Source of the DNA: Luteimonas sp. MC1572
GTDB lineage: Bacteria > Pseudomonadota > Gammaproteobacteria > Xanthomonadales > Xanthomonadaceae
NCBI RefSeq assembly: GCF_016615815.1
Contig: NZ_CP067112.1
Span: forward strand, 186,001 to 250,000
Direction of reading: 5' to 3'
Length of the DNA: 64,000 nt
Both the position numbers and the translations under genes were made by a program. Position 1 is the first letter of the stretch; the number at the start of each line of letters is the position of its first letter. This document shows positions 1 through 64,000 of the stretch, in pieces. The notes below the pieces were generated by a model. It was not told the DNA's origin. It worked only from the letters and a program-made list of their open reading frames with translations, and did not search any database.

Positions 1-722
1 CGTTCGGCCGGCGCGACGGCCTGCCGCGCATCGCTGCGCCGGACGTCCACCACGCGATGGGCAAGCCGCTCCCACCAGGTGTCGCCAGTGCCAGCCGGGT
101 CGCGCGGCGGAGCCTGCAAGGGCAACGCGTCCAGCTGCGCGGCAAAGACATCCAGGCGCGCCAGCGCGACCACGCGCGGGTCGTCGCCCAGGGCGTCCAG
201 CGCCGTGCGCTCCTGCACCAGCACCTGGCGGATGTCGAGGAAGCCGGGGTCGGTGACGGCGTCGAGCAGGCGCGCCGCCAGCGCGTAGGCGCGGCGGGCG
301 CCGTCGAGGTCGGCGGCCAGCAGCAGGCGCTGCTGGCCCTGCGCGAGCAGCAGTTCGATGTCGTCCAGTCGCAGTGCCTGCGCACCGCCTTCGACCGGCC
401 CGGCCAGGCGCTGCACGCTTTCCTCGAGCAGGGCGGCGCGCTGGCTGACGCCGAGCAGTTCGTCGCGCAGCACGCGGTTGGTGGTCTCGGCCTGCTGCAG
501 GCGCTTGCCCTGCGCCTGCTGGTTGCGGCGCACGGCGGCCATGCGCTCTTCGAGCGCGGTGAGTCGCTGCAGCTCTGCGGCGGCAGCGGCGAGGCGCTCG
601 GCGGACTGCGCCTGCCATGCCTGCCAGCCCAGCCACGCCGCGACCGGGAGTACGAGCAGCAGGAGCAGCCAGGCGAGGGCGGAGGTGCGGTGCGGTCGCG
701 CGGGAAGTTCGGGGGAGTTCAC
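1..722 (-). CDS. hemX: HemX-like protein, 3' end beyond window
   Basis: About 240 N-terminal residues are visible; the gene runs off the left edge. A short cytoplasmic N-terminus is followed by one membrane segment (about residues 15-33, rich in Leu/Val/Ala/Trp). A long Ala/Gln/Arg/Glu-rich coiled-coil-like periplasmic part then leads into a helical region with the motif LLLAADLDGARRAY, typical of HemX. HemX family proteins are encoded with haem genes and were once annotated as uroporphyrinogen-III methylase, but they lack that domain and their role is unclear. The start is taken as GTG at 722, 30 bp after the hemD stop; no ATG fits. The hemD-hemX order matches the usual gammaproteobacterial operon. 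Confidence 0.8.
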   Translation of the reverse strand, partial: MNSPELPARPHRTSALAWLLLLLVLPVAAWLGWQAWQAQSAERLAAAAAELQRLTALEERMAAVRRNQQAQGKRLQQAETTNRVLRDELLGVSQRAALLEESVQRLAGPVEGGAQALRLDDIELLLAQGQQRLLLAADLDGARRAYALAARLLDAVTDPGFLDIRQVLVQERTALDALGDDPRVVALARLDVFAAQLDALPLQAPPRDPAGTGDTWWERLAHRVVDVRRSDARQAVAPAE

Positions 723-752
723 GGCTGCAGGCGCGGGGTGGGGGCGCACATG

Positions 753-1532
753 TTAGGGCTTCGCCGCGGCTCCGGCGCAGGCGGCATCGAGCATGGCCGC
801 CGGGCGCGCGCTCGACGCCACTGCCGCCACGCGCAGGCCAAGGCCGCGGGCCAGCGTGGCGAGGCGTTCGCTGGCCGCGACCACGTGCGCGCGGCGCAGC
901 ACCGCAAGGGCGTCGTCCGGAAGCCGGGCGACGATGTGCTCGAGCGCCTCGCCGCTGCTGGCGAGCAGCCAGGCGGGCGCGTCGAGCGCGCGCAGTGCCG
1001 CGACCGCGCGCGGCGGAGGCGCGATCGGCACGCGCGCGTAGACGTTGGCGCGCAGCACCCGTGCGCCGCGGCCGGCGAGCGTGGTGGCGATCACGCCGCG
1101 GCCGCCGGGCGCGGTGACCAGGCCGATGTCGAGCCCGCGCACGGACCCCAGCGACGGCAGCGCGAGCAGGCCTTCGCTGTCCATCCGCTGCGGCGCATCC
1201 ACCGCGGCCACGCCTGCGCGGCGCAGGGCAAGCGCGGTGCCGGCGCCGACTGCCACGAACACCTGGCCCCGGCCGACGCGCAGCGCCCGCAACCGCACCG
1301 CCGCGGCGACCGCCGCCGGGCTGGTGAACAGCACTCGTGGCGCGGCGAGCGCGGCGCGCAGCGCGGCACGGGTGGTGCGGTCGCCGTGCGTTTCGATGCG
1401 CCACGGCGAGAGCGCCAGCGTGCGCGCGCCATGGCGCGCGGCGGCGCGCCGGATGGCGTCGTGGCCGCCCACCGGGCGCAGCGAGATGACGTAGCATCCG
1501 GACAGGCGTCCGGGCGTGGCGTTCGTGGGCAT
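753..1532 (-). CDS. hemD: Uroporphyrinogen-III synthase
   Basis: A 259-residue protein, the normal length for HemD, which closes and inverts ring D of hydroxymethylbilane in tetrapyrrole synthesis. The family is poorly conserved. What is visible: an N-terminal ISLRPVGGHDAIRRAAA segment, LFTSPAAVAAA near residue 90 (the family's FTSxxAV motif), VGAGTALALRR, an APGGRGV loop, and the C-terminal VVAASERLATLA segment typical of the two-lobed HemD fold. The ATG at 1532 is chosen because the protein starts directly before the conserved first strand. It is read with hemX downstream and diverges from the thioesterase gene across 60 bp. The call rests on family motifs plus hemX linkage. Confidence 0.85.
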   Translation of the reverse strand: MPTNATPGRLSGCYVISLRPVGGHDAIRRAAARHGARTLALSPWRIETHGDRTTRAALRAALAAPRVLFTSPAAVAAAVRLRALRVGRGQVFVAVGAGTALALRRAGVAAVDAPQRMDSEGLLALPSLGSVRGLDIGLVTAPGGRGVIATTLAGRGARVLRANVYARVPIAPPPRAVAALRALDAPAWLLASSGEALEHIVARLPDDALAVLRRAHVVAASERLATLARGLGLRVAAVASSARPAAMLDAACAGAAAKP

Positions 1533-1592
1533 CGCAGCAGCTTGGTGCCTGTCGATGCCCCCTGCAAGGCGCCGCCCGGCAGAGGACCACGC

Positions 1593-2051
1593 ATGAGCCT
1601 GGAAGATGAACTGCTTGCGCTTGACGCGCATTACCGGTCGATGCCGCCGGTCGCGGCGATGGCCGTCACCATTGCCGGCCACGATGGCGGCCAGCTGCGG
1701 CTGCGCGCGCCGCTGGCGCGCAACGTCAACGACAAGGGCTGCGCGTTCGGTGGCAGCCTGGTGTCGCTGATGACGCTCGCCGGCTGGGGCCTGGTGACGC
1801 TGCGCTGCGCGCAGCTGGGCATCAAGGCCGATGTTTTCGTCGCCGACAGCACGGTGCGCTACCTGGCGCCGCTGTATGCCGACCTCGAGGCCAGCGCGCG
1901 GCTCGAAGAAGGTGCGCACTGGAGCGACTTCGACGCGACATTGCGTGCGCGCGGCCGCGCCCGCGTCGCCATCGCCGCCACCGTGCCGCTGCCGGCGGGC
2001 GGCGAGGCCACCACCATGCGCGCCAGTTACGCCGCGATCGCCAGGGGTTAG
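1593..2051 (+). CDS. YiiD_C-type hotdog thioesterase
   Basis: A 152-residue single-domain protein resembling the C-terminal thioesterase domain of E. coli YiiD (FabY/thioesterase_put family, hotdog fold). Visible marks are the NVNDKGCAFGGSL segment around residues 45-57, the helix SLMTLAGWGL, and the strand KADVFVADSTVRYLAPL, which matches the usual hotdog helix-strand pattern. The substrate is probably an acyl-CoA or acyl-ACP thioester, but nothing in the sequence decides which. The ATG at 1593 follows a purine-rich AGAGGA stretch about 9 nt upstream. The adjacent lipoprotein gene starts 1 bp after its stop, so the two are probably co-transcribed. Confidence 0.75.
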   Translation: MSLEDELLALDAHYRSMPPVAAMAVTIAGHDGGQLRLRAPLARNVNDKGCAFGGSLVSLMTLAGWGLVTLRCAQLGIKADVFVADSTVRYLAPLYADLEASARLEEGAHWSDFDATLRARGRARVAIAATVPLPAGGEATTMRASYAAIARG

Positions 2052-2052
2052 C

Positions 2053-2520
2053 ATGCCGGCCACGCCGACTTCCGGATCCGTCGCCATGCGCTCACCGCCC
2101 TACGTCCCCGCGTCCGCCCGGGCTGTCCTGCTGCTGTGCGTCCTGTTGGTCGTGACTGCCTGCGCGAGCGCCCGCGGCAGGGGTGACGCCCTGCAGCGCG
2201 TGCAGTACGCGTACTCGGCGGCGATCCGCTGGGGGGATTTCGAGGGCGCCTGGAACATGGTGGAAGCGGAGTACCGCGAGAAGCATCCGATGACCGAGGT
2301 GCAGCTCGAGCGCTACAAGCAGATCCAGGTCTCGCACTACCGCGATCTCAGCGCCCAGGCCGGCGAGGACACGGCCGTGCGCGAGATCGACATCGGCGTG
2401 ATCAACCGCCACACGATGGCCGAGCGCAGCCTGCGCTACCAGGAAGCCTGGCGCTACGACGCCGACAGCCGCGCCTGGGTGTTGACCAGTGGCCTGCCGG
2501 ACTTCTGGCGCGGCGAGTAA
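2053..2520 (+). CDS. Small lipoprotein of unknown function
   Basis: A 155-residue protein with a lipoprotein signal: a hydrophobic AVLLLCVLLVV stretch ends in VTAC, and the Cys would be lipidated after cleavage. The mature part is charged and aromatic, with the segments QRVQYAYSAAIRWGDFEGAW and RYQEAWRYDADSRAWVL. This resembles secreted proteins with an NTF2-like or cystatin-like fold, but I recognise no named family. Two starts are possible. ATG 2053 has a good AGGGG ribosome site 6 nt upstream and lies 1 bp after the thioesterase stop; ATG 2086 would give a more compact signal peptide. The first is preferred on ribosome-site grounds. Confidence 0.7.
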   Translation: MPATPTSGSVAMRSPPYVPASARAVLLLCVLLVVTACASARGRGDALQRVQYAYSAAIRWGDFEGAWNMVEAEYREKHPMTEVQLERYKQIQVSHYRDLSAQAGEDTAVREIDIGVINRHTMAERSLRYQEAWRYDADSRAWVLTSGLPDFWRGE

Positions 2521-2552
2521 CGGGGCGCTTTGCGCCGCCGCCGGCGCTGGGC

Positions 2553-2558
2553 GACAAT
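2553..2558 (+). promoter_or_regulatory. -10-like box before yibN
   Basis: GACAAT sits 14 nt before the yibN ATG in otherwise GC-rich DNA. It matches the isolated GATAAT/TACAAT boxes seen before several other genes in the window. No convincing -35 box is visible. Confidence 0.4.
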
Positions 2559-2572
2559 CGCGGCCCGCTGCC

Positions 2573-3028
2573 ATGCTGGCCCCCGCCTTGAACCTTGAAG
2601 AACTGTCGGCCTTCGCCGGCCGCAACCCCATGCTCGCGCTGGCGCTCGCCGGCATCACCCTGGCGATCCTCTACACCGAGTTCGCACGCCTGTTCCGCGG
2701 CTTCAAGGGCCTGCGTCCGGCGGAGCTGACCGCGCTCATGAACCGCGAGAACGCGCTGGTCGTCGATCTGCAGCCGGCCGGCGACTTCGAGAAGGGACAC
2801 ATCCCGGGCTCGAAGAACGTGCAGATGAGCCAGTTCGATCCCGAGAACAAGCTGCTCGCCGGCGCCAAGGCGCTGCCGGTGGTGACCGTCTGCAAGACCG
2901 GCGTGACCGCGGCGCAGGCTGCCAAGCGACTGCGCAAAGCCGGTTTCGAACGGGTCTATGTGCTGGACGGCGGCATCGCCGCCTGGCAACAGGCCGACCT
3001 GCCGCTGGCCAAGGGCCGCGGCAAGTAG
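2573..3028 (+). CDS. Membrane-anchored rhodanese (YibN-like)
   Basis: A 151-residue protein with one N-terminal membrane segment (about residues 20-38) followed by a single rhodanese domain. The catalytic cysteine is Cys107 in the loop [10 protein letters not shown], where the family forms a persulfide intermediate. The fold motifs [19 protein letters not shown] and [11 protein letters not shown] are present. The order rhodanese, secB, gpsA mirrors E. coli yibN-grxC-secB-gpsA, here without grxC. The physiological sulfur acceptor is unknown; location beside secB suggests a link to envelope or export biology by synteny only. ATG 2573 begins the protein directly before the membrane segment. Confidence 0.85.
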
Positions 3029-3044
3029 CGCGCCGGTCGCGTGC

Positions 3045-3050
3045 GATAAT
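3045..3050 (+). promoter_or_regulatory. -10-like box before secB
   Basis: GATAAT, 34 nt before the secB ATG, in the short yibN-secB gap. It suggests that secB has its own transcript besides read-through from yibN. A -35 element is not evident. Confidence 0.45.
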
Positions 3051-3084
3051 CCCCACTTTCCCGAATCCGCTGGAGTTTCCCCAG

Positions 3085-3609
3085 ATGTCCGACCAAGCCC
3101 AGAACGGCGCCGCCGGCGCAATTGCCGAACAGCCCGCCGGCCCGCAGTTCACCGTCGAGAAGATCTACGTCAAGGACGTGTCCTTCGAGGCGCCCAAGAC
3201 CCCGCAGGCGTTTGGCGAACAGGGCCAGCCGCAGCTGCAGATGAACCTCAACCAGCGCGTCACCCGTCTTGCCGACTCCGCCTTCGAGGTCGTGCTGGGC
3301 ATCAACCTGACCTGCAACATGGGCGAGGACAAGACCCTCTACGTGGTCGAGGTGCAGCAGGCCGGCATGTTCAACCTGGTGGACTTCGACGACCAGGCGC
3401 TCGACGTCATGCTCGGCACGCACTGCCCGGCGATCCTTTACCCGTATGCGCGCCAGGTCATCGGCGACCTGATCCAGGCGGGCGGCTTCACCCCGTTCCT
3501 GCTGCAGCCGATCAATTTCGAGTCCCTGTATGCCGAAGGCGTGCGCCAGCGTGCCGCGCAGCAGGCCGCAGGCGACCTGGCCAACACCGAGACCGGCGGC
3601 ACTGCCTGA
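3085..3609 (+). CDS. secB: Protein-export chaperone SecB
   Basis: A 174-residue protein, close to the usual 150-170. SecB forms a tetramer that keeps preproteins unfolded and delivers them to SecA. The conserved blocks are visible: [16 protein letters not shown] near residue 21, the central beta sheet [28 protein letters not shown], and the C-terminal [32 protein letters not shown], whose CP and YPYAR residues are near invariant. The C-terminus continues with an acidic/Ala-rich tail of about 25 residues. The start follows a TGGAGT ribosome site. gpsA begins 6 bp after the stop, as in E. coli. Confidence 0.97.
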
Positions 3610-3615
3610 GTGGTG

Positions 3616-4656
3616 ATGGAGCCCTCGGTCACGCAGGCGGCCAAGCCGGCGGTCGCGGTGCTGGGCGCCGGCTCCTGGGGCACGGCGCTGGCGGCGCTGA
3701 TCGCGCGCCACGACCATCCCACGGTCCTCTGGGGGCGTGATGCCACGGTGGTCGGCGCGATCGATGCCGACCACCAGAACCCGCGCTACCTGCAGGGCAT
3801 CGCCCTGCCGGCGTCGCTGCGCGCCACCACCGATCTGGCCGCGGCCCTGGCCACGGCCGACCTGGTGCTGGTCGTGGTGCCTTCGCATGCGTTTGCCGGG
3901 ACCCTGCGCGCGCTCGCGCCGCTGCGCCCCGCGCATGCCGGCGTGGCCTGGGCCACCAAGGGCTTCGAACCCGGTTCCGGGCGTTTCCTGCATGAGGTCG
4001 CCGCTGAAGTCATCGGCCCCGGCGTGCCGCTGGCGGTGGTGACCGGTCCGTCGTTCGCCATGGAGGTCGCGTCGGGGCTTCCGACCGCGCTCACCGTGCA
4101 TGGCGACGATCCCGCCTTCGCACAGGCGGTTGCCGACGTGCTGCACGGCCCCGCGTTCCGCGCCTACACCGGCGACGACATGCGTGGCGCCGAGCTGGGC
4201 GGCGCGATGAAGAACGTGCTGGCGGTGGCCACCGGCGTGGCGGACGGCATGAACCTGGGCCTCAACGCCCGCGCCGGGCTGATCACCCGCGGCCTCAACG
4301 AGATGCTGCGCCTCAACATCGCCATCGGCGGCAAGCCGGAAACCCTCATGGGCCTGGCCGGCCTCGGCGACCTGGTGCTGACCTGTACCGGCGACCTGTC
4401 GCGCAACCGCCGCCTGGGCCTGGCGCTGGGCCGCGGCCAGACGCTGGAAGACGCGGTGCGCGAGATCGGCCAGGTGGTGGAGTCGGTGCAGACGGCCGAC
4501 GAGGTCATGCGCCAGGCGGATGCCCACGGCGTCGAGCTGCCGATCGCCAGCAACGTGCGCGACGTGCTGCACGGCGACATCACCCCGGCCGAAGGCCTGG
4601 CGCGTCTGCTGGCACGCGAGCAGAAAGCCGAGTACCCGGCGAAGCTCTTCGCCTGA
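3616..4656 (+). CDS. gpsA: Glycerol-3-phosphate dehydrogenase [NAD(P)+]
   Basis: A 346-residue protein that reduces dihydroxyacetone phosphate to sn-glycerol 3-phosphate for phospholipid synthesis. The N-terminal Rossmann motif is [12 protein letters not shown] (from residue 15). The substrate-domain lysine helix begins [19 protein letters not shown], followed by [14 protein letters not shown] and the glycine-rich [20 protein letters not shown]. Two in-frame GTG codons lie just before ATG 3616; the ATG is chosen as the stronger codon. The stop codon lies inside the first unit of a tandem 8-bp repeat, and gene-free repetitive DNA follows. Confidence 0.96.
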
Positions 4657-4698
4657 GCGCCTGAGCGCCTGAGCGCCTGAGCGCCTGAGCGCCTGAGC
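4651..4698 (+). repeat. Six tandem copies of GCCTGAGC
   Basis: Six perfect copies of the 8-bp unit GCCTGAGC follow one another, and a partial seventh (GC) follows. The first unit carries the last gpsA codons and its TGA stop. Because 8 is not a multiple of 3, the array puts a TGA in each of the three forward frames. Copy-number change by slippage would therefore leave gpsA unaffected. Confidence 0.95.
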
Positions 4699-4704
4699 GC
4701 TGTG

Positions 4705-4797
4705 GTGGCCGTGAGGCCTTCGCGGCTCATGTCCCCCGGCATCCGCCTGGCGGCGGATGCCTCCTCCTTGACTTCCCCGCGAAGGCCTCACGGCCAC
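4705..4797. repeat. Structured palindromic element, copy 1
   Basis: A perfect 21-bp outer inverted repeat (4705-4725 with 4777-4797) encloses a 50-nt core at 4726-4775. The core contains the conserved block CTCATGTCCCCCGGC, then a hairpin with variable middle ATCC/GGAT around a TGGC loop, then GCCTCCTCCTTGACTTC. The core recurs in reverse orientation at 4906-4955. No open frame or transposase accompanies it. It lies between gpsA and the converging Ax21 gene. Confidence 0.85.
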
Positions 4798-4881
4798 TTT
4801 GCGGCTCTGCGATGGCTACAAGTACGGAAGCGTACGCGAGCTTGCGGGCTTTGCCCTCAAACCACCGCGCGGTGCGGCGTA

Positions 4882-4978
4882 CCGGGTGCCAATGGCCTTG
4901 AGAGCGAAGTCAAGGAGGAGGCGATGGCCGCCAGGCCATCGCCGGGGGACATGAGCACTCAAGGCCATTGGTGCCCGG
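4882..4978. repeat. Structured palindromic element, copy 2 (inverted)
   Basis: The outer arms 4882-4902 and 4958-4978 pair over 21 positions with two non-Watson-Crick sites, both G-T; these would be G-U wobbles in a plus-strand RNA. The enclosed core (4906-4955) is the reverse complement of the copy 1 core except for eight positions, all in the inner hairpin, where GATG/CATC replaces the other copy's four pairs. The outer arms bear no resemblance to those of copy 1. Confidence 0.85.
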
Positions 4979-4995
4979 CACCCACCAGCACCACA

Positions 4996-5025
4996 CAAAA
5001 AAAACCCCGACCTTGCGGCCGGGGT
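4996..5025 (-). terminator. Intrinsic terminator of the Ax21-family gene
   Basis: Read on the minus strand, nine pairs (ACCCCGGCC with GGTCGGGGT, one G-U) close a GCAA tetraloop, and eight T residues follow. It lies about 50 bp after the stop of the Ax21-family gene and is a textbook rho-independent terminator. Confidence 0.9.
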
Positions 5026-5077
5026 CTATGTCGCACAGAGGGGAGAGAGTCCCTGTGCGATTTCCCATGGAACGGTG

Positions 5078-5644
5078 TTACCAGGTGAAGCGCGGGCCGA
5101 CGAACCATTCGGTGTCGCCGTCGGCGAACTTGACGTCGCCGTTGATGCCCCAGTTGGTGTTGAGCTTCAGGTTGGCGCCCAGGCGGCCGTAGAAATCGCC
5201 GTCGATGCCGCCGTCGTAGTCTTCGTAGCCGGCCAGCGCGTAGCCGTCAAAGTTCGTGGCCAGCAAGCCGCGCACGCCGACTTCGGTGCTCCAGCCGTCG
5301 AACTCCAGGTCGGTGCCGAGCACGCGGCCGGCGTCGAGCTTCTGGTACGCGACGCGGGCCAGCAGGTCGGCGCGCGGCGAGATCTCGAGGTTGTAGCCCA
5401 GGCCGACCTTCAGCTGGTCGATGTCGATGCTGGTGTTGTCGATCTCCTGGCTGCTGTAGCCGCCGAAGACGTGGAAATTGGGGTGGAACGAGAACGAGCC
5501 GTTGACACCGACGCCGTCGGCATCGACGTCGCCATTGGTGGCCTGGTAGCCGGCCTCGAGGTAGTTGTAGGAGACGCCTTCGGCAGCGGTAGCGGCAAAC
5601 GGCAGCGACGCCGCCAGGGTCATGGCGATCAGGGAGCGCTTCAT
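5078..5644 (-). CDS. ax21: Ax21-family outer-membrane protein
   Basis: A 188-residue exported protein. The signal peptide (MKRSLIAMTLAASLPFAATA) is cleaved near residue 20, and the mature protein starts AEGVSYNYLEAGYQATNGD. This closely resembles the N-terminus of Xanthomonas Ax21, and the rest alternates short aromatic strands, ending in Trp, like a small outer-membrane beta barrel. Ax21 was once proposed as a secreted quorum or immune signal, but the key papers were withdrawn, so a porin-like role is safer. A GAGG ribosome site precedes the ATG. The gene has a structured leader (5681-5743) and its own terminator, which points to an abundant single-gene transcript. Confidence 0.85.
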   Translation of the reverse strand: MKRSLIAMTLAASLPFAATAAEGVSYNYLEAGYQATNGDVDADGVGVNGSFSFHPNFHVFGGYSSQEIDNTSIDIDQLKVGLGYNLEISPRADLLARVAYQKLDAGRVLGTDLEFDGWSTEVGVRGLLATNFDGYALAGYEDYDGGIDGDFYGRLGANLKLNTNWGINGDVKFADGDTEWFVGPRFTW

Positions 5645-5680
5645 CTGGGAAAACCTCGTGCGTGCTTGTTGTTATTAGGT

Positions 5681-5743
5681 CCGGCCATGGGCAGCAGGGG
5701 AGGGAGAGAACCGATCGGGGAAATCGGAACCGCCCATGGCCGG
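5681..5743 (-). promoter_or_regulatory. Structured 5' leader of the Ax21-family gene
   Basis: On the minus strand a perfect 12-bp stem (5732-5743 with 5681-5692) encloses an inner hairpin with arms CCGAT/ATCGG and a pyrimidine-rich strand. A -10-like GAATAC at 5754-5749 would place the transcription start at about 5743, so the stem would be the very 5' end of the mRNA. Such terminal stems stabilise mRNAs of other outer-membrane proteins (ompA). The start site is inferred. Confidence 0.5.
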
Positions 5744-5794
5744 AGCACGTATTCTCGTCATCACGCGGTAACACCAGCTGAATAGTGAACTGGA

Positions 5795-5818
5795 CAGTGC
5801 AGGAACTTTCGTGCACTG
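5795..5818. repeat. Inverted repeat between trmL and the Ax21 gene
   Basis: CAGTGCA and TGCACTG arms are separated by 10 nt. It could be a regulator site upstream of the Ax21-family promoter or part of the trmL transcript end. No T-tract follows on either strand, so an intrinsic terminator is unlikely. Confidence 0.5.
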
Positions 5819-5831
5819 CCCGGGTCGGGGA

Positions 5832-6296
5832 TCACCCCGCGCCGTCGAACCCCATTTGCCGCCAGGCTTCGTACGCCACCACCGCCACCGCGTTGGACAG
5901 GTTGAGGCTGCGGTTGTCCGGACGCATGGGAAGGCGCAGCCGCTGGTGCGCTGGGATGCCGGCCATCACCGCATCCGGCAGGCCGCTGCTCTCGCGGCCG
6001 AACAGGAACGCGTCGCCACTGGCGTAGCGCGGCTGGTCGTAGCGGGCCTGGCCGTGGCTGCTGAGCGCGAACAGGCGCGTCGGCTGGATCTCGGCCAGCG
6101 CCGCATCAAGCGTGTCGTGCACCGCGAGCCGCGCGTACTCGTGGTAGTCGAGGCCCGCGCGCCTGAGTTGGCGGTCGTCGAGGTCGAAGCCCAGCGGCCG
6201 CACCAGGTGCAGGCGCGCGCCGGTGTTCGCGCACAGGCGGATCACGTTGCCCGTGTTGGGCGGGATTTCCGGCTGGAACAGGATGATGTCGATCAT
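5832..6296 (-). CDS. trmL: tRNA (cytidine/uridine-34 2'-O)-methyltransferase
   Basis: A 154-residue SPOUT (trefoil-knot) methyltransferase, the usual TrmL length (about 155). TrmL methylates the wobble ribose of the two tRNA-Leu isoacceptors using AdoMet. Conserved blocks are the N-terminal FQPEIPPNTGNVIRLCANTG, the middle HLVRPLGF, FLFGRESSGLP (knot motif 2) and LRLPMRPDNRSLNLSNAVAVV (knot motif 3, with the LNLS signature). ATG 6296 is chosen because the family starts directly at this first strand. The neighbours do not suggest an operon. Confidence 0.95.
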   Translation of the reverse strand: MIDIILFQPEIPPNTGNVIRLCANTGARLHLVRPLGFDLDDRQLRRAGLDYHEYARLAVHDTLDAALAEIQPTRLFALSSHGQARYDQPRYASGDAFLFGRESSGLPDAVMAGIPAHQRLRLPMRPDNRSLNLSNAVAVVAYEAWRQMGFDGAG

Positions 6297-6354
6297 CGCG
6301 ACTGGGCACGCGGCGTGTGGCGCCGCAGGATAGCCGCCGCCGCCGGGCGCATGG

Positions 6355-7068
6355 CTACCAGGCCATCGTTTCGCCGCGCCAGTCGAGGAAGCTGCCGCTG
6401 GCCGCCGGCGAAAGTCCTGCGATGACATCGAGCAGGCCACTCGCCGCCGCGTCCACCGGCTCGGTCGCCTGTGCGCCGCCCATGTCGGTCTGCACCCAGC
6501 CGGGATGGAACGCGGCGACCACGATGCCGCGCTCCGCCAGCGCCTGCGCCAGCAGCCGCGTCGCCATGTTCTGCGCGGCCTTGCCGATCGCGTAGCCCGG
6601 CGTGCCGAAACGCGCGGTCCCGGCGATCGAACCGAGCTGCGACGACAGGTTGGCGACGCGTGCGCCGTCGGCCAGCAGCGGCGCGAGCGCTTCGGTCACC
6701 AGCAGCGGGCCCAGCGCGTTGATGCGCAGGCTGTCCTCGAGCTGCGCCTGGTCGAGGTGCCCGAAGCGCTCGCCGGAGTGCAGCACGCCGGCGTTGTTGA
6801 TCAGCAGGTCGATGCGGCCATCGTCGCCGAGCACCAGTGGCAGCTCATGCGCCAGCCGCGCGCGGGACCTGCCGTCCGCCACGTCGAGCGGCAGCACGTG
6901 CAGGTGACCGGGGTGCGCGCCGGCCAGCGCATTGAGCGTGCCCGCCTTGCCGGGCTGCCTGCAGGTGGCGACCACCCGGTCGCCGCGTGCCAGCAACTGG
7001 CGGGTCAGTTCCAGGCCGAGGCCACGGTTGGCGCCGGTGATCAGCGCGTGCAGGGGAGGAGTGTCCAT
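6355..7068 (-). CDS. Short-chain dehydrogenase/reductase
   Basis: A 237-residue classical SDR. The cofactor motif is TGANRGLG (from about residue 11), then LDVADG, NNAGVL, the catalytic Ser in NLSSQLGS and the YAIGK motif that supplies Tyr and Lys. FHPGWVQTDMGG follows, as in SDRs related to C-factor/CsgA-like carbonyl reductases. The Arg-containing TCRQ segment after the second strand favours NADP. The substrate cannot be read from sequence. ATG 7068 is preferred over an in-frame ATG at 7083 because it places a typical short lead before the first strand. It is divergent from the M16 peptidase gene. Confidence 0.88.
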   Translation of the reverse strand: MDTPPLHALITGANRGLGLELTRQLLARGDRVVATCRQPGKAGTLNALAGAHPGHLHVLPLDVADGRSRARLAHELPLVLGDDGRIDLLINNAGVLHSGERFGHLDQAQLEDSLRINALGPLLVTEALAPLLADGARVANLSSQLGSIAGTARFGTPGYAIGKAAQNMATRLLAQALAERGIVVAAFHPGWVQTDMGGAQATEPVDAAASGLLDVIAGLSPAASGSFLDWRGETMAW

Positions 7069-7189
7069 GCCGCGAGCATGCACCAGCCGGCGTCGGCGTG
7101 CCGTGGCCGACCGGGACCAATGGCCCGGGGGCGGCGATGGCGGGGGGCGCTACCATCGCCGGTCGGACCGTACACAGGATCACCACACC

Positions 7190-10054
7190 ATGCAGATGCC
7201 CACGCGCATGCCGCGCCGCGCCACTTTCCTTGCCTTCGCCATGGCTGCTGCCCTCGGCACGCTCGCCCCGGCCGGCTACGCGAAGGTGCCGCAGGCGGCC
7301 ACGGCCGCGGTGGTCGACATCCCGTATGAAACCTTCACCCTGCCCAACGGCCTGCGCGTGGTGGTGCACACCGACCGCAAGGCGCCGATCGTCGCGGTCA
7401 ACATCTGGTATCACGTCGGCAGCAAGGACGAGCCGAGGGGGCGCAGCGGCTTCGCGCACCTGTTCGAGCACCTGATGTTCCAGTCGTCGGAGAACCACGG
7501 CGGCGAGTTCTTCGAGCCGTTCAAGCGCATCGGCGTGACCGACCAGAACGGCACCACCAACACCGATCGCACCAACTATTTCCAGAACGTGCCCACCACC
7601 GCGCTCGACACCGCGCTGTGGATGGAGTCCGACCGCATGGGGCATTTCCTCGGCGCCGTCGACCAGGCCGCGCTCGACGAGCAGCGCGGCGTGGTGCAGA
7701 ACGAGAAGCGCCAGGGCGAGAACCAGCCCTACGGCCAGGCCTGGGAGAAGCTCAACAAGGCGCTGTATCCGGCCGGCCACCCGTACCACCACAGCGTGAT
7801 CGGCTCGATGAACGACCTCGACGCCGCCTCGCTGGAAGACGTCAAGACCTGGTTCCGCGCCTGGTACGGCCCTAACAACGCCGTGCTGGTGCTGGCCGGC
7901 GACATCGACGTGGCCACCGCGAAGGACAAGGTCGCGAAGTACTTCGGCCACATCCCCGCCGGTCCCTCCATGTCGCAGCCCAAGGTGGACGTGGCGCAGC
8001 GCGCCGAATCCACGCGCGAGACCATGCACGACAAGGTCCCGCAGCCGCGCGTCTACCGCCTGTGGAACGTGGCCGAAGTGGCCAACGCCGACCTCGACCG
8101 CCTGCAGCTGCTCGGCCAGGTGCTCGGCGGCAGCAAGTCGTCGCGCCTGGACAAGCGCCTGGTGCATGAAGAGAAGCTGGTCGACAGCATCAGCGCCGGC
8201 GCGTACGGCAAGCAGCTGGGCTCCAATTTCATCATCATGGCGCAGGTCAAGAAGGGCGTTGATCCGGCGAAGGTCGAGGCGGTCATCGACGAAGAGCTCG
8301 AACGCCTGCTGGCCGAGGGCCCGACCGCCGACGAACTCGGGCGCGCGCGCACGGTGTTCCGCGCCGGCTTCATCCGCGGCATCGAGCGCATCGGCGGCTT
8401 CGGCGGCAAGGCCGACGCGCTGGCCGAATGCGCCGTGTACACCGGCGATCCGGGCTGCTTCCGCGAATCGCTGGCGATCATCGATGCGACCTCGGCCGCC
8501 GAGCTGCAGGCGGTTGGCCGCACGTGGCTGGGCAAGGGTGACCACACCCTGGTGATCCTGGAAGGCGAGCGCACGCCGCTGGCCGAGGAGCCGGCCGGCA
8601 CGCCGGCGCCGTGGCAGCTGCCGGCGGTTGATGCCGCCTTGTCCACCACGCCCGCGACCGTTGATCGCAGCCAGGGCGTGCCGATGCCTGATGCGTTCCC
8701 GGACCTGGTGTTTCCCGCACTCGAACGTGCGCGCCTGTCCAACGGCACGACGGTGATCCTCGCGCGTCGCGCCGGCCTGCCGGTGGTGCAGATGGACTAC
8801 CAGTTCGCCGGTGGCTACAGCGCCGACGCCGACGGCGCCGCGGGTACGTCCAGCTTCACCATGGGCATGCTCGACGAAGGCGCGGGCGACCTGGGCGCGC
8901 TGGCGTTCGCCGACCGTGCCGAGTCGCTCGGCGCGCAGATGGGTGCTGGCGCCGGGCTCGACAGCGCCAGCGCCTGGTTCTCGGGACTCACCGAAAACCT
9001 CGACGCATCGCTGGCGCTGTATGCCGACATGCTGCGCCGCCCGCAGTTCAGCGCGGCCGAGATCGAGCGCGTGCGCGCCACCTGGATCGCCAACATCGGC
9101 CAGGAAAAGGCCCGCCCGCAGACCGCGGCGATGCGCGTGCTGCCGCCGCTGCTGTACGGCGAAGGCCATGCCTACGCGATGCCATTCACCGGCTCCGGCA
9201 CCGAAGCGTCGATCGCCGCACTCGACCGCGATGACCTGGTCGCGTTCCACCAGGCCTGGGTGCGCCCCGAGGGCGCGACGCTGGTGGTCGTCGGCGACAC
9301 CACGCTCAAGCAGGTGGTGCCGATGCTCGAGAAGCACTTCGGCGACTGGCGTGGCACCGGCACCGCGCCCGCGGCGCAGGCCGTGCCGGCCACGGTTGCA
9401 CGCCCGGCCAAGGCGCGCGTGTTCCTGGTCGACCAGCCGGGCGCGGTGCAGGCCAACATCTATGCCGGCCAGCTGGTGCCGTCGACGACCGATGCCGGCG
9501 CGGTGCGCTTCGACATCGCCAACGGCGTGATCGGCGGCGACTTCACCGCGCGCCTGAACATGAACCTGCGCGAAGACAAGCACTGGTCGTATGGCGCGCG
9601 CAGCGGTGCGTCGGGTGCGCTCGGCCAGCGGCCGTGGCTGGCGTCGGCGCCGGTGCAGATCGACAAGACCGCGGAGGCGATGGCCGAGATGCGCCGCGAG
9701 ATCGCGGCGTTCGCCAGCGGCGAAACGCCGCCCACCGCGGCCGAGGTCGAACGCATCCGCGCCATCAACACGCTCAGCCTGCCGGGTGCCTACGAAACCG
9801 CGGCGTCGGTGGCGTCGACCATCGGCGGCATCGTGCTGTACGGCCGTCCCGATGACTACGTGGTGCGTCGCAAGGCCGAGATCGAAGCGATGACGCCGGC
9901 GCAGGTCGCCGAAGCGGCGAAGACCCTCGACGCCGACACCCTGACCTGGGTGGTAGTGGGCGACCTGTCGAAGATCGAGGCGCCGGTGCGCGCGCTCGGC
10001 TTCGGCGATGTCACCGTGATCGACGGCGACGGCAAGGCCGTCGCCGACCGTTAA
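7190..10054 (+). CDS. M16 zinc peptidase, two-domain
   Basis: A 954-residue exported protein: signal peptide (charged PTRMPRRATF, then a hydrophobic stretch ending about residue 30) followed by two M16 halves. The first carries the inverted zinc motif HLFEH (His90, Glu93, His94), with Glu172 in VVQNEKRQGE as probable third ligand. The second half (from about residue 510, LPVVQMDYQFAGGYS) lacks HxxEH, as expected for the inactive M16 partner domain. Relatives degrade peptides in the periplasm as a clam-shell of four M16 domains. ATG 7190 starts the signal peptide; 7196 is a close alternative. Monocistronic by spacing. Confidence 0.93.
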   Translation: MQMPTRMPRRATFLAFAMAAALGTLAPAGYAKVPQAATAAVVDIPYETFTLPNGLRVVVHTDRKAPIVAVNIWYHVGSKDEPRGRSGFAHLFEHLMFQSSENHGGEFFEPFKRIGVTDQNGTTNTDRTNYFQNVPTTALDTALWMESDRMGHFLGAVDQAALDEQRGVVQNEKRQGENQPYGQAWEKLNKALYPAGHPYHHSVIGSMNDLDAASLEDVKTWFRAWYGPNNAVLVLAGDIDVATAKDKVAKYFGHIPAGPSMSQPKVDVAQRAESTRETMHDKVPQPRVYRLWNVAEVANADLDRLQLLGQVLGGSKSSRLDKRLVHEEKLVDSISAGAYGKQLGSNFIIMAQVKKGVDPAKVEAVIDEELERLLAEGPTADELGRARTVFRAGFIRGIERIGGFGGKADALAECAVYTGDPGCFRESLAIIDATSAAELQAVGRTWLGKGDHTLVILEGERTPLAEEPAGTPAPWQLPAVDAALSTTPATVDRSQGVPMPDAFPDLVFPALERARLSNGTTVILARRAGLPVVQMDYQFAGGYSADADGAAGTSSFTMGMLDEGAGDLGALAFADRAESLGAQMGAGAGLDSASAWFSGLTENLDASLALYADMLRRPQFSAAEIERVRATWIANIGQEKARPQTAAMRVLPPLLYGEGHAYAMPFTGSGTEASIAALDRDDLVAFHQAWVRPEGATLVVVGDTTLKQVVPMLEKHFGDWRGTGTAPAAQAVPATVARPAKARVFLVDQPGAVQANIYAGQLVPSTTDAGAVRFDIANGVIGGDFTARLNMNLREDKHWSYGARSGASGALGQRPWLASAPVQIDKTAEAMAEMRREIAAFASGETPPTAAEVERIRAINTLSLPGAYETAASVASTIGGIVLYGRPDDYVVRRKAEIEAMTPAQVAEAAKTLDADTLTWVVVGDLSKIEAPVRALGFGDVTVIDGDGKAVADR

Positions 10055-10124
10055 GCCATCAGCGATACGCGGTGCCGTGCCATCGGCGAAGATGGCCGGC
10101 ACCGCCATCCACGGAGCCACATCC

Positions 10125-10439
10125 ATGCGCAAGTCGTTCGTGTTCGTGCCGCTGTTCGTCCTCGCCATGGGCGGGTGCACCTGGGTGCACATGGCGCCAG
10201 GGGCGTCGGCGGTGCGCGTGGCGGCATCGGCCCCGAACGGCTGCGAGAAGCGCGGCGAGGTTGAAGTGGCGGTGAAACACAGCGTCGCGTTCATCGACCG
10301 CAACGAGCTGCGGGTGCGCGAAGAGCTTGAAACGCTGGCCCGCAACGAGGCGCCGGGCCTCGGCGCCGACACCATCCACCCGCTCGGCGGACCGCTGCGC
10401 GGCGCGCAGCGCTGGGCCGCCTGGCGCTGCGGGGGCTGA
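10125..10439 (+). CDS. DUF4156-like lipoprotein
   Basis: A 104-residue protein with a lipoprotein signal ending in LAMGGC; Cys18 would be lipidated. The mature part has a conserved-looking Cys (NGCEKRGEVEV) and ends ADTIHPLGGPLRGAQRWAAWRC, which fits the DUF4156 family of small enterobacterial and xanthomonad lipoproteins of unknown function. A GGAG ribosome site lies 10 nt before the ATG. It is 70 bp after the M16 gene and could share its transcript. Confidence 0.8.
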   Translation: MRKSFVFVPLFVLAMGGCTWVHMAPGASAVRVAASAPNGCEKRGEVEVAVKHSVAFIDRNELRVREELETLARNEAPGLGADTIHPLGGPLRGAQRWAAWRCGG

Positions 10440-10446
10440 ACGATAG

Positions 10447-10470
10447 CGGCCCTTGCATATGCGAGGGCCG
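10447..10470. repeat. 24-bp near-perfect palindrome upstream of oleA
   Basis: The arms CGGCCCTTGCAT and ATGCGAGGGCCG are complementary at 11 of 12 positions, the exception being a T-G pair. It lies 7 bp after the DUF4156 gene stop and 87 bp before oleA. It may terminate the upstream transcript (no T-tract) or be an operator for oleA. Confidence 0.6.
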
Positions 10471-10556
10471 TCACGCCGCGGCCCCGCAAGTGCGCGGGGG
10501 GCGCTAAGCCGGTAATCTAGACGGCCTTTTTTGCACATCCCATCGGCGGCCAGCCC

Positions 10557-11573
10557 ATGTTGTTCCAGCACGTAGCCATTGCCGGTCTTGCGCACATCGA
10601 CGCCCCCCGGCGGCTGTCCTCCGAAGAGATCAACGCGCGCCTGAAGCCGACGCTCGACCGCCTCGGCATCAAGACCGACGTGCTCGGCGATGTCGCCGGC
10701 ATCCACGCCCGCCGACTGTGGGACGACAACGTGCTGGCCTCCGACGCCGCCACCCTCGCCGGCGTCAAGGCGCTGGCCGATGCCGGCATCGATCCCTCGC
10801 GCGTCGGCCTGCTGGTGAACACCTCGGTGAGCCGTGATTTCCTCGAGCCGTCCACGGCGTCGATCGTCAGCGGCAACCTGGGCATGTCCGATACCTGCCA
10901 GAACTTCGACCTGGCCAACGCCTGCCTGGCCTTCATCAACGGCATGGACGTCGCCAGCCGCATGATCGAGCGCGGCGAGATCGACTACGCGCTGATCGTC
11001 GACGGCGAAACCGCCAACCTCGCCTACGAACGCACCATCGAGCGCTTGCTGCGCCCGGATTCCACCGAGGCCGAGTTCCGCAACGAGATGGCCACGCTCA
11101 CGCTTGGTTGTGGCGCCGCGGGCATGGTGCTGGCCCGTGCCGAGCTCGCCCCGGGAGCACCGCGCTACCGCGGCGGCGTGACCCGCGCCGCCACCGAGTG
11201 GAACGGCCTGTGCCGCGGCAACCTCGACCGCATGGTCACCGACACCCGCACGCTGTTGATCGAAGGCATGAAGCTGGCGCAGAAGACCTTCATCGCCGCG
11301 CGTCAGGCGCTGGGCTGGGTGGTGGAGGAGATGGACGAGTTCGTCATCCACCAGGTCAGCAAGGCGCACACCGCGGCCTTCATCAAGGCCTTCGGCATCG
11401 ACCCGAAGAAAGTCATGACCATCTTCGGCGAGCACGGCAACATCGGCCCGGCCTCGGTGCCGATCGTGCTCAGCAAGCTGCGCGAGGAAGGCCGCCTGAA
11501 GAAGGGCGACCGCGTGGCGCTGCTCGGCATCGGCTCGGGGCTGAACTGCTCGATGGCCGAGGTGGTCTGGTAA
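10557..11573 (+). CDS. oleA: OleA, acyl-CoA head-to-head condensing enzyme
   Basis: A 338-residue thiolase-fold enzyme joining two long-chain acyl-CoAs into a 2-alkyl-3-ketoacid, the first step of long-chain olefin and beta-lactone synthesis. The catalytic set is complete: Cys123 in NACLAF, His265 in IHQVSKAH, Asn295 in EHGNIGPAS, and Glu97 in RDFLEPS, the base reaching the neighbouring subunit. These correspond, at a constant offset of 20, to Glu117/Cys143/His285/Asn315 of the published Xanthomonas campestris OleA structure. The Glu separates it from ordinary KAS III (FabH). A -10-like TAATCT precedes it in the leader. It heads the ole cluster. Confidence 0.97.
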   Translation: MLFQHVAIAGLAHIDAPRRLSSEEINARLKPTLDRLGIKTDVLGDVAGIHARRLWDDNVLASDAATLAGVKALADAGIDPSRVGLLVNTSVSRDFLEPSTASIVSGNLGMSDTCQNFDLANACLAFINGMDVASRMIERGEIDYALIVDGETANLAYERTIERLLRPDSTEAEFRNEMATLTLGCGAAGMVLARAELAPGAPRYRGGVTRAATEWNGLCRGNLDRMVTDTRTLLIEGMKLAQKTFIAARQALGWVVEEMDEFVIHQVSKAHTAAFIKAFGIDPKKVMTIFGEHGNIGPASVPIVLSKLREEGRLKKGDRVALLGIGSGLNCSMAEVVW

Positions 11574-11648
11574 TCGTGATCCCTGCACCTGTGCGGCACG
11601 TGGCGCGGCCTGTCCGCGCCGACGCGACCGACAGCTGAGCGCACGCGC

Positions 11649-12428
11649 GTGGAATTCGGAATCGAGGTGCTGGCGCTGCTGGCGCTGGCGGCGTTCGTTG
11701 CCGGCATCATCGATGCGATGGCCGGCGGCGGTGGCCTGATCACCATTCCCGCGCTGATGGCGGCCGGCATCCCGCCGGTGCAGGCCATCGCCACCAACAA
11801 GCTGCAGTCGAGCTTCGGGACCGCCGGCGCCGTGCTGGCGTTCGCGCGCAAGGGGCGCATCGATTTCAGGCGCTTCCTGTGGCCGGCCGTGGCCGCGTTT
11901 GCGGGCTCGGTGGGCGGCGCGCTGGCGCTGCTCGCGCTGGATCCGTCCTTCCTCGCCGGCCTGGTGCCGGTGCTGCTGGTGGCGATGGCCGCCTACTTCG
12001 TGTTCGGCCCCAAGGCCAGCGAAGCCGACACGCGTGCGCGCCTGGGCCAGGCCGCGCTGGTGACGGTGATGTTCGCGTTCGGTTTCTACGACGGCTTCTT
12101 CGGCCCCGGCACCGGCTCGTTCATGGCCACCGCGCTGGTGGCGCTGTTCGGCATGGGGCTGGTGTCGGCGACGGCACACACCAAGTTCCTGAATCTCGCG
12201 AGCAATGTCGCCGCGCTGGCCACGCTGGTCATCGGCGGACAGGTGCTGTGGCTGGTGGGCCTGGTGATGGCAGTGGCGAGCATCGCCGGTGGCCAGGTGG
12301 GCGCGCACTTCGCGCTGCGCGTGGGCGGCCGCGCGATCCGGCCGCTGCTGGTGGTGATGTCGCTGGCATTGACGGTGAAGCTGCTCTCCGATCCGGGCAA
12401 TCCACTCACCGCGCTCTGGGCGGGCTAG
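11649..12428 (+). CDS. TSUP (TauE/SafE) family permease
   Basis: A 259-residue integral membrane protein with about eight hydrophobic segments. The family signature is present twice: GIIDAMAGGGGLITIPALMAAGIPP near the N-terminus and FYDGFFGPGTGSFMA in the middle, each followed by the TNK/HTKFLNLASN motif. The family exports or imports sulfonates, sulfite or organic acids. The start is GTG 11649, since no ATG precedes the first membrane segment. It sits between oleA and oleB on the same strand and is probably co-transcribed with oleA, but the ole pathway needs no known transporter of this class. Confidence 0.88.
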   Translation: MEFGIEVLALLALAAFVAGIIDAMAGGGGLITIPALMAAGIPPVQAIATNKLQSSFGTAGAVLAFARKGRIDFRRFLWPAVAAFAGSVGGALALLALDPSFLAGLVPVLLVAMAAYFVFGPKASEADTRARLGQAALVTVMFAFGFYDGFFGPGTGSFMATALVALFGMGLVSATAHTKFLNLASNVAALATLVIGGQVLWLVGLVMAVASIAGGQVGAHFALRVGGRAIRPLLVVMSLALTVKLLSDPGNPLTALWAG

Positions 12429-12458
12429 GCGCGCCCCTGCGCTGGGCATCGCTTGGCC

Positions 12459-12464
12459 GATAAT
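12459..12464 (+). promoter_or_regulatory. -10-like box before oleB
   Basis: GATAAT in TTGGCCGATAATGG, about 31 nt before the preferred oleB ATG. Initiation about 7 nt downstream would leave the upstream ATG at 12463 untranscribed, which argues for the 12496 start. Confidence 0.45.
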
Positions 12465-12495
12465 GGCCCCCCCAGTGAACAGCAAGCGCAACGCG

Positions 12496-13428
12496 ATGGC
12501 GGTTTCGACGATGGATTACCCCGACTATCCCTTCACCCCGAAGCGCTTCCAGGTGCGCCCGGGCATCGCCATGAGCTACCTCGACGAGGGCCCGCGCGAT
12601 GGCGAAGTGGTGGTGATGGTCCACGGCAACCCGTCGTGGAGCTACTACTGGCGGCACCTGGTGTCGGGGCTGTCGGATCCGGCTTTGGGCACGGGTTATC
12701 GCTGCATCGTGCCCGACCACGTCGGCATGGGCCTGTCGGACAAGCCGGACGACGCGCCCAACGCGCTGCCGCGCTACGACTACACGCTGCAGTCGCGCGT
12801 CGACGACCTTGCCGCGCTGCTCGCGCACCTCGGCATCGACGGCCCGGTCACGCTGGCGGTGCACGACTGGGGCGGCATGATCGGCTTCGGCTGGGCGCTG
12901 TCGCACCAGCACCAGGTGAAGCGGCTGGTGATCACCAACACCGCGGCGTTCCCGATGCCCGGCACCAAGGCCATGCCGTGGCAGATCGCGCTGGGCCGCG
13001 ACTACACCATCGGCGAGCTGGTGATCCGCGGCTTCAACGCGTTTTCCGGCGGCGCCTCATGGCTCGGCGTGGAGCGGAAGATGCCGGCCGACGTGCGCCG
13101 CGCGTACGTCGCACCCTATGACAGCTGGAAGAACCGCATCTCCACGGTGCGCTTCATGCAGGACATCCCGCTGTCGCCGAAAGATCGCGCCTGGCCGCTG
13201 GTGGAGGCCGCGGGGCAGCGGCTGCACGAATACGCGGCGCTGCCGGCCTTCATCGGCTGGGGGCTGAAGGACTTCGTGTTCGACCGGCATTTCCTGCAGC
13301 GCTTCCAGGCGGAGCTGCCGGGCGCCGAAGTGATGGCGTTCGACGACGCCGGTCACTACGTCCTCGAAGACAAACACGAAGTGCTGGTGCCCGCGGTGCG
13401 CGATTTCCTCGAGCGCAATCCGCTGTAG
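12496..13428 (+). CDS. oleB: OleB, beta-lactone decarboxylase
   Basis: A 310-residue alpha/beta-hydrolase resembling haloalkane dehalogenases. OleB opens the cis-beta-lactone made by OleC and releases CO2 and a cis-olefin. Visible motifs are the oxyanion loop HGNPSWSYYW, the nucleophile Asp124 in AVHDWGGMIGF, and the base His287 in DAGHYVLED. ATG 12496 is chosen over 12463 because the latter overlaps the -10-like GATAAT. OleB is separate from OleC here, as in other xanthomonads, whereas actinobacteria carry a fused OleBC. The following two genes lie on the other strand, so oleB and oleC cannot share one simple transcript with sense-only genes. Confidence 0.93.
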   Translation: MAVSTMDYPDYPFTPKRFQVRPGIAMSYLDEGPRDGEVVVMVHGNPSWSYYWRHLVSGLSDPALGTGYRCIVPDHVGMGLSDKPDDAPNALPRYDYTLQSRVDDLAALLAHLGIDGPVTLAVHDWGGMIGFGWALSHQHQVKRLVITNTAAFPMPGTKAMPWQIALGRDYTIGELVIRGFNAFSGGASWLGVERKMPADVRRAYVAPYDSWKNRISTVRFMQDIPLSPKDRAWPLVEAAGQRLHEYAALPAFIGWGLKDFVFDRHFLQRFQAELPGAEVMAFDDAGHYVLEDKHEVLVPAVRDFLERNPL

Positions 13429-13435
13429 GCGCGGC

Positions 13436-13888
13436 TCAGGCGGCGATCGGCGGCGGCAGGGCGGGTGGCGGCGTGCCGCCATCATGGGGCGTGTCGTTGC
13501 CATCGGGGTTGCCGTCGCGGTCGTTGGCCGCGGCCTCGCGCCACGCCCAGTCGGCAAGCGTCAGCGCCGGCATGCCGTGGGCGATGCGCGCGTTGTCGCA
13601 CTGGCGGCTCGCCGCGCCGAATTCCCACGATGCGGGCACGTCGCGACACGCCTGCGGGCGCACCGGGTGGATCGTGCAACGCGAATGGCGCCCGATGTCG
13701 GCATCCAGGGCGACGCAGCGCGGCTCGCCGCCGCCCACGGTGCCGCGCATGGCACGTTCATGGCTGCGCAACGGCATGGTCAGTTCCGGCGGCACCGTGC
13801 CACCCAGCGCGGGGTCGGCTTCGGACCAGTGGAAGCTGATGCGGTAGAAGGCACAGCAGGCGCCGCAGCTCAGGCAGGGATGGGGCAC
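13436..13888 (-). CDS. YkgJ-family cysteine-cluster protein
   Basis: A 150-residue protein starting PHPCLSCGACC, the CxxCxxCC cluster that defines the YkgJ/CxxCxxCC family. Further cysteines lie in RCVALD and CTIHPVRPQACRDVP, the usual second half of the metal-binding site, likely for zinc or an Fe-S centre. Function is unknown; one family branch is linked to methyltransferase-type or redox roles without firm data. The C-terminus is a low-complexity Pro/Asp/Gly tail. GTG 13888 is chosen so the protein begins next to the cluster; a TTG at 13945 would add an unconserved Arg/Pro lead. It is antisense to the surrounding ole genes. Confidence 0.85.
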   Translation of the reverse strand: MPHPCLSCGACCAFYRISFHWSEADPALGGTVPPELTMPLRSHERAMRGTVGGGEPRCVALDADIGRHSRCTIHPVRPQACRDVPASWEFGAASRQCDNARIAHGMPALTLADWAWREAAANDRDGNPDGNDTPHDGGTPPPALPPPIAA

Positions 13889-13969
13889 TTGGGCGTCGCC
13901 GGGGGCCGGGCAGCGGATTCTTCGGCCAGCCGCGCCAGGGCGCAAGTGCCGGTGGCGGCGGGGACCGCC

Positions 13970-14641
13970 TCAGCCCTGCGCCGCGTCCAGGCCCTGCTGC
14001 CAGAAGTCGGCTTCCAGCCGCGCCGCCTTGGCGAAGATGTCGACCAGCTCGCCGAAGCGGTTGTCACTGGCGTAGCGCCGGCCGAGGTCGTCCAGCCAGG
14101 CATGCGCGGCATGGCCTACCTGCTGGAATGCTTCGCCGGCGTACTCGGCGATCCATTCGCGATAGGGGTGCGTGGCGTCGAGGGTGCCGATGCCGCCGGG
14201 CGCCAGGCGGCGGCCGATCTCCGCATAGCCGAGCGTGCACGGGATGAGCGCGACCTGCAGGTCGAGCAGGTCGCCGGACATGCCGATGTCGAGCACGAAG
14301 CGGGTATATGCGACGGTTGCGCGCTGCTCGGGCGCGGCCTCCACGTCGGCGGCCGACAGGCCCCAGCGTTCGCAGAGGCGCAGGTGCAGGTTCATTTCCA
14401 CGTCGACGATCGCCGCCAGGCCGTCCTTGGCCGCGCGCATGTCGGCCATGGTGCGGCTCTTGTACGCCGCCAGCGCGTGCGCGCGCGCGAACTGGATCAG
14501 GAACAGGTAGTCCTGCACCAGGTAGTTGCGGAATGCGGCCTCGGGAAGCGTGCCATCGCCGAGGCCGCGCACGAAGGCGTGGTCCACGTAGGCGTTCCAG
14601 TCGGTGGCAGCGGCGGTCTTGAGGCGTTCGAACAGCGACAT
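13970..14641 (-). CDS. tenA: TenA-family aminopyrimidine aminohydrolase-like
   Basis: A 223-residue all-helical TenA protein. Thiaminase II/TenA hydrolyses aminopyrimidine breakdown products of thiamine for salvage. The Bacillus subtilis catalytic set is conserved with nearly identical numbering: Asp44 (QDYLFL), Tyr112 (VAYTRF), the nucleophile Cys135 (LIPCTLGY), Tyr160 (HPYREW) and a C-terminal Glu (Glu210, RLEADFW). No other thiamine gene is near. It lies with ykgJ between oleB and oleC on the opposite strand, and its start is 118 bp from the oleC start. The Cys makes this a catalytically competent TenA rather than the Cys-less TenA_E type. Confidence 0.92.
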   Translation of the reverse strand: MSLFERLKTAAATDWNAYVDHAFVRGLGDGTLPEAAFRNYLVQDYLFLIQFARAHALAAYKSRTMADMRAAKDGLAAIVDVEMNLHLRLCERWGLSAADVEAAPEQRATVAYTRFVLDIGMSGDLLDLQVALIPCTLGYAEIGRRLAPGGIGTLDATHPYREWIAEYAGEAFQQVGHAAHAWLDDLGRRYASDNRFGELVDIFAKAARLEADFWQQGLDAAQG

Positions 14642-14747
14642 GTCGAGGGTGCTCCAGCGGCGGAGGCCGCGACGAAGGACGCGCGATTGTCGGCCATCGG
14701 CGCGGGCGGGGTCCATGCGACGGCGTGGACGCGCTGCGGCGCCGGGC

Positions 14748-14753
14748 GATAAT
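14748..14753 (+). promoter_or_regulatory. oleC promoter -10 box, leaderless arrangement
   Basis: GATAAT ends 6 nt before the oleC ATG at 14760. A -35-like TGGACG lies 16 bp upstream at 14726-14731. Initiation at the usual distance would fall on the ATG itself, so the mRNA would be leaderless. There is no ribosome site between the box and the ATG. Confidence 0.55.
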
Positions 14754-14759
14754 CGCCGC

Positions 14760-16430
14760 ATGAGCGAACCCTGCAACATCGCCGCGGCGCTGCCGCGGCT
14801 TGCGGCCGAAGCACCCGACCGCATCGCCATGCGTTGCCCCGGCAGCGACGGTCGCTACGCGACCGCAGTGACGTATGCGCAACTCGACGCGCGCAGCGAC
14901 GCGATCGCCGCCGGTCTGGCCGCGCGCGGCATCGGCCACGGCACGCGCACGGTGGTGATGGTGCGGCCCACGCCGGAGTTCTTCCTGCTGATGTATGCGC
15001 TTTTCAAGGCCGGCGCGGTCCCGGTGCTGGTGGATCCGGGCATCGACCGGCGCGCGCTGAAGCAGTGCCTGGACGAAGCGGGTGCCGAGGTGTTCGTCGG
15101 CATTCCGCTGGCGATGTTCGCGCGCGTGCTGCTCGGCTGGTCGCGCGCGGCGCGGGTGCGCATCACCACCGGGGCGCGGCCGTGGTTCGCCGATGCCACG
15201 CTGGCCGCGGTCGAGCGCGCCGGCGCCGGTGCCGGACCGCAACTGGCCGCGACTGCGCCGGACGATGTCGCCGCGATCCTGTTCACCAGCGGCTCGACCG
15301 GCGTGCCGAAGGGCGTGGTGTACCGCCACCGCCATTTCGCGGCCCAGGTCGCCATGCTGCGCGATGCCTTCGGCCTGGCGCCCGGCGGGGTGGACCTGCC
15401 GACCTTCCCGCCGTTCGCGCTGTTCGATCCCGCCCTCGGCCTGACCTCGGTCATCCCGGACATGGACCCCACGCGCCCGGCCAGCGCGGACCCGCGCAAG
15501 CTGCACGCCGCGATCGCGCGCTTCGGCGTGACCCAGCTGTTCGGCTCGCCCGCACTGATGCGGGTGCTGGCCGAGCACGGCGCGCCGCTGCCGACGGTCA
15601 CGCGCGTGACCTCGGCCGGCGCGCCGGTGCCGGCGGATGTCGTGGCGAAGATGTGCGCGCTGCTGCCGCCCGACGCGCAGTTCTGGACGCCGTACGGGGC
15701 CACCGAATGCCTGCCGGTGGCGGTGATCGAAGGCCGCGAGCTGATGACGCTGCGCGAACGCACCGAAACCGGCGCCGGCACCTGCGTCGGCCGCCCGGTG
15801 CCGCCGAACGAGGTGCGCATCATCCGCGTCACCGATGACGCCATCGCCCGATGGTCGGATGACCTGCTGGTGAAGTCGGGCCAGGTCGGCGAGATCACCG
15901 TCGCCGGGCCGACCACCACCGACACCTATTTCAAGCGCGATGCACAGACGCGGCTGGCCAAGATCCATGAGGACGGCGCCACGGGCGAGCGCATCGTCCA
16001 TCGCATGGGCGACCTCGGCTACTTCGACGCGGACGGCCGTCTCTGGTTCTGCGGCCGCAAGTCGCAGCGCGTGGTCACGGCCGCGACGACGCTGTGCACC
16101 GAGCAGGTCGAGCCGGTGTTCGACACCCATCCCGACGTGCGGCGCACGGCGCTGGTCGGCCTTGGTGCGCGCGACGCGCAGCGGCCCCTGCTGTGCGTGG
16201 AATTGCACAAGGGCGTGGCGCGTGGCGAACACGCGCGGATCGCCGCCGAGCTGCGCCATCTCGGCGAAGGCTTCGTGCACACGGCGCGCGTCGACAGCGT
16301 GCTGTTCCACTCCGCATTTCCGGTCGACATCCGCCACAATGCGAAAATCGGCCGCGAGAAGCTGGCCGCGTGGGCCGCGCGCGAACTGCGCCGCGGCAGG
16401 GTCTTCGAACCGGTGAAGCAGGAGGTTTGA
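14760..16430 (+). CDS. oleC: OleC, beta-lactone synthetase
   Basis: A 556-residue member of the ANL adenylating superfamily. OleC uses ATP to close the 2-alkyl-3-hydroxyacid into a cis-beta-lactone. Motifs: the phosphate loop [21 protein letters not shown] (about residues 177-197), [23 protein letters not shown] (motif A5), [18 protein letters not shown] (A7/A8 hinge) and the A10 lysine in [27 protein letters not shown] is typical of OleC rather than of acyl-CoA ligases. The oleD ribosome site lies in its last codons. The adjacent promoter implies a transcript independent of oleA/oleB. Confidence 0.96.
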
Positions 16431-16432
16431 GC

Positions 16433-17437
16433 GTGAGGGTGCTGGTCACGGGCGGTGGCGGATTCCTTGGCCAGGCGCTGTGCCGCGGCCTGGTGGCGGC
16501 GGGGCACGAGGTCACGAGTTTCAACCGCGGGCACTACCCCGCGCTTGACGCCTTGGGCGTGCGCCAGCTGCGCGGCGACCTGGCCGATCGCGACGCCGTG
16601 ATCGATGCCTGCGCCGGCATGGACGCGGTGCTGCACAACGCCGCCAAGGCCGGCGCCTGGGGCAGCTACGACAGCTACCACCGCGCCAACGTCATGGGCA
16701 CCGGCAACGTGCTGGCCGGCTGCCGCGAGCACGGCGTCACCCGGCTGGTGTACACGTCGTCGCCCAGCGTGACCCACCGCGCAACGCATCCGGTCGAAGG
16801 CGGCACCGCCGACACGGTGCCCTACGGCGAGGACCTCAAGGCCCCGTACGCCGCCACCAAGCTGATCGCCGAAAGGATCGTGCTGGCGGCCAACGACGAC
16901 GAACTCGCCACCATCGCATTGCGTCCGCGGCTGATCTGGGGCCCGGGCGACAACCAGCTGCTGCCGCGCCTGGCCGAACGCGCGCGCGCCGGTCGCCTGC
17001 GCTTCGTCGGCGACGGCCTCAACCGCATCGACACCACCTACATCGACAACGCCGCGCAGGCGCACTTCGATGCGCTGGCCGTGCTGGCACCGGGCGCCGC
17101 CTGCGCCGGGCGCGCGTACTTCATCAGCAACGGCGAGCCGATGGCGGTGCGTGACATCGTCAACGGGCTGCTGGCGGCGGTGGGCGCGCCGCAGGTGCGC
17201 AAGACGATCCCGTTCCGCGTCGCCTACGCCATCGGCGCCACCTGCGAAGCGCTGTGGCCACTGCTGCGGCTGCGCGGCGAGCCGCCGCTGACGCGCTTCC
17301 TGGCCGAGCAGCTCAGCACCACGCACTGGTACGACATGGCACCGGCGACGCGCGATTTCGGCTACGTGCCGCGGGTCTCGATCGCCGAAGGCCTGCGCCG
17401 GCTTGCCGAAAGCGCGGGCGGCTCCGTCACCCGCTGA
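16433..17437 (+). CDS. oleD: OleD, 2-alkyl-3-ketoacid reductase
   Basis: A 334-residue extended short-chain dehydrogenase. OleD uses NADPH to reduce the OleA product to 2-alkyl-3-hydroxyacid, the OleC substrate. The N-terminal [18 protein letters not shown] is the extended-SDR cofactor motif, [11 protein letters not shown] follows, and the catalytic YAATK lies near residue 139. Start GTG 16433 is supported by a GGAGG ribosome site 7 nt upstream, inside the 3' end of oleC and 2 bp after its stop. The two are therefore translationally close and surely co-transcribed. Confidence 0.95.
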
Positions 17438-17496
17438 CGACCCGGGCTTGGCCACCATTGGTCCCGCGCCGGCCGAATGCCGGAAAGGAGACCGCC

Positions 17497-17655
17497 ATGC
17501 TCAGCTACGCCCTGATCTTCATCGTCATCGCCATCATCGCCGCCGTGCTCGGTTTCAGCGGTATCGCCGGTGCCGCCACCAACATCGCCTGGATCCTGTT
17601 CGTGGTGTTCCTGGTGCTGGCTGCCGTGTCGTTCTTCCGCGGCCGGAAGGTCTGA
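17497..17655 (+). CDS. DUF1328 small membrane protein (YtjA-like)
   Basis: A 52-residue protein with two membrane segments: [20 protein letters not shown] and an [17 protein letters not shown] segment, joined by the GIAGAATNI turn, and a basic GRKV end. This is the DUF1328/YtjA family, common and of unknown role. An AAAGGAGA ribosome site lies 6 nt before the ATG, the strongest in this area. Confidence 0.88.
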
Positions 17656-17778
17656 CCGGCGGGGCCGGTCGGCGCGTGGTGCCGCGGCTTGCCGCCACCG
17701 CCCGCCGCCGGCCCGCACCCTTGCCGCGGCGTCGCGCCGTTGCCGCGCGTGCTGCCGCGGTCGCCGATGGCAGGTCGC

Positions 17779-17784
17779 TACAAT
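17779..17784 (+). promoter_or_regulatory. ubiJ promoter -10 box, leaderless arrangement
   Basis: TACAAT ends 6 nt before the ubiJ ATG, the same geometry as at oleC. No -35 match or ribosome site is evident, so the ubiJ-ubiB transcript is probably leaderless. Confidence 0.5.
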
Positions 17785-17790
17785 GCCGCC

Positions 17791-18450
17791 ATGGCCGAAA
17801 CCCCGTTCCCGTTCCCCGCCTGGAAGCCGCTCGCCGGCCGTGCCCTCGAAGCCGCGCTGAACCGCGCGCTGGCGCTTGACGACGACACCCGTCGCGACCT
17901 GGCGCGACTCGCCGGGCGCAACGTCGCCCTGCACCTGGCGGCACCGCCGCTGGCGCTCGCGATACGCGTCGACGGTGACGCGCTGCGGGTGGGGCCGGTG
18001 GAGGCCGACGCACCGGCCGACCTCTCGATCCGCAGCACCCTCGGTGGGCTGCTGGCACAGCTGCCCGCGCTGCTCGGCCGTGGCCGCGACGACCACGCCA
18101 CGCCCAGCGGCCGCCTGCGCATCGAGGGCGATGCCGAGCTGGCACGCGCGCTGCAGCGCATGGCCACGCGCTTCGATCCGGACTGGCAGCGGCCGTTTGT
18201 CGCGGCGTTCGGCGAGGTCATGGGCGTGCAGGTCGCCAATGCCGTGGCCGCGGCGCTGAAGGGCGCGCGCAGTGCCGGCGCCAACCTCGCCGGCAGCGCC
18301 GCCGAGTACGTGGTCGAGGAATCGCGCGACGTCATCGGCCGCGACGAGCTCGACGCCTTCCACGACGACGTCGACGCGATCCGCGACGATGTCGAGCGCC
18401 TGGCCGCGCGCGTCGCGCGCCTCGGGCGCGGCAGCGGGGTGCGTGCATGA
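17791..18450 (+). CDS. ubiJ: Ubiquinone biosynthesis accessory factor UbiJ
   Basis: A 219-residue protein with an N-terminal SCP2 (sterol-carrier-like) lipid-binding domain (about residues 15-120, including [17 protein letters not shown]) and a C-terminal helical, charged coiled-coil part ending [13 protein letters not shown]. UbiJ, with UbiK, organises the soluble Ubi complex that modifies the ubiquinone ring. It overlaps ubiB by 4 bp (ATGA), as in many gammaproteobacteria, although ubiE is not next to it here. The ATG at 17791 directly follows a -10-like TACAAT. Confidence 0.92.
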
Positions 18451-20120
18451 AGACGGCGCTCCGCGCGCTCGGCATCGGCCGCGTGCTGCTGCGCTATCGC
18501 CTCGATGAAATGCTGGACGGCACGCCGGCCGAACGCTGGCTGCGGCTGATGCGGCCGTTCGTGCCGAGTGCCTCCCCCGAGATCGCGGCGCTGCCGCGCG
18601 GCGCGCGCCTGCGCCTGGTGCTCGAGGAGCTGGGGCCGATCTTCGTCAAGTTCGGGCAGATTCTTTCCACGCGACGCGACCTGATCCCGCCCGACGTCGC
18701 CGACCAGCTGGCGCTGCTGCAGGACCAGGTGGCGCCGTTCGACGGCGTCGTCGCGCGCGCCATCGTCGAACGCGCGCTGGGCCGCAGCATCGACGAGGCC
18801 TACGCCAGCTTCGACACGCGCCCGCTGGCTTCCGCGTCGATCGCCCAGGTGCATGCGGCAACCCTGCACGCGGTCGACGGCGCCGCGCCGCGCGAGGTGG
18901 TGGTGAAGGTGCTGCGCCCCGACATCGAGGCGCGGATCGCGGGCGACGTCGCGCTGCTCAAGCGCATCGCCGCGCTGGTCGACCGCTCGCATCCGCGCGC
19001 CGACAAGATCCGCCCGCGCGAGATCGTGGCCGAGGTCGAGTCCACGCTCGCGGCCGAGCTCGACCTGCAGCGCGAAGGCGCCAACGCGTCGGTGCTGCGT
19101 CGCAACTGGCTTGGTTCGCCCGACCTGTACGTGCCGGAGCCGGTGTGGAGCCACAGCGCCGAGCGCGCGCTGACGCTGGAGCGCGTGCGCGGCATTCCGA
19201 GCGACGACATCGCCGCGATCGACGCGGCCGGCATCGACCGCAAGGCGCTCGCCGCCAAGGGCGTGCGCGTGTTCTACACGCAGGTGTTCCGCGACAACTT
19301 CTTCCACGCCGATGCACATGCCGGCAATATCTGGGTCGACAACGACCCGGCGCGCATCGCCAATCCGCGCTTCATCGCGCTGGATTTCGGGATCATGGGA
19401 CAGCTCTCCAGCGAGGACCAGTATTACCTCGCCGAGAACTTCATGGCGATCTTCAACCGCGACTACCGGCGCATCGCCGAGCTGCACGTGCAGGCCGGCT
19501 GGATGCCGTCGCACCTGCGCATCGACGAGCTGGAGGCCGCGGTGCGCGGCGTGTGCGAGCCGTACTTCACCCGGCCGCTGTCGGAGATCTCGCTGGGCGA
19601 GGTGCTGCTGAAGCTGTTCCGCACCGCGCAGCGCTTCGAGCTCACCCTGCAGCCGCAGCTGATCCTGCTGCAGAAGACCCTGCTCAACATCGAAGGGGTC
19701 GGCCGCCAGCTCGACCCGAAGATCGACATCTGGGCGGTGGCGCGGCCGGTACTGGAGCGCATCCTGGCCGAGCGCTACAGCCCTCAGCGGCTGGCCCGCG
19801 AGTTCCGCAAGCGCCTGCCGGAGATGGTCACCCACGCGCCGGACATGCCGCGCCTGCTGCACGCCTGGCTGCAGCAGCAGGTCGAAGGCCGCCACCAGCT
19901 GTCGATGCGCTCCGAGGACATCGGCCAGCTGGTGCAGGTGATGGCCGCGATGCAGCGGCGCACGGTGTCGGCCATCGTCGGCGCAGGCCTGCTGCTTGTC
20001 GCCAGCGTGCTGTATGCGCTTGAAGCCGGCGGCCCCGCGCTGATGTCGGTGCCCGTGGCAGCGTGGGTGGCGGGCGTGGCCGGCCTGTGGGGATTGTTCG
20101 CGGCCTGGCCGCGGCGCTGA
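18447..20120 (+). CDS. ubiB: UbiB, ubiquinone biosynthesis kinase-like protein
   Basis: A 557-residue atypical kinase of the ABC1/ADCK/UbiB family, needed in ubiquinone synthesis, probably as an ATPase acting on precursors at the membrane. The signature KxGQ segment is [19 protein letters not shown] (about residues 68-86). The Ala-rich nucleotide loop is [13 protein letters not shown], the catalytic region is [15 protein letters not shown] and the metal site is [12 protein letters not shown]. Two C-terminal membrane segments (about residues 505-552) anchor it. Start ATG 18447 overlaps the ubiJ stop, so translation is probably coupled. Confidence 0.96.
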
Positions 20121-20146
20121 TCCGCCGCGGCCGGGCAGCCCTTGGG

Positions 20147-20740
20147 TCAGCGGCCCTGGAAGCGGTATTCGGCGCCGAGCCAGACCGTGTCGACGTCGTA
20201 GGCGTCGCCAACGTCGTGGAGCCGTTCCCATTCCAGGCGCAGCGTCCAGGGCGCGTCGAAATGGAAGCGGGCGCCGACGCCGTAGGTCTCCGTCGAATCG
20301 TTCCTCGAATACGTGGCCGAGCCGAGCATGTTGGACGAGCCGACGTCGTAGCCCGCGCGCGCATAGCCCAGTCGGGCGAACAGTTCGAACTGTCGTCCGA
20401 GCGGAAGGAGTCCCAGCATCGCCACGTCCCAGCGATCATTGGCCAGCGAGTAGTGGGTGACCGCACTTTCGGGCGCGCAGAGCTCGATGCAACTGCCGAA
20501 GGACCACGCGATCTCACCGAGGTCGGCATAGCTGGCCTCGACGGCGAGGTAGCGGTTGAACCGGTAACCGCCGCGCAGCGAATAGGCGGTGTCGTCGCGG
20601 TCGTAGCCCTCGACGTCGGCATTGCCCACGCTGGCTCCGACGTAAGCGCCGCCACTGCCTGCATCCTGGGCATGGGCGCCCGGGGCAAGTGCGAGAAGGA
20701 GAACAGCAGGTGCGAACATCCTGAACGAACTGCAGTGCAT
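20147..20740 (-). CDS. Outer-membrane beta-barrel protein (OmpA-like porin fold)
   Basis: A 197-residue exported protein with a signal peptide ending GAHAQ (about residue 25). Eight short amphipathic strands follow, such as GAYVGASVGNADV, YSLRGGYRFNRYLAVEASYADLG and TYGVGARFHFDAPWTLRLEWERL. It ends WLGAEYRFQGR with a near-terminal aromatic, as in OMP_b-brl proteins. The only two mature cysteines (CIELC) are close together and may form a loop disulfide. A GGAGG ribosome site lies 5 nt before ATG 20740. The start is only 26 bp from the divergent truC start. Confidence 0.82.
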   Translation of the reverse strand: MHCSSFRMFAPAVLLLALAPGAHAQDAGSGGAYVGASVGNADVEGYDRDDTAYSLRGGYRFNRYLAVEASYADLGEIAWSFGSCIELCAPESAVTHYSLANDRWDVAMLGLLPLGRQFELFARLGYARAGYDVGSSNMLGSATYSRNDSTETYGVGARFHFDAPWTLRLEWERLHDVGDAYDVDTVWLGAEYRFQGR

Positions 20741-20766
20741 GGCGACCTCCATGTGATGATGGCCTG

Positions 20767-21528
20767 ATGAAGACGCCCGCCCATTTCCCCGCGGCGCCCG
20801 CTGACACGGCTGCGCCGGTCCCCGTTGCAGGGCGTCTCGCGGCACTCTATCAAGAGCCGGGCTTCGCGGTGATCGACAAGCCCGCCGGGCTGATGGTCCA
20901 CGACAGCAAGCTCGCGCGCGGCGAGACCGACTTTGCCGCCGACCGCCTGCGCGAACAGTTCGGCCGCCCGATCCACCTGGTGCACCGCCTCGACCGCGCC
21001 ACCAGCGGCTGCCTGCTGTTGGCGTTCGATCGCGAGACCGCGTCGCTGCTCGGCAAGTCGCTGATGGCCGGTGGCCTCGACAAGGGCTATCTCGCGGTGT
21101 GCCGCGGCTGGCCGGCCGAGGCCTTGTTCGAAGTCGACCATGCGCTCGATGGCGGTCCCGGCAAGCCGCAGAAGAAGCCGGCGGTGACGCGCTTCGAGCG
21201 CCTGGCAACGGCGGAGCTGGCGCTGCCGTCGGCCGGCTTCGAGACCTCGCGCTACGCGCTGCTGCGCGCCTGGCCGCAGACCGGGCGCTTCCGCCAGATC
21301 CGCCGCCACCTCAAGCACCTGTCGCACCACCTGATCGGCGACACCAGCCACGGCGACGGCCGCCACAACCGCAGCTTCCGCATGCTCGGCATCCACCGCA
21401 TGCTGCTGCACGCGGAACGGTTGTCGTTTCCGCACCCGCACGATCCCGCGAGGCGCGTCGACGTGGTGGCGCCACCGGACGCGGAGTTCATGCGCGCACT
21501 GGCCCTGTTCGAACCACCGCACGCGTAG
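20767..21528 (+). CDS. truC: tRNA pseudouridine synthase TruC-like
   Basis: A 253-residue RluA-family pseudouridine synthase without an S4 domain, matching TruC (tRNA position 65). The catalytic motif is HRLDRATSGCLLLAF, with the Asp as nucleophile. Also present are VIDKPAGLMVHDS, KGYLAVCRG and the GRFRQIRRHLKHLSHHLIGDTSHGDG block, where TruC-type enzymes differ from RluA and RluD. The ATG at 20767 is accepted though it has a weak ribosome site. Its promoter must overlap the divergent barrel gene because only 26 bp separate the starts. Confidence 0.9.
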   Translation: MKTPAHFPAAPADTAAPVPVAGRLAALYQEPGFAVIDKPAGLMVHDSKLARGETDFAADRLREQFGRPIHLVHRLDRATSGCLLLAFDRETASLLGKSLMAGGLDKGYLAVCRGWPAEALFEVDHALDGGPGKPQKKPAVTRFERLATAELALPSAGFETSRYALLRAWPQTGRFRQIRRHLKHLSHHLIGDTSHGDGRHNRSFRMLGIHRMLLHAERLSFPHPHDPARRVDVVAPPDAEFMRALALFEPPHA

Positions 21529-21548
21529 GCCACGGCAGTGGCGCGCCG

Positions 21549-21554
21549 TACAAT
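21549..21554 (+). promoter_or_regulatory. -10-like box before arfB
   Basis: TACAAT, 15 nt before the arfB ATG, in the 41-bp truC-arfB gap. It suggests a start site within about 10 nt of the ATG. Confidence 0.4.
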
Positions 21555-21569
21555 CCGCGCCGACACGCC

Positions 21570-21986
21570 ATGACCACGACGCCTGCCATCGCCATCCCCG
21601 AAGACGAGATCGTCGAACGCTTCGTGCGCGCGTCGGGCCCCGGCGGGCAGAATGTCAACAAGGTGTCGACCGCGGTCGAGCTGCGCTTCGACATCGCCAA
21701 TTCGCCCACGCTGCCCGAGCCTGTGCGCGAGCGCCTGCTCGCGCGTCGCGACCGCCGCGTCACCCTCGACGGCGTGCTGGTGATCAACGCGCAGCGCTTC
21801 CGCACCCAGGAGCGCAACCGCGAGGATGCGCGCGAGCGCCTGGCGGCGTTCATCGCGGCCGGCACGCACGTCCCCAAGCCGCGCGTCGCCACGCGTCCGA
21901 GCCGCGCCGCCAAGGCCCGGCGGATGGATGACAAGCGTGAGCGGAGTACGATCAAGCGGGGCCGCACCGGGCGCGGCTGGGACTGA
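21570..21986 (+). CDS. arfB: Ribosome-rescue peptidyl-tRNA hydrolase ArfB
   Basis: A 138-residue protein with the release-factor GGQ motif at residues 25-27 (ASGPGGQNVNKVST) and a basic C-terminal tail rich in Lys and Arg that ends RGRTGRGWD. ArfB (YaeJ) enters the empty A site of ribosomes stalled at a message end, the tail occupies the mRNA channel, and the GGQ hydrolyses the peptidyl-tRNA. Length and domain order match E. coli ArfB (140 residues). The acyltransferase gene follows by 16 bp. Confidence 0.95.
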   Translation: MTTTPAIAIPEDEIVERFVRASGPGGQNVNKVSTAVELRFDIANSPTLPEPVRERLLARRDRRVTLDGVLVINAQRFRTQERNREDARERLAAFIAAGTHVPKPRVATRPSRAAKARRMDDKRERSTIKRGRTGRGWD

Positions 21987-22002
21987 CGGGGGCGAGCGCG
22001 GG

Positions 22003-22608
22003 ATGCCTGCAGGCGTGAACGACATCGTGCCGGCGCTGCCGCCGAACGCGCCGCGGGTCCGGCACAACCGCTTCACCCGCTGGTTCGGACGCACGGTGCT
22101 GCGGCTCGGCGGCTGGCGCATGGTCGGTGAGTTCCCCGACGTACCGCGGCTGGTGCTGATCGCCGCACCGCATTCGTCGAACTGGGACGGCGTGTGGGGC
22201 TTTGCCGCCAAGCTCGCGATGGGCCTCGACATCCGCATCATCGGCAAGCGCGAGCTGTTCTGGTGGCCGCTGGGGTCGCTGCTGCGCGCGCTCGGCGTGA
22301 CCGCGGTCGATCGCAACGTGTCGTCCGGCGTGGTGGAGCAGGTCGTCGCGCTGATCTGCGGCAGCGAGCGCTTCTGGTTCGGGCTGGCGCCGGAGGGCAC
22401 GCGCAAGCCGGTGGAACACTGGAAGCGCGGCTTCCTGAAGATCGCCCGCGCCGCCGACGTGCCGGTGCTGCCGGCGTACTTCCACTACCCGGACCGGGTC
22501 ATCGGCATCGGCCCGCTGTTCCACGTCGGCGATGACGAAGACGCCGACATGCGCCGCATCCGCGAGTGGTACCGGCCGTGGCAGGGACGCAACCGCGGCA
22601 CGCAGTGA
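22003..22608 (+). CDS. PlsC-type acyltransferase
   Basis: A 201-residue protein with the glycerolphosphate acyltransferase HX4D motif, AAPHSSNWDG (about residues 54-63), and motif III APEGTRK. Motif II is the IIGKRELFWWPLG region, and VPVLPAYFHY corresponds to motif IV. It is shorter than E. coli PlsC and closer to the lyso-ornithine or lipid A-like small acyltransferases; the acceptor lipid is not predictable. A short Pro-rich N-terminus precedes the domain. ATG 22003 has a GCGGG lead. It is probably co-transcribed with arfB. Confidence 0.85.
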   Translation: MPAGVNDIVPALPPNAPRVRHNRFTRWFGRTVLRLGGWRMVGEFPDVPRLVLIAAPHSSNWDGVWGFAAKLAMGLDIRIIGKRELFWWPLGSLLRALGVTAVDRNVSSGVVEQVVALICGSERFWFGLAPEGTRKPVEHWKRGFLKIARAADVPVLPAYFHYPDRVIGIGPLFHVGDDEDADMRRIREWYRPWQGRNRGTQ

Positions 22609-22632
22609 GCCCCGGCGCCTGCCGGCCCTCAC

Positions 22633-23598
22633 TCAGCGTTCCGAATGCCCTCCCTCGTCGTGCCCGCGGCGCACGAACAGGTCCGGCTGGATCAGGTCCA
22701 TGAACGCACGCGCCTGCGGCGACAGCAGCTTGCCTTTGCGCACCACCACGCCGTAGCTGCGCGCCGGAAACCACGCGTCGAGCGGGCGGATCGCGAGCCG
22801 CTGGTGGTCGTCCGCGTCCAGGCAGATCGAGCTGACGATGGAGATGCCCATGCCCATCGCCACGTACTGCTTGATCACCTCCCAGCCGCCGACCTCCAGC
22901 GACACCGTGTACGGCACGCGTGCCTGGTGGAACACCAGGTCGACCAGCCGCCAGGTGATCTGGCGCTGCGGCGGCAGGATCAGTCCGTATTTCGAGATGT
23001 CGGCCAGCGACAGGCGCGGGATGGACGCCAGCGGGTGGTCGCGCGGCGTGATCAGCATCGGGGTGAACGAATACACCGGCACGTAGCCGAGGTCCGCGGG
23101 CACGTCGAGCATCGAGCCGACGACCAGTTCCACCGTGTCGGCGCGCAGCAGGTCGGTGCCGTCGGCGCTGATGGTGTTGTGCAGGCGCAGGCGCACTTCG
23201 GGGTGCTGGCGGCGGAACGCTTCGACGATCCGCGGCAGCAGGTAGAGGATGGTCGAGCTGTTGGCGGCGATCTCGAGCTCGCCGGCATCCATGCCCGCCA
23301 GCTGGCGGCGGAACGCTCCCGGCAGGGCATCGAGGCCTTCGACAAGAGGGCGGGCGAGTTCGTACAGCGCCTCGCCCTCGCGGGTGGGCAGCAGCCGGCG
23401 GCCACTGCGCTCGAACAGGCGCACGCCAAGTTCCCGCTCCAGGGCCTGCAGCTGCTGGGTCACGGCGGGCTGGCTGACATACAGCGCCTCTGCCGCGCGT
23501 GAGACCGAGCCCAGGCGGATGACCTGGCAGAAGGCGCGCAGCGGCTTCAGGCGGTCGCCCTTGTAGCTGAAGCGGCGCAGTGGCGCGGTGTCTGGCAC
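22633..23598 (-). CDS. LysR-type regulator, probable aceBA control
   Basis: A 321-residue LysR-family protein. The N-terminal winged helix reads LKPLRAFCQVIRLGSVSRAAEALYVSQPAVTQQLQALE (about residues 17-54), followed by the linker helix and a periplasmic-binding-protein-like effector domain from about residue 105. The start is taken as GTG 23598 since no ATG lies before the helix. It diverges from aceB across 110 bp that contain a perfect LysR-type palindrome. Divergent placement implies control of the glyoxylate shunt and of itself. The effector is unknown; candidates are acetyl-CoA-derived acids, by context only. Confidence 0.9.
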   Translation of the reverse strand: MPDTAPLRRFSYKGDRLKPLRAFCQVIRLGSVSRAAEALYVSQPAVTQQLQALERELGVRLFERSGRRLLPTREGEALYELARPLVEGLDALPGAFRRQLAGMDAGELEIAANSSTILYLLPRIVEAFRRQHPEVRLRLHNTISADGTDLLRADTVELVVGSMLDVPADLGYVPVYSFTPMLITPRDHPLASIPRLSLADISKYGLILPPQRQITWRLVDLVFHQARVPYTVSLEVGGWEVIKQYVAMGMGISIVSSICLDADDHQRLAIRPLDAWFPARSYGVVVRKGKLLSPQARAFMDLIQPDLFVRRGHDEGGHSER

Positions 23599-23612
23599 TA
23601 GGTCGTCCTTGT

Positions 23613-23631
23613 CTATAACGCAAAGTTATAG
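23613..23631. promoter_or_regulatory. LysR-type operator between lysR and aceB
   Basis: CTATAAC and GTTATAG form perfect 7-bp arms around the 5-nt spacer GCAAA. The site contains the LysR consensus T-N11-A and is strikingly AT-rich in this genome. It lies 14 bp upstream of the lysR start and 77 bp upstream of the aceB start, suiting autorepression plus aceBA control. Confidence 0.8.
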
Positions 23632-23708
23632 ATCGCATTGCTATTCCTGCTTTGTCAAATACTTCCTGCCGGGCAATGGTTCACGCCCCCGTTTGCACAG
23701 GAGCCGCC

Positions 23709-25340
<1,632 letters not shown>

Positions 25341-25405
25341 TCTCCCGACCCCCGTTTGACCCCCCCCACGATCGCCAGCTGCGATCCCCACGTAAAGGAC
25401 TTGCC

Positions 25406-26701
25406 ATGACCACGATGCCAACCGCCCAGGACATGCAGCGCGACTGGGACAGCAACCCGCGCTGGGCCGGGATCACCCGCAACTACACCGCTGCCGACGT
25501 CGTGCGCCTGCGCGGCACGGTCAAGGTCGAACACTCGCTGGCGCGCCTGGGCGCGGAAAAGCTGTGGACGTCGCTGCACGAAAGCGACTTCGTCAACGCG
25601 CTGGGCGCGCTCACCGGCAACCAGGCCATGCAGCAGGTCAAGGCCGGGCTGAAGGCGATCTACCTGAGCGGCTGGCAGGTGGCGGCCGACGCCAACCTCG
25701 CCGGGCAGATGTACCCCGACCAGTCGCTGTACCCGGCGGACTCGGTGCCGTCGGTGGTCAAGCGCATCAACAACGCGCTGCTGCGCGCCGACCAGCTGCA
25801 CCATGCCGAAGGCAATGACGACATCGACTTCCTGCAGCCGATCGTGGCCGATGCCGAGGCCGGATTCGGCGGCGTGCTCAACGCCTTCGAGCTGATGAAG
25901 GCGATGATCGAGGCGGGTGCCGCCGGCGTGCATTTCGAGGACCAGCTGGCGTCGGTGAAGAAGTGCGGGCACATGGGCGGCAAGGTGCTGGTGCCGACGC
26001 GCGAGGCGGTGGAGAAACTCAACGCCGCGCGCCTCGCCGCCGATGTCATGGGCGTGCCGACGCTGATCGTGGCACGCACCGATGCCGAAGCCGCGGACCT
26101 GCTGACATCGGACGTCGACGACAACGATGCGCCGTTCACCACCGGCGAACGCACCGTGGAAGGCTTCTACAAGACGCGCAACGGCCTGGACCAGGCGATC
26201 AGCCGCGGCCTGGCCTACGCGCCGTACGCGGACCTGGTGTGGTGCGAGACCGGCAAGCCGGATCTCGAGTTCGCGCGGAAGTTCGCCGAGGCGATCCACG
26301 CGAAGTACCCCGGCAAGCTGCTCGCCTACAACTGCTCGCCGAGCTTCAACTGGAAGAAGAACCTCGACGACGCCACCATCGCCACGTTCCAGCACGAACT
26401 CGCGCGGCTTGGCTACAGGTTCCAGTTCATCACCCTGGCGGGCTTCCATGCGCTCAACTACTCGATGTTCAACCTCGCGCACGGCTATGCGCGGCGCAAC
26501 ATGAGCGCGTTCGTGGAGCTGCAGGAGGCGGAGTTCGCCGCCGCCGACCGCGGCTTCACCGCGGTCAAGCACCAGCGCGAGGTCGGCACCGGCTACTTCG
26601 ACGCGGTCACCCAGGCGATCCAGCAGGGCCAGTCGTCGACCACCGCGCTCAGCGGCTCGACCGAGGAAGAGCAGTTCCAGCAGGAGGTGGTGGCCGCCTG
26701 A
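25406..26701 (+). CDS. aceA: Isocitrate lyase
   Basis: A 431-residue enzyme that cleaves isocitrate to succinate and glyoxylate. The active-site motif [14 protein letters not shown] carries the catalytic Cys (near residue 192). [24 protein letters not shown] supplies Mg ligands and VHFEDQL follows. The [14 protein letters not shown] segment and the [13 protein letters not shown] block are typical of the short (about 430) bacterial ICL. An AAAGGA ribosome site precedes the ATG. It shares the aceB transcript, and a strong hairpin at 26721-26750 follows the stop. Confidence 0.98.
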
Positions 26702-26720
26702 GGCCGCGCCACCGGGTCAG

Positions 26721-26750
26721 GTCGCGGCAGTGGAGGCCCGCTGCCGCGAC
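26721..26750. terminator. Hairpin between convergent aceA and comM
   Basis: Perfect 10-bp arms (GTCGCGGCAG and CTGCCGCGAC) flank a 10-nt loop, 20 bp after the aceA stop, in the gap where aceA and comM converge. It lacks a T-tract, so termination, if any, is not of the classic intrinsic type. Confidence 0.55.
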
Positions 26751-26791
26751 GCTTCGCGGCCGTCGTGGCCGCTACCATCGCACCCGCGGCA

Positions 26792-29078
<2,287 letters not shown>

Positions 29079-29096
29079 GCGCGCCTCCGCCGCATG

Positions 29097-29119
29097 GGCG
29101 CGCGCGAGCGGCGCGCGCC
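29097..29119. terminator. GC hairpin between convergent glnB and speE
   Basis: Perfect 9-bp arms (GGCGCGCGC and GCGCGCGCC) around GAGCG lie in the 48-bp gap where glnB and speE converge. There is no T-tract. A role in ending one or both transcripts is inferred. Confidence 0.5.
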
Positions 29120-29126
29120 GAACCCC

Positions 29127-29975
29127 TCAGCCCAGGGCTTCGGCCACGAACGGCGGCAGCACCTGCGCGGCCTTGTGGATGTCGGCGCTGTAGTACTTCG
29201 CGGCGAACGCCTTGGCGCGTGCGTCGGCTTCGCGGAAATCGAAGCCGCGCCCGCCCTTGCGCGCCAGCGTGCAGCTCCACCAGCCGGTCGGGTAGCACGG
29301 CTGCGGGAACGGCAGGGTCTGGAAGCTGTCGAAGCCGGCCTTGCCCATTTCTGCGCGGATGTCCTTGATGAGATCGAGGAGCACCAGCGGCGACTCCGAC
29401 TGCTGCACCAGGATGCCGTCGTCCTTGAGCGCGCGGAAGCAGCTCTCGAAAAAGGCCTGGTTGAACAGGCCCACGGCCGGGCCGACCGGGTCGGTCGCGT
29501 CCACGATCACCACGTCCAGGCTGCCCGGAGCACAGTTCGCCATCCAGGCGATGCCGTCGTCGAACATCACCTCGGCGCGCGGATCGGCGTTGGATTCGCA
29601 CAGTTCGGGGAAATACTTCTCCGCCATGCGCGTGACCTGCTCGTCGATGTCGCACTGCACCGCCTTCGCAACGCCCGGGTGCTTCAGCACCTCGCGCAGC
29701 GTGCCGCAGTCGCCGCCGCCGATGATCACCACCTGCTTCGGATCGGCATGCGTGAAGAGCGCCGGGTGCGACATCATCTCGTGGTAGAGGAAGTTGTCGC
29801 GCGAGGTCAGCATCATCGCGCCGTCGATCAGCATGACGTTGCCCCAGTCGGTCGACTCGAAGATCTCGATCTTCTGGAACGGCGACTGCACCTCGTCGAG
29901 CTTGCGCGTGACGCGGAAGCCGATCGCGGAGCCGGAGGGTTCGAAGTTCTCGTAAAGCCAGTGCGGGGCGCTCAT
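29127..29975 (-). CDS. speE: Spermidine synthase
   Basis: A 282-residue aminopropyltransferase (E. coli SpeE is 288) that joins putrescine with decarboxylated AdoMet. Motifs: SPFQKIEIFES, the cofactor loop VVIIGGGDCGTLREVLKH, and the catalytic Asp in VVIVDATDPVGPA, followed by ESCFRALKDDGILVQQSESP. ATG 29975 starts with APHWLYENF, standard for the family. It is divergent from speA over a 157-bp gap and converges with glnB. speA, speE and an agmatine route would together give spermidine. Confidence 0.96.
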   Translation of the reverse strand: MSAPHWLYENFEPSGSAIGFRVTRKLDEVQSPFQKIEIFESTDWGNVMLIDGAMMLTSRDNFLYHEMMSHPALFTHADPKQVVIIGGGDCGTLREVLKHPGVAKAVQCDIDEQVTRMAEKYFPELCESNADPRAEVMFDDGIAWMANCAPGSLDVVIVDATDPVGPAVGLFNQAFFESCFRALKDDGILVQQSESPLVLLDLIKDIRAEMGKAGFDSFQTLPFPQPCYPTGWWSCTLARKGGRGFDFREADARAKAFAAKYYSADIHKAAQVLPPFVAEALG

Positions 29976-30093
29976 GGGGACGTCCGGAATGCGGGGGCGT
30001 GGAAGCCGCGCATTGTAGCAACCGTGCCCGGAGCAGCCCGGCGGCTGCGCCGGCCGCATCGCCATCGTCAATGGGGCGCGCGGCCGCGGGCGT

Positions 30094-30099
30094 TAGAAT
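30094..30099 (+). promoter_or_regulatory. -10-like box before speA
   Basis: TAGAAT, 33 nt before the speA ATG, in the 157-bp divergent speE-speA gap. A start just downstream would leave a leader of about 25 nt. The speE promoter is not evident on the other strand. Confidence 0.4.
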
Positions 30100-30132
30100 G
30101 CGCGCCTCCACCACGCTTCCGGATTGCCGCCC

Positions 30133-32016
30133 ATGACCGCCTGGTCCATCGACCAAGCCCGCAAGACCTATTCGATCCCGCACTGGTCCTCGGGCTACTT
30201 CGACGCCGACGACGCCGGCCGCGTGGTGGTGCGTCCGCGCGGCGCCGGCGGCCCCACGGTCGTGCTGCCCGACGTGATCGACGCGGCACTCGCCCAGGGC
30301 GCCAACCTGCCGATGCTGGTGCGGTTCCCGGACGTGCTCGGCGACCGGCTCGGCAAGCTGCAGGCGGCGTTCGCGCAGGCGCAGGCCGACTGGGAATACG
30401 GCGGCGGCTACACCGCGGTCTATCCGATCAAGGTCAACCAGCACCAGGGCGTCGCCGGCACGCTGGCGTCGCACGCCGGCGAGGGCTTCGGCCTGGAAGC
30501 CGGCAGCAAGCCCGAGCTGATGGCGGTGCTTGCCTTGTCGCGTCCCGGGGGCCTGGTGATCTGCAACGGCTACAAGGACCGCGAGTACATCCGCCTGGCA
30601 CTGATCGGCCGCAAGCTCGGCATCAATACCTTCATCGTGGTGGAAAAGCCGTCCGAGCTGCGCCTGGTGATGGAAGAGTCGAAGGCGCTGGGCGTCGCGC
30701 CGGTGCTCGGCGTGCGCATGCGCCTGGCCTCGCTGGGCGCGGGCAAGTGGCAGAACTCCGGCGGCGACAAGGCCAAGTTCGGCCTCAGCCCGCGGCAGCT
30801 GCTCGACCTGTGGAAGACGCTGCGCGACGCCGGCCACGGCGACGCGCTGAAGCTGCTGCACTTCCACATGGGCTCGCAGATCTCCAACGTGCGCGACATC
30901 GCGCGCGGCATGCGCGAGGCGACGCGCTACTTCGTGGAGCTGTCGCAGCTGGGCGCGGTGATCGACTATGTCGACGTCGGCGGTGGCCTCGGCATCGACT
31001 ACGAAGGTACCCGCTCGCGCAGCTACAACTCGGTCAACTACGGCGTGGCGCAGTACGCGTCCAACATCGTGCAGCCGCTGGCCGATGCCTGCACCGAGGC
31101 CGGACTCAAGCCGCCGCGCATCGTCACCGAGTGCGGCCGCGCGATGACCGCGCACCACGCGGTGCTGGTGGCCAACGTGTCCGAGGTGGAAGCCGCGCCG
31201 GAAGGCCGCGTGCCCGACGCCCACGACGACGAGCCGATGGTCATCCGCCACCTGCGCGAGATCCATGCCGAGCTCGACGCGCGGCCGGCGATCGAGCTGT
31301 TGCAGGAGGCGCAGCACTTCCACGCCGAGGGCCTGTCGCTGTACGCGCTGGGCCAGCTCGACCTGGTGCACCGTGCGCGCATCGACGACCTGTTCTACGC
31401 CATCGCGCATGCGGTCAAGGCGCGCCTGACGTACGACGAGAAGAGCCACCGCCCGTTCCTCGACGAGCTGAGCGAGCGCCTGGTGGACAAGTATTTCGTC
31501 AACTTCAGCGTGTTCGAGTCGATGCCCGACGTGTGGGCGATCGACCAGGTGTTCCCGATCGTGCCGATTGAACGCCTGCACGAGCGGCCCACGCGGCGCG
31601 GGATCATCGCCGACCTGACCTGCGACTCAGACGGCAAGATCGACACCTACGTGCAGAACGAGGACCTCGACACCTCGCTGCCGCTGCATGAGCTGCGCGC
31701 GGGCGAGTCGTACCGGCTGGGCTTCTTCCTGGTGGGCGCCTACCAGGAGATCCTCGGCGACATCCACAACCTGTTCGGCGACACCGACGTCATCGCGGTG
31801 AAGGTGGACGGCGACGGCTACGCGATCGCGCAGCAGCGCCGCGGCGACACCACCGACGTCATGCTCGACTACGTCGGCTACAGGCTCGAGGACCTGCGCC
31901 AGAGCTATGCCGACAAGGTGGCCGCGGCAGGGCTGCCGGCGGACGAGGCCGCACGCCTGGCCGCGGACCTGGAAGCCGGTCTCACCGGCTACACCTACCT
32001 CGACGACACGCCGTAG
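30133..32016 (+). CDS. speA: Biosynthetic arginine decarboxylase
   Basis: A 627-residue PLP enzyme of the alanine-racemase fold that converts arginine to agmatine. The PLP lysine is in AVYPIKVNQHQGV (about residues 96-108). GFGLEAGSKPEL, LLHFHMGSQISN and DVGGGLGIDYEGT give the phosphate-binding pattern, and the C-terminal substrate motif is TCDSDGKID. At 627 residues it is close to E. coli SpeA (658). A start six residues earlier would need TTG. Divergent from speE; together they cover the ADC route to spermidine. Confidence 0.97.
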   Translation: MTAWSIDQARKTYSIPHWSSGYFDADDAGRVVVRPRGAGGPTVVLPDVIDAALAQGANLPMLVRFPDVLGDRLGKLQAAFAQAQADWEYGGGYTAVYPIKVNQHQGVAGTLASHAGEGFGLEAGSKPELMAVLALSRPGGLVICNGYKDREYIRLALIGRKLGINTFIVVEKPSELRLVMEESKALGVAPVLGVRMRLASLGAGKWQNSGGDKAKFGLSPRQLLDLWKTLRDAGHGDALKLLHFHMGSQISNVRDIARGMREATRYFVELSQLGAVIDYVDVGGGLGIDYEGTRSRSYNSVNYGVAQYASNIVQPLADACTEAGLKPPRIVTECGRAMTAHHAVLVANVSEVEAAPEGRVPDAHDDEPMVIRHLREIHAELDARPAIELLQEAQHFHAEGLSLYALGQLDLVHRARIDDLFYAIAHAVKARLTYDEKSHRPFLDELSERLVDKYFVNFSVFESMPDVWAIDQVFPIVPIERLHERPTRRGIIADLTCDSDGKIDTYVQNEDLDTSLPLHELRAGESYRLGFFLVGAYQEILGDIHNLFGDTDVIAVKVDGDGYAIAQQRRGDTTDVMLDYVGYRLEDLRQSYADKVAAAGLPADEAARLAADLEAGLTGYTYLDDTP

Positions 32017-32046
32017 GACAGCAGGCCTCAGGACTGAGCGCGGAAG

Positions 32047-32502
32047 CTAGGCTGGCGCCCGCCACGGCGCCGCGACCAGCAGCACGCCGGCCAGCACCAG
32101 GGCCGCGCCGGCGATGCGCGTCCAGTCCACGGGTCGTGGCGCCTGCAGAACGCCGAAATGGTCGAGCGCCAGCGACGCGATGACTTGGCCGAGCACCGCC
32201 AGGCAGATGGCTGCGGCGGCGCCCACGCGGCCGATCAGCAGGGTGAACACCACCACGTAGACCGCGCCGAGGATGCCGCCCAGCCAGATCCACGGCGGGA
32301 AGCGCGCGCCGGGCACCGGGCCGAGCGGCGTGCGCGTGACCAGCAGCCACGCGGCCAGCAGCAGCACGCCGACCAGGAACGACACGAACGCCGTGGCCAC
32401 CGCGCCGTGCAGGGCCACCGACAGGCGCGCATTGATCAACCCCTGCAGCGGCAGGATCGCGCCGACCAGCACGATCGCCAGCATCGCCAGCCAGGTATTC
32501 AC
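32047..32502 (-). CDS. DMT-family transporter, YdcZ (DUF606) type
   Basis: A 151-residue membrane protein with five hydrophobic segments, from LAMLAIVLVGAILPLQGLINARL to RIAGAALVLAGVLLVAA. Its size is typical of YdcZ/DUF606 half-size drug/metabolite transporters, which act as dimers. The substrate is unknown. The start is GTG 32502, overlapping the SDR stop as GTGA, so translation of the pair is likely coupled and the two may serve one pathway. It converges with speA. Confidence 0.82.
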   Translation of the reverse strand: MNTWLAMLAIVLVGAILPLQGLINARLSVALHGAVATAFVSFLVGVLLLAAWLLVTRTPLGPVPGARFPPWIWLGGILGAVYVVVFTLLIGRVGAAAAICLAVLGQVIASLALDHFGVLQAPRPVDWTRIAGAALVLAGVLLVAAPWRAPA

Positions 32503-33257
32503 GGCGCGGTGCCGCGATGGATCTGCAGGCCGGCCAGCGACTGGCTCACCGGCATCAGCTCGAGGCGGTTGAGGTTGAGGTGCGGCGGCAGGTTCGCGAC
32601 CCACCACACCTGCTCGGCGATGTCGGCCGCGGTGATCGGTTGCGTGCCGGCGTACAGCGTGTCCGATGCCGCGCGGTCGCCGCCGGTGCGCACCAGGGTG
32701 AACTCGGTTTCGGCCAGGCCCGGCTCGACCACCGTCACGCGCACGCCGGTGCCGTGCAGGTCGGAGCGCAGGTTGAGCGAGAACTGGTCGACGAACGCCT
32801 TGGTCGCGCCGTACACGTTGCCGCCCGGATACGCGTACAGCCCGGCGATCGAGCCGATGTTGACGATCGTGCCGCGGCGCGCGATGAGCGCGGGCAGCAG
32901 GTGGTGGGTCATGGCGACCAGCGCGGTGACGTTGGTGTCGATCATCTGCCGCCACTGGCCGAGGTCGCTGGACTGCGCCGGCGCGGTGCCGAGCGCGAGG
33001 CCTGCGTTGTTGACCAGCAGGTCGATGTCGCGGAACGGCGCGGGGATGGCGGCGAGTGCGGCCTGCATGGCGTCCAGGTCGCGGATGTCGAAGGCCGCGG
33101 CGTGGATGCGGTCGGCGCCGTGGCGATCGACCAGCGCCTGCAGGCGGTCGGCGCGGCGGCCGGTGGCGATCGCGCGCCAGCCGGCGGTGACGAAGCGTTC
33201 GACGATGGCGGCGCCGAAGCCGGCGGTGGCGCCGGTGACCAGCAGGGTTCTGTCCAT
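32499..33257 (-). CDS. SDR oxidoreductase, YdfG-like
   Basis: A 252-residue classical SDR similar to YdfG (3-hydroxy acid/serine dehydrogenase, malonic semialdehyde reductase). Cofactor motif VTGATAGFGAAIVERF, an NADP-type TGRRADRL loop, FDIRDLDAM, NNAGLALG, the Ser of NIGSIAG and the catalytic Tyr/Lys of NVYGATKAFVDQFSLNLRSD. The C-terminal VEPGLAETEFT is YdfG-typical. The exact substrate cannot be deduced. ATG 33257 directly precedes the motif. Its stop overlaps the YdcZ-type start by 4 bp. Confidence 0.88.
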   Translation of the reverse strand: MDRTLLVTGATAGFGAAIVERFVTAGWRAIATGRRADRLQALVDRHGADRIHAAAFDIRDLDAMQAALAAIPAPFRDIDLLVNNAGLALGTAPAQSSDLGQWRQMIDTNVTALVAMTHHLLPALIARRGTIVNIGSIAGLYAYPGGNVYGATKAFVDQFSLNLRSDLHGTGVRVTVVEPGLAETEFTLVRTGGDRAASDTLYAGTQPITAADIAEQVWWVANLPPHLNLNRLELMPVSQSLAGLQIHRGTAP

Positions 33258-33273
33258 CGGCGGATTGTAAGCC

Positions 33274-33774
33274 TCAGCCCTTTGGCGTCGGCCTGGCTGG
33301 CTTGCCTGGTGCGGGAGGTGTCTCGGGCGTGGCCGGCTTGTCGCGGCTCGACGACCGGGCTGCGGGCTTGGCCGCCGCGTCGCCCTTCGTGGTTGCTCCG
33401 GTCGCTTTCGCAGGCGCCTTGGCCACTGCGCGTTTGCGTGCGGGCGCCGGCTTGGCTGGCACATCCGCGGCGGCCGCGGCCGGCTTGCGCTTGCGACCGG
33501 TGGCCGACTTGCCGGCGGTGCGCGATTTGGTGGCGCGATGCTTCTTCAGCATGTCCTCGGCGAGCACGATGTCCTCGGAGAGGATGCCGGCGGCGCGTGC
33601 GATCGCGATCCGCGCTTCGGCGCGGTTCTCGTCGGGATTGGCCATCAGCAGTTCGCGGATCGCCTCGCGCAGCGCGGCTTCCGCGTTGCGCTTGAGCTGG
33701 ATGTCGCTGCCCTGGCGGAACAGCGCCAGCAGCGCGTCCACAACGGGTTTGATGAGTGCGGCTTCGATCGGCAT
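33274..33774 (-). CDS. Histone-H1-like basic-tailed protein
   Basis: A 166-residue protein in two parts. Residues 1-82 are helical and mixed-charge (LKRNAEAALREAIRELLMANPDENRAEARIAIARAAG). From about residue 83 onward the chain is low-complexity Ala/Lys/Pro (KPAAAAADVPAKPAPARK), like the C-terminal tail of eukaryotic H1 and of the bacterial AlgP/AlgR3 and HctB proteins that bind DNA. I do not recognise a named family for the N-terminus. A GGAGG site lies 7 nt before the ATG. It lies upstream of the SDR pair on the same strand (16 bp). Confidence 0.72.
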   Translation of the reverse strand: MPIEAALIKPVVDALLALFRQGSDIQLKRNAEAALREAIRELLMANPDENRAEARIAIARAAGILSEDIVLAEDMLKKHRATKSRTAGKSATGRKRKPAAAAADVPAKPAPARKRAVAKAPAKATGATTKGDAAAKPAARSSSRDKPATPETPPAPGKPARPTPKG

Positions 33775-33836
33775 CGCGGATCCTCCAGGGCCTGCACAGC
33801 GTGCGCCCTGCCGGTCTCAGCCGCCGCGATCGCGCG

Positions 33837-34628
33837 CTACTGCGCGCGGATGGCGAGTGCCGGCAGGCCGCCGTTGCCGAGCTTCTGCTTGGCCTCGGCG
33901 AGTTCGGACGCAGTGGCGTAGGGCCCCATGCGCACGCGGTACATGGTGCGGCCGTCGATCTGCGCGGGCTCGACGCGCGCGCTGAGGCCCAGCAGCGCGA
34001 TGCGCGCCTTCAGCGCGTCGGCATCGCCGCTGCTGCCGAACGAGCCCGCCTGGAGGATGTAGCGGACCCCATCGGCGGCGGCGGTCGGTGTGGCGGCGGG
34101 GCTGGCCGCGGCCGGGGCAGCCGCGTTGGCGGCGGGCTTCGGCTGCGCGGCGGCGACCGGCGCGGGATCGGCGGCGTCGGGGTTGGGCGCCTGCGCCCGG
34201 TCCGGCTGCTGGCCGGCCTTGCGCGCCTGGTCGAGCAGCGCCTGCTGGCGCTGCTGTTCGGCGCGCGCGCTGGCCGCGAGTTCGGCGTCGGTCATGGCGA
34301 CCTCCTGGCCCGGCAGCAGGGTATAGAAGTCGTACTTCGTCTCCGCCGCCTCGGGCTCCGCCGCGGGCGCGGCACGCCGGCCGGCCGGGGCCGGCGTGTC
34401 GGCGGCGACGCTGTCGTCGGCGCCCGAGGTCGCGGGCGCGGGACGTGCGTCGGGATTGGGCCGAGGGCGGAAGAAGCCGTCCTCGCCTTCGGAGCGCAGC
34501 AGCTTGGGTGCCGCCATCACCGCCACGATGGTCAGCAGCACGCCGATGATCATCCATGCCCAGCCGGGGAGCGACGCGTTGCCGCCACCGCTGCGACGGG
34601 CCTGGGACTTGCCACGCTTGACTGCCAC
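33837..34628 (-). CDS. SPOR-domain membrane protein (FtsN-like)
   Basis: A 263-residue protein: a basic N-terminus (VKRGKSQARR), a single membrane segment (GWAWMIIGVLLTIVAVMAA, about residues 22-40), a long Pro/Ala/Glu-rich linker with coiled-coil QQRQQALLDQARKAGQQ, and a C-terminal SPOR domain (YILQAGSFGSSGDADALKAR to GPYATASELAEAKQKL). SPOR domains bind denuded septal peptidoglycan, so a cell-division role like FtsN is likely, although FtsN proper is not proven. Start GTG 34628 follows the argS TAA directly, with GGAGG upstream, so it is translated from the argS transcript. Confidence 0.88.
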   Translation of the reverse strand: MAVKRGKSQARRSGGGNASLPGWAWMIIGVLLTIVAVMAAPKLLRSEGEDGFFRPRPNPDARPAPATSGADDSVAADTPAPAGRRAAPAAEPEAAETKYDFYTLLPGQEVAMTDAELAASARAEQQRQQALLDQARKAGQQPDRAQAPNPDAADPAPVAAAQPKPAANAAAPAAASPAATPTAAADGVRYILQAGSFGSSGDADALKARIALLGLSARVEPAQIDGRTMYRVRMGPYATASELAEAKQKLGNGGLPALAIRAQ

Positions 34629-36317
34629 TTACATCGCCTCCGGGGCCTGCACGCCCAGCACGTCGAGTCCGTTCGCCAGCACCTGGCGGGTCGCCAGCGC
34701 GAGCGCCAGGCGGCCATCGCGCAGGTCGCCGTCGTCGACCAGGAACTGGTGATCGTTGTAATACGTCTGGAACGCCTGTGCCAGTTCGAGCAGGTACTGC
34801 GCCACCAGGTGCGGCTCGAGCAGTTGCCCGGCCACGGCCAGGAGCTCCGGCCAGCGCGAGATCGCGGTGATGAGCGCGTGCGTGGCGGCGCTGTCGAGAT
34901 CGAGAGGCTGCGCCAGGCCGTTGTCGAGGTTGAACGCCATGCCGCGCTCGTCGAGCTGGCGCAGCAGGCCGCAGATGCGCGCGTGCGAGAGCTGCACGTA
35001 GTACACCGGGTTGTCGAGCGACTGGCTGCGGGCCAGGTCGATGTCGAACACCAGCTGCGAGTCCGGCTTGCGCGCCACCAGGAACCAGCGCGTGGCGTCG
35101 CGCCCGGCTTCGTCGATCAGGTCGCGCAGCGTGAGGTAGCTGCCGGCGCGCTTGCTCAGCTTCACTTCTTCGCCGCCGCGCATCACGGTGACCATCTGGT
35201 GCAGCACGTACTCGGGATAGCCCTGCGGGATGCCGGCATCGAGCGCCTGCAATCCGGCCTTCACCCGCGCGAGCGAACCGTGGTGGTCGGCGCCGAGTTC
35301 GGTGATGGCGCGCTCGTAGCCGCGCTGCCACTTGCCGAGGTGGTAGGCGACGTCGGGCACGAAGTAGGTATAGGTGCCGTCGGACTTGCGCATCACGCGG
35401 TCCTTGTCGTCACCGAAATCGGTGCTGCGCAGCCACAGCGCGCCGCCGTCCTCGTACGTGTGGCCGGCCGCCACCAGCGCGGCCACGGTCTCCTCGACCT
35501 TGCCGTCGGCATACAGCGACGACTCGAGGAAATACACGTCGAAGTCGACGCCGAACGCGGCAAGGTCGCCGTGCTGCTCCTTGCGCAGCCAGGCCACGGC
35601 GAAGCGGCGGATGGCGTCGAAGTCGTCGGCGTCGCCGCTGCCGGTGACCACGTGGTCTTCGACATCGACGCTGGCGCGGTCGAGGAAGGCGCGGGCGACG
35701 TCGGCGATGTAGTCGCCGCGGTAGCCGGCCTCGGGCCAGCCCGCGTCGTCGGGCGTGAGCCCCTTGGCGCGCGCCTGCACCGAGTGCGCGAGGTTCTCGA
35801 TCTGCACGCCGGCGTCGTTGTAGTAGTACTCGCGCGCCACCTTCCAGCCGTTGGCGTCGAGCACGCGCGCGATGCAGTCGCCGATCACCGCCGCGCGGCC
35901 GTGGCCGACGTGCAGCGGGCCGGTGGGATTGGCCGAGACATATTCCACGCCGGCCACGCGGCCCGCGCCGCTGTCATTCCGGCCGTAGGTGCTGCCTTGC
36001 GCATGCACCTCGCGCAGCTGGCGCTGCCAGGCGTCGGGCGCGAGGCGGAAGTTGAGGAAACCCGGGCCGGCGATCTCGACCGCGGCGATATCGCCGCCGG
36101 TGGGAATGGCCTCGGCCAGCGCCTGCGCGATCGCGCGCGGATTGCTGCGCGCGGGCTTGGCCAGCACCATCGCCGCGTTGCTCGAGAAGTCGCCGTGCGT
36201 GCGGTCCTTGGGCCGCTCGATCACGAATGCGGGCGTGACCAGGTCGGCAGGCAGGGTGCCGCGTTCGCGGAGGATGGCGATGCCCTGGTCGACCAGGGCC
36301 TGGAGCTTGGATTTCAC
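34629..36317 (-). CDS. argS: Arginyl-tRNA synthetase
   Basis: A 562-residue class I synthetase. The HIGH motif is [15 protein letters not shown] (about residues 123-137) and the KMSKS-like motif [21 protein letters not shown], lacking a Lys at the usual site as in many ArgRS. An N-terminal additional domain and C-terminal anticodon-binding DALR domain ([16 protein letters not shown]) are present. Start GTG 36317 gives [14 protein letters not shown], the typical N-terminus. It is the first gene of an argS-SPOR block, as in several gammaproteobacteria. Confidence 0.97.
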
Positions 36318-36414
36318 GGGGGCGGGCAGCAGGGCAAACGGCCGGCCATTGTACGCGAGCGCCCGGGCGCGGCCGGCCGTGCTTGTGCAGGCCCGGCGCG
36401 GCTGCCGCGGGGGG

Positions 36415-37089
36415 TCAGACCCAGCCGCGCGCCGCCAGCGACACCGGCGCGCCGTCACCGATCACGAAATGGTCGAGCAGGCGCACGTCCACCAGGCGCA
36501 AGGCCTGCTTGAGCTGGGAGGTGACCGCGCGGTCGGCGGCACTGGGCTCCGCGCTGCCGCTGGGGTGGTTGTGGCCGACGATTACCGCCGCCGCGTTGTG
36601 CGCCAGCGCGCGGCGCACGACCTCGCGCGGGTGCACCTCGGCGCCGTCGACGGTGCCGCGGAACAGCTCCTCGAACGCCAGCGCGCGGTGCCGCGTGTCC
36701 AGGAACAGGGCCGCGAACACCTCGCTGGCATGCCCGCGCAGGCGCTGCGCGAAGTAGCGCCCGGCGGCCTGCGGATCGGTGAGCGCCTCGCCGCGCTCCA
36801 GGCCCGCAGCCAGGTAGCGCCCGCACAGCTCCAGCGCCGCGGCCAGCTGGCAGGCACTGGCGGGTCCCAGGCCGGGCAGCTTCACCAGCTCGGTGGCCGG
36901 CCGCTCCAGCAGCCGGCGCAGCGGGCCGTGGCCCGCCAGCAGCTGGCGCGCGGTGGCCACCGCGTCCAGGCCGCGCACACCGGAGCCGAGGAACAGCGCC
37001 AGCAGCTCGGCGTCGGAAAGTACCGCCGCGCCGCGGGCCAGCAGTTTCTCGCGCGGACGCTCGCCGCTGGGCCAGTCGCGGATGTGCAT
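36415..37089 (-). CDS. radC: RadC-family JAB/MPN protein
   Basis: A 224-residue protein with an N-terminal helix-hairpin-helix ([21 protein letters not shown]) and a C-terminal JAMM metalloprotease-like domain. Its metal-binding motif reads [18 protein letters not shown], with an upstream Glu in [15 protein letters not shown]. RadC was thought to be a repair factor but its function remains unsettled. ATG 37089 starts [16 protein letters not shown], the canonical N-terminus. It is divergent from coaC, as in E. coli (radC and dfp are adjacent). Its 98 bp to argS holds no feature. Confidence 0.95.
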
Positions 37090-37291
37090 GGGCGTTGCCT
37101 CGGAGGATGGTCGTCGGCCGCCGGCGCGGCTGCGGCAGGGGTGGACCGCGGCGGGCAGTGACCGGGGGGTCCGTGCCGACGGCCGACGTGGGGTCATTGC
37201 ACGCCATCGCGCCCGTTGCCGCCGCCGGCCGGCCATGGTGCTTCGGGTAAGCTGTCCGACCGCTGCCGCGTCAGGACACTCCGAAGGCTGC

Positions 37292-37849
37292 ATGAGCACC
37301 GCGACCGCCAATCTCCACGGCCAGCGCATCCTGCTGTGTGTCTGCGGCGGCATCGCCGCCTACAAGGCTGCCGATCTCGTGCGCCGGCTGCGCGACGCCG
37401 GCGCCACGGTGCGCGTGGCGATGACCGAAAACGCCGCGCACTTCGTCGGCGCCACCACCTTCCAGGCGCTGTCCGGCGAGACCGTGCGCACCTCGCTGTG
37501 GGATCCGGCGGCCGAAGCCGCGATGGGGCATATCGAACTCGCGCGCTGGGCCACCCGCGTGCTGGTGGCGCCGGCGACCGCCAACACCCTCGCCCGGCTT
37601 GCACACGGCTTTGCCGACGACCTGGTGACCACGCTGTGCCTGGCCACCACCGCGCCGCTCACGCTGGCGCCGGCCATGAACCATCGCATGTGGCTGCACC
37701 CGGCCACGCAGGCCAACATGGCGCTGCTGCGCGAGCGCGGCGCGCAGGTTGTCGGCCCCGCCGATGGGCCGCTGGCCGAAGGCGAATCCGGCCCCGGGCG
37801 GATGAGCGAGCCGCTGGAGATCGTCGCCGCGCTGGCGGCCAACGCGTGA
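37292..37849 (+). CDS. coaC: Phosphopantothenoylcysteine decarboxylase (CoaC), separate gene
   Basis: A 185-residue flavoprotein, the N-terminal half of the usual CoaBC. The FMN-binding start is [19 protein letters not shown], the catalytic His is in [11 protein letters not shown], and the PAMN motif is [12 protein letters not shown]. The loop that holds the reductive Cys in E. coli Dfp (ACGDxGPGRM) reads [10 protein letters not shown] here, so Glu replaces Cys158. The frame stops after LAANA, exactly in the linker between the two enzyme domains, and coaB begins in another frame by a GTGA overlap. A -10-like TAAGCT (37248-37253) lies upstream. Confidence 0.9.
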
Positions 37850-38505
37850 GCCCGGCGTCGCTCCGCGGGGTGCGCATCGTGGTCAGCGCCGGCCCGACGT
37901 TCGAAGACATCGATCCGGTGCGTTTCATCGGCAACCGCAGCAGCGGAAAGACCGGCTTCGCGATCGCCGCCGAGGCCGCGCGTCGCGGTGCCGATGTCGT
38001 GCTGGTGGCCGGCCCGGTGGCGCTCGCGACGCCGGATGGCGTGGCGCGCCTCGACGTGCGCTCCGCCGCGCAGATGCATGCGGCGGTGATGGCCGCGCTG
38101 CCGGCCGACGTGTACATCGGTGCCGCGGCGGTGGCGGATTTCACTCCAGCGCGCGTGGCCGCCGGCAAGATCAAGAAGCAGCCCGGCCACGACGGCCTCG
38201 TGCTGGAGCTCGAGCGCACCGCCGACATCCTCGCCGACGTCGCCGCGCATGCGGCGCGGCCGCGCCTGGTGGTCGGCTTCGCCGCCGAGACCGATGACGT
38301 CGAACGCAACGCGCGCGACAAGCTTGCCCGCAAGCGCGTCGACCTCATCGCCGGCAATCGCGTCGGCGTGGCCGGCAGCGGCTTCGAGGCCGACGACAAC
38401 ACACTGCACCTCTACTGGCCGGGCGGCGAACGCACGCTCGGGCCGGCCCCGAAAATCGACCTCGCCGCATCCCTGCTCGACGTGATCGTCGAGCGGCTCG
38501 GATGA
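37846..38505 (+). CDS. coaB: Phosphopantothenate-cysteine ligase (CoaB), separate gene
   Basis: A 219-residue protein equal to the C-terminal CoaB half of CoaBC, which joins 4'-phosphopantothenate and cysteine with CTP. Motifs: [30 protein letters not shown] (nucleotide site), [17 protein letters not shown], and KIKKQ, with the intermediate-binding Lys (Lys289 in E. coli). It then continues VVGFAAET and LIAGNRVG. Start GTG 37846 overlaps the coaC stop as GTGA, one base back in frame. No ribosome site precedes it, so it must be translated by coupling to coaC. dut follows in the same operon. Confidence 0.9.
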
Positions 38506-38540
38506 TCCCGCCACCACGCACCCGCCGCCGACGGAACCCC

Positions 38541-38999
38541 ATGCAGCACACGCTTGAAGTGAAGATCCTCGACCCGCGCATCGGCGATGCGTGGCCGCTG
38601 CCGGCGTACGCCACCGACGGCAGCGCCGGCATGGACCTGCGTGCGGTCATCGATGCGCCGCTGCTGCTGGCCGCCGGTGCGAGCGCGCTGGTGCCGAGCG
38701 GGATCGCGATCCACATCGCCGACGCGCAGCTGTGTGCGATGGTGTTGCCGCGCTCCGGGCTGGGCCACAAGCACGGGCTGGTGCTGGGCAACGGGACCGG
38801 CCTGATCGACGCCGATTACCAGGGGCCGCTGATGGTCAGCCTGTGGAACCGCTCCGGCGATGCCTACACGGTGCAGCCCGGCGACCGCATCGCGCAGCTG
38901 GTGCTGGTACCGGTGGTGCGTGCGCAGCTGCAGGTAGTGGATACTTTCGAACACAGCGTGCGCGGTGCCGGCGGCTTCGGCCACACCGGCACGCGCTGA
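38541..38999 (+). CDS. dut: dUTPase
   Basis: A 152-residue trimeric dUTP pyrophosphatase. All five family motifs are readable: [12 protein letters not shown] (I), [12 protein letters not shown] (II), [17 protein letters not shown] (III, with the catalytic Asp), GDRIAQLVL (IV) and a C-terminal [10 protein letters not shown] (V, the nucleotide cap). ATG 38541 matches E. coli Dut in start and length; an ATG at 38502 overlapping coaB would add 13 Pro/Arg residues. The coaB-dut-algC order resembles Pseudomonas (dut, algC, argB, pyrE). Confidence 0.97.
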
Positions 39000-39016
39000 C
39001 CGGGGAAGGGAAGACG

Positions 39017-41347
39017 ATGTCCGAGAACGAACCGAACAAGGCGCGCGTGCTGCTGGCGCAATCCAGGCCGTGGCTGCCGGCCGCCGCCGTGGTGCTGGTG
39101 CTGATCGCGCTGTGGCTGGCGTGGGCCGGCTGGCGGCAGACGGTCGATGACGGGCGCCGCAGCGCGCTGTCCAGCAACCGCGACACGGCGGTGCAGCTGA
39201 CCGCGCGCACCCTCAAGGGTGAGCTCGAGCGGTTGGACGAGCGCATGGCCTCGGCGCCGGTGCAGGCGGCGCTGGCCGCCGGCGACCTGGACGCGGCCGG
39301 CGCCGCGCTGGGCCGCGACTGGCCGCACGTCGAACACGTGGAGGTGCTGCCGACCGACCTCGTCGAACCCTATGCCGGTCTCGCCGACGGAGGCTACGGC
39401 CGCGTCGCGGTGGCCGAGGCCGCATTGTCCGAGGGCAAGCCGGTGCTGTGGATCGTGCGTGACGGTGACGGCGCCCGCGTGGCGCTGGCAGCGCCCGCCC
39501 GTGCCGGAGACGCGGTGGTCGGCGTGGCCTACGTGCGCCTGCCGCTGGCGCGTGCCACCGCCGGCCTGGAGTCGGTGGAGGTGCCGGCGTCGACGTACCT
39601 CGCCCTGCGCCAGGGTGGCTTCAATCTCGTCGAGCGTGGCGATGCCGCCTACGCCGAGGCCGCCGAGCGCATGGCCGTGCCGGTGCCCGGTACCGGCCTG
39701 CGCATCGCCGCCGGCGTGCCGGCGCGCGCGACCACGCCGTTCGGGCTGTCCGCGATCCCGGCATTCGTGGTCGCCACGCTGTTGCTGCTGCTGGCCTATC
39801 TCACCTGGCGCCTGCCAGCGCGGATCAGCGATCCACGCGTGGTCGACCACGACGATGCACCGACGCTCGAACAGGCGCTGGTGGCCGAGCCCGGTGCCGT
39901 CGATGCCGGCGTCCCCGATGGCGCCGCACGCATCGCGGTGCGCGACGCGCCGAAGGCGGCGCCGGTGATGATCGACCCGGGCATCTTCCGCGCCTACGAC
40001 ATCCGCGGCATCGTCGGCCAGTCGCTGGATATCGGCGTGGCCGAGCTCATCGGCCATTCGATCGGCTCGCTGATGCACGACAAGGGTCTGAAGGACATCG
40101 TGATCGGCCGTGACGGCCGCCTCTCCGGTCCGGACATGGTGGCGGGCCTGACCGCCGGCCTGCGCAAGGCGGGGCGCGAGGTGATCGACATCGGCATGGC
40201 GCCGACGCCGGTGGTGTACTTCGGTGCCTACCACCTGCGCACCGGCTGCTGCGTGTCGATCACCGGCAGCCACAACCCGCCGGACTACAACGGCTTCAAG
40301 ATCGTGATCGGAGGCGAGACCCTGTACGGCGATGCCATCACCGACCTCCATGCGCGCATCGCCGACGACCGCCTGCACACCGCGGCACAGCCGGGTGGCG
40401 TGACCGAACGCGACATTTCCGACGACTACGTCGAGCGCATCGCGTCCGACGTGCAGGTGGACCGCCCGATCAAGGTGGTGGTGGATGCCGGCAACGGCGT
40501 GGCTGGCGAGATCGGCCCGCGAGTGCTGGAAGCGATCGGCGCGACCGTGGAGCCGCTGTACTGCGAGATCGACGGCACCTTCCCCAACCACCATCCGGAT
40601 CCGAGCGAGCCGCACAACCTGGTCGACCTGATCGACATGGTGAAGCGCTTCGACGCCGACCTCGGCATCGCCTTCGACGGCGACGGCGACCGCCTGGGCG
40701 TGGTGACGCGCGAGGGCGACAACATCTTCGCCGACCGCCTGCTGATGCTGTTCGCCGCCGACGTGCTGGAACGCAACCCGGGCGCGGTGATCGTGTACGA
40801 CGTGAAGTGCACCGGCCGCCTGCAGAGCCACATCCTGCGCCACGGCGGCAGCCCGCTGATGTGGAAGACCGGGCATTCGCTGATCAAGGCGAAGATGCGC
40901 GAGACCGAGGCGGAGCTGGCCGGCGAGATGAGCGGGCACTTCTTCTTCGGCGAGCGCTGGTACGGCTTCGACGACGGCATCTACGCCGCGGCGCGCCTGC
41001 TCGAGATCCTGGCCGCGCGCCCGGAAACGCCGAGCGAGGTGCTCAACGCACTGCCGACCGGCATCGCCACGGCCGAGATCAAGGTCGATGCGCCGCATGG
41101 CAACCCGCACGCGTTCGTCGAGCGGTTCGTGGCCGAGGCGCGGTTCGAGGGCGGTGCGCGGCCCTCGACCATCGACGGCCTGCGCGTGGACTGGGCGGAT
41201 GGCTGGGGCCTGGTGCGCGCATCCAACACCACGCCGGTGCTGGTGCTGCGCTTCGACGCCGACAGCGAAGAGGCCCTGCACCGCATCCGCGAGGACTTCC
41301 GTGCGCAGCTGCTGGCGATCGACCCGGACCTGCCGCTTCCGTTCTGA
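39017..41347 (+). CDS. algC: Phosphomannomutase/phosphoglucomutase AlgC, membrane-anchored long form
   Basis: A 776-residue protein in two parts. Residues 1-315 form a membrane module: a first membrane helix at about 18-38, a 210-residue periplasmic domain resembling a chemoreceptor-type ligand domain, and a second helix at about 247-265. The catalytic AlgC domain follows: phosphoserine Ser418 in TGSHNPPDYNGFK, metal loop FDGDGDRLG, sugar motif GEMSGHFFF and phosphate site RASNTTPVLVLRF. AlgC makes mannose- or glucose-1-phosphate for exopolysaccharide and LPS. A GGGAAGGGA stretch gives the ribosome site. pyrE lies a gene further on. Confidence 0.95.
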   Translation: MSENEPNKARVLLAQSRPWLPAAAVVLVLIALWLAWAGWRQTVDDGRRSALSSNRDTAVQLTARTLKGELERLDERMASAPVQAALAAGDLDAAGAALGRDWPHVEHVEVLPTDLVEPYAGLADGGYGRVAVAEAALSEGKPVLWIVRDGDGARVALAAPARAGDAVVGVAYVRLPLARATAGLESVEVPASTYLALRQGGFNLVERGDAAYAEAAERMAVPVPGTGLRIAAGVPARATTPFGLSAIPAFVVATLLLLLAYLTWRLPARISDPRVVDHDDAPTLEQALVAEPGAVDAGVPDGAARIAVRDAPKAAPVMIDPGIFRAYDIRGIVGQSLDIGVAELIGHSIGSLMHDKGLKDIVIGRDGRLSGPDMVAGLTAGLRKAGREVIDIGMAPTPVVYFGAYHLRTGCCVSITGSHNPPDYNGFKIVIGGETLYGDAITDLHARIADDRLHTAAQPGGVTERDISDDYVERIASDVQVDRPIKVVVDAGNGVAGEIGPRVLEAIGATVEPLYCEIDGTFPNHHPDPSEPHNLVDLIDMVKRFDADLGIAFDGDGDRLGVVTREGDNIFADRLLMLFAADVLERNPGAVIVYDVKCTGRLQSHILRHGGSPLMWKTGHSLIKAKMRETEAELAGEMSGHFFFGERWYGFDDGIYAAARLLEILAARPETPSEVLNALPTGIATAEIKVDAPHGNPHAFVERFVAEARFEGGARPSTIDGLRVDWADGWGLVRASNTTPVLVLRFDADSEEALHRIREDFRAQLLAIDPDLPLPF

Positions 41348-41355
41348 TCGCGACG

Positions 41356-41380
41356 CCTTCCCCCGCAACGCGGGGGAAGG
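41356..41380. terminator. Hairpin between convergent algC and next gene
   Basis: Perfect 11-bp arms (CCTTCCCCCGC and GCGGGGGAAGG) around AAC lie 8 bp after the algC stop and directly against the stop of the convergent gene. It is a strong bidirectional candidate but has no T-tract. Confidence 0.65.
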
Positions 41381-42025
41381 TCAACCGCCCTTCATCGCCC
41401 GGTAGCGGCCCAGCGCGTCGTCGAGGTCGCTGCCCAGCGACGCGCGGTCGGCCAGCTGCTTCACCTGGGTGGCCTGCTGGCGCAGCAGGTCGGCGTGCTG
41501 GGTCTGGATGCTCTCGGCCAGCACCTTGCCCACGGGCTTGGCATGCAGTTCGAGCTCGGCGGCCTGGCGGAGCAGGTTGAGCAGGCTCTGTCGCAGGTTG
41601 GTCATGCCCAGCTGCGAGGTCTTCAGCGCCTCCTCCACCAGGATGATGCGCTCGCCGTAGGCGCGGCGCAGGTCGTCTTCGGTGGCATACGACTCGACCA
41701 TGGCGAGGTCGCGCCGCTGGCGCGCGGCCTCGGCCTCTGCGTCATCGGCCGCCTGCCGCGCGGCGGCCGCGGCGGCCGCGCGTTCGTCGGGCTCGAGCGC
41801 ACGCGGCACGGCGCCGGTGCGCAGGCCGCTGCGGGCGTTGATCTCGGTGCGGGCGCGGTCGAGGGCGCTGGTTGGCAGCGTGTCGCCGCAGACCTGCACG
41901 CCTCCTTCGTCCCAGCAGTACAGTTTCTTGTCAGCGCCCGTGGGAGCGGCCTTTTTTTGCGCGGCGGTGGCCAGCGGCAGCAGCGCGAGCAGCGCTGCGG
42001 CAAGGCATGTGGTGGTGGTCTTCAT
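41381..42025 (-). CDS. Secreted protein of unknown function with coiled-coil
   Basis: A 214-residue exported protein. The signal peptide (MKTTTTCLAAALLALLPLATAA) is followed by LYCWDEGGVQVCGDTLP, a two-cysteine, DUF4124-like motif found in xanthomonad periplasmic proteins. An Ala/Arg/Glu-rich helical stretch from about residue 85 and a Leu/Gln-rich C-terminal region (SLLNLLRQAAELELH, QTQHADLLRQQATQ) probably form a coiled coil. No enzymatic motif is visible. It lies downstream of pyrE, 26 bp away, on the same strand. Confidence 0.7.
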   Translation of the reverse strand: MKTTTTCLAAALLALLPLATAAQKKAAPTGADKKLYCWDEGGVQVCGDTLPTSALDRARTEINARSGLRTGAVPRALEPDERAAAAAAARQAADDAEAEAARQRRDLAMVESYATEDDLRRAYGERIILVEEALKTSQLGMTNLRQSLLNLLRQAAELELHAKPVGKVLAESIQTQHADLLRQQATQVKQLADRASLGSDLDDALGRYRAMKGG

Positions 42026-42051
42026 CGTGTCCGTCCCCCCGGTCGGCCGAA

Positions 42052-42711
42052 TCAGGTGGTCGCGCTGCCGTAGCGCGCGCGGTAGGCCAGCAGGCGCCCG
42101 CGTTCGGCTGACAGTTTCGCGTTTTCGCCGGTGAACGCAAGCAGGTCCGCGAAGCCGGCGATGGCGACCACCGGCACACTTTCGTTGGCGGCGACCAGCT
42201 CGGCCGCTGAGCGCCGGTCGCCGGATTCGTCGAGGACCTCTTGGCGGTCCAGGGCGATGGCCACGCCGACCGGGGTGCCGCCGCCGGCGCGGATCAGCGC
42301 CAACGCCTCGCGCACCGCGGTGCCGGCGGTGAGCACGTCGTCGACCACCAGCACGCGCTTGCCGTCGAGCGCCGCGCCGACCAGGGTCCCGCCCTCGCCG
42401 TGGTCCTTGGCTTCCTTGCGGTTGTAGGCCAGCGGCAGGTCGCGGCCGCGGCGGGCGTACTCGCAGGCCAGCGCGGTGGCCAACGGGATTCCCTTGTATG
42501 CGGGGCCGAACAGCAGGTCGAAGTCGATCCCCGCGGCGTCGATGGCATCGGCATAGCAGCCGGCCAGCGTCGCCAATGCCGTGCCGCTGTCGAAGCGCCC
42601 GGCATTGAAGAAATACGGGCTCACCCGCCCGGACTTCAGCGTGAACCCGCCGAAGCGCAGGGCATCGGCGTCGAGCGCCAGCTGCAGGAACCGGGAGCGG
42701 TGGTCGGACAT
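42052..42711 (-). CDS. pyrE: Orotate phosphoribosyltransferase
   Basis: A 219-residue enzyme joining orotate to PRPP in pyrimidine synthesis. The PRPP motif VLVVDDVLTAGTAVREAL is intact (about residues 123-140). FTLKSGRVSPYFFNAG gives the N-terminal hood and LAYNRKEAKDHGEGG the flexible catalytic loop with Lys and Glu. ATG 42711 is the family start. It diverges from xthA over 135 bp. In Pseudomonas pyrE neighbours crc; see xthA. It precedes the secreted unknown protein. Confidence 0.96.
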   Translation of the reverse strand: MSDHRSRFLQLALDADALRFGGFTLKSGRVSPYFFNAGRFDSGTALATLAGCYADAIDAAGIDFDLLFGPAYKGIPLATALACEYARRGRDLPLAYNRKEAKDHGEGGTLVGAALDGKRVLVVDDVLTAGTAVREALALIRAGGGTPVGVAIALDRQEVLDESGDRRSAAELVAANESVPVVAIAGFADLLAFTGENAKLSAERGRLLAYRARYGSATT

Positions 42712-42846
42712 GGCGTGGCGGGAGCGATCGCGACGGGAATGCCATGGTAACAACCCGCACGGCGCCGACGATGCGGCCGGCGGTGCGCTAACCTTGCGCG
42801 GCGGCGGGCCTGGTCCCGCCGCATCCGTCATCCGCACCGGCACGCC

Positions 42847-43650
42847 ATGCGCATCATCAGTTTCAACGCCAACGGCCTGCGTTCGGCCGCCAGGAAAGGC
42901 TTCTTCGAGTGGTTCGCCGCACAGGACGCCGACGTCCTCTGCGTGCAGGAGACCAAGGCCCAGGAGCACCAGCTCGCCGGTCCGGAGTTCCTGCCGCCCG
43001 GCTACAAGGCCTGGTTCCGCGACGCGACCACGAAGAAGGGCTACAGCGGCGTGGCCATCTACAGCCGCCAGGAGCCCGACGAAGTGCGCACCGCGCTCGG
43101 CTGGGCGCCGTTCGACGACGAAGGCCGCTACATCGAGGCGCGTTTCGGCAACCTCAGCGTGGTGTCGTTCTACATTCCGTCGGGGTCGTCCGGCGAGCTG
43201 CGCCAGGGCTTCAAGTTCGAGGTCATGGACTGGCTCAAACCGATCCTCGACGAATGGCTGGCCAGCGGCCGCGACTACGTGCTGTGCGGCGACTGGAACA
43301 TCGTGCGCAGCCGCAACGACATCAGGAACTGGACCAGCAACCAGAAGAACTCGGGGTGCCTGCCGCCCGAGCGCGCGTGGCTCAACGGCATGGTGGCCGA
43401 CGCCTGCGGCGACGGCCTCTGCGAGGCGCCGGCGAACGGCTGGCGCGACGCCCTGCGCGTGCTGCGGCCCGAAGAGGCCGAATACACCTGGTGGAGCAAC
43501 CGCGGCGCGGCGCGCGCCAACAACGTCGGCTGGCGCATCGACTACCAGTTCGTGACGCCCGCGCTGGCCGGGCGCGTCGCCGCCTGCAGCGTGCATGCCG
43601 AGCCGCGCTTCTCCGACCATGCGCCGCTGATCGTGGACTACCGCGCATGA
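42847..43650 (+). CDS. xthA: Exodeoxyribonuclease III family protein
   Basis: A 267-residue EEP-fold nuclease. All ExoIII catalytic residues are present: Glu in QETKAQEHQ (residue 36), Tyr in SFYIPSG, Asp and Asn in CGDWNIVRSRND, Asp in GWRIDYQFV and His in SDHAPLIVDY. It repairs AP sites. It sits beside pyrE, where Pseudomonas carries crc, a catalytically inert relative used in catabolite repression. The intact residues argue for an active nuclease. The ATG at 42847 matches the typical N-terminus RIISFNANGLR. ampG overlaps its stop as ATGA. Confidence 0.92.
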   Translation: MRIISFNANGLRSAARKGFFEWFAAQDADVLCVQETKAQEHQLAGPEFLPPGYKAWFRDATTKKGYSGVAIYSRQEPDEVRTALGWAPFDDEGRYIEARFGNLSVVSFYIPSGSSGELRQGFKFEVMDWLKPILDEWLASGRDYVLCGDWNIVRSRNDIRNWTSNQKNSGCLPPERAWLNGMVADACGDGLCEAPANGWRDALRVLRPEEAEYTWWSNRGAARANNVGWRIDYQFVTPALAGRVAACSVHAEPRFSDHAPLIVDYRA

Positions 43651-44981
43651 GCACCGCGGCCGCGGACACGCCCGCCGCCGGCACGACCAAGCCTTCGATC
43701 TGGCGTGCGTTCGCGCAGCCGTCGGCGTGGACGATGTTCTTCTTCGGCTTCGCATCCGGGCTGCCGTTCCTGCTGGTGGCCGGCACGCTGGCGTACTGGC
43801 TGCGCGAGGGCGGCATCGAGCTGCGCGAGATCACCATGATCGCCAGCGCCGGCATGGCCTACTCGTTCAAGTTCCTGTGGGCGCCGCTGGTCGACCGCTG
43901 GCGGCTGCCGCTGCTCGGCCGCCTTGGCCAGCGCCGCGGCTGGCTGCTGCTGGCGATGCTGCTGGTGATGGTGGGCCTGGTGGCGATGTCGGTGTTCACG
44001 CCCGAGCGGCTGGCGCCGTTCGTGGCGCTGACCCTGGCGGTGGCGCTCGCCGGCGCCACGCTCGACATCGCCGTGGACGCGTACCGCGTCGAGATCGCGC
44101 CGCCGTCGCAGCAGGGCGCGCTGGTGGCGACCTATTCGCTGGGCTACCGCATCGCGCTGATCGTCACCGGTGCACTGGCGCTGGTGCTGGCCGACCACAC
44201 CATCTGGCCGAACGTGTACCGCGCGATGGCCGCCTGCATGCTGGTTCCGGTGGTGGCCTGCCTGCTGGCGCCCGAGCCCGAGGTGCTGCGCGCGCGCACC
44301 CATGGCTGGGCGGCCGGCCTGCGCGAGGGCGTGGTGGAGCCGTTCGCGGATTTCTTCCGCCGCTTCGGCGGCCGCATCGGCGTGGTGCTGCTGCTGTTCA
44401 TCCTGTCGATGAAGATCTCCGACCAGGCGCTGATCGGCGGCATCATCGGGCCGTTCTACCTCGACCAGGGCTTCAGCAAGACCGAGATCGCCGCGGTCAC
44501 CAAGGTCTACGGCATCTGGATCGGCATCGTCGGAGTGTTCCTCGGCGGCGTGGCGGTCGCGCGCTGGGGCGTGCAGTGGCCGCTGCTGGTGGCGATCGTG
44601 CTCGGCGCGGCCAGCAACCTGCTGTACCTGGCGCTGATCGGCGCCAACGGCGACATCGGCATGCTGACCCTGGTGATCTCCGGCGAAAACCTGGCGCAGG
44701 GCTTCCTGGGCACCGCGGCGGTGGCGTACCTGTCGGCGCTGGTCAACCAGCGCTACACGGCCACCCAGTACGCGCTGTTCTCGTCGCTGATCATGCTGCC
44801 CGGCAAGGTGCTGGGCTTCTACGCCGGCGCGATCGTGGAAGCCAACGAAGGCTATGGCGCGTACTTCGTGCTGTCGGCGGTGCTGGCGCTGCCGGCGGTG
44901 GGCCTGTTCTTCTGGCTGCGCCGGCGCGTGCCGCTGGCCGCGGCCGACGACCGGCTCGCGGCGGACGCTGCCGCGCAATGA
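43647..44981 (+). CDS. ampG: AmpG-type muropeptide permease
   Basis: A 444-residue major-facilitator protein with about 12 membrane segments. Typical AmpG features are the N-terminal FFFGFASGLPFLLVAGTLAYWLREGGI, WAPLVDRW, and the conserved TLDIAVDAYRVEI segment, an essential AmpG motif. AmpG imports GlcNAc-anhydro-muropeptides for murein recycling and links to beta-lactamase induction. The start overlaps the xthA stop as ATGA, so the two are translationally coupled. anmK lies 2.4 kb downstream on the other strand. Confidence 0.93.
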   Translation: MSTAAADTPAAGTTKPSIWRAFAQPSAWTMFFFGFASGLPFLLVAGTLAYWLREGGIELREITMIASAGMAYSFKFLWAPLVDRWRLPLLGRLGQRRGWLLLAMLLVMVGLVAMSVFTPERLAPFVALTLAVALAGATLDIAVDAYRVEIAPPSQQGALVATYSLGYRIALIVTGALALVLADHTIWPNVYRAMAACMLVPVVACLLAPEPEVLRARTHGWAAGLREGVVEPFADFFRRFGGRIGVVLLLFILSMKISDQALIGGIIGPFYLDQGFSKTEIAAVTKVYGIWIGIVGVFLGGVAVARWGVQWPLLVAIVLGAASNLLYLALIGANGDIGMLTLVISGENLAQGFLGTAAVAYLSALVNQRYTATQYALFSSLIMLPGKVLGFYAGAIVEANEGYGAYFVLSAVLALPAVGLFFWLRRRVPLAAADDRLAADAAAQ

Positions 44982-45069
44982 GCGGCCGCACGGCCGGCGC
45001 TTGCGGCGGTCCGCGCAAGCGGGTATCACAATGGCGCCGCGCCGAAACGCAGGCCGCAGGATCCAGGCC

Positions 45070-45357
45070 ATGAAAGACATCGTGCTCAAGGACATCGACG
45101 AGATCCTCCTCGACCGCATCAGCCGTGTCGCCGATCGCCGAGGCTGGACGCTGTCGCGCACCCTGCTGCACCTGCTGGAGCAGGGGCTGTTCGCGATCGA
45201 GGGCGACGGCAAGCTGTCCTTCGACAACTCCGAGGCGGACGTGCTGCAGCAGGCGATCGCGGCGCTGGAGGGCGTGCCCGACGGGGTGTATTCGCTGATC
45301 GGACAGTTGCCGCCGGATGCCGGCGGCCAGGCGCCGGACCCCGGGCGGAGCGACTAG
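45070..45357 (+). CDS. Small protein with ribbon-helix-helix-like N-terminus
   Basis: A 95-residue protein. Its first 45 residues (MKDIVLKDIDEILLDRISRV, then ADRRGWTLSRTLLHLLEQGL) read as one strand followed by two helices with the spacing of Arc/CopG proteins. The remaining part is acidic with an Ala/Pro/Gly-rich end. No partner toxin gene is next to it. The ATG at 45070 is chosen over an upstream start that would add a basic lead. A DNA-binding role is possible but unproven. It is 88 bp after ampG. Confidence 0.6.
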   Translation: MKDIVLKDIDEILLDRISRVADRRGWTLSRTLLHLLEQGLFAIEGDGKLSFDNSEADVLQQAIAALEGVPDGVYSLIGQLPPDAGGQAPDPGRSD

Positions 45358-45483
45358 CCGGGCGCACGCGATACCGGCACCGGGCGGCGCGCGCGCGGCG
45401 CTTCGCTACACTCGCCGCACAGGGGATGGCGCGACGGTCCTGCACCCGCAGGTGCCGGCGGCATGCCCTGCCGGGGAGCGCGA

Positions 45484-47382
45484 ATGGCGATTGTCAGGCA
45501 GGGAGCGAGCCGCGCCCCGCGCGGAACGCGGCGTCACGGCATGCGCGTGCTCCTGGGCTGCGTACTGGCGGCGGCTTCGGCAGGTGCGTTGGCGGCAACC
45601 TGCGCCGACATCGAAGCCGAGGCGCTCGTGGTGGCGGAAGCCCGTGACTCCGATCCCGCCCAGGGCGTCGCACGCGGCCAGGCGCTGCTGGCCGACGTGC
45701 AGGCGATGTCGCCGCCGTGTCCCGCCGGCGAAGCCATGCTGCTCGGGGGCATCGCGAGCAACCTGCACATCCTCGGGCGCAACCACGACGCCGTCCGCGA
45801 CTACCGGCAGGCGATCGCCATGCTCGGAAGCGGGACGCCGGCGCAGCTCGCGTTCCTGCATCGCGGGCTCTCCGTGGCGCTGGTGGAACTGGAGTCCTAC
45901 GGGCCGGCACTCGAGCACGCCCTGGTCGCGCTGGAGGCCAGCGACGTCGCCGCCGACACGATCGGCTCGGCCAAGACCGCCGGCAACATCGGCAACCTCT
46001 ACAACAGCATCGGCGAACTGGACCTGGCGCGCGATTACCACGGCCGCTCGCTGGCCGGGTTCGAGGCGACCGGCTTCAAGCCGGGGATCGCCGGCACCCT
46101 GGTCAACCTCGGTTCGGTTGCGGCCAAGGCGGGGTTGAAGGCGCTGGAGGCAAACGACGCCGACCGCGCCCGCGAGCAGCACCTGCTGCTGCGCGGCTAC
46201 AACGAGCGCGCGCGCGGGATCTTCGCGGAGCTGGGCAACCTGCGCGGGGTGGCGTACGCCGACAGCAACATCGGTCTCGCGCTGGACCGCCTTGGCCAGC
46301 CGAAGGCCGCGCTGTCCCACCACACCGCGTCGCTCGCGGCACGCCGCAAGCTCGGGGACCTGTACGGCACCATCAATTCGCTGCTCAGCATCGCGTCGGC
46401 GCAGGCGCACTCCGGTCGAGGCGACGCGGCGGCAACCACGCTCGACGAGGTCGAGGCACTCATCCCCGAGGACGCCTTCAACCTGAAGAAGGAAGTCGCC
46501 GCGCAGCGCGTCCTGCTCGGCGAGGCGCGTGGCGACTTCCGCGCCGCGCTGGCGGCGCAGCGCGAGTTCAGCCGGCTGGCGGCGCTCGCCGCCGATGCCG
46601 ACCAGCGCAGCGCCATCGCCGCGCTGCAGGACAGGTTCGACAGCACGCAGGCGGCGCGGGAGATCGAATCGCTGCGAAATGATGCCGAGCTGTCCGCGCT
46701 CCAGCTGCGCCGGCAGCGCCAGGTGAGCCAGCTCGGCATCCTTGCCGCCGTGCTCGCCACCGGCCTGCTGCTGCTGCTGTGGAGCCGGTTGCGGATCGGC
46801 ATCTCCAGCTCACGCCAGCTGTCGGTCGCCGCGCGCACCGACTACCTGACGGCGTTGCCGAACCGTCGCCACCTCCTGGAGCTGATGCAGGTCGAGGTGC
46901 ACCGCGTGGAGCGCGGAGGCAGCACGTTCTGCCTGGTGATGGCCGACCTCGACGACTTCAAGGCCATCAACGACCGCCACGGCCATGACGCCGGCGATAC
47001 CGTGCTGCGCGAGGTCGCGCGCAGGCTGCGCGACGCCGTGCGCAAGCAGGACTCGATCGCGCGCTGGGGTGGCGAGGAGTTCCTGCTGCTGTTGCCGGAT
47101 TCGCGCGCGGCTGGTGCCGCGTCCCTGGCGGACAAGCTCCGCCAGCGCGTGTCGGCGGAGCCGATCCTGGTCGGCCCGCAGGACACGCCGGTCTCGATCA
47201 CGCTCACCATGGGCTACAGCGAGTACCGCCCGGGCACCCTGCTCGACGCCTGCATCAAGGCGGCGGATACCGCGTTGTTCGAGGGCAAGCGCAAGGGCAA
47301 GGACCGGGTGATGGCATCGCCTGCAAGCGGCAAGGACCCGGATATCGACCCGGCGCTGCCGGTCGCCGAGACAGCGGGTTAG
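45484..47382 (+). CDS. Periplasmic TPR sensor diguanylate cyclase
   Basis: A 632-residue protein with an N-terminal signal or anchor (LLGCVLAAASAGALA), a periplasmic TPR-like region (about residues 60-370) and a coiled coil (DSTQAAREIESLRNDAEL). One membrane segment (about residues 418-437) and a C-terminal GGDEF domain follow. The active site is WGGEEFLLLLP and metal residues lie in MADLDDFKAIND. An intact RKQD lies five residues before GGEEF, so product feedback inhibition (I-site) is expected. It makes cyclic di-GMP in the cytoplasm. ATG 45484 is preferred for its GGGGAG site 5 nt upstream; 45541 would give a shorter signal. Confidence 0.9.
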   Translation: MAIVRQGASRAPRGTRRHGMRVLLGCVLAAASAGALAATCADIEAEALVVAEARDSDPAQGVARGQALLADVQAMSPPCPAGEAMLLGGIASNLHILGRNHDAVRDYRQAIAMLGSGTPAQLAFLHRGLSVALVELESYGPALEHALVALEASDVAADTIGSAKTAGNIGNLYNSIGELDLARDYHGRSLAGFEATGFKPGIAGTLVNLGSVAAKAGLKALEANDADRAREQHLLLRGYNERARGIFAELGNLRGVAYADSNIGLALDRLGQPKAALSHHTASLAARRKLGDLYGTINSLLSIASAQAHSGRGDAAATTLDEVEALIPEDAFNLKKEVAAQRVLLGEARGDFRAALAAQREFSRLAALAADADQRSAIAALQDRFDSTQAAREIESLRNDAELSALQLRRQRQVSQLGILAAVLATGLLLLLWSRLRIGISSSRQLSVAARTDYLTALPNRRHLLELMQVEVHRVERGGSTFCLVMADLDDFKAINDRHGHDAGDTVLREVARRLRDAVRKQDSIARWGGEEFLLLLPDSRAAGAASLADKLRQRVSAEPILVGPQDTPVSITLTMGYSEYRPGTLLDACIKAADTALFEGKRKGKDRVMASPASGKDPDIDPALPVAETAG

Positions 47383-47408
47383 GCGCGCGCCACCGGCGCG
47401 GCCTGCGC

Positions 47409-48527
47409 TCAGGCGCGGTGGATCGCGCCCAGGATCCGCGGCCCCGCCGCGCCGGTGACGCTGGCGAGGTTGCCGGGGCGGCCGGCGAGGGTTTCGCGCG
47501 CCAGCCAGGCGAACGCCATGGCCTCGATCGCATCCGGGTCCAGCCCGTGCGCCGCGGTGGTTTCCACGCGCATGTCCGGCAGTTCCGCGGCCAGCGCCGC
47601 CATCAGGATGGCGTTGTGCACGCCGCCGCCGCAGGCGATGACGCGCGCGGTGCCGGGCTGCTGCACCCGCAGCGCGTCGGACACGGTGCGCACGGTCAGC
47701 GCGAGCAGGGTGGCCTGCACGTCGGCGGCTGTGGCGTCGGTGGCGAGCTGCGCGTCCAGCCAGCCGAGGTGGAACTGGTCGCGGCCGGTGGACTTCGGCG
47801 GTGGCAGCGTGAACCACGGCTCGGCCAGCAGCCGCGCAAGCAAGGCGCCGTCGACCTGGCCACTGGCGGCGAACGTGCCTCCGCGATCGTAGGCTTCCCC
47901 GATGTGGCGCAGGCACCACGCGTCCATCAGGCCGTTCGCCGGCCCGGTGTCGAAGCCGCGCACTGCACCGCTCGCCGGCAGCAGGGTCAGGTTGGCGATG
48001 CCGCCCAGGTTGAGCACCGCGCGCGACTCTGCAGCGGAGTGCAACAACGCCGCATGGAGTGCCGGCACCAGCGGGGCGCCATGGCCGCCCGCTGCCACGT
48101 CACGGCGGCGGAAATCGGCCACGGTGGTGATGCCGGTGCGTTCGGCGATCGTCGCCGCGCAGCCGAGCTGCAGGGTGAAGGGCAGGGCGCCGTGCGGGCG
48201 GTGGCGCAGGGTCTGGCCGTGCGAACCGATCGCGGCGACTGTCGCGGGGTCGACGCCGGCATCGGCCAGCGCCTGCAGGGCGGCCGCGGCGAACGCCCGG
48301 CCGATGGCGGTGTCGAGCTCGCCGACGTCGTCGAGCGACAGCATCGCGTCCTGCTGGCCCAACGCGACCAGCCGCGCGCGCAGCGCGGGATCCCAGGCGT
48401 AGGTGCGGGCAAAGCGCAGCCGCGGCGTCGCCGCTGCGGTGTCGTCATCGAAATCGACCAGCGCCGCGTCGATGCCGTCGGCACTGGTGCCGGAGATCAG
48501 GCCGAGGTGGCAGCGGGCGGGCGTCAT
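47409..48527 (-). CDS. anmK: Anhydro-N-acetylmuramic acid kinase
   Basis: A 372-residue kinase that cleaves and phosphorylates anhydro-MurNAc to MurNAc-6-phosphate in murein recycling. N-terminal [21 protein letters not shown]-site [12 protein letters not shown], catalytic [13 protein letters not shown] and C-terminal [14 protein letters not shown] are family signatures. The ATG at 48527 gives the usual N-terminus. The M23 peptidase lies 42 bp upstream on the same strand, and tyrS is divergent: the same tyrS/M23/anmK order occurs in Pseudomonas. ampG is nearby, so import and recycling steps are both present. Confidence 0.97.
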
Positions 48528-48569
48528 GTGCGACGGGGCCCGCCAGGCGGCGGGCCGTACCGGCAGGGC

Positions 48570-50063
48570 TCAGCCCTTGCCGCGGCCCGCGGTGGCGGGC
48601 GTGTTGTTGGCGGCCAGCTGCTGGCTGTCGGCGCCAGCCGGGAGCTGCGCGTAAATGATGTCTTCGACGGTGCGGATGCGCGCCAGGGCCGGCCCGGTCT
48701 GGGCGCGGAACGCGATCAGTGCGGCGCCCTTGAGCGGCTCCGGCTCGGGCATGGTGTGCTGCAGCGGGTTGCGGTGCACGCCGTTGATGCGGAATTCGTA
48801 GTGCAGGTGCGGGCCGGTGGACAGGCCGGTGCTGCCGACGCGGCCGATCACGGTGCCCTGGCTGATGCGCTGGCCCTTCTTGATGTTGCCGAACGACGAC
48901 ATGTGCGCATACAGCGTGGTGTAGCCGCGGCCGTGGTCGAGCACCACCGTGCGGCCGTAGCCGCCCTGCCAGCCCATCGACTGCACGCGGGCGTCGCCGG
49001 CGGCCATGATCGGGGTGCCGGTGCTGGCCGCGTAGTCGACGCCCTTGTGCTGGCGGACCTTGCCGGCAATCGGGTGGCGACGCGAGCCGAACTTCGAGGT
49101 CAGCCGCGCATACGCGATGGGCATGCGGATGAAGCTCTTCTTCAGCGGCCGGCCTTCGCCGTTGTAGTAGTCGACCTTGCCGCCCTGCTCGAAGCGGAAT
49201 GCGGTGAACGCCTTGCCCTTGGCAGTGAACACCGCGGCCTGGACGTCGCCGGTGCGGATCAGCTCGCCCTCGCGGTACACCTGCTCGACGACCACGCTGA
49301 AGCGGTCGTTCTGGGTGACGTCGGAGGTGAAGTCGATGTCGTACTTGAAGATCTCGTCGGTCAGCTTGTTGATGCTCGCACCCGACAGCCCGAGCTTGCG
49401 CGCCGAGTGGAACAGCGACTTGCCGACCTTGCCGCTGATCACCGCGGTGCGGATCTCGACCGGGCGTTCAATGACCTTTTCAGTGACCTTGTCATCGGCC
49501 AGCGCCAGTTCGATGCGCTGGGTCTCGCCGCGGTCGTAGCGCAGCGTGCGCAGCGTGGCCCGCTTGCCGTTGGCGTCGACCGGCGCGAATTCGAAGCCCA
49601 GCTCCATGCCCGGCTTGAGGCGGGTCAGCGCCTGGCGCGCACCCGGATGTTCGAGCAGGCGGTGCATGGTGGTGGCGGGGACGCCCATGCGCTCGAAGAT
49701 CGTGCCCAGGGTTTCGCCCTTGCCGACCACGGCCAACTGCCAGTCGGCCGCGGATGCCTGCGGCTGCGCCGGTCGTGACCGCACCGGAAGCGAGAGCGAC
49801 ATCGTGGTAACAGGTGTAGCGCTTGGCGCATCCAGTGCCGTCGAGATGCCCGGCACCAGCGCGATCATCAGTGCGCCTGCGGTGGCCAGCAGGCTCGAAT
49901 GCGCCCACTGGCGTCGGGTCCAGCGTCGGTTGCCGGCATCGTCGGCGGGGCCTGAAAGCCCGGCAGCCGAGGAGGCGATCGCCTGGCGCGCGACTTCGCG
50001 CAGGTTGCCAAGCCGGACACGACGGTGGTGCTGCCGTGAGTCGGAGGATTCGGGCAATGTCAT
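48570..50063 (-). CDS. M23 murein endopeptidase with N-terminal anchor
   Basis: A 497-residue protein. A cytoplasmic charged N-terminus (about 55 residues) is followed by a membrane segment (SLLATAGALMIALVPGIS), then an OapA/LysM-like domain (QLAVVGKGETLGTIFERMGV). The C-terminal M23 domain has its zinc ligands intact: HKGVDYAAST (His, Asp) and HLHYEFRING (HxH). It resembles MepM and cleaves cross-linked murein to allow growth. The organisation tyrS-M23-anmK is conserved in gammaproteobacteria. No clear ribosome site is visible before ATG 50063. Confidence 0.93.
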   Translation of the reverse strand: MTLPESSDSRQHHRRVRLGNLREVARQAIASSAAGLSGPADDAGNRRWTRRQWAHSSLLATAGALMIALVPGISTALDAPSATPVTTMSLSLPVRSRPAQPQASAADWQLAVVGKGETLGTIFERMGVPATTMHRLLEHPGARQALTRLKPGMELGFEFAPVDANGKRATLRTLRYDRGETQRIELALADDKVTEKVIERPVEIRTAVISGKVGKSLFHSARKLGLSGASINKLTDEIFKYDIDFTSDVTQNDRFSVVVEQVYREGELIRTGDVQAAVFTAKGKAFTAFRFEQGGKVDYYNGEGRPLKKSFIRMPIAYARLTSKFGSRRHPIAGKVRQHKGVDYAASTGTPIMAAGDARVQSMGWQGGYGRTVVLDHGRGYTTLYAHMSSFGNIKKGQRISQGTVIGRVGSTGLSTGPHLHYEFRINGVHRNPLQHTMPEPEPLKGAALIAFRAQTGPALARIRTVEDIIYAQLPAGADSQQLAANNTPATAGRGKG

Positions 50064-50166
50064 CGAATCGGACTCCCGGCCCGCGTGACGAACGCGTCAC
50101 CGGGGCACGATAATCACGCGAAGAGGATGCGTCAAATGCTTGATGCATCAGGAGTTTCCTTCAGCG

Positions 50167-50172
50167 TATGAT
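50167..50172 (+). promoter_or_regulatory. -10-like box before tyrS
   Basis: TATGAT in an AT-richer part of the 183-bp gap between the M23 gene and tyrS, 74 nt before the tyrS GTG. A perfect 10-bp palindrome TGATGCATCA (50141-50150) lies just upstream and could be part of the promoter or a regulator site. Confidence 0.45.
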
Positions 50173-50246
50173 TTAACTCCGCGTTAACAAGATTTCACAT
50201 ACGGCGTCACGTTTTTGAATGCGTGGTGCCTTTTTGGACCTGAATC

Positions 50247-51467
50247 GTGACCGAAACCGCCCACCAGAACGCCCTCGACCTCATCGCCCGCGGCGCCGAC
50301 GAGATCCTCAAGCGCGACGAACTTGCCGCGCGCCTCGCACTCGGTCGTCCACTGCGCATCAAGGCCGGTTTCGATCCCACTGCACCGGACCTGCATATCG
50401 GCCACACCGTGCTGCTCAACAAGATGCGCCAGTTCCAGGACCTCGGGCACACGGTGATCTTCCTGATCGGCGACTTCACCGGGATGATCGGTGACCCGTC
50501 GGGCAAGAGCGCCACGCGCAAGCCGCTGACCCGCGAGGATGTCGACGCCAACGCGCTCACCTATTCCGACCAGGTGTTCAAGGTGCTCGACCGCGAACGC
50601 ACCGAGCTGCGCTTCAACAGCGAGTGGTTCGGCGCGATGGGCGCGGCCGACATGATCCGCCTGGCCGGGCAGCTGACCGTGGCGCGCATGCTCGAGCGCG
50701 ACGACTTCGCCAAGCGCTATGGCGCGCAGCAGCCGATCGCCATCCACGAGTTCCTGTATCCGCTGGTGCAGGGTTACGACTCGGTGGCGCTGAAGGCCGA
50801 CGTGGAACTCGGTGGCACCGACCAGAAGTTCAACCTGTTGATGGGCCGCGGGCTGCAGGAGCATTTCGGGCAGCCGCCGCAGGTGGTGCTGACCATGCCG
50901 CTGCTCGAGGGCCTGGACGGCGTCAACAAGATGTCCAAGTCGCTGGGCAACTACATCGGCATCGCCGAGCCGGCGATCGACATCGTCAACAAGACCATGA
51001 AGGTCGGCGACGCGCTGATGTGGAAGTGGATCGAGCTGCTGTCGTTCGAGATCGGCGCCGCGGACGCCGGCGCGCTGCGCGCCGACGTGGAGGGCGGCGC
51101 GCTCAACCCGCGCGACGTCAAGCTGCGCCTGGCGCGCGAACTGGCGACACGCTTCCACGATGCCGCCGCGGCCGAGACCGCGATCGCCGGCTGGCACGCC
51201 GCGGTGACCGGGCAGGGCGACACGTCGCTGCTGCCGCTGCAGGACGTGGCGGTGCCGGCCGAGGGCCTGCGCATCGCCGCGCTGCTCACCGCCGCGGGTA
51301 TCACCGCCAGCAACTCGGAAGCCAGCCGCAAGCTCAAGGAGCGCGCGGTCAAGGTCGACGGTGAGGTGGTGGAGGACGCGGGCGCGACGTTCGTTCCCGG
51401 CTTCGAAGGCGTGCTGCAGGTCGGCAAGCGCAACTTCGCGCGGGTGCGGTTGATCACCGCCGGCTGA
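50247..51467 (+). CDS. tyrS: Tyrosyl-tRNA synthetase
   Basis: A 406-residue class I synthetase. The HIGH motif is [34 protein letters not shown] follows, and the KMSKS motif is [12 protein letters not shown]-terminal S4 RNA-binding domain ([17 protein letters not shown]) ends the protein. Of the two bacterial TyrRS types, the length and KMSKS context fit the TyrZ-like type seen in Pseudomonas and xanthomonads. The start is GTG 50247; no ATG lies before the family start. It is divergent from the M23 peptidase gene. Confidence 0.96.
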
Positions 51468-51522
51468 GCCGACGGCGGCCGCGCCGCAGGCGCTTGGCCA
51501 GCCGCGGCACAGCCCGCAAATG

Positions 51523-51548
51523 ACGACGGCGCCCGAGGGCGCCGTCGT
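51523..51548. terminator. Hairpin between convergent tyrS and M28 gene
   Basis: Perfect 11-bp arms (ACGACGGCGCC and GGCGCCGTCGT) around CGAG, 55 bp after the tyrS stop and 24 bp from the M28 stop. No T-tract. A bidirectional terminator by position. Confidence 0.65.
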
Positions 51549-51571
51549 GCATTCAACGCCTGTGCCTGGCG

Positions 51572-53266
51572 TCAGTTGGCGCGCATCGCATCGCGCGCGG
51601 CCTTGAACGCATTGCCTTCGTACCAGGCGGGCCAGCTGCCGTCGTCGGCCAGGGTGCGGCCCACGCCGTACAGCGCTTGCAGGTCCTGGAGCACGCCGTC
51701 GAGGTTCCATGCCGCGTCGAACTCGTCGCCCGGCTTGTGGTACGCGACGTCGTTGTAGGCCTTGGCGTGCGCCGCGCCCGCGTCCTTGCCACCCAGCACC
51801 AGGTCGTCGCCGCCCTTGGCGTACAGCGCCGGCACGCCGGCCTTGGCGTAGTTGAAGTGGTCGGAGCGGAAGTAGAAGCCGCCGGCCGGGTTGCCTTCGA
51901 GCACCTGGGTGCGCTGCTGCGCATCGGTGTAGGTCTTCAGCACGTCTTCCAGCTGCGAGCTGCCCTTGCCCACCACAACCATGTCGTGCGCCGGGCCGGC
52001 CACGCTCATGGCATCGAGGTTGATCACGCCCACGGTCTTGGCCAGCGGGAACACCGGGTGCGCGACCTGGTACTTGGAGCCGAGCAGGCCGGATTCCTCC
52101 AGCGTGACGGCGATGAAGGCCACGGAACGCTTCGGCTGGCCATCGGCCTTGAACTTCTCCGCGATCTCGATGATGCCGGCCACGCCCGTGGCGTTGTCGA
52201 CGGCGCCGTTGTAGATCTGGTCACCCTCGCCTTCGTGCTTGCCGAGGTGGTCCCAGTGGGCCATGTAGACGATGGCTTCGTCGGGCGCCTCGCTGCCACG
52301 CAGGATGCCCACCACGTTGCGCGACGACTTCTCGCTGGTGGTGCTGGCGAGCTCGAACGACACGCGCGCGTCGAGCGGCACCGCCTTGAAGCCCGGCTTG
52401 TTGGCCGCGGCATACAGCGCCTTGAGGTCCTGGCCGGCGCCGGCAAACAGGGTGGTCGCGGCTTCGGCGCTCAGCCAGCCCTGCGCGGGCAGGCGCGGTT
52501 CCGGATCGTCCGACGCGCGCAGGTCGAACTGCGGGCCCGACCAGGAGTTCTTCACCACGTCCCAGCCGTAGGAGGCGCCGGCGGTGTCGTGGATGATCAG
52601 CGCGGCGGCGCCGCCCTTGCGCGCGGCCTCCTCGAACTTGTAGGTCCAGCGCCCGTAATAGGTCATGCGCTCGCCTTCGAACAGCGCGGCGTCCTTGGCG
52701 TGGAAGCCCGGGTCGTTGACCAGGATGACCACGGTCTTGCCCTTGACGTCGAGCCCGGCGTAATCGTTCCAGCCCAGCTCCGGCGCGTCCACGCCGTAGC
52801 CCACGAACACCAGCTCGCTGTCGGTCACCGCGACCTTCGGCGCGCCGGTGCGCGTGCCGATCACCATGTCGGTGCCGAACTTGAGCTCGGAGGGCTTGCC
52901 GGCCACGTCCATGCGCAGCACGGTGGATTCGTCGGCGGTGGTTTCCAGCATCGGCACGGTCTGGAAGTAGGTGCCGTTGTCGCCACCGGGCTCCAGGCCG
53001 ATGCGCTCGTACTGCGCCTTGATGTATTCGACGGTCATCTCGCCGCCGGGCGAACCCGGGGCGCGGCCCTCGAACTCGTCGGACGCCATCGTCTTCACCA
53101 GTTCGGCGAAGTCGTCCTTGCTCAGGTCGCCGCTGAAGGCATGCGTTGCGACGGTCGCGGCGGGGGCGGCGGCATCGGTGCCGGCGGCGGGCGCCGGGGC
53201 GCGGTCGCAGGCGGCGAGCGCGGCCGCGATGGCAAGGCAAAGCACGAGGGGTCTGGTTCGCATCAT
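51572..53266 (-). CDS. Lipoprotein M28 zinc aminopeptidase
   Basis: A 564-residue protein with a lipoprotein signal (LCLAIAAALAAC; Cys20 lipidated). It holds an M28 metallopeptidase domain split by a PA domain (about residues 120-290). Metal ligands are visible: MAHWDHLG (His), NGAVDNATGVA (Asp), TLEESGLLGS (catalytic Glu pair), NLDAMS (Asp) and YHKPGDEFD (His). Relatives are secreted or surface aminopeptidases in proteobacteria. The start is ATG 53266. It follows the ETVNGS-repeat gene on the same strand with 69 bp between. Confidence 0.94.
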   Translation of the reverse strand: MMRTRPLVLCLAIAAALAACDRAPAPAAGTDAAAPAATVATHAFSGDLSKDDFAELVKTMASDEFEGRAPGSPGGEMTVEYIKAQYERIGLEPGGDNGTYFQTVPMLETTADESTVLRMDVAGKPSELKFGTDMVIGTRTGAPKVAVTDSELVFVGYGVDAPELGWNDYAGLDVKGKTVVILVNDPGFHAKDAALFEGERMTYYGRWTYKFEEAARKGGAAALIIHDTAGASYGWDVVKNSWSGPQFDLRASDDPEPRLPAQGWLSAEAATTLFAGAGQDLKALYAAANKPGFKAVPLDARVSFELASTTSEKSSRNVVGILRGSEAPDEAIVYMAHWDHLGKHEGEGDQIYNGAVDNATGVAGIIEIAEKFKADGQPKRSVAFIAVTLEESGLLGSKYQVAHPVFPLAKTVGVINLDAMSVAGPAHDMVVVGKGSSQLEDVLKTYTDAQQRTQVLEGNPAGGFYFRSDHFNYAKAGVPALYAKGGDDLVLGGKDAGAAHAKAYNDVAYHKPGDEFDAAWNLDGVLQDLQALYGVGRTLADDGSWPAWYEGNAFKAARDAMRAN

Positions 53267-53335
53267 CGGGTCCTGCGGTAGTGGACCCCCGATTCTATGC
53301 GTTCCGCGGCGCGCGGGGGCCGGGTTGGCCGCGGC

Positions 53336-54025
53336 TCAGTCCGGCTGGCGCGCCGGTGCCGTCGGCGTGGAGAACGGGATCGCGGTGGCACCGGTAATCG
53401 TGCCGACGCGCGCGGTGTCGTGCACGTACAGCTGCACCTCGCGCTCGAACAGCAGGTCGCCGTCGACCACCGCGCCGGGGCCGATGACGATGCGCTGCGC
53501 GCGCGGGCGCACGCGGACCGGCATCCAGTTGGCGCTGGGCTTGTGCACGCGCAGGTGGCCGCGGACGTGCGAGCGGACGCCGATGGTGACGTCGCCATTG
53601 ACCGTCTCCACGTTGCCGGCCACTTCCGTCTGCACCAGGCCGAGCGCGCCATTGACGTTCACCAGGTTGCCGCCGACGCGGCTGCCGCGGTCGGCGAAGA
53701 TGCTGCCGTTCACGGTTTCCACGCCGCGTTCGATGCGCACGCGCTCGCCGAGGCGAATGCTGCCGTTGACCGTCTCCAGGCTGCGTGCACTGCCGTCGTT
53801 GCCGACATGGACGCTGCCATTGACGGTTTCCGCGGCGCCGGCCTGCGCGTTGTCGCCGATGCGGACGCTGCCGTTGACGGTTTCCAGGTTGCCGCGGACC
53901 TCGCCGGCCGGGACCGAGATCGAACCGTTGACCTTGTCGATGTCCTGGCGGGCGTGGGCGCCGCCCGCGGCAAGCGCCAGCGCGAGGACGGAGGCGAGGA
54001 TGGTGGTGTGGCGATGCAGGCGCAT
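53336..54025 (-). CDS. Secreted seven-repeat (ETVNGS) protein
   Basis: A 229-residue exported protein with a signal peptide ending GGAHA (about residue 25). Seven copies of an 18-19 residue repeat follow, with consensus ETVNGSxxxG; the Asn residues fall at 33, 51, 69, 87, 106, 125 and 143. The regular period and buried V/N/G pattern suggest a solenoid, probably a beta helix like bactofilins and DUF4097-type proteins. The rest (about residues 160-229) is a Val/Arg-rich C-terminal part without repeats. I do not know its function. It is divergent from gpmI and precedes the M28 gene. Confidence 0.8.
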
Positions 54026-54113
54026 GGCGGGGCTCGACGACAGGACGGGGACAGCGCCGCGGCGGCGCGATGCGCGGCCTGGAGCTGCCGGACGAGTCTG
54101 GCGGATGCGGCGC

Positions 54114-54119
54114 TACAAT
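54114..54119 (+). promoter_or_regulatory. -10-like box before gpmI
   Basis: TACAAT, 47 nt before the preferred gpmI ATG and 32 nt before an alternative GTG. No -35 match is obvious. Confidence 0.4.
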
Positions 54120-54166
54120 CGCATCTGTCCAACGTCACGGGGCCGATCGTCGTGCCTGAATCCGCC

Positions 54167-55696
54167 ATGCCCGCCGTCCGCCGCAAGCCTGTCGTGCTGC
54201 TCATCCTTGACGGCTGGGGCCATCGCGAGGATCCGCGCGACAACGCCCTGGCCCTCGCCGACATCCCCAACTGGCGCCGCCTGCACGCGGCCGGGCCGCG
54301 CACGCTGGTGCATACCGAAGGCCGCCACGTCGGGTTGCCCGACGGCCAGATGGGCAATTCCGAGGTCGGCCACATGAACATCGGCGCCGGCCGGGTGGTC
54401 TACCAGGACCTGACCCGGGTCGACGCCGCGATCGCCGATGGCAGTTTCTTCACCAACGCCGGGCTGCTCGACGCGTGCGCCGCGGTCGCGCCCGGCGGCA
54501 CCCTGCACGTCCTGGGCCTGCTGTCGCCGGGCGGCGTGCACAGCCACGAGCTGCACGTGCTGGCGATGCTGGACCTCGCCGCGCGCGCCGGCGTGGCCCG
54601 CGTCGCGGTGCATGCGTTCACCGACGGGCGCGACATGCCGCCACGTTCCGCCGAACCGAGCCTCCGCGCGCTGCAGGCCGCCTGTGCGCGCCACGGCAAT
54701 GCACACGTTGCCAGCGTCAGCGGCCGCTATTTCGCGATGGACCGCGACCAGCGCTGGGAGCGCGTGCGCCAGGCTTGGGATGCGATCGTCGAGTCCAGCG
54801 CCGCGCATCGCGCGCCCGATGCCGTGGCGGCGCTCGCCGCGGCCTACGCGCGCGGCGAGAACGACGAGTTCGTGCTGCCGACGGTGATCGACGGGGCCGC
54901 GCCAATGCGCGACGGCGACGCCGTGGTGTTCATGAATTTCCGCGCCGACCGCGCGCGCCAGCTGACGGCGGCGTTCGTGGCACCCGTGTTCGAAGGTTTC
55001 CACGCACGGCGCCCGGCGCTGGCGCGCTTCACCTGCCTGACCGAATACGACGCCAACCTACCCGCGCCGCTGGCGTTCGCGCCGGACGACCTCGCCAACA
55101 CGCTGGGCCAGGTGCTGGCCGACAACGGCCTCACCCAGCTGCGCATCGCCGAAACCGAGAAGTACGCGCACGTCACGTTCTTCTTCAACGGTGGCCGCGA
55201 GGCGCCCTTCCCGGGCGAGGAGCGCATCCTCGTGCCCAGCCCGCGGGTCGCGACCTACGACCTGCAGCCGGAGATGAGCTGCCCGGAGGTCACCGCGCGA
55301 CTGGTGGAGGCGATCGGCGCGGGGAGCTTCGATGCGGTGGTGTGCAACTTCGCCAACCCGGACATGGTCGGCCACACCGGCGACCTCGCCGCGGCGATCA
55401 AGGCGGTCGAGGCCGTGGACTTCGCGTTGGGGCAGGTGGCCGCGGCCGTTGCCGCGCAGGGCGGCGATCTGCTGGTCACCGCCGACCACGGCAACGTGGA
55501 GATGATGCGCGACCCGGAAACCGGGCAGCCGCACACCTCGCACACCGTCGGCCCCGTCGACCTGCTCTACGCCGGTAACCGTGCCGGGGCGCAGCTGCGC
55601 AGCGGCGGCGCCCTGCGCGACCTGGCGCCGACCATGCTCGACCTGCTGGGCGTCGCGAAGCCGGCGGAGATGACCGGCAGCAGCCTGCTGGCGTGA
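54167..55696 (+). CDS. gpmI: Phosphoglycerate mutase, cofactor-independent
   Basis: A 509-residue two-domain Mn enzyme of the alkaline-phosphatase superfamily, converting 3- to 2-phosphoglycerate in glycolysis. Metal site [12 protein letters not shown] near the N-terminus, the catalytic Ser in [40 protein letters not shown] and the C-terminal [13 protein letters not shown] are family motifs. ATG 54167 starts [12 protein letters not shown]; an in-frame GTG at 54152 is possible. The stop overlaps the envC start by one base (TGATG). gpmI-envC-ctpA order resembles E. coli gpmI-envC. Confidence 0.97.
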
Positions 55697-56961
55697 TGCG
55701 CATCGCGGCCATCCGCCTGCGGCCCGCGTCGGCGCTGTTGGCACTGCTGCTGGTGCTCGCAGTCGCATCGCCGGCGGCGGCGCAGAGCAGCCGCGACGCG
55801 CAGCGCCGCCTGGATACGGTCAAGCGCGAGCTGCGCGACGTGGCCAGCGAGCGCCGCAGGCTGGAAGGCCAGCGCGGCGCCGCCAGTCGCGAGCTGCGCA
55901 GCGCCGACGAACGCGTGGCGCGCGTCGCCCGCGAACTGCGCGACACCGAAACCGCGCTGGCGCGGCAGCAGGCCGCGCTTGCCACGCTGGTCACCAGGCG
56001 CGACGCGCTGGCCGGCACGCTGTCGGCGCAGCGCAAGGAGCTCGCCGGGTTGCTGCGCGCGGCCTATACGGTGGGCGACCACGCACCGCTGAAGCTGCTG
56101 CTGGCGCAGGACGACGTCGCCGCCGCCAACCGCAGCCTCGCCTATCACGGCTACCTGCAGCGTGGACGCAGCGCACGCATCGCCGCGCTGTCGGAGGAGC
56201 TGGCCGGACTGGATGCGATGGAACGCGAGATCGCCAGCGAGCGCGCCGCGCTGGATGCCAGCCAGGTGGCGCAGCGTGCACAGGTTGCGGCGCTGGAGCG
56301 CGAGCGCGCCAGCCGCGCCGAGTCCGTGGCCGCGCTGGACACACGCTACCGCGACCGCAGCGCCAAGGAGAAGGCACTGGGTGCCGACGCCAAATCGCTG
56401 GAACGCCTGCTGGCCCGGCTGCGCGAAGCCGCGCGCCGCGCCGAGGCCGAACGGCGCGCCGCCGCCGCTGCCGCCGCACGCGCCAAGACCGCGACCGCGG
56501 AGCCGGGCCGGGCGGGCACGGCCCGCAGCCCGGTGCCATCTGCGCCGAAGGTGAGCGTGGCACGCGCCGCGCCGGTGGCCGTGGGCGGCCTCGGCTGGCC
56601 GCTGTCCGGCAGCCTGCTGGCCGGCTACGGCGGGCGCATGCCCGACGGCCGCCGCAGTTCGGGCGTGCTGATCGCCGCCGCGGCCGGGCAGCCGGTGACG
56701 GCGGTGGCCGACGGCACCGTGGTGTTCTCGGAGTGGATGACGGGCTACGGGATGATCCTGATCGTCGACCACGGCAACGCCTACATGAGCCTGTACGCCC
56801 ACAACGACGCGCTGTTGAAGGGGCCCGGTGACCGGGTCAAGCGCGGCGACGCGGTCGCCACCGTCGGCACCTCCGGCGGCCAGGGCCAGCCGGCGCTGTA
56901 CTTCGAGCTGCGCCGCGACGGCAAGCCGGTCGATCCATCCAGCTGGCTGCAGAAGCGCTGA
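55696..56961 (+). CDS. envC: EnvC-like amidase activator
   Basis: A 421-residue exported protein: a signal peptide (ending SPAAAQ), a long coiled coil (about residues 30-260, Arg/Glu/Ala-rich) and a C-terminal LytM (M23) domain. The domain has lost its zinc ligands: the usual HxxxD position reads SSGVLIAA and the HxH position reads LYFELR. That is the hallmark of EnvC, which does not cut murein but activates AmiA/AmiB amidases at the septum. Start ATG 55696 overlaps the gpmI stop, so they are coupled. Confidence 0.92.
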   Translation: MRIAAIRLRPASALLALLLVLAVASPAAAQSSRDAQRRLDTVKRELRDVASERRRLEGQRGAASRELRSADERVARVARELRDTETALARQQAALATLVTRRDALAGTLSAQRKELAGLLRAAYTVGDHAPLKLLLAQDDVAAANRSLAYHGYLQRGRSARIAALSEELAGLDAMEREIASERAALDASQVAQRAQVAALERERASRAESVAALDTRYRDRSAKEKALGADAKSLERLLARLREAARRAEAERRAAAAAAARAKTATAEPGRAGTARSPVPSAPKVSVARAAPVAVGGLGWPLSGSLLAGYGGRMPDGRRSSGVLIAAAAGQPVTAVADGTVVFSEWMTGYGMILIVDHGNAYMSLYAHNDALLKGPGDRVKRGDAVATVGTSGGQGQPALYFELRRDGKPVDPSSWLQKR

Positions 56962-57044
56962 ACGCAGGCACGGACAGGCGCATCATCGTCGCGAACCTGC
57001 GACGCTCTGCATGGTCCTATCCCCGAACCCCCACGGAGTCCCGC

Positions 57045-58394
57045 ATGCGCGCATGCCTGTTGACGCTCGCCATCGCCAGCCTGCTGGCCCTGCCTGTGCA
57101 TGCGCAGGAGCAGGAGCAGGAACCGCCGCAGGAAACGGTGCCGTCCACGGAGATCGAGGCATCGGAGGCGTCGAAGGATGCGGAAGCCGAAGCCGAAGTA
57201 CCCGCCAGCGCGGTGCCGCTGGCCGAGATCAGCCGCTACGTGCTGGTGTTCAATGCCGTGCGCGGCGGCTACGTCGACCCGGTCGATGACCGCGAGTTGA
57301 TGCAGTCCGCGATCCGCGGCCTGCTGCTCGACCTGGACCCGCACAGCGCCTACCTCGAACGCAGCGATGCCGAGGCGTTCGACGAAAACACCAGCGGCGC
57401 CTACGAGGGGATCGGCGTCGAGGTCATGCAGCTGCCCGACGGCAGCATGCGCGTGGTCGCGCCGATGGACGGCACGCCGGCACAGCGCGCCGGGATCCGC
57501 TCGGGCGACGTGATCACCGCCGTCGATGGCGTCCCGCTGACGCCGGCCAGCCACGACCGGCGCGGCCCGCTGCGCGGACCGCCGGGCACCGAAGTCAGCA
57601 TCACGCTGCTGCGCGAAGGCCAGGCCGAACCGCTGGAACTCAAGCTGCGCCGCGAGACCATCCGCACCGCCAGCGTGCGCGGCAGCATCCGCGAGCCCGG
57701 GCTCGGCTATGTGCGCGTCTCCGTGTTCCAGGCCGATACCGCGGCCTCGTTCGCGGACACCCTCGACCGCCTGCACGCGGAAGCCGGCACCCAGGGCCTG
57801 CGTGGCCTGGTGATCGACCTGCGCAGCAATCCCGGCGGCCTGCTGACCTCGGCCGTGCAGATCGCCGACGAACTGCTGGAGCGCGGCGGCATCGTCAGCA
57901 CCCGTGGCCGCATCACCGCCGGCGACACCGCGTTCAACGCCACGGCTGGCGACCGCATGCGCGGGCGGCCGGTGGTGGTGCTGGTGGACGCCGGTTCCGC
58001 GAGCGCGTCGGAAGTGCTGGCGGGCGCGCTGCAGGACAACGCGCGCGCCTGCATCGTCGGCAGCCGCAGCTTCGGCAAGGGCTCGGTGCAGACCGTCTTG
58101 CCGCTGTCCAATGGCGACGCGGTCAAGCTGACCACCGCGCGCTACTACACACCCAGCGGCACCTCGATCCAGGCACGCGGCATCGAGCCGGATGTGGTGC
58201 TGCAGCCCGAAGGCGGTGCCGCGCCCAGCGGTTTCGTCGAAGCGCTGCTGCCCGGGCACCTCGAGGCGGACGGCGAGGGCGTCGCCGGCAGCCGCGCCGG
58301 GGACGTGCTCGAGGGCGAAGCGCCGGTGACGTCGGCGTTCGCCACCCTGCGCGCGATCGTCGCCGGCGGCACCTGCGCCGCGCCGGCTCAGTAG
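57045..58394 (+). CDS. ctpA: C-terminal processing peptidase CtpA (S41)
   Basis: A 449-residue exported protein: a signal peptide ending VHAQ, an acidic Glu-rich stretch (EQEQEPPQE), an N-terminal helical region (LVFNAVRGGYVDPVDDRELM), a PDZ domain (about residues 115-200, GIGVEVMQLPDG) and the S41 core. The catalytic Ser is in DAGSASASEVLAG and the Lys in GSRSFGKGSVQT. It trims or degrades periplasmic proteins. A GGAG ribosome site precedes the ATG. It follows envC by 83 bp and its stop overlaps the convergent rhomboid gene by 7 bp. Confidence 0.95.
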   Translation: MRACLLTLAIASLLALPVHAQEQEQEPPQETVPSTEIEASEASKDAEAEAEVPASAVPLAEISRYVLVFNAVRGGYVDPVDDRELMQSAIRGLLLDLDPHSAYLERSDAEAFDENTSGAYEGIGVEVMQLPDGSMRVVAPMDGTPAQRAGIRSGDVITAVDGVPLTPASHDRRGPLRGPPGTEVSITLLREGQAEPLELKLRRETIRTASVRGSIREPGLGYVRVSVFQADTAASFADTLDRLHAEAGTQGLRGLVIDLRSNPGGLLTSAVQIADELLERGGIVSTRGRITAGDTAFNATAGDRMRGRPVVVLVDAGSASASEVLAGALQDNARACIVGSRSFGKGSVQTVLPLSNGDAVKLTTARYYTPSGTSIQARGIEPDVVLQPEGGAAPSGFVEALLPGHLEADGEGVAGSRAGDVLEGEAPVTSAFATLRAIVAGGTCAAPAQ

Positions 58395-59080
58395 CCCTTG
58401 CGCCGTCGCAGCCGGCGCGCGATCGCGCGCCGCGAGAACAGCGCGAACACCACGCCGAACGCAAACCCGGCGATGTGCGCCGACCACGCCACCGTGCCGA
58501 ACGCCGGGCCGATGTAGGCGAACACGACCTGCAGCAGGGCCCAGATGCCGATCAGCAGCGGGGCAGGCGCGCGCACGAATTCCAGGAACAGCCCGAGCGG
58601 CAGCACCACCCCCAGGTGGGCGCGCGGAAACAGCGCCAGGTAGGCACCGATCAGCGCCGAGACCGCGCCGCTGGCGCCGATGACCAGCTGGTCGGGCGCG
58701 CCGATGGCCAGCACCGTCACCAGGTTGGCGAACGCGCCGCCGATCAGGAACAGCAGCAGGAAGCGCCAGGGGCCCATCACCCGCTCCGCAGGCAGCCCGA
58801 AGATCAGCAGGAACACCAGGTTGCCCAGCAGGTGCGCCCAGTCGGCGTGGACGAACAGCGCACTCAGCAAGCGCAGCCAGCGCTCCGCGTCCGACCAGGA
58901 GGCGAGCAGGTCGGCGGGCGCCAGGCCGCCGCTGAGCGCGCCCCAGCGCGCCATCAGCTGCTGCTCGACCGATTCGGGCCGCGTGCTGGCCCACAGGTAG
59001 ACCGCCCACAACGCCACGGACAGCAGCGGCGTGGCCCAGCGCCGGGATGGATGTGAGCGCGTCGGAATGGAAACGAACAT
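58388..59080 (-). CDS. Rhomboid-family intramembrane serine protease
   Basis: A 230-residue membrane protein with about six hydrophobic segments. The catalytic Ser is in the GASGAVSALIGAY motif and the His in AWSAHIAGFAFGV; LLGNLVFLLIFG supplies the conserved HxxxN-like position (HADWAHLLGN). The family cuts transmembrane segments of other proteins; no substrate is apparent. A highly basic C-terminus (RRAIARRLRRRKGY) follows the last helix. ATG 59080 is chosen because a longer frame would add an unconserved Thr/Arg lead. It converges with ctpA, overlapping by 7 bp. Confidence 0.9.
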   Translation of the reverse strand: MFVSIPTRSHPSRRWATPLLSVALWAVYLWASTRPESVEQQLMARWGALSGGLAPADLLASWSDAERWLRLLSALFVHADWAHLLGNLVFLLIFGLPAERVMGPWRFLLLFLIGGAFANLVTVLAIGAPDQLVIGASGAVSALIGAYLALFPRAHLGVVLPLGLFLEFVRAPAPLLIGIWALLQVVFAYIGPAFGTVAWSAHIAGFAFGVVFALFSRRAIARRLRRRKGY

Positions 59081-59167
59081 GTGCGCTGCGGGATCCGGGT
59101 TGGGCGGGGCACAAGATACCCGTTCAGACACGTGATGCCGATGCGGACCGCCAACCACACGCCACGG

Positions 59168-59173
59168 TATAGT
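59168..59173 (+). promoter_or_regulatory. -10-like box before fadL
   Basis: TATAGT, 62 nt before the fadL ATG in the 155-bp rhomboid-fadL divergent gap. This suggests a leader of roughly 55 nt. A -35 match is weak. Confidence 0.45.
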
Positions 59174-59235
59174 GCGCCGCGTCGTGTTCGCAGCGGGCGC
59201 GATGTCGCAACCATCCGTCAGGAGTATTTCAAGCA

Positions 59236-60576
59236 ATGGCTATCCCCCACACGTTCAGGGCTTCGGCCCTCGCGCTCGGCGTCCTCGGCGCGCTGGCATT
59301 CGCGCCCGCGCAGGCCTCCGGCTTCCAGCTCAAGGAAAACAGCGTCAAGGGCCTCGGCTCCGCGTTCGCCGGCTCCGGCGTCAACCCGGGCGACGCTTCG
59401 GTCGTGGTCAACAACCCCGCCACGATGACGCAGTTCGAAGGCACTACCGTGCAGGCCGACCTGTCGGTCATCGACCTGAGCTACCGCTTTGAAGGTTCGG
59501 GCACCGACGCGCTCGGCCGTCCGCTGACCGGCGGCGACGGCGGCGAAGCCGGCGACGTGACCCCGATCCCGGCGTTCTCGGTGATCCACAAGCTCGACAA
59601 CGGCCTGGCGTTTGGCGCCATGGTCAGCGCGCCGTTCGGCCTCAAGACCGAGTACGACCACGACTGGCAGGGCCGCTACTTCGCCGACACCTCCGACGTG
59701 AAGATCGTCAACCTGACCTTCTCCGCGGCGCTCGACGTCACCGACCGCATGTCGGTCGGCATCGGCGCGGTGTACTCGAAGGCCGACGTGACCCTGTCCA
59801 AGGCCGTCGACTTCGGCACCCTGCTGTTCTCCAACCCGGCCACCCGCCCGCTGCCGTTCGCGCTCCCGCAGGCCCGTGACGGCCACGCCGAGATCGAGGG
59901 CGACGACACCGGCTTCGGCTGGCTCGCCGGCGTCAACCTGCGCCCGACCGACCGCCTCTCGCTCGGCGTGAGCTACCAGTCCGAGATCGACTACGAGCTG
60001 CGCGGCACCGCCGACTGGACCGTGCCGGGCGACGTGCGCACCGTGTTCAACAGCAATCCGATCACCGCACAGCTGTTCCAGGACGGCGGTGCCGGCGCCA
60101 AGCTGACCACGCCGTCCACCCTGGCCGTCGTTGCCCGCTACGACTTCACCGACCGCTTCGCGATGATGGCCAACTGGACCGAGACCGGCTGGTCGTCGCT
60201 GCGCGAGGTGCGCGTCGAGTTCGATCGCGCCGATCCGGATTCGGTCGAGCCCTTCGAGTGGAAGGACACGGCGTTCGCGTCGCTGGGCGCCGAGTACAAG
60301 CTCAATGACGCCTGGACCCTGCGTGGCGGCGTCGCGCACGACGAGACCCCGACCAGCATCGAGCACCGCACCCCGCGCCTGCCCGATGCCAACCGCAACT
60401 GGTATTCGATCGGCGCCAGCTGGAAGGTCAGCGATGCGATGGACGTGGACTTCGCGTTCACCCATCTGAAGCCGAAGGACCCGAAGGTCGACATCACCAG
60501 CGGCGGCAGCACCATCACCGGCCCCTACGCCGGCGACGCCAACCTGTTCGGCGTTTCGGCGCAATACCGCTTCTGA
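59236..60576 (+). CDS. fadL: FadL long-chain fatty acid outer-membrane transporter
   Basis: A 446-residue barrel protein with a signal peptide ending AQASG. The mature N-terminus GFQLKENSVKGLGSAFAGSG forms the FadL hatch domain, and NPGDASVVVNNPATMTQFEG follows, a family hallmark. The remaining strands end with SAQYRF, a terminal Phe used by the BAM complex. FadL takes up long-chain fatty acids. No regulator such as FadR is nearby. The leader has an AGGAG site 12 nt before the ATG. A strong intrinsic terminator follows (60599-60624). Imported fatty acids could feed the ole and glyoxylate-shunt genes. Confidence 0.95.
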   Translation: MAIPHTFRASALALGVLGALAFAPAQASGFQLKENSVKGLGSAFAGSGVNPGDASVVVNNPATMTQFEGTTVQADLSVIDLSYRFEGSGTDALGRPLTGGDGGEAGDVTPIPAFSVIHKLDNGLAFGAMVSAPFGLKTEYDHDWQGRYFADTSDVKIVNLTFSAALDVTDRMSVGIGAVYSKADVTLSKAVDFGTLLFSNPATRPLPFALPQARDGHAEIEGDDTGFGWLAGVNLRPTDRLSLGVSYQSEIDYELRGTADWTVPGDVRTVFNSNPITAQLFQDGGAGAKLTTPSTLAVVARYDFTDRFAMMANWTETGWSSLREVRVEFDRADPDSVEPFEWKDTAFASLGAEYKLNDAWTLRGGVAHDETPTSIEHRTPRLPDANRNWYSIGASWKVSDAMDVDFAFTHLKPKDPKVDITSGGSTITGPYAGDANLFGVSAQYRF

Positions 60577-60598
60577 TCGCAGTGCAATGTGTTGCATG

Positions 60599-60624
60599 AA
60601 GGGCCCCGAAAGGGGCCCTTTTTT
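60599..60624 (+). terminator. Intrinsic terminator of fadL
   Basis: Nine pairs (AAGGGCCCC with GGGGCCCTT) around a GAAA tetraloop lead into a run of six T, 22 bp after the fadL stop. A textbook rho-independent terminator. Confidence 0.93.
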
Positions 60625-60652
60625 ATTGTTGTTCCCGATCCCGCGCCCGGGC

Positions 60653-61189
60653 CTAGTCGGGTATCAGCACGAGGCCGTTGGCGGAGTGGACCGCCGCGAC
60701 GCCCGTGCCAGGCGGCAATGCGCAGCTCACCGTGGTGTAGGGGCCGGCGCCCGGCGTGTTGATCTCATCCCACTTCAGTGCGTAGGGCGAATCGATCTGC
60801 GTGCCGGCCGGGACGGCGACCGACTTGGGGATGTACGCGATGGTGAGCCCACCCGCGCCGTAGCTGAAGCTGACGCCAGTGCAGTTGATCGTGGCGGCCG
60901 TGGCGGAGCTGTTGACGAAGGTCACCGTGACGCCGAAGTCCGGATCGTTGAGTTCGGCGGCGGTGAATTGCGGCACCGCGCAGGAGACGAACGCGATCGC
61001 CGTTCCCTCGTTCTGCAGCGCCAGCGGACGCTTCCGGACCTGGCCCTCGAACGCGGGCAGCGCCGCTTGGCAGACGCCGGGGCCCTGCGCCTTCATGTCC
61101 AGGAAGGCGGCCCGTGCGGGGGCCTGTGTCGGCGCAAGCATGGCGGCGAGTGCGGCGCACGCGAGCGCGCCGGTGTGGATCGTTCCCAT
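60653..61189 (-). CDS. Small secreted four-cysteine protein, unknown function
   Basis: A 178-residue exported protein with a signal peptide cleaved after APARA (about residue 27). The mature part has exactly four cysteines (40, 70, 103 and 156), so two disulfides are likely, and short Val/Ala/Gly-rich strands such as IAFVSCAVPQF and FGVTVTFVNSSATAATINC. This fits a small beta-rich periplasmic or surface protein; I recognise no family. No ribosome site stands out before ATG 61189. It is convergent with fadL and lies 67 bp upstream of putA. Confidence 0.7.
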   Translation of the reverse strand: MGTIHTGALACAALAAMLAPTQAPARAAFLDMKAQGPGVCQAALPAFEGQVRKRPLALQNEGTAIAFVSCAVPQFTAAELNDPDFGVTVTFVNSSATAATINCTGVSFSYGAGGLTIAYIPKSVAVPAGTQIDSPYALKWDEINTPGAGPYTTVSCALPPGTGVAAVHSANGLVLIPD

Positions 61190-61256
61190 TCCCCTCTCCC
61201 GTGCGCCGCCGGCCGGCGGCGCACCGACTATATCGGGGCAGGGGCGGCGGCTGCCA

Positions 61257-64000
61257 TCACTCGCCCAGGGTCAGCAGCGAGGCGTTGCCGCCGGCCGCGG
61301 TGGTGTTCACGGTGACCGTCTTTTCGGTCGCGAAACGCGGCAGGTAGTGGGGGCCACCCGCCTTGGGCCCGGTGCCCGACAGGCCCTGGCCGCCGAACGG
61401 CTGCACGCCCACCACGGCGCCGATCTGGTTGCGGTTGACGTAGATGTTGCCCACCCTGGCGCGCGACACGATGCGGTCGATGGTCTCGTCGATGCGCGAA
61501 TGGATGCCCAGCGTGAGGCCATAGCCGGTGGCGTTGATGGCATCCACCACCGCGTCGAGCTCGTCCGCCTTCCAGCGCAGCACGTGCAACGCGGGGCCGA
61601 AGTTTTCCCGGGTGAGCTCGTCGAGCGCGCCGATCTCCCAGGCGCGCGGGGCGAAGAAGGTCCCGTGCGCGGTGTCCTCCGGCAAGTGCGCCGCGGCGAT
61701 CAGGCGCGCACCGCGCATCTCCACGGCGTGCTCGTCGAGCAGCGCGCGGGCGTCGGCGTCGATCACCGGGCCGACGTCGGTCGAAAGTTGCCCGGGGTCG
61801 CCGACCACCAGTTCCGCCATCGCGCCAGCCAGCATGTCGACCACCTTGTCGGCGATGTCGGCCTGCACCAGCAGCACGCGCGCCGCCGAACAGCGCTGTC
61901 CGGCGGAGGTGAACGCGGAGCCGAGCGCGTCCTTCACCAGTTGCTCGGGCAGTGCCGACGAGTCGGCGATCAGCGCGTTCTGGCCGCCGGTTTCGGCGAT
62001 CAGCACGCCGATCGCGGCGTCGCGCGCGGCCAGCGCGCGGTTGATCGCGCGCGCGGTGGCGGTGGAGCCGGTGAACGCCACGCCGGCCACCCGCGGATCC
62101 GCGGTCAGCGCCGCGCCGACGGTGGCGCCGTCACCGGGCACCAGCTGCAGCACCGCGGGCGGAACACCCGCCTCGTGCAGCAGCTCGACCGCGGCATGCG
62201 CGATCAGGTTGGTCTGTTCGGCCGGCTTGGCGATGACGCTGTTGCCGGCGGCCAGCGCCGCCGCCAGCTGGCCGGCGAAGATCGCCAGCGGGAAGTTCCA
62301 GGGGCTGATGCAGACGAACACGCCGCGGCCTTCCAGCTGCAGGGTGTTGCTCTCGCCGGTCGGGCCGGGGAGTGCTTCGGGGGCGAACAGCTTGCGCGCC
62401 TCGCCGGCGTAGTAGCGCAGGAAGTCGACCGCTTCGCGCACCTCGGCCACGCCGTCGGGAATGGTCTTGCCGGCCTCGCGCGTGCACAGGGCGATGAACT
62501 GCGGCATGCGCTGCTCGAGCAGGGTGGCGGCGTGCTCCAGGATCGCGGCGCGCGAGGCCGCGGGCGTGGCGTTCCAGCCCGGCTGCGCGGCAACCGCATT
62601 GGCCAGCGCGCGCTGCACCGTGTCGGCGTCCGCGGCCTGCCAGCGGCCGACGCGTTCGCGACGGTCGGCGGGATTGCTGACCGTGATCCAGGCGCCGCCC
62701 GGCGTGGCGCCCGGCACCAGCGGCGCGGCCTGCCAGTCGGCGGTCGCGGCTTGGACCGCGGTGGCGAGTGCACGCAGCTGGTCGTCGTCTGCGAGGTTGA
62801 TGCCCATGGAGTTGGTCCTTTCGATGCCGTGGCTGCGGTACAGGTCGGCCGGCAGCGGGATGCGCGGGTGCGGAATGGATGCGAAGGCCGACACCACGTC
62901 GACCGGGTCGCGGACCAGGTCGTCGATGGCGACCGACTCGTTGGTGATGCGGTTGACGAAACTGGAATTGGCGCCGTTTTCGAGCAGGCGCCGCACCAGG
63001 TACGGCAGCAGGTCCTCGTGGCTGCCGACAGGCGCGTACACGCGGCAGGGCACGCCCAGGCGATCGGCGGGGATCACTTCGTCATAGAGGTCGTCACCCA
63101 TGCCGTGCAGCTTCTGGAACTCGAACGGCCGACTGGCGGCCAGCTGGTGCACCGCGGCGATGGTCTGCGCATTGTGCGTCGCGAACATCGGGTAGACCGC
63201 GTCGCCGGCATCGAACAGGCGGCGCGCGTTGGCCAGGTAGCTGACGTCGGTGTTGGGCTTGCGCGTGAACACCGGATAGCCGGCATGGCCCTCGACCTGC
63301 GCGCGCTTGACCTCGGCGTCCCAGTACGCGCCCTTGACCAGGCGCACCGGGATGCAGCGCCCGCCGCGGCGCGCGAGCCCGGCGATCCAGTCGATCACGA
63401 ACGGCGCGCGCTTCTGGTACGCCTGCACCACGATGCCGAAGCCCGCCCAGCCGGCCAGTGACGGATCCAGCCAGGCCGCTTCGATGACGTCCAGCGACAG
63501 CTCCAGGCGGTCGGCTTCCTCGGCGTCGATGGTCAGGCCGATGCCGTGGTTGCGCGCGCGCTGCGCCAGGTCCAGCAGGCGCGGCGCGAGCTCGGCCAGC
63601 ACGCGCGCGCGCTTGGCGTGCTCGTAGCGCGGATGCAGCGCGGACAGCTTGACCGAGATCGACGGCGCGACGATGGCGTCCGCCGGCTGGCCGGCATCGC
63701 GGCCGATGGCGTCGATGGCGCTGCGGTAGGCCTCCAGGTAGCGGTCCGCGTCGCGCTGCGTCAGTGCGGCTTCGCCGAGCATGTCGAAGGAGTAGCGGTA
63801 GGCGGCGTTGCGGCCCTTGCGCGCACGTGCCAGCGCCTCGCCGATGGTGCGCCCCATCACGAACTGGTGGCCCATGATCCTCATCGCCTGGCGCACCGCC
63901 AGGCGGATCACCGGCTCGCCGACGCGGCCCACCAGGCGCTTGAATGCACCGTGCACGTCGCGCTTGGTGTCATCGGCCATGTCGACCAGGTGGCCGGTCA
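61257..64000 (-). CDS. putA: PutA proline utilisation flavoprotein, 5' end beyond window
   Basis: About 914 codons are visible; the gene continues past the right edge. It is bifunctional: proline dehydrogenase (FAD, barrel with IKLSALHPRYEHAKRA and EAYRSAIDAIGRDA) then 1-pyrroline-5-carboxylate dehydrogenase (ALDH). The ALDH part shows ISPWNFPLAIFAGQ, the GFTGSTATARAI loop and the catalytic Cys in SAGQRCSAAR. It ends soon after the ALDH motif FGGQGLSGTG, so it is the short form without the extra C-terminal domain. Whether it carries the N-terminal ribbon-helix-helix repressor module cannot be seen. Confidence 0.93.
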   Translation of the reverse strand, partial: TGHLVDMADDTKRDVHGAFKRLVGRVGEPVIRLAVRQAMRIMGHQFVMGRTIGEALARARKGRNAAYRYSFDMLGEAALTQRDADRYLEAYRSAIDAIGRDAGQPADAIVAPSISVKLSALHPRYEHAKRARVLAELAPRLLDLAQRARNHGIGLTIDAEEADRLELSLDVIEAAWLDPSLAGWAGFGIVVQAYQKRAPFVIDWIAGLARRGGRCIPVRLVKGAYWDAEVKRAQVEGHAGYPVFTRKPNTDVSYLANARRLFDAGDAVYPMFATHNAQTIAAVHQLAASRPFEFQKLHGMGDDLYDEVIPADRLGVPCRVYAPVGSHEDLLPYLVRRLLENGANSSFVNRITNESVAIDDLVRDPVDVVSAFASIPHPRIPLPADLYRSHGIERTNSMGINLADDDQLRALATAVQAATADWQAAPLVPGATPGGAWITVSNPADRRERVGRWQAADADTVQRALANAVAAQPGWNATPAASRAAILEHAATLLEQRMPQFIALCTREAGKTIPDGVAEVREAVDFLRYYAGEARKLFAPEALPGPTGESNTLQLEGRGVFVCISPWNFPLAIFAGQLAAALAAGNSVIAKPAEQTNLIAHAAVELLHEAGVPPAVLQLVPGDGATVGAALTADPRVAGVAFTGSTATARAINRALAARDAAIGVLIAETGGQNALIADSSALPEQLVKDALGSAFTSAGQRCSAARVLLVQADIADKVVDMLAGAMAELVVGDPGQLSTDVGPVIDADARALLDEHAVEMRGARLIAAAHLPEDTAHGTFFAPRAWEIGALDELTRENFGPALHVLRWKADELDAVVDAINATGYGLTLGIHSRIDETIDRIVSRARVGNIYVNRNQIGAVVGVQPFGGQGLSGTGPKAGGPHYLPRFATEKTVTVNTTAAGGNASLLTLGE

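Follow-up and report, generated by a model that had tools for sequence, protein, structure and literature searches.

We analyzed a window of 64,000 nt from the genome of Luteimonas sp. MC1572. Between gpsA, on the plus strand, and a convergent outer-membrane protein gene, this window holds a composite element of ~270 nt (positions 4701–4983, 3' of gpsA), consisting of one A half on the minus strand and one B half on the plus strand, placed head-to-head. The features of the locus, with the basis of each assignment, are as follows.

3610–4656, plus strand: gpsA, glycerol-3-phosphate dehydrogenase, the 5' neighbor of the element (window ORF; Pfam on the same gene in locus L003)
4650–4705, no strand: 8-nt tandem repeat CGCCTGAG, from the gpsA stop codon to the foot of the element (sequence)
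4701–4800, minus strand: half A of the composite element (covariance model match, E 1.6e-15)
4705–4725, minus strand: half A outer stem, 3' arm in the sense orientation, partner of 4777–4797 (pairing)
4726–4737, minus strand: half A conserved 3' strand, sense GGGGGACATGAG (sequence, alignment)
4738–4761, minus strand: half A inner hairpin, 10 pairs, loop GCCA (folding)
4762–4775, minus strand: half A conserved 5' strand, sense GAAGTCAAGGAGGA (sequence, alignment)
4777–4797, minus strand: half A outer stem, 5' arm in the sense orientation (pairing)
4801–4877, no strand: spacer separating the halves, variable in sequence (sequence, comparison of copies)
4878–4983, plus strand: half B of the composite element (covariance model match, E 2.7e-18)
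4882–4902, plus strand: half B outer stem, 5' arm, partner of 4958–4978, with 19 Watson-Crick and two G-U pairs (pairing, folding)
4906–4919, plus strand: half B conserved 5' strand, GAAGTCAAGGAGGA (sequence, alignment)
4920–4943, plus strand: half B inner hairpin, 10 pairs (folding)
4944–4955, plus strand: half B conserved 3' strand, GGGGGACATGAG (sequence, alignment)
4958–4978, plus strand: half B outer stem, 3' arm (pairing, folding)
4997–5027, minus strand: intrinsic-terminator-like hairpin with a T run, serving the convergent downstream gene, with the element beyond the hairpin (by eye)
5078–5644, minus strand: outer-membrane beta-barrel gene, convergent to gpsA (window ORF; Pfam OMP_b-brl in L003)

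A first-pass annotation of this DNA had described two inverted copies of a structured element here, and sequence, folding and a covariance model all confirmed them. Both strands of both copies fold with z-scores of -8.9 to -10.5 (0/200 shuffles equally good). The model matched only 4701–4800 (minus) and 4878–4983 (plus) in the window, with E-values that are too favorable because both arms are rows of its source alignment; exact matches to the conserved blocks in the 64 kb are likewise these two copies only. The eight differences between the 50-nt cores (positions 18–21 and 32–35) amount to four hairpin pair swaps, and the outer stems have 21 perfect pairs in copy 1 (4705–4725/4777–4797) and 19 Watson-Crick plus two G-U pairs in copy 2, as had been read. 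The conserved blocks, which had been called unpaired, contain three closing pairs (columns 31–75, 32–73 and 33–72), one of which varies on both sides (A-U 62, G-C 3). Rfam returned no match at gathering score in the window, and a relaxed search of 4650–5050 gave 15 matches, all under gathering scores, several of them sRNA matches that coincide with the terminator-like hairpin.

The search for further copies proposed in the first pass found many, in the host genome and in relatives, so that the description of a dispersed structured element stands. The covariance model detected 43 halves in the 3.02-Mb genome (3,020,716 bases, one contig). The first conserved block alone has 31 exact matches there; ten pairs in minus-then-plus order, with members 148–185 nt apart, account for 20 of these, and other exact matches pair with copies that carry one or two mismatches. 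Within the genus Luteimonas, the model found the element in 18/52 genomes including our own and in none of the other 34, with 2 to at least 77 halves (the latter in G649) in 17/51 congeners. L. terricola had 88 halves in a wider model search, and the 16 named carrier genomes, which were picked for having the element, hold 2–88 halves each. An exact pattern matched 11/247 genomes of the family including our own (41 copies in the latter) and 2/369 genomes of a class sample, also including our own; the class count is a lower bound, since variant blocks escape the exact pattern, as was evident from the genus-wide model search. Beyond Xanthomonadaceae genera, the element is also present in many Burkholderiales and in Rhodocyclales. 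A species-genome scan yielded at least 120 stretches with the element, and the matches listed included Luteimonas, Pseudoxanthomonas and Lysobacter as well as Hydrogenophaga, Rubrivivax, Rhodoferax, Variovorax, Ideonella, Aquabacterium, Methylibium and Sulfurisoma, and Rhodocyclales.

With regard to mobile replicons, the window element had no BLAST match among plasmids and phages, and the exact pattern had none in viral contigs. A 53-nt consensus-like query was at least 80% covered in four plasmid records, of which three are from Variovorax and one from B. anthina (weaker matches lay below), and in none of the phages. The copy in a conjugative Burkholderia anthina plasmid (L197, 5001–5056) sits in a meta-cleavage operon with co-directional genes on either side, and such a plasmid is a possible route of transfer.

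The fold is conserved across the family. In an alignment of 65 diverse halves (A1, made up of both arms from the window plus 63 of 71 selected cores, eight having been dropped by hand with no criterion written down), a 34-pair structure was 94.0% paired, compared with 61.0% after shuffling and 35.0–41.4% when partners were slid, and 31/34 pairs were altered on both sides. The covariation score was 0.813 vs. 0.184, and 0/500 shuffles reached any of five measures, although these tests on A1 are inflated by relatedness of the copies. Outer-stem pairs -6 to -24 were 85–99% paired vs. 41–76% expected from column composition in 87 non-redundant cores (outer arms <70% identical, drawn from 241 pattern-found cores). 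Compensatory changes are also seen within one genome, with 10 cells in 3 pairs among 15 A arms and 15 cells in 8 pairs among 18 B arms. The covariation test that had been suggested found the changes in the outer arms and in the hairpin to be compensatory.

The earlier hint from the two G-U pairs, that the plus strand of copy 2 is the one that folds, holds family-wide. Among 1653 outer-stem cells of the 87 cores, G-T/T-G mismatches outnumbered A-C/C-A mismatches by 167 to 24 (binomial p 1.5e-27, uncorrected for relatedness), and the folding strand is therefore the sense strand, GAAGT[AC]AAGGAGGA..GGGGGACATGAG. By this polarity, it is a folded single strand that matters, with DNA and RNA fitting alike. 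The outer stems, which had been taken as unrelated, belong to two subtypes that each recur across our own genome (36 cores): type A has the stem GTGGCC..GCGG and the hairpin ATCCGCC, and type B has the stem CCGGGTGCC..GAGG and mostly the hairpin GATGGCC. We note two loci of this genome (L009 and L011) in which B-type outer stems carry an A-type inner hairpin, which suggests from the sequence an exchange of the hairpin between halves. In L132 (1507–1678), a plus half has ~70 extra nt 3' of the core, along with more inverted repeats.

Within these variable stems, the core T[AC]AAGG[AG]GGA-hairpin-GG[GA]GGACA is nearly constant across halves. The 87 cores carry GAAGT[AC]AAGGAGGA and GGGGGACATGAG, or listed variants, a conservation that is partly built in because the search pattern fixes most of the core. 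A reading of 144 cores is less bound by the pattern; it covers 144 of 155 distinct cores, the other 11 (some of them partial matches) having misfit the reading script. In A1, the invariant positions (first-row numbering) are G28, A29, T32, A34, A35, G36, G37, G39, G40, A41 and G42 on one side and C65, G66, G67, G69, G70, A71, C72 and A73 on the other. All eight G of the GG-N-GG ... GG-N-GG arrangement are thus invariant in the 65 rows, and they are altered in a few other copies. Among the 144 cores, the two N of the G tracts covary (A/G 136, G/A 6, A/A 2, G/G 0; Fisher 2.5e-9, uncorrected for relatedness), and so do the flanking letters, with GAGGT accompanied by ACACG in 14/14 cores and GAAAT by ACATTCG in 4/4, although ACATTCG also occurs twice with other partners. 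Variants in congeners include GAACT and GAAAT with ACATTCG, and GCAAACT with ACATTTGC. A two-tier G-quadruplex or purine-purine helix would fit most copies as judged from these letters. Nonetheless, at least five of the 11 misfits (L144, L150, L168, L106 and L084) have core changes, and those of L150, L168 and L106 lie within a G tract, an argument against a G-quadruplex being obligatory. Stems that vary freely yet still pair round a near-constant core suggest that a protein recognizes the folded shape.

The two copies of the window had been treated as separate units, whereas they form one composite. We located 169 halves in 100 of 120 stretches examined; they make up 62 minus-plus units, one plus-minus unit (L157), one triple (L163) and 24 single halves; another 16 singles, lying close to the end of a stretch, were kept apart. 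The head-to-head (minus-plus) order accordingly accounts for 62/64 multi-half units, and 42/63 minus-plus gaps measure 39–50 nt. The pair is not strictly needed, because 24/88 units are lone halves. The sole plus-minus pair (L157, 2730–2976) keeps the usual gap, at 47 nt, as if the halves had flipped in place. At L249 in our own genome, facing halves 9.1 kb apart enclose genes that look ordinary by eye.

The element lies mostly 3' of genes. Its gaps were 37 tandem, 19 convergent and 1 divergent, compared with 66, 19 and 33 for element-free gaps of at least 100 nt; genes were called with a GC-frame heuristic of our own making, and the counts exclude 14 units remote from genes, 3 of undetermined placement, 2 lying within called genes and the units close to stretch ends. 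Divergent gaps are avoided (p 9e-6) and convergent gaps enriched (19/57 units vs. 19/118 gaps, p 0.012). Of the 21 units examined in our own genome, 14 are in convergent and 6 in tandem gaps, none is in a divergent one, and the last lies within a called gene. Where a single half lies between tandem genes, it does not tend to follow the direction of transcription (2 with it, 7 opposite). Pfam assigned neither a transposase nor a recombinase domain to any of the 40 genes lying closest to 20 units of our own genome; among their products are glycerol-3-phosphate dehydrogenase, glutamine synthetase, fructose-bisphosphate aldolase, SecD/SecF, SHMT and an RNase PH-KH-S1 protein. Clustering of the ORFs from the 120 stretches likewise revealed no transposase recognizable by eye in the 40 largest clusters.

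Occupancy of two sites was compared across the genus. A gpsA query matched all 52 genomes, and of the 30 loci read, a script scored the element in 5, a GTAG REP doublet in 2 and neither in 23. Two stem families occur at this site, with G000 and G642 sharing the same A/B stems and G628 and G644 having another family; in G649 a B half adjoins gpsA and the contig ends shortly beyond. At the fba site, the corresponding script counts were 3/30, 2/30 and 25/30, and one of the 25 (L268) has a GTGGGAG-type doublet by eye. Two congeners (L261 and L264) carry GTAG REP doublets (TGTAGGAGCAGCT...) 3' of fba where G000 has the element. The element shares sites with REPINs. By eye, flanks at both the gpsA and fba sites were too diverged for a clean target duplication or empty-site junction.

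The likeness to REPINs extends beyond shared sites. According to PMC3116915, REPs form inverted doublets at a fixed spacing and show compensatory changes, and PMC8266576 reports that REP, unlike iREP, is acted on by TnpA-REP and that stem bulges matter. Our element has the inverted doublet layout with constrained spacing (62/64 minus-plus; 42/63 gaps of 39–50 nt), stems that vary yet stay palindromic through compensatory changes (94.0% paired; 31/34), an extragenic location, stem irregularities and one-strand polarity. It differs in size, each half having ~75–105 nt compared with the 20–40 bp given for a REP unit in the PMC3733652 abstract. Unlike REPINs, it has no GTAG (or close) tag at the hairpin foot in the 87 non-redundant cores (in which the pattern fixed much of the sequence), its core is nearly fixed across at least two orders, and we encountered no RAYT gene flanked by the same repeat. 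We do not assign it to the REPINs, because tag, size and RAYT all speak against membership.

REPINs are thought to depend on RAYT. As the partner of our element, RAYT was rejected, its domain Y1_Tnp having 0 matches in our own genome despite the 43 halves there. No Y1_Tnp was found in any of the three highest-copy genomes (G649, G635 and G000) or in 5/16 named carrier genomes, and it does not track the element in the genus (13/18 carriers vs. 20/34 non-carriers, Fisher p 0.38). The covariance model found no strong match to the element at 26 distinct Y1_Tnp loci and a weak one at L072 (26.5 bits, E 0.00044); two Y1_Tnp loci in carriers (L295 and L299) are flanked by inverted GTAG repeats. A reverse transcriptase domain (PF00078) occurs in 15/52 genus genomes and, among the 18 carriers, only in G000, G633 and G635. 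The IS91 Y2_Tnp domain matched 0/13, in a search whose control likewise matched nowhere.

Two other systems deserve comparison. The E. coli BIMEs, with their y and z REPs, also have more than one arm type per composite (PMC8266576), whereas our arms are much longer, have a different core and usually occur as one A plus one B rather than as mosaics. The Burkholderiales-1 motif of Weinberg et al. 2010 is a candidate structured RNA of Burkholderiales with the ambiguous labels 'RNA?' and 'cis-reg?' and no Rfam number in its table entry (PMC2864571). Judging by the table entry, it might be the same element. Literature searches by literal sequence, topic and name gave no description that we recognized as this element, with many subscription papers outside their scope.

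Taken together, we consider it somewhat probable that the element is a REPIN-like non-autonomous repeat, new if distinct from Burkholderiales-1, that a putative trans-acting protein recognizes as a folded single strand; working in the manner of a REPIN with a partner other than RAYT is our leading explanation. Each half would present a long hairpin with a purine-rich core of near-constant sequence, and a putative transposase-like nuclease or recombinase may recognize it in folded form, probably as single-stranded DNA exposed at replication. This protein, acting in trans, would copy or move the head-to-head pair into gaps 3' of genes. We infer such movement, rather than gene conversion alone, because of the copy number, the patchiness and the site occupancy. 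Against this account, neither the Y1_Tnp searches nor the Pfam domains of the nearest genes at 20 own-genome units revealed an enzyme, and gene conversion could account for stem turnover at one site. Lone halves, the gpsA and fba flanks with no clean target duplication or empty-site junction, and the many loci at both sites that hold neither repeat likewise count against it. Moreover, the G-U bias fits RNA as well as single-stranded DNA, and the B. anthina operon copy would also suit a role in RNA.

These last points bear on an RNA element, whose sense half would fold in mRNA 3' UTRs and bind a protein or block 3' exonucleases or transcription, with the corollary that any transcript reading through from either side would have a folded sense half at its end. 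The G-U excess (167 vs. 24), the strong RNA folds, the placement 3' of stop codons and the plasmid copy between co-directional operon genes all favor this reading. It is made unlikely by the direction of single halves in tandem gaps (2 with the gene, 7 against), by the minus-plus layout, in which every transcript meets the antisense half first, and by a patchy range of 0 to at least 77 copies in one genus, which suits a cell function poorly. Where the first-pass annotation had left the nature of the dispersed element as RNA or otherwise, RNA is thus not established, given also a layout typical of mobile DNA repeats.

Two readings treat the element as DNA of a more familiar kind. A role as an architecture site between genes has been proposed for the E. 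coli BIMEs, and our element could similarly form a cruciform or other fold to which a host DNA protein such as gyrase, IHF or a partition factor binds. The enrichment in convergent gaps (19/57 vs. 19/118; 14/21 own-genome units) argues for such a site, but 34/52 genus genomes do without the element, and a duplex or cruciform treats both strands alike and would produce no excess of G-T over A-C, which leaves this role improbable. Still less probable to us is an ordinary MITE, in which the halves would serve as terminal inverted repeats for a cut-and-paste insertion sequence with a duplex-reading transposase. Recognition of a duplex needs no freely varying stems with kept pairing, and in the loci read we recognized no longer relative in which a gene separates the halves, despite inverted ends, many similar copies per genome and seven G649 contigs with a copy no more than 160 bases from their start.

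Returning to the REPIN-like repeat, a more specific version of it can be offered tentatively, and we hold it as possible but doubtful. It proposes a RAYT-independent transposition, with a putative enzyme that reads the folded strand through the stem-embedded purine core, possibly as a G-quadruplex or purine-purine helix. The element would have spread by this means through Lysobacterales, Burkholderiales and Rhodocyclales and would occupy the REPIN niche in some RAYT-less genomes. If the REPIN-like account is true, the same layout and some shared sites, combined with a distinct, far larger recognition structure and no RAYT found alongside, would mean that the REPIN lifestyle has more than one origin, and the element would point to an enzyme, so far undescribed, with folded DNA or RNA as its substrate. 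With the covariance model the family can be searched for, and the contrast in copy number within one genus (0 to at least 77) makes a partner gene findable by comparison.

Lastly, short tandem repeats spanning the gpsA stop codon (CGCCTGAG, GCCTGAC and GGCTGAG) precede the element in our own genome and in two congeners (L222 and L225). Exact tandem repeats were present in 5/120 element flanks in Lysobacterales vs. 0/565 control windows, and in 3/184 element flanks vs. 1/658 controls in stretches from genome contigs, the controls being mostly coding in both comparisons.
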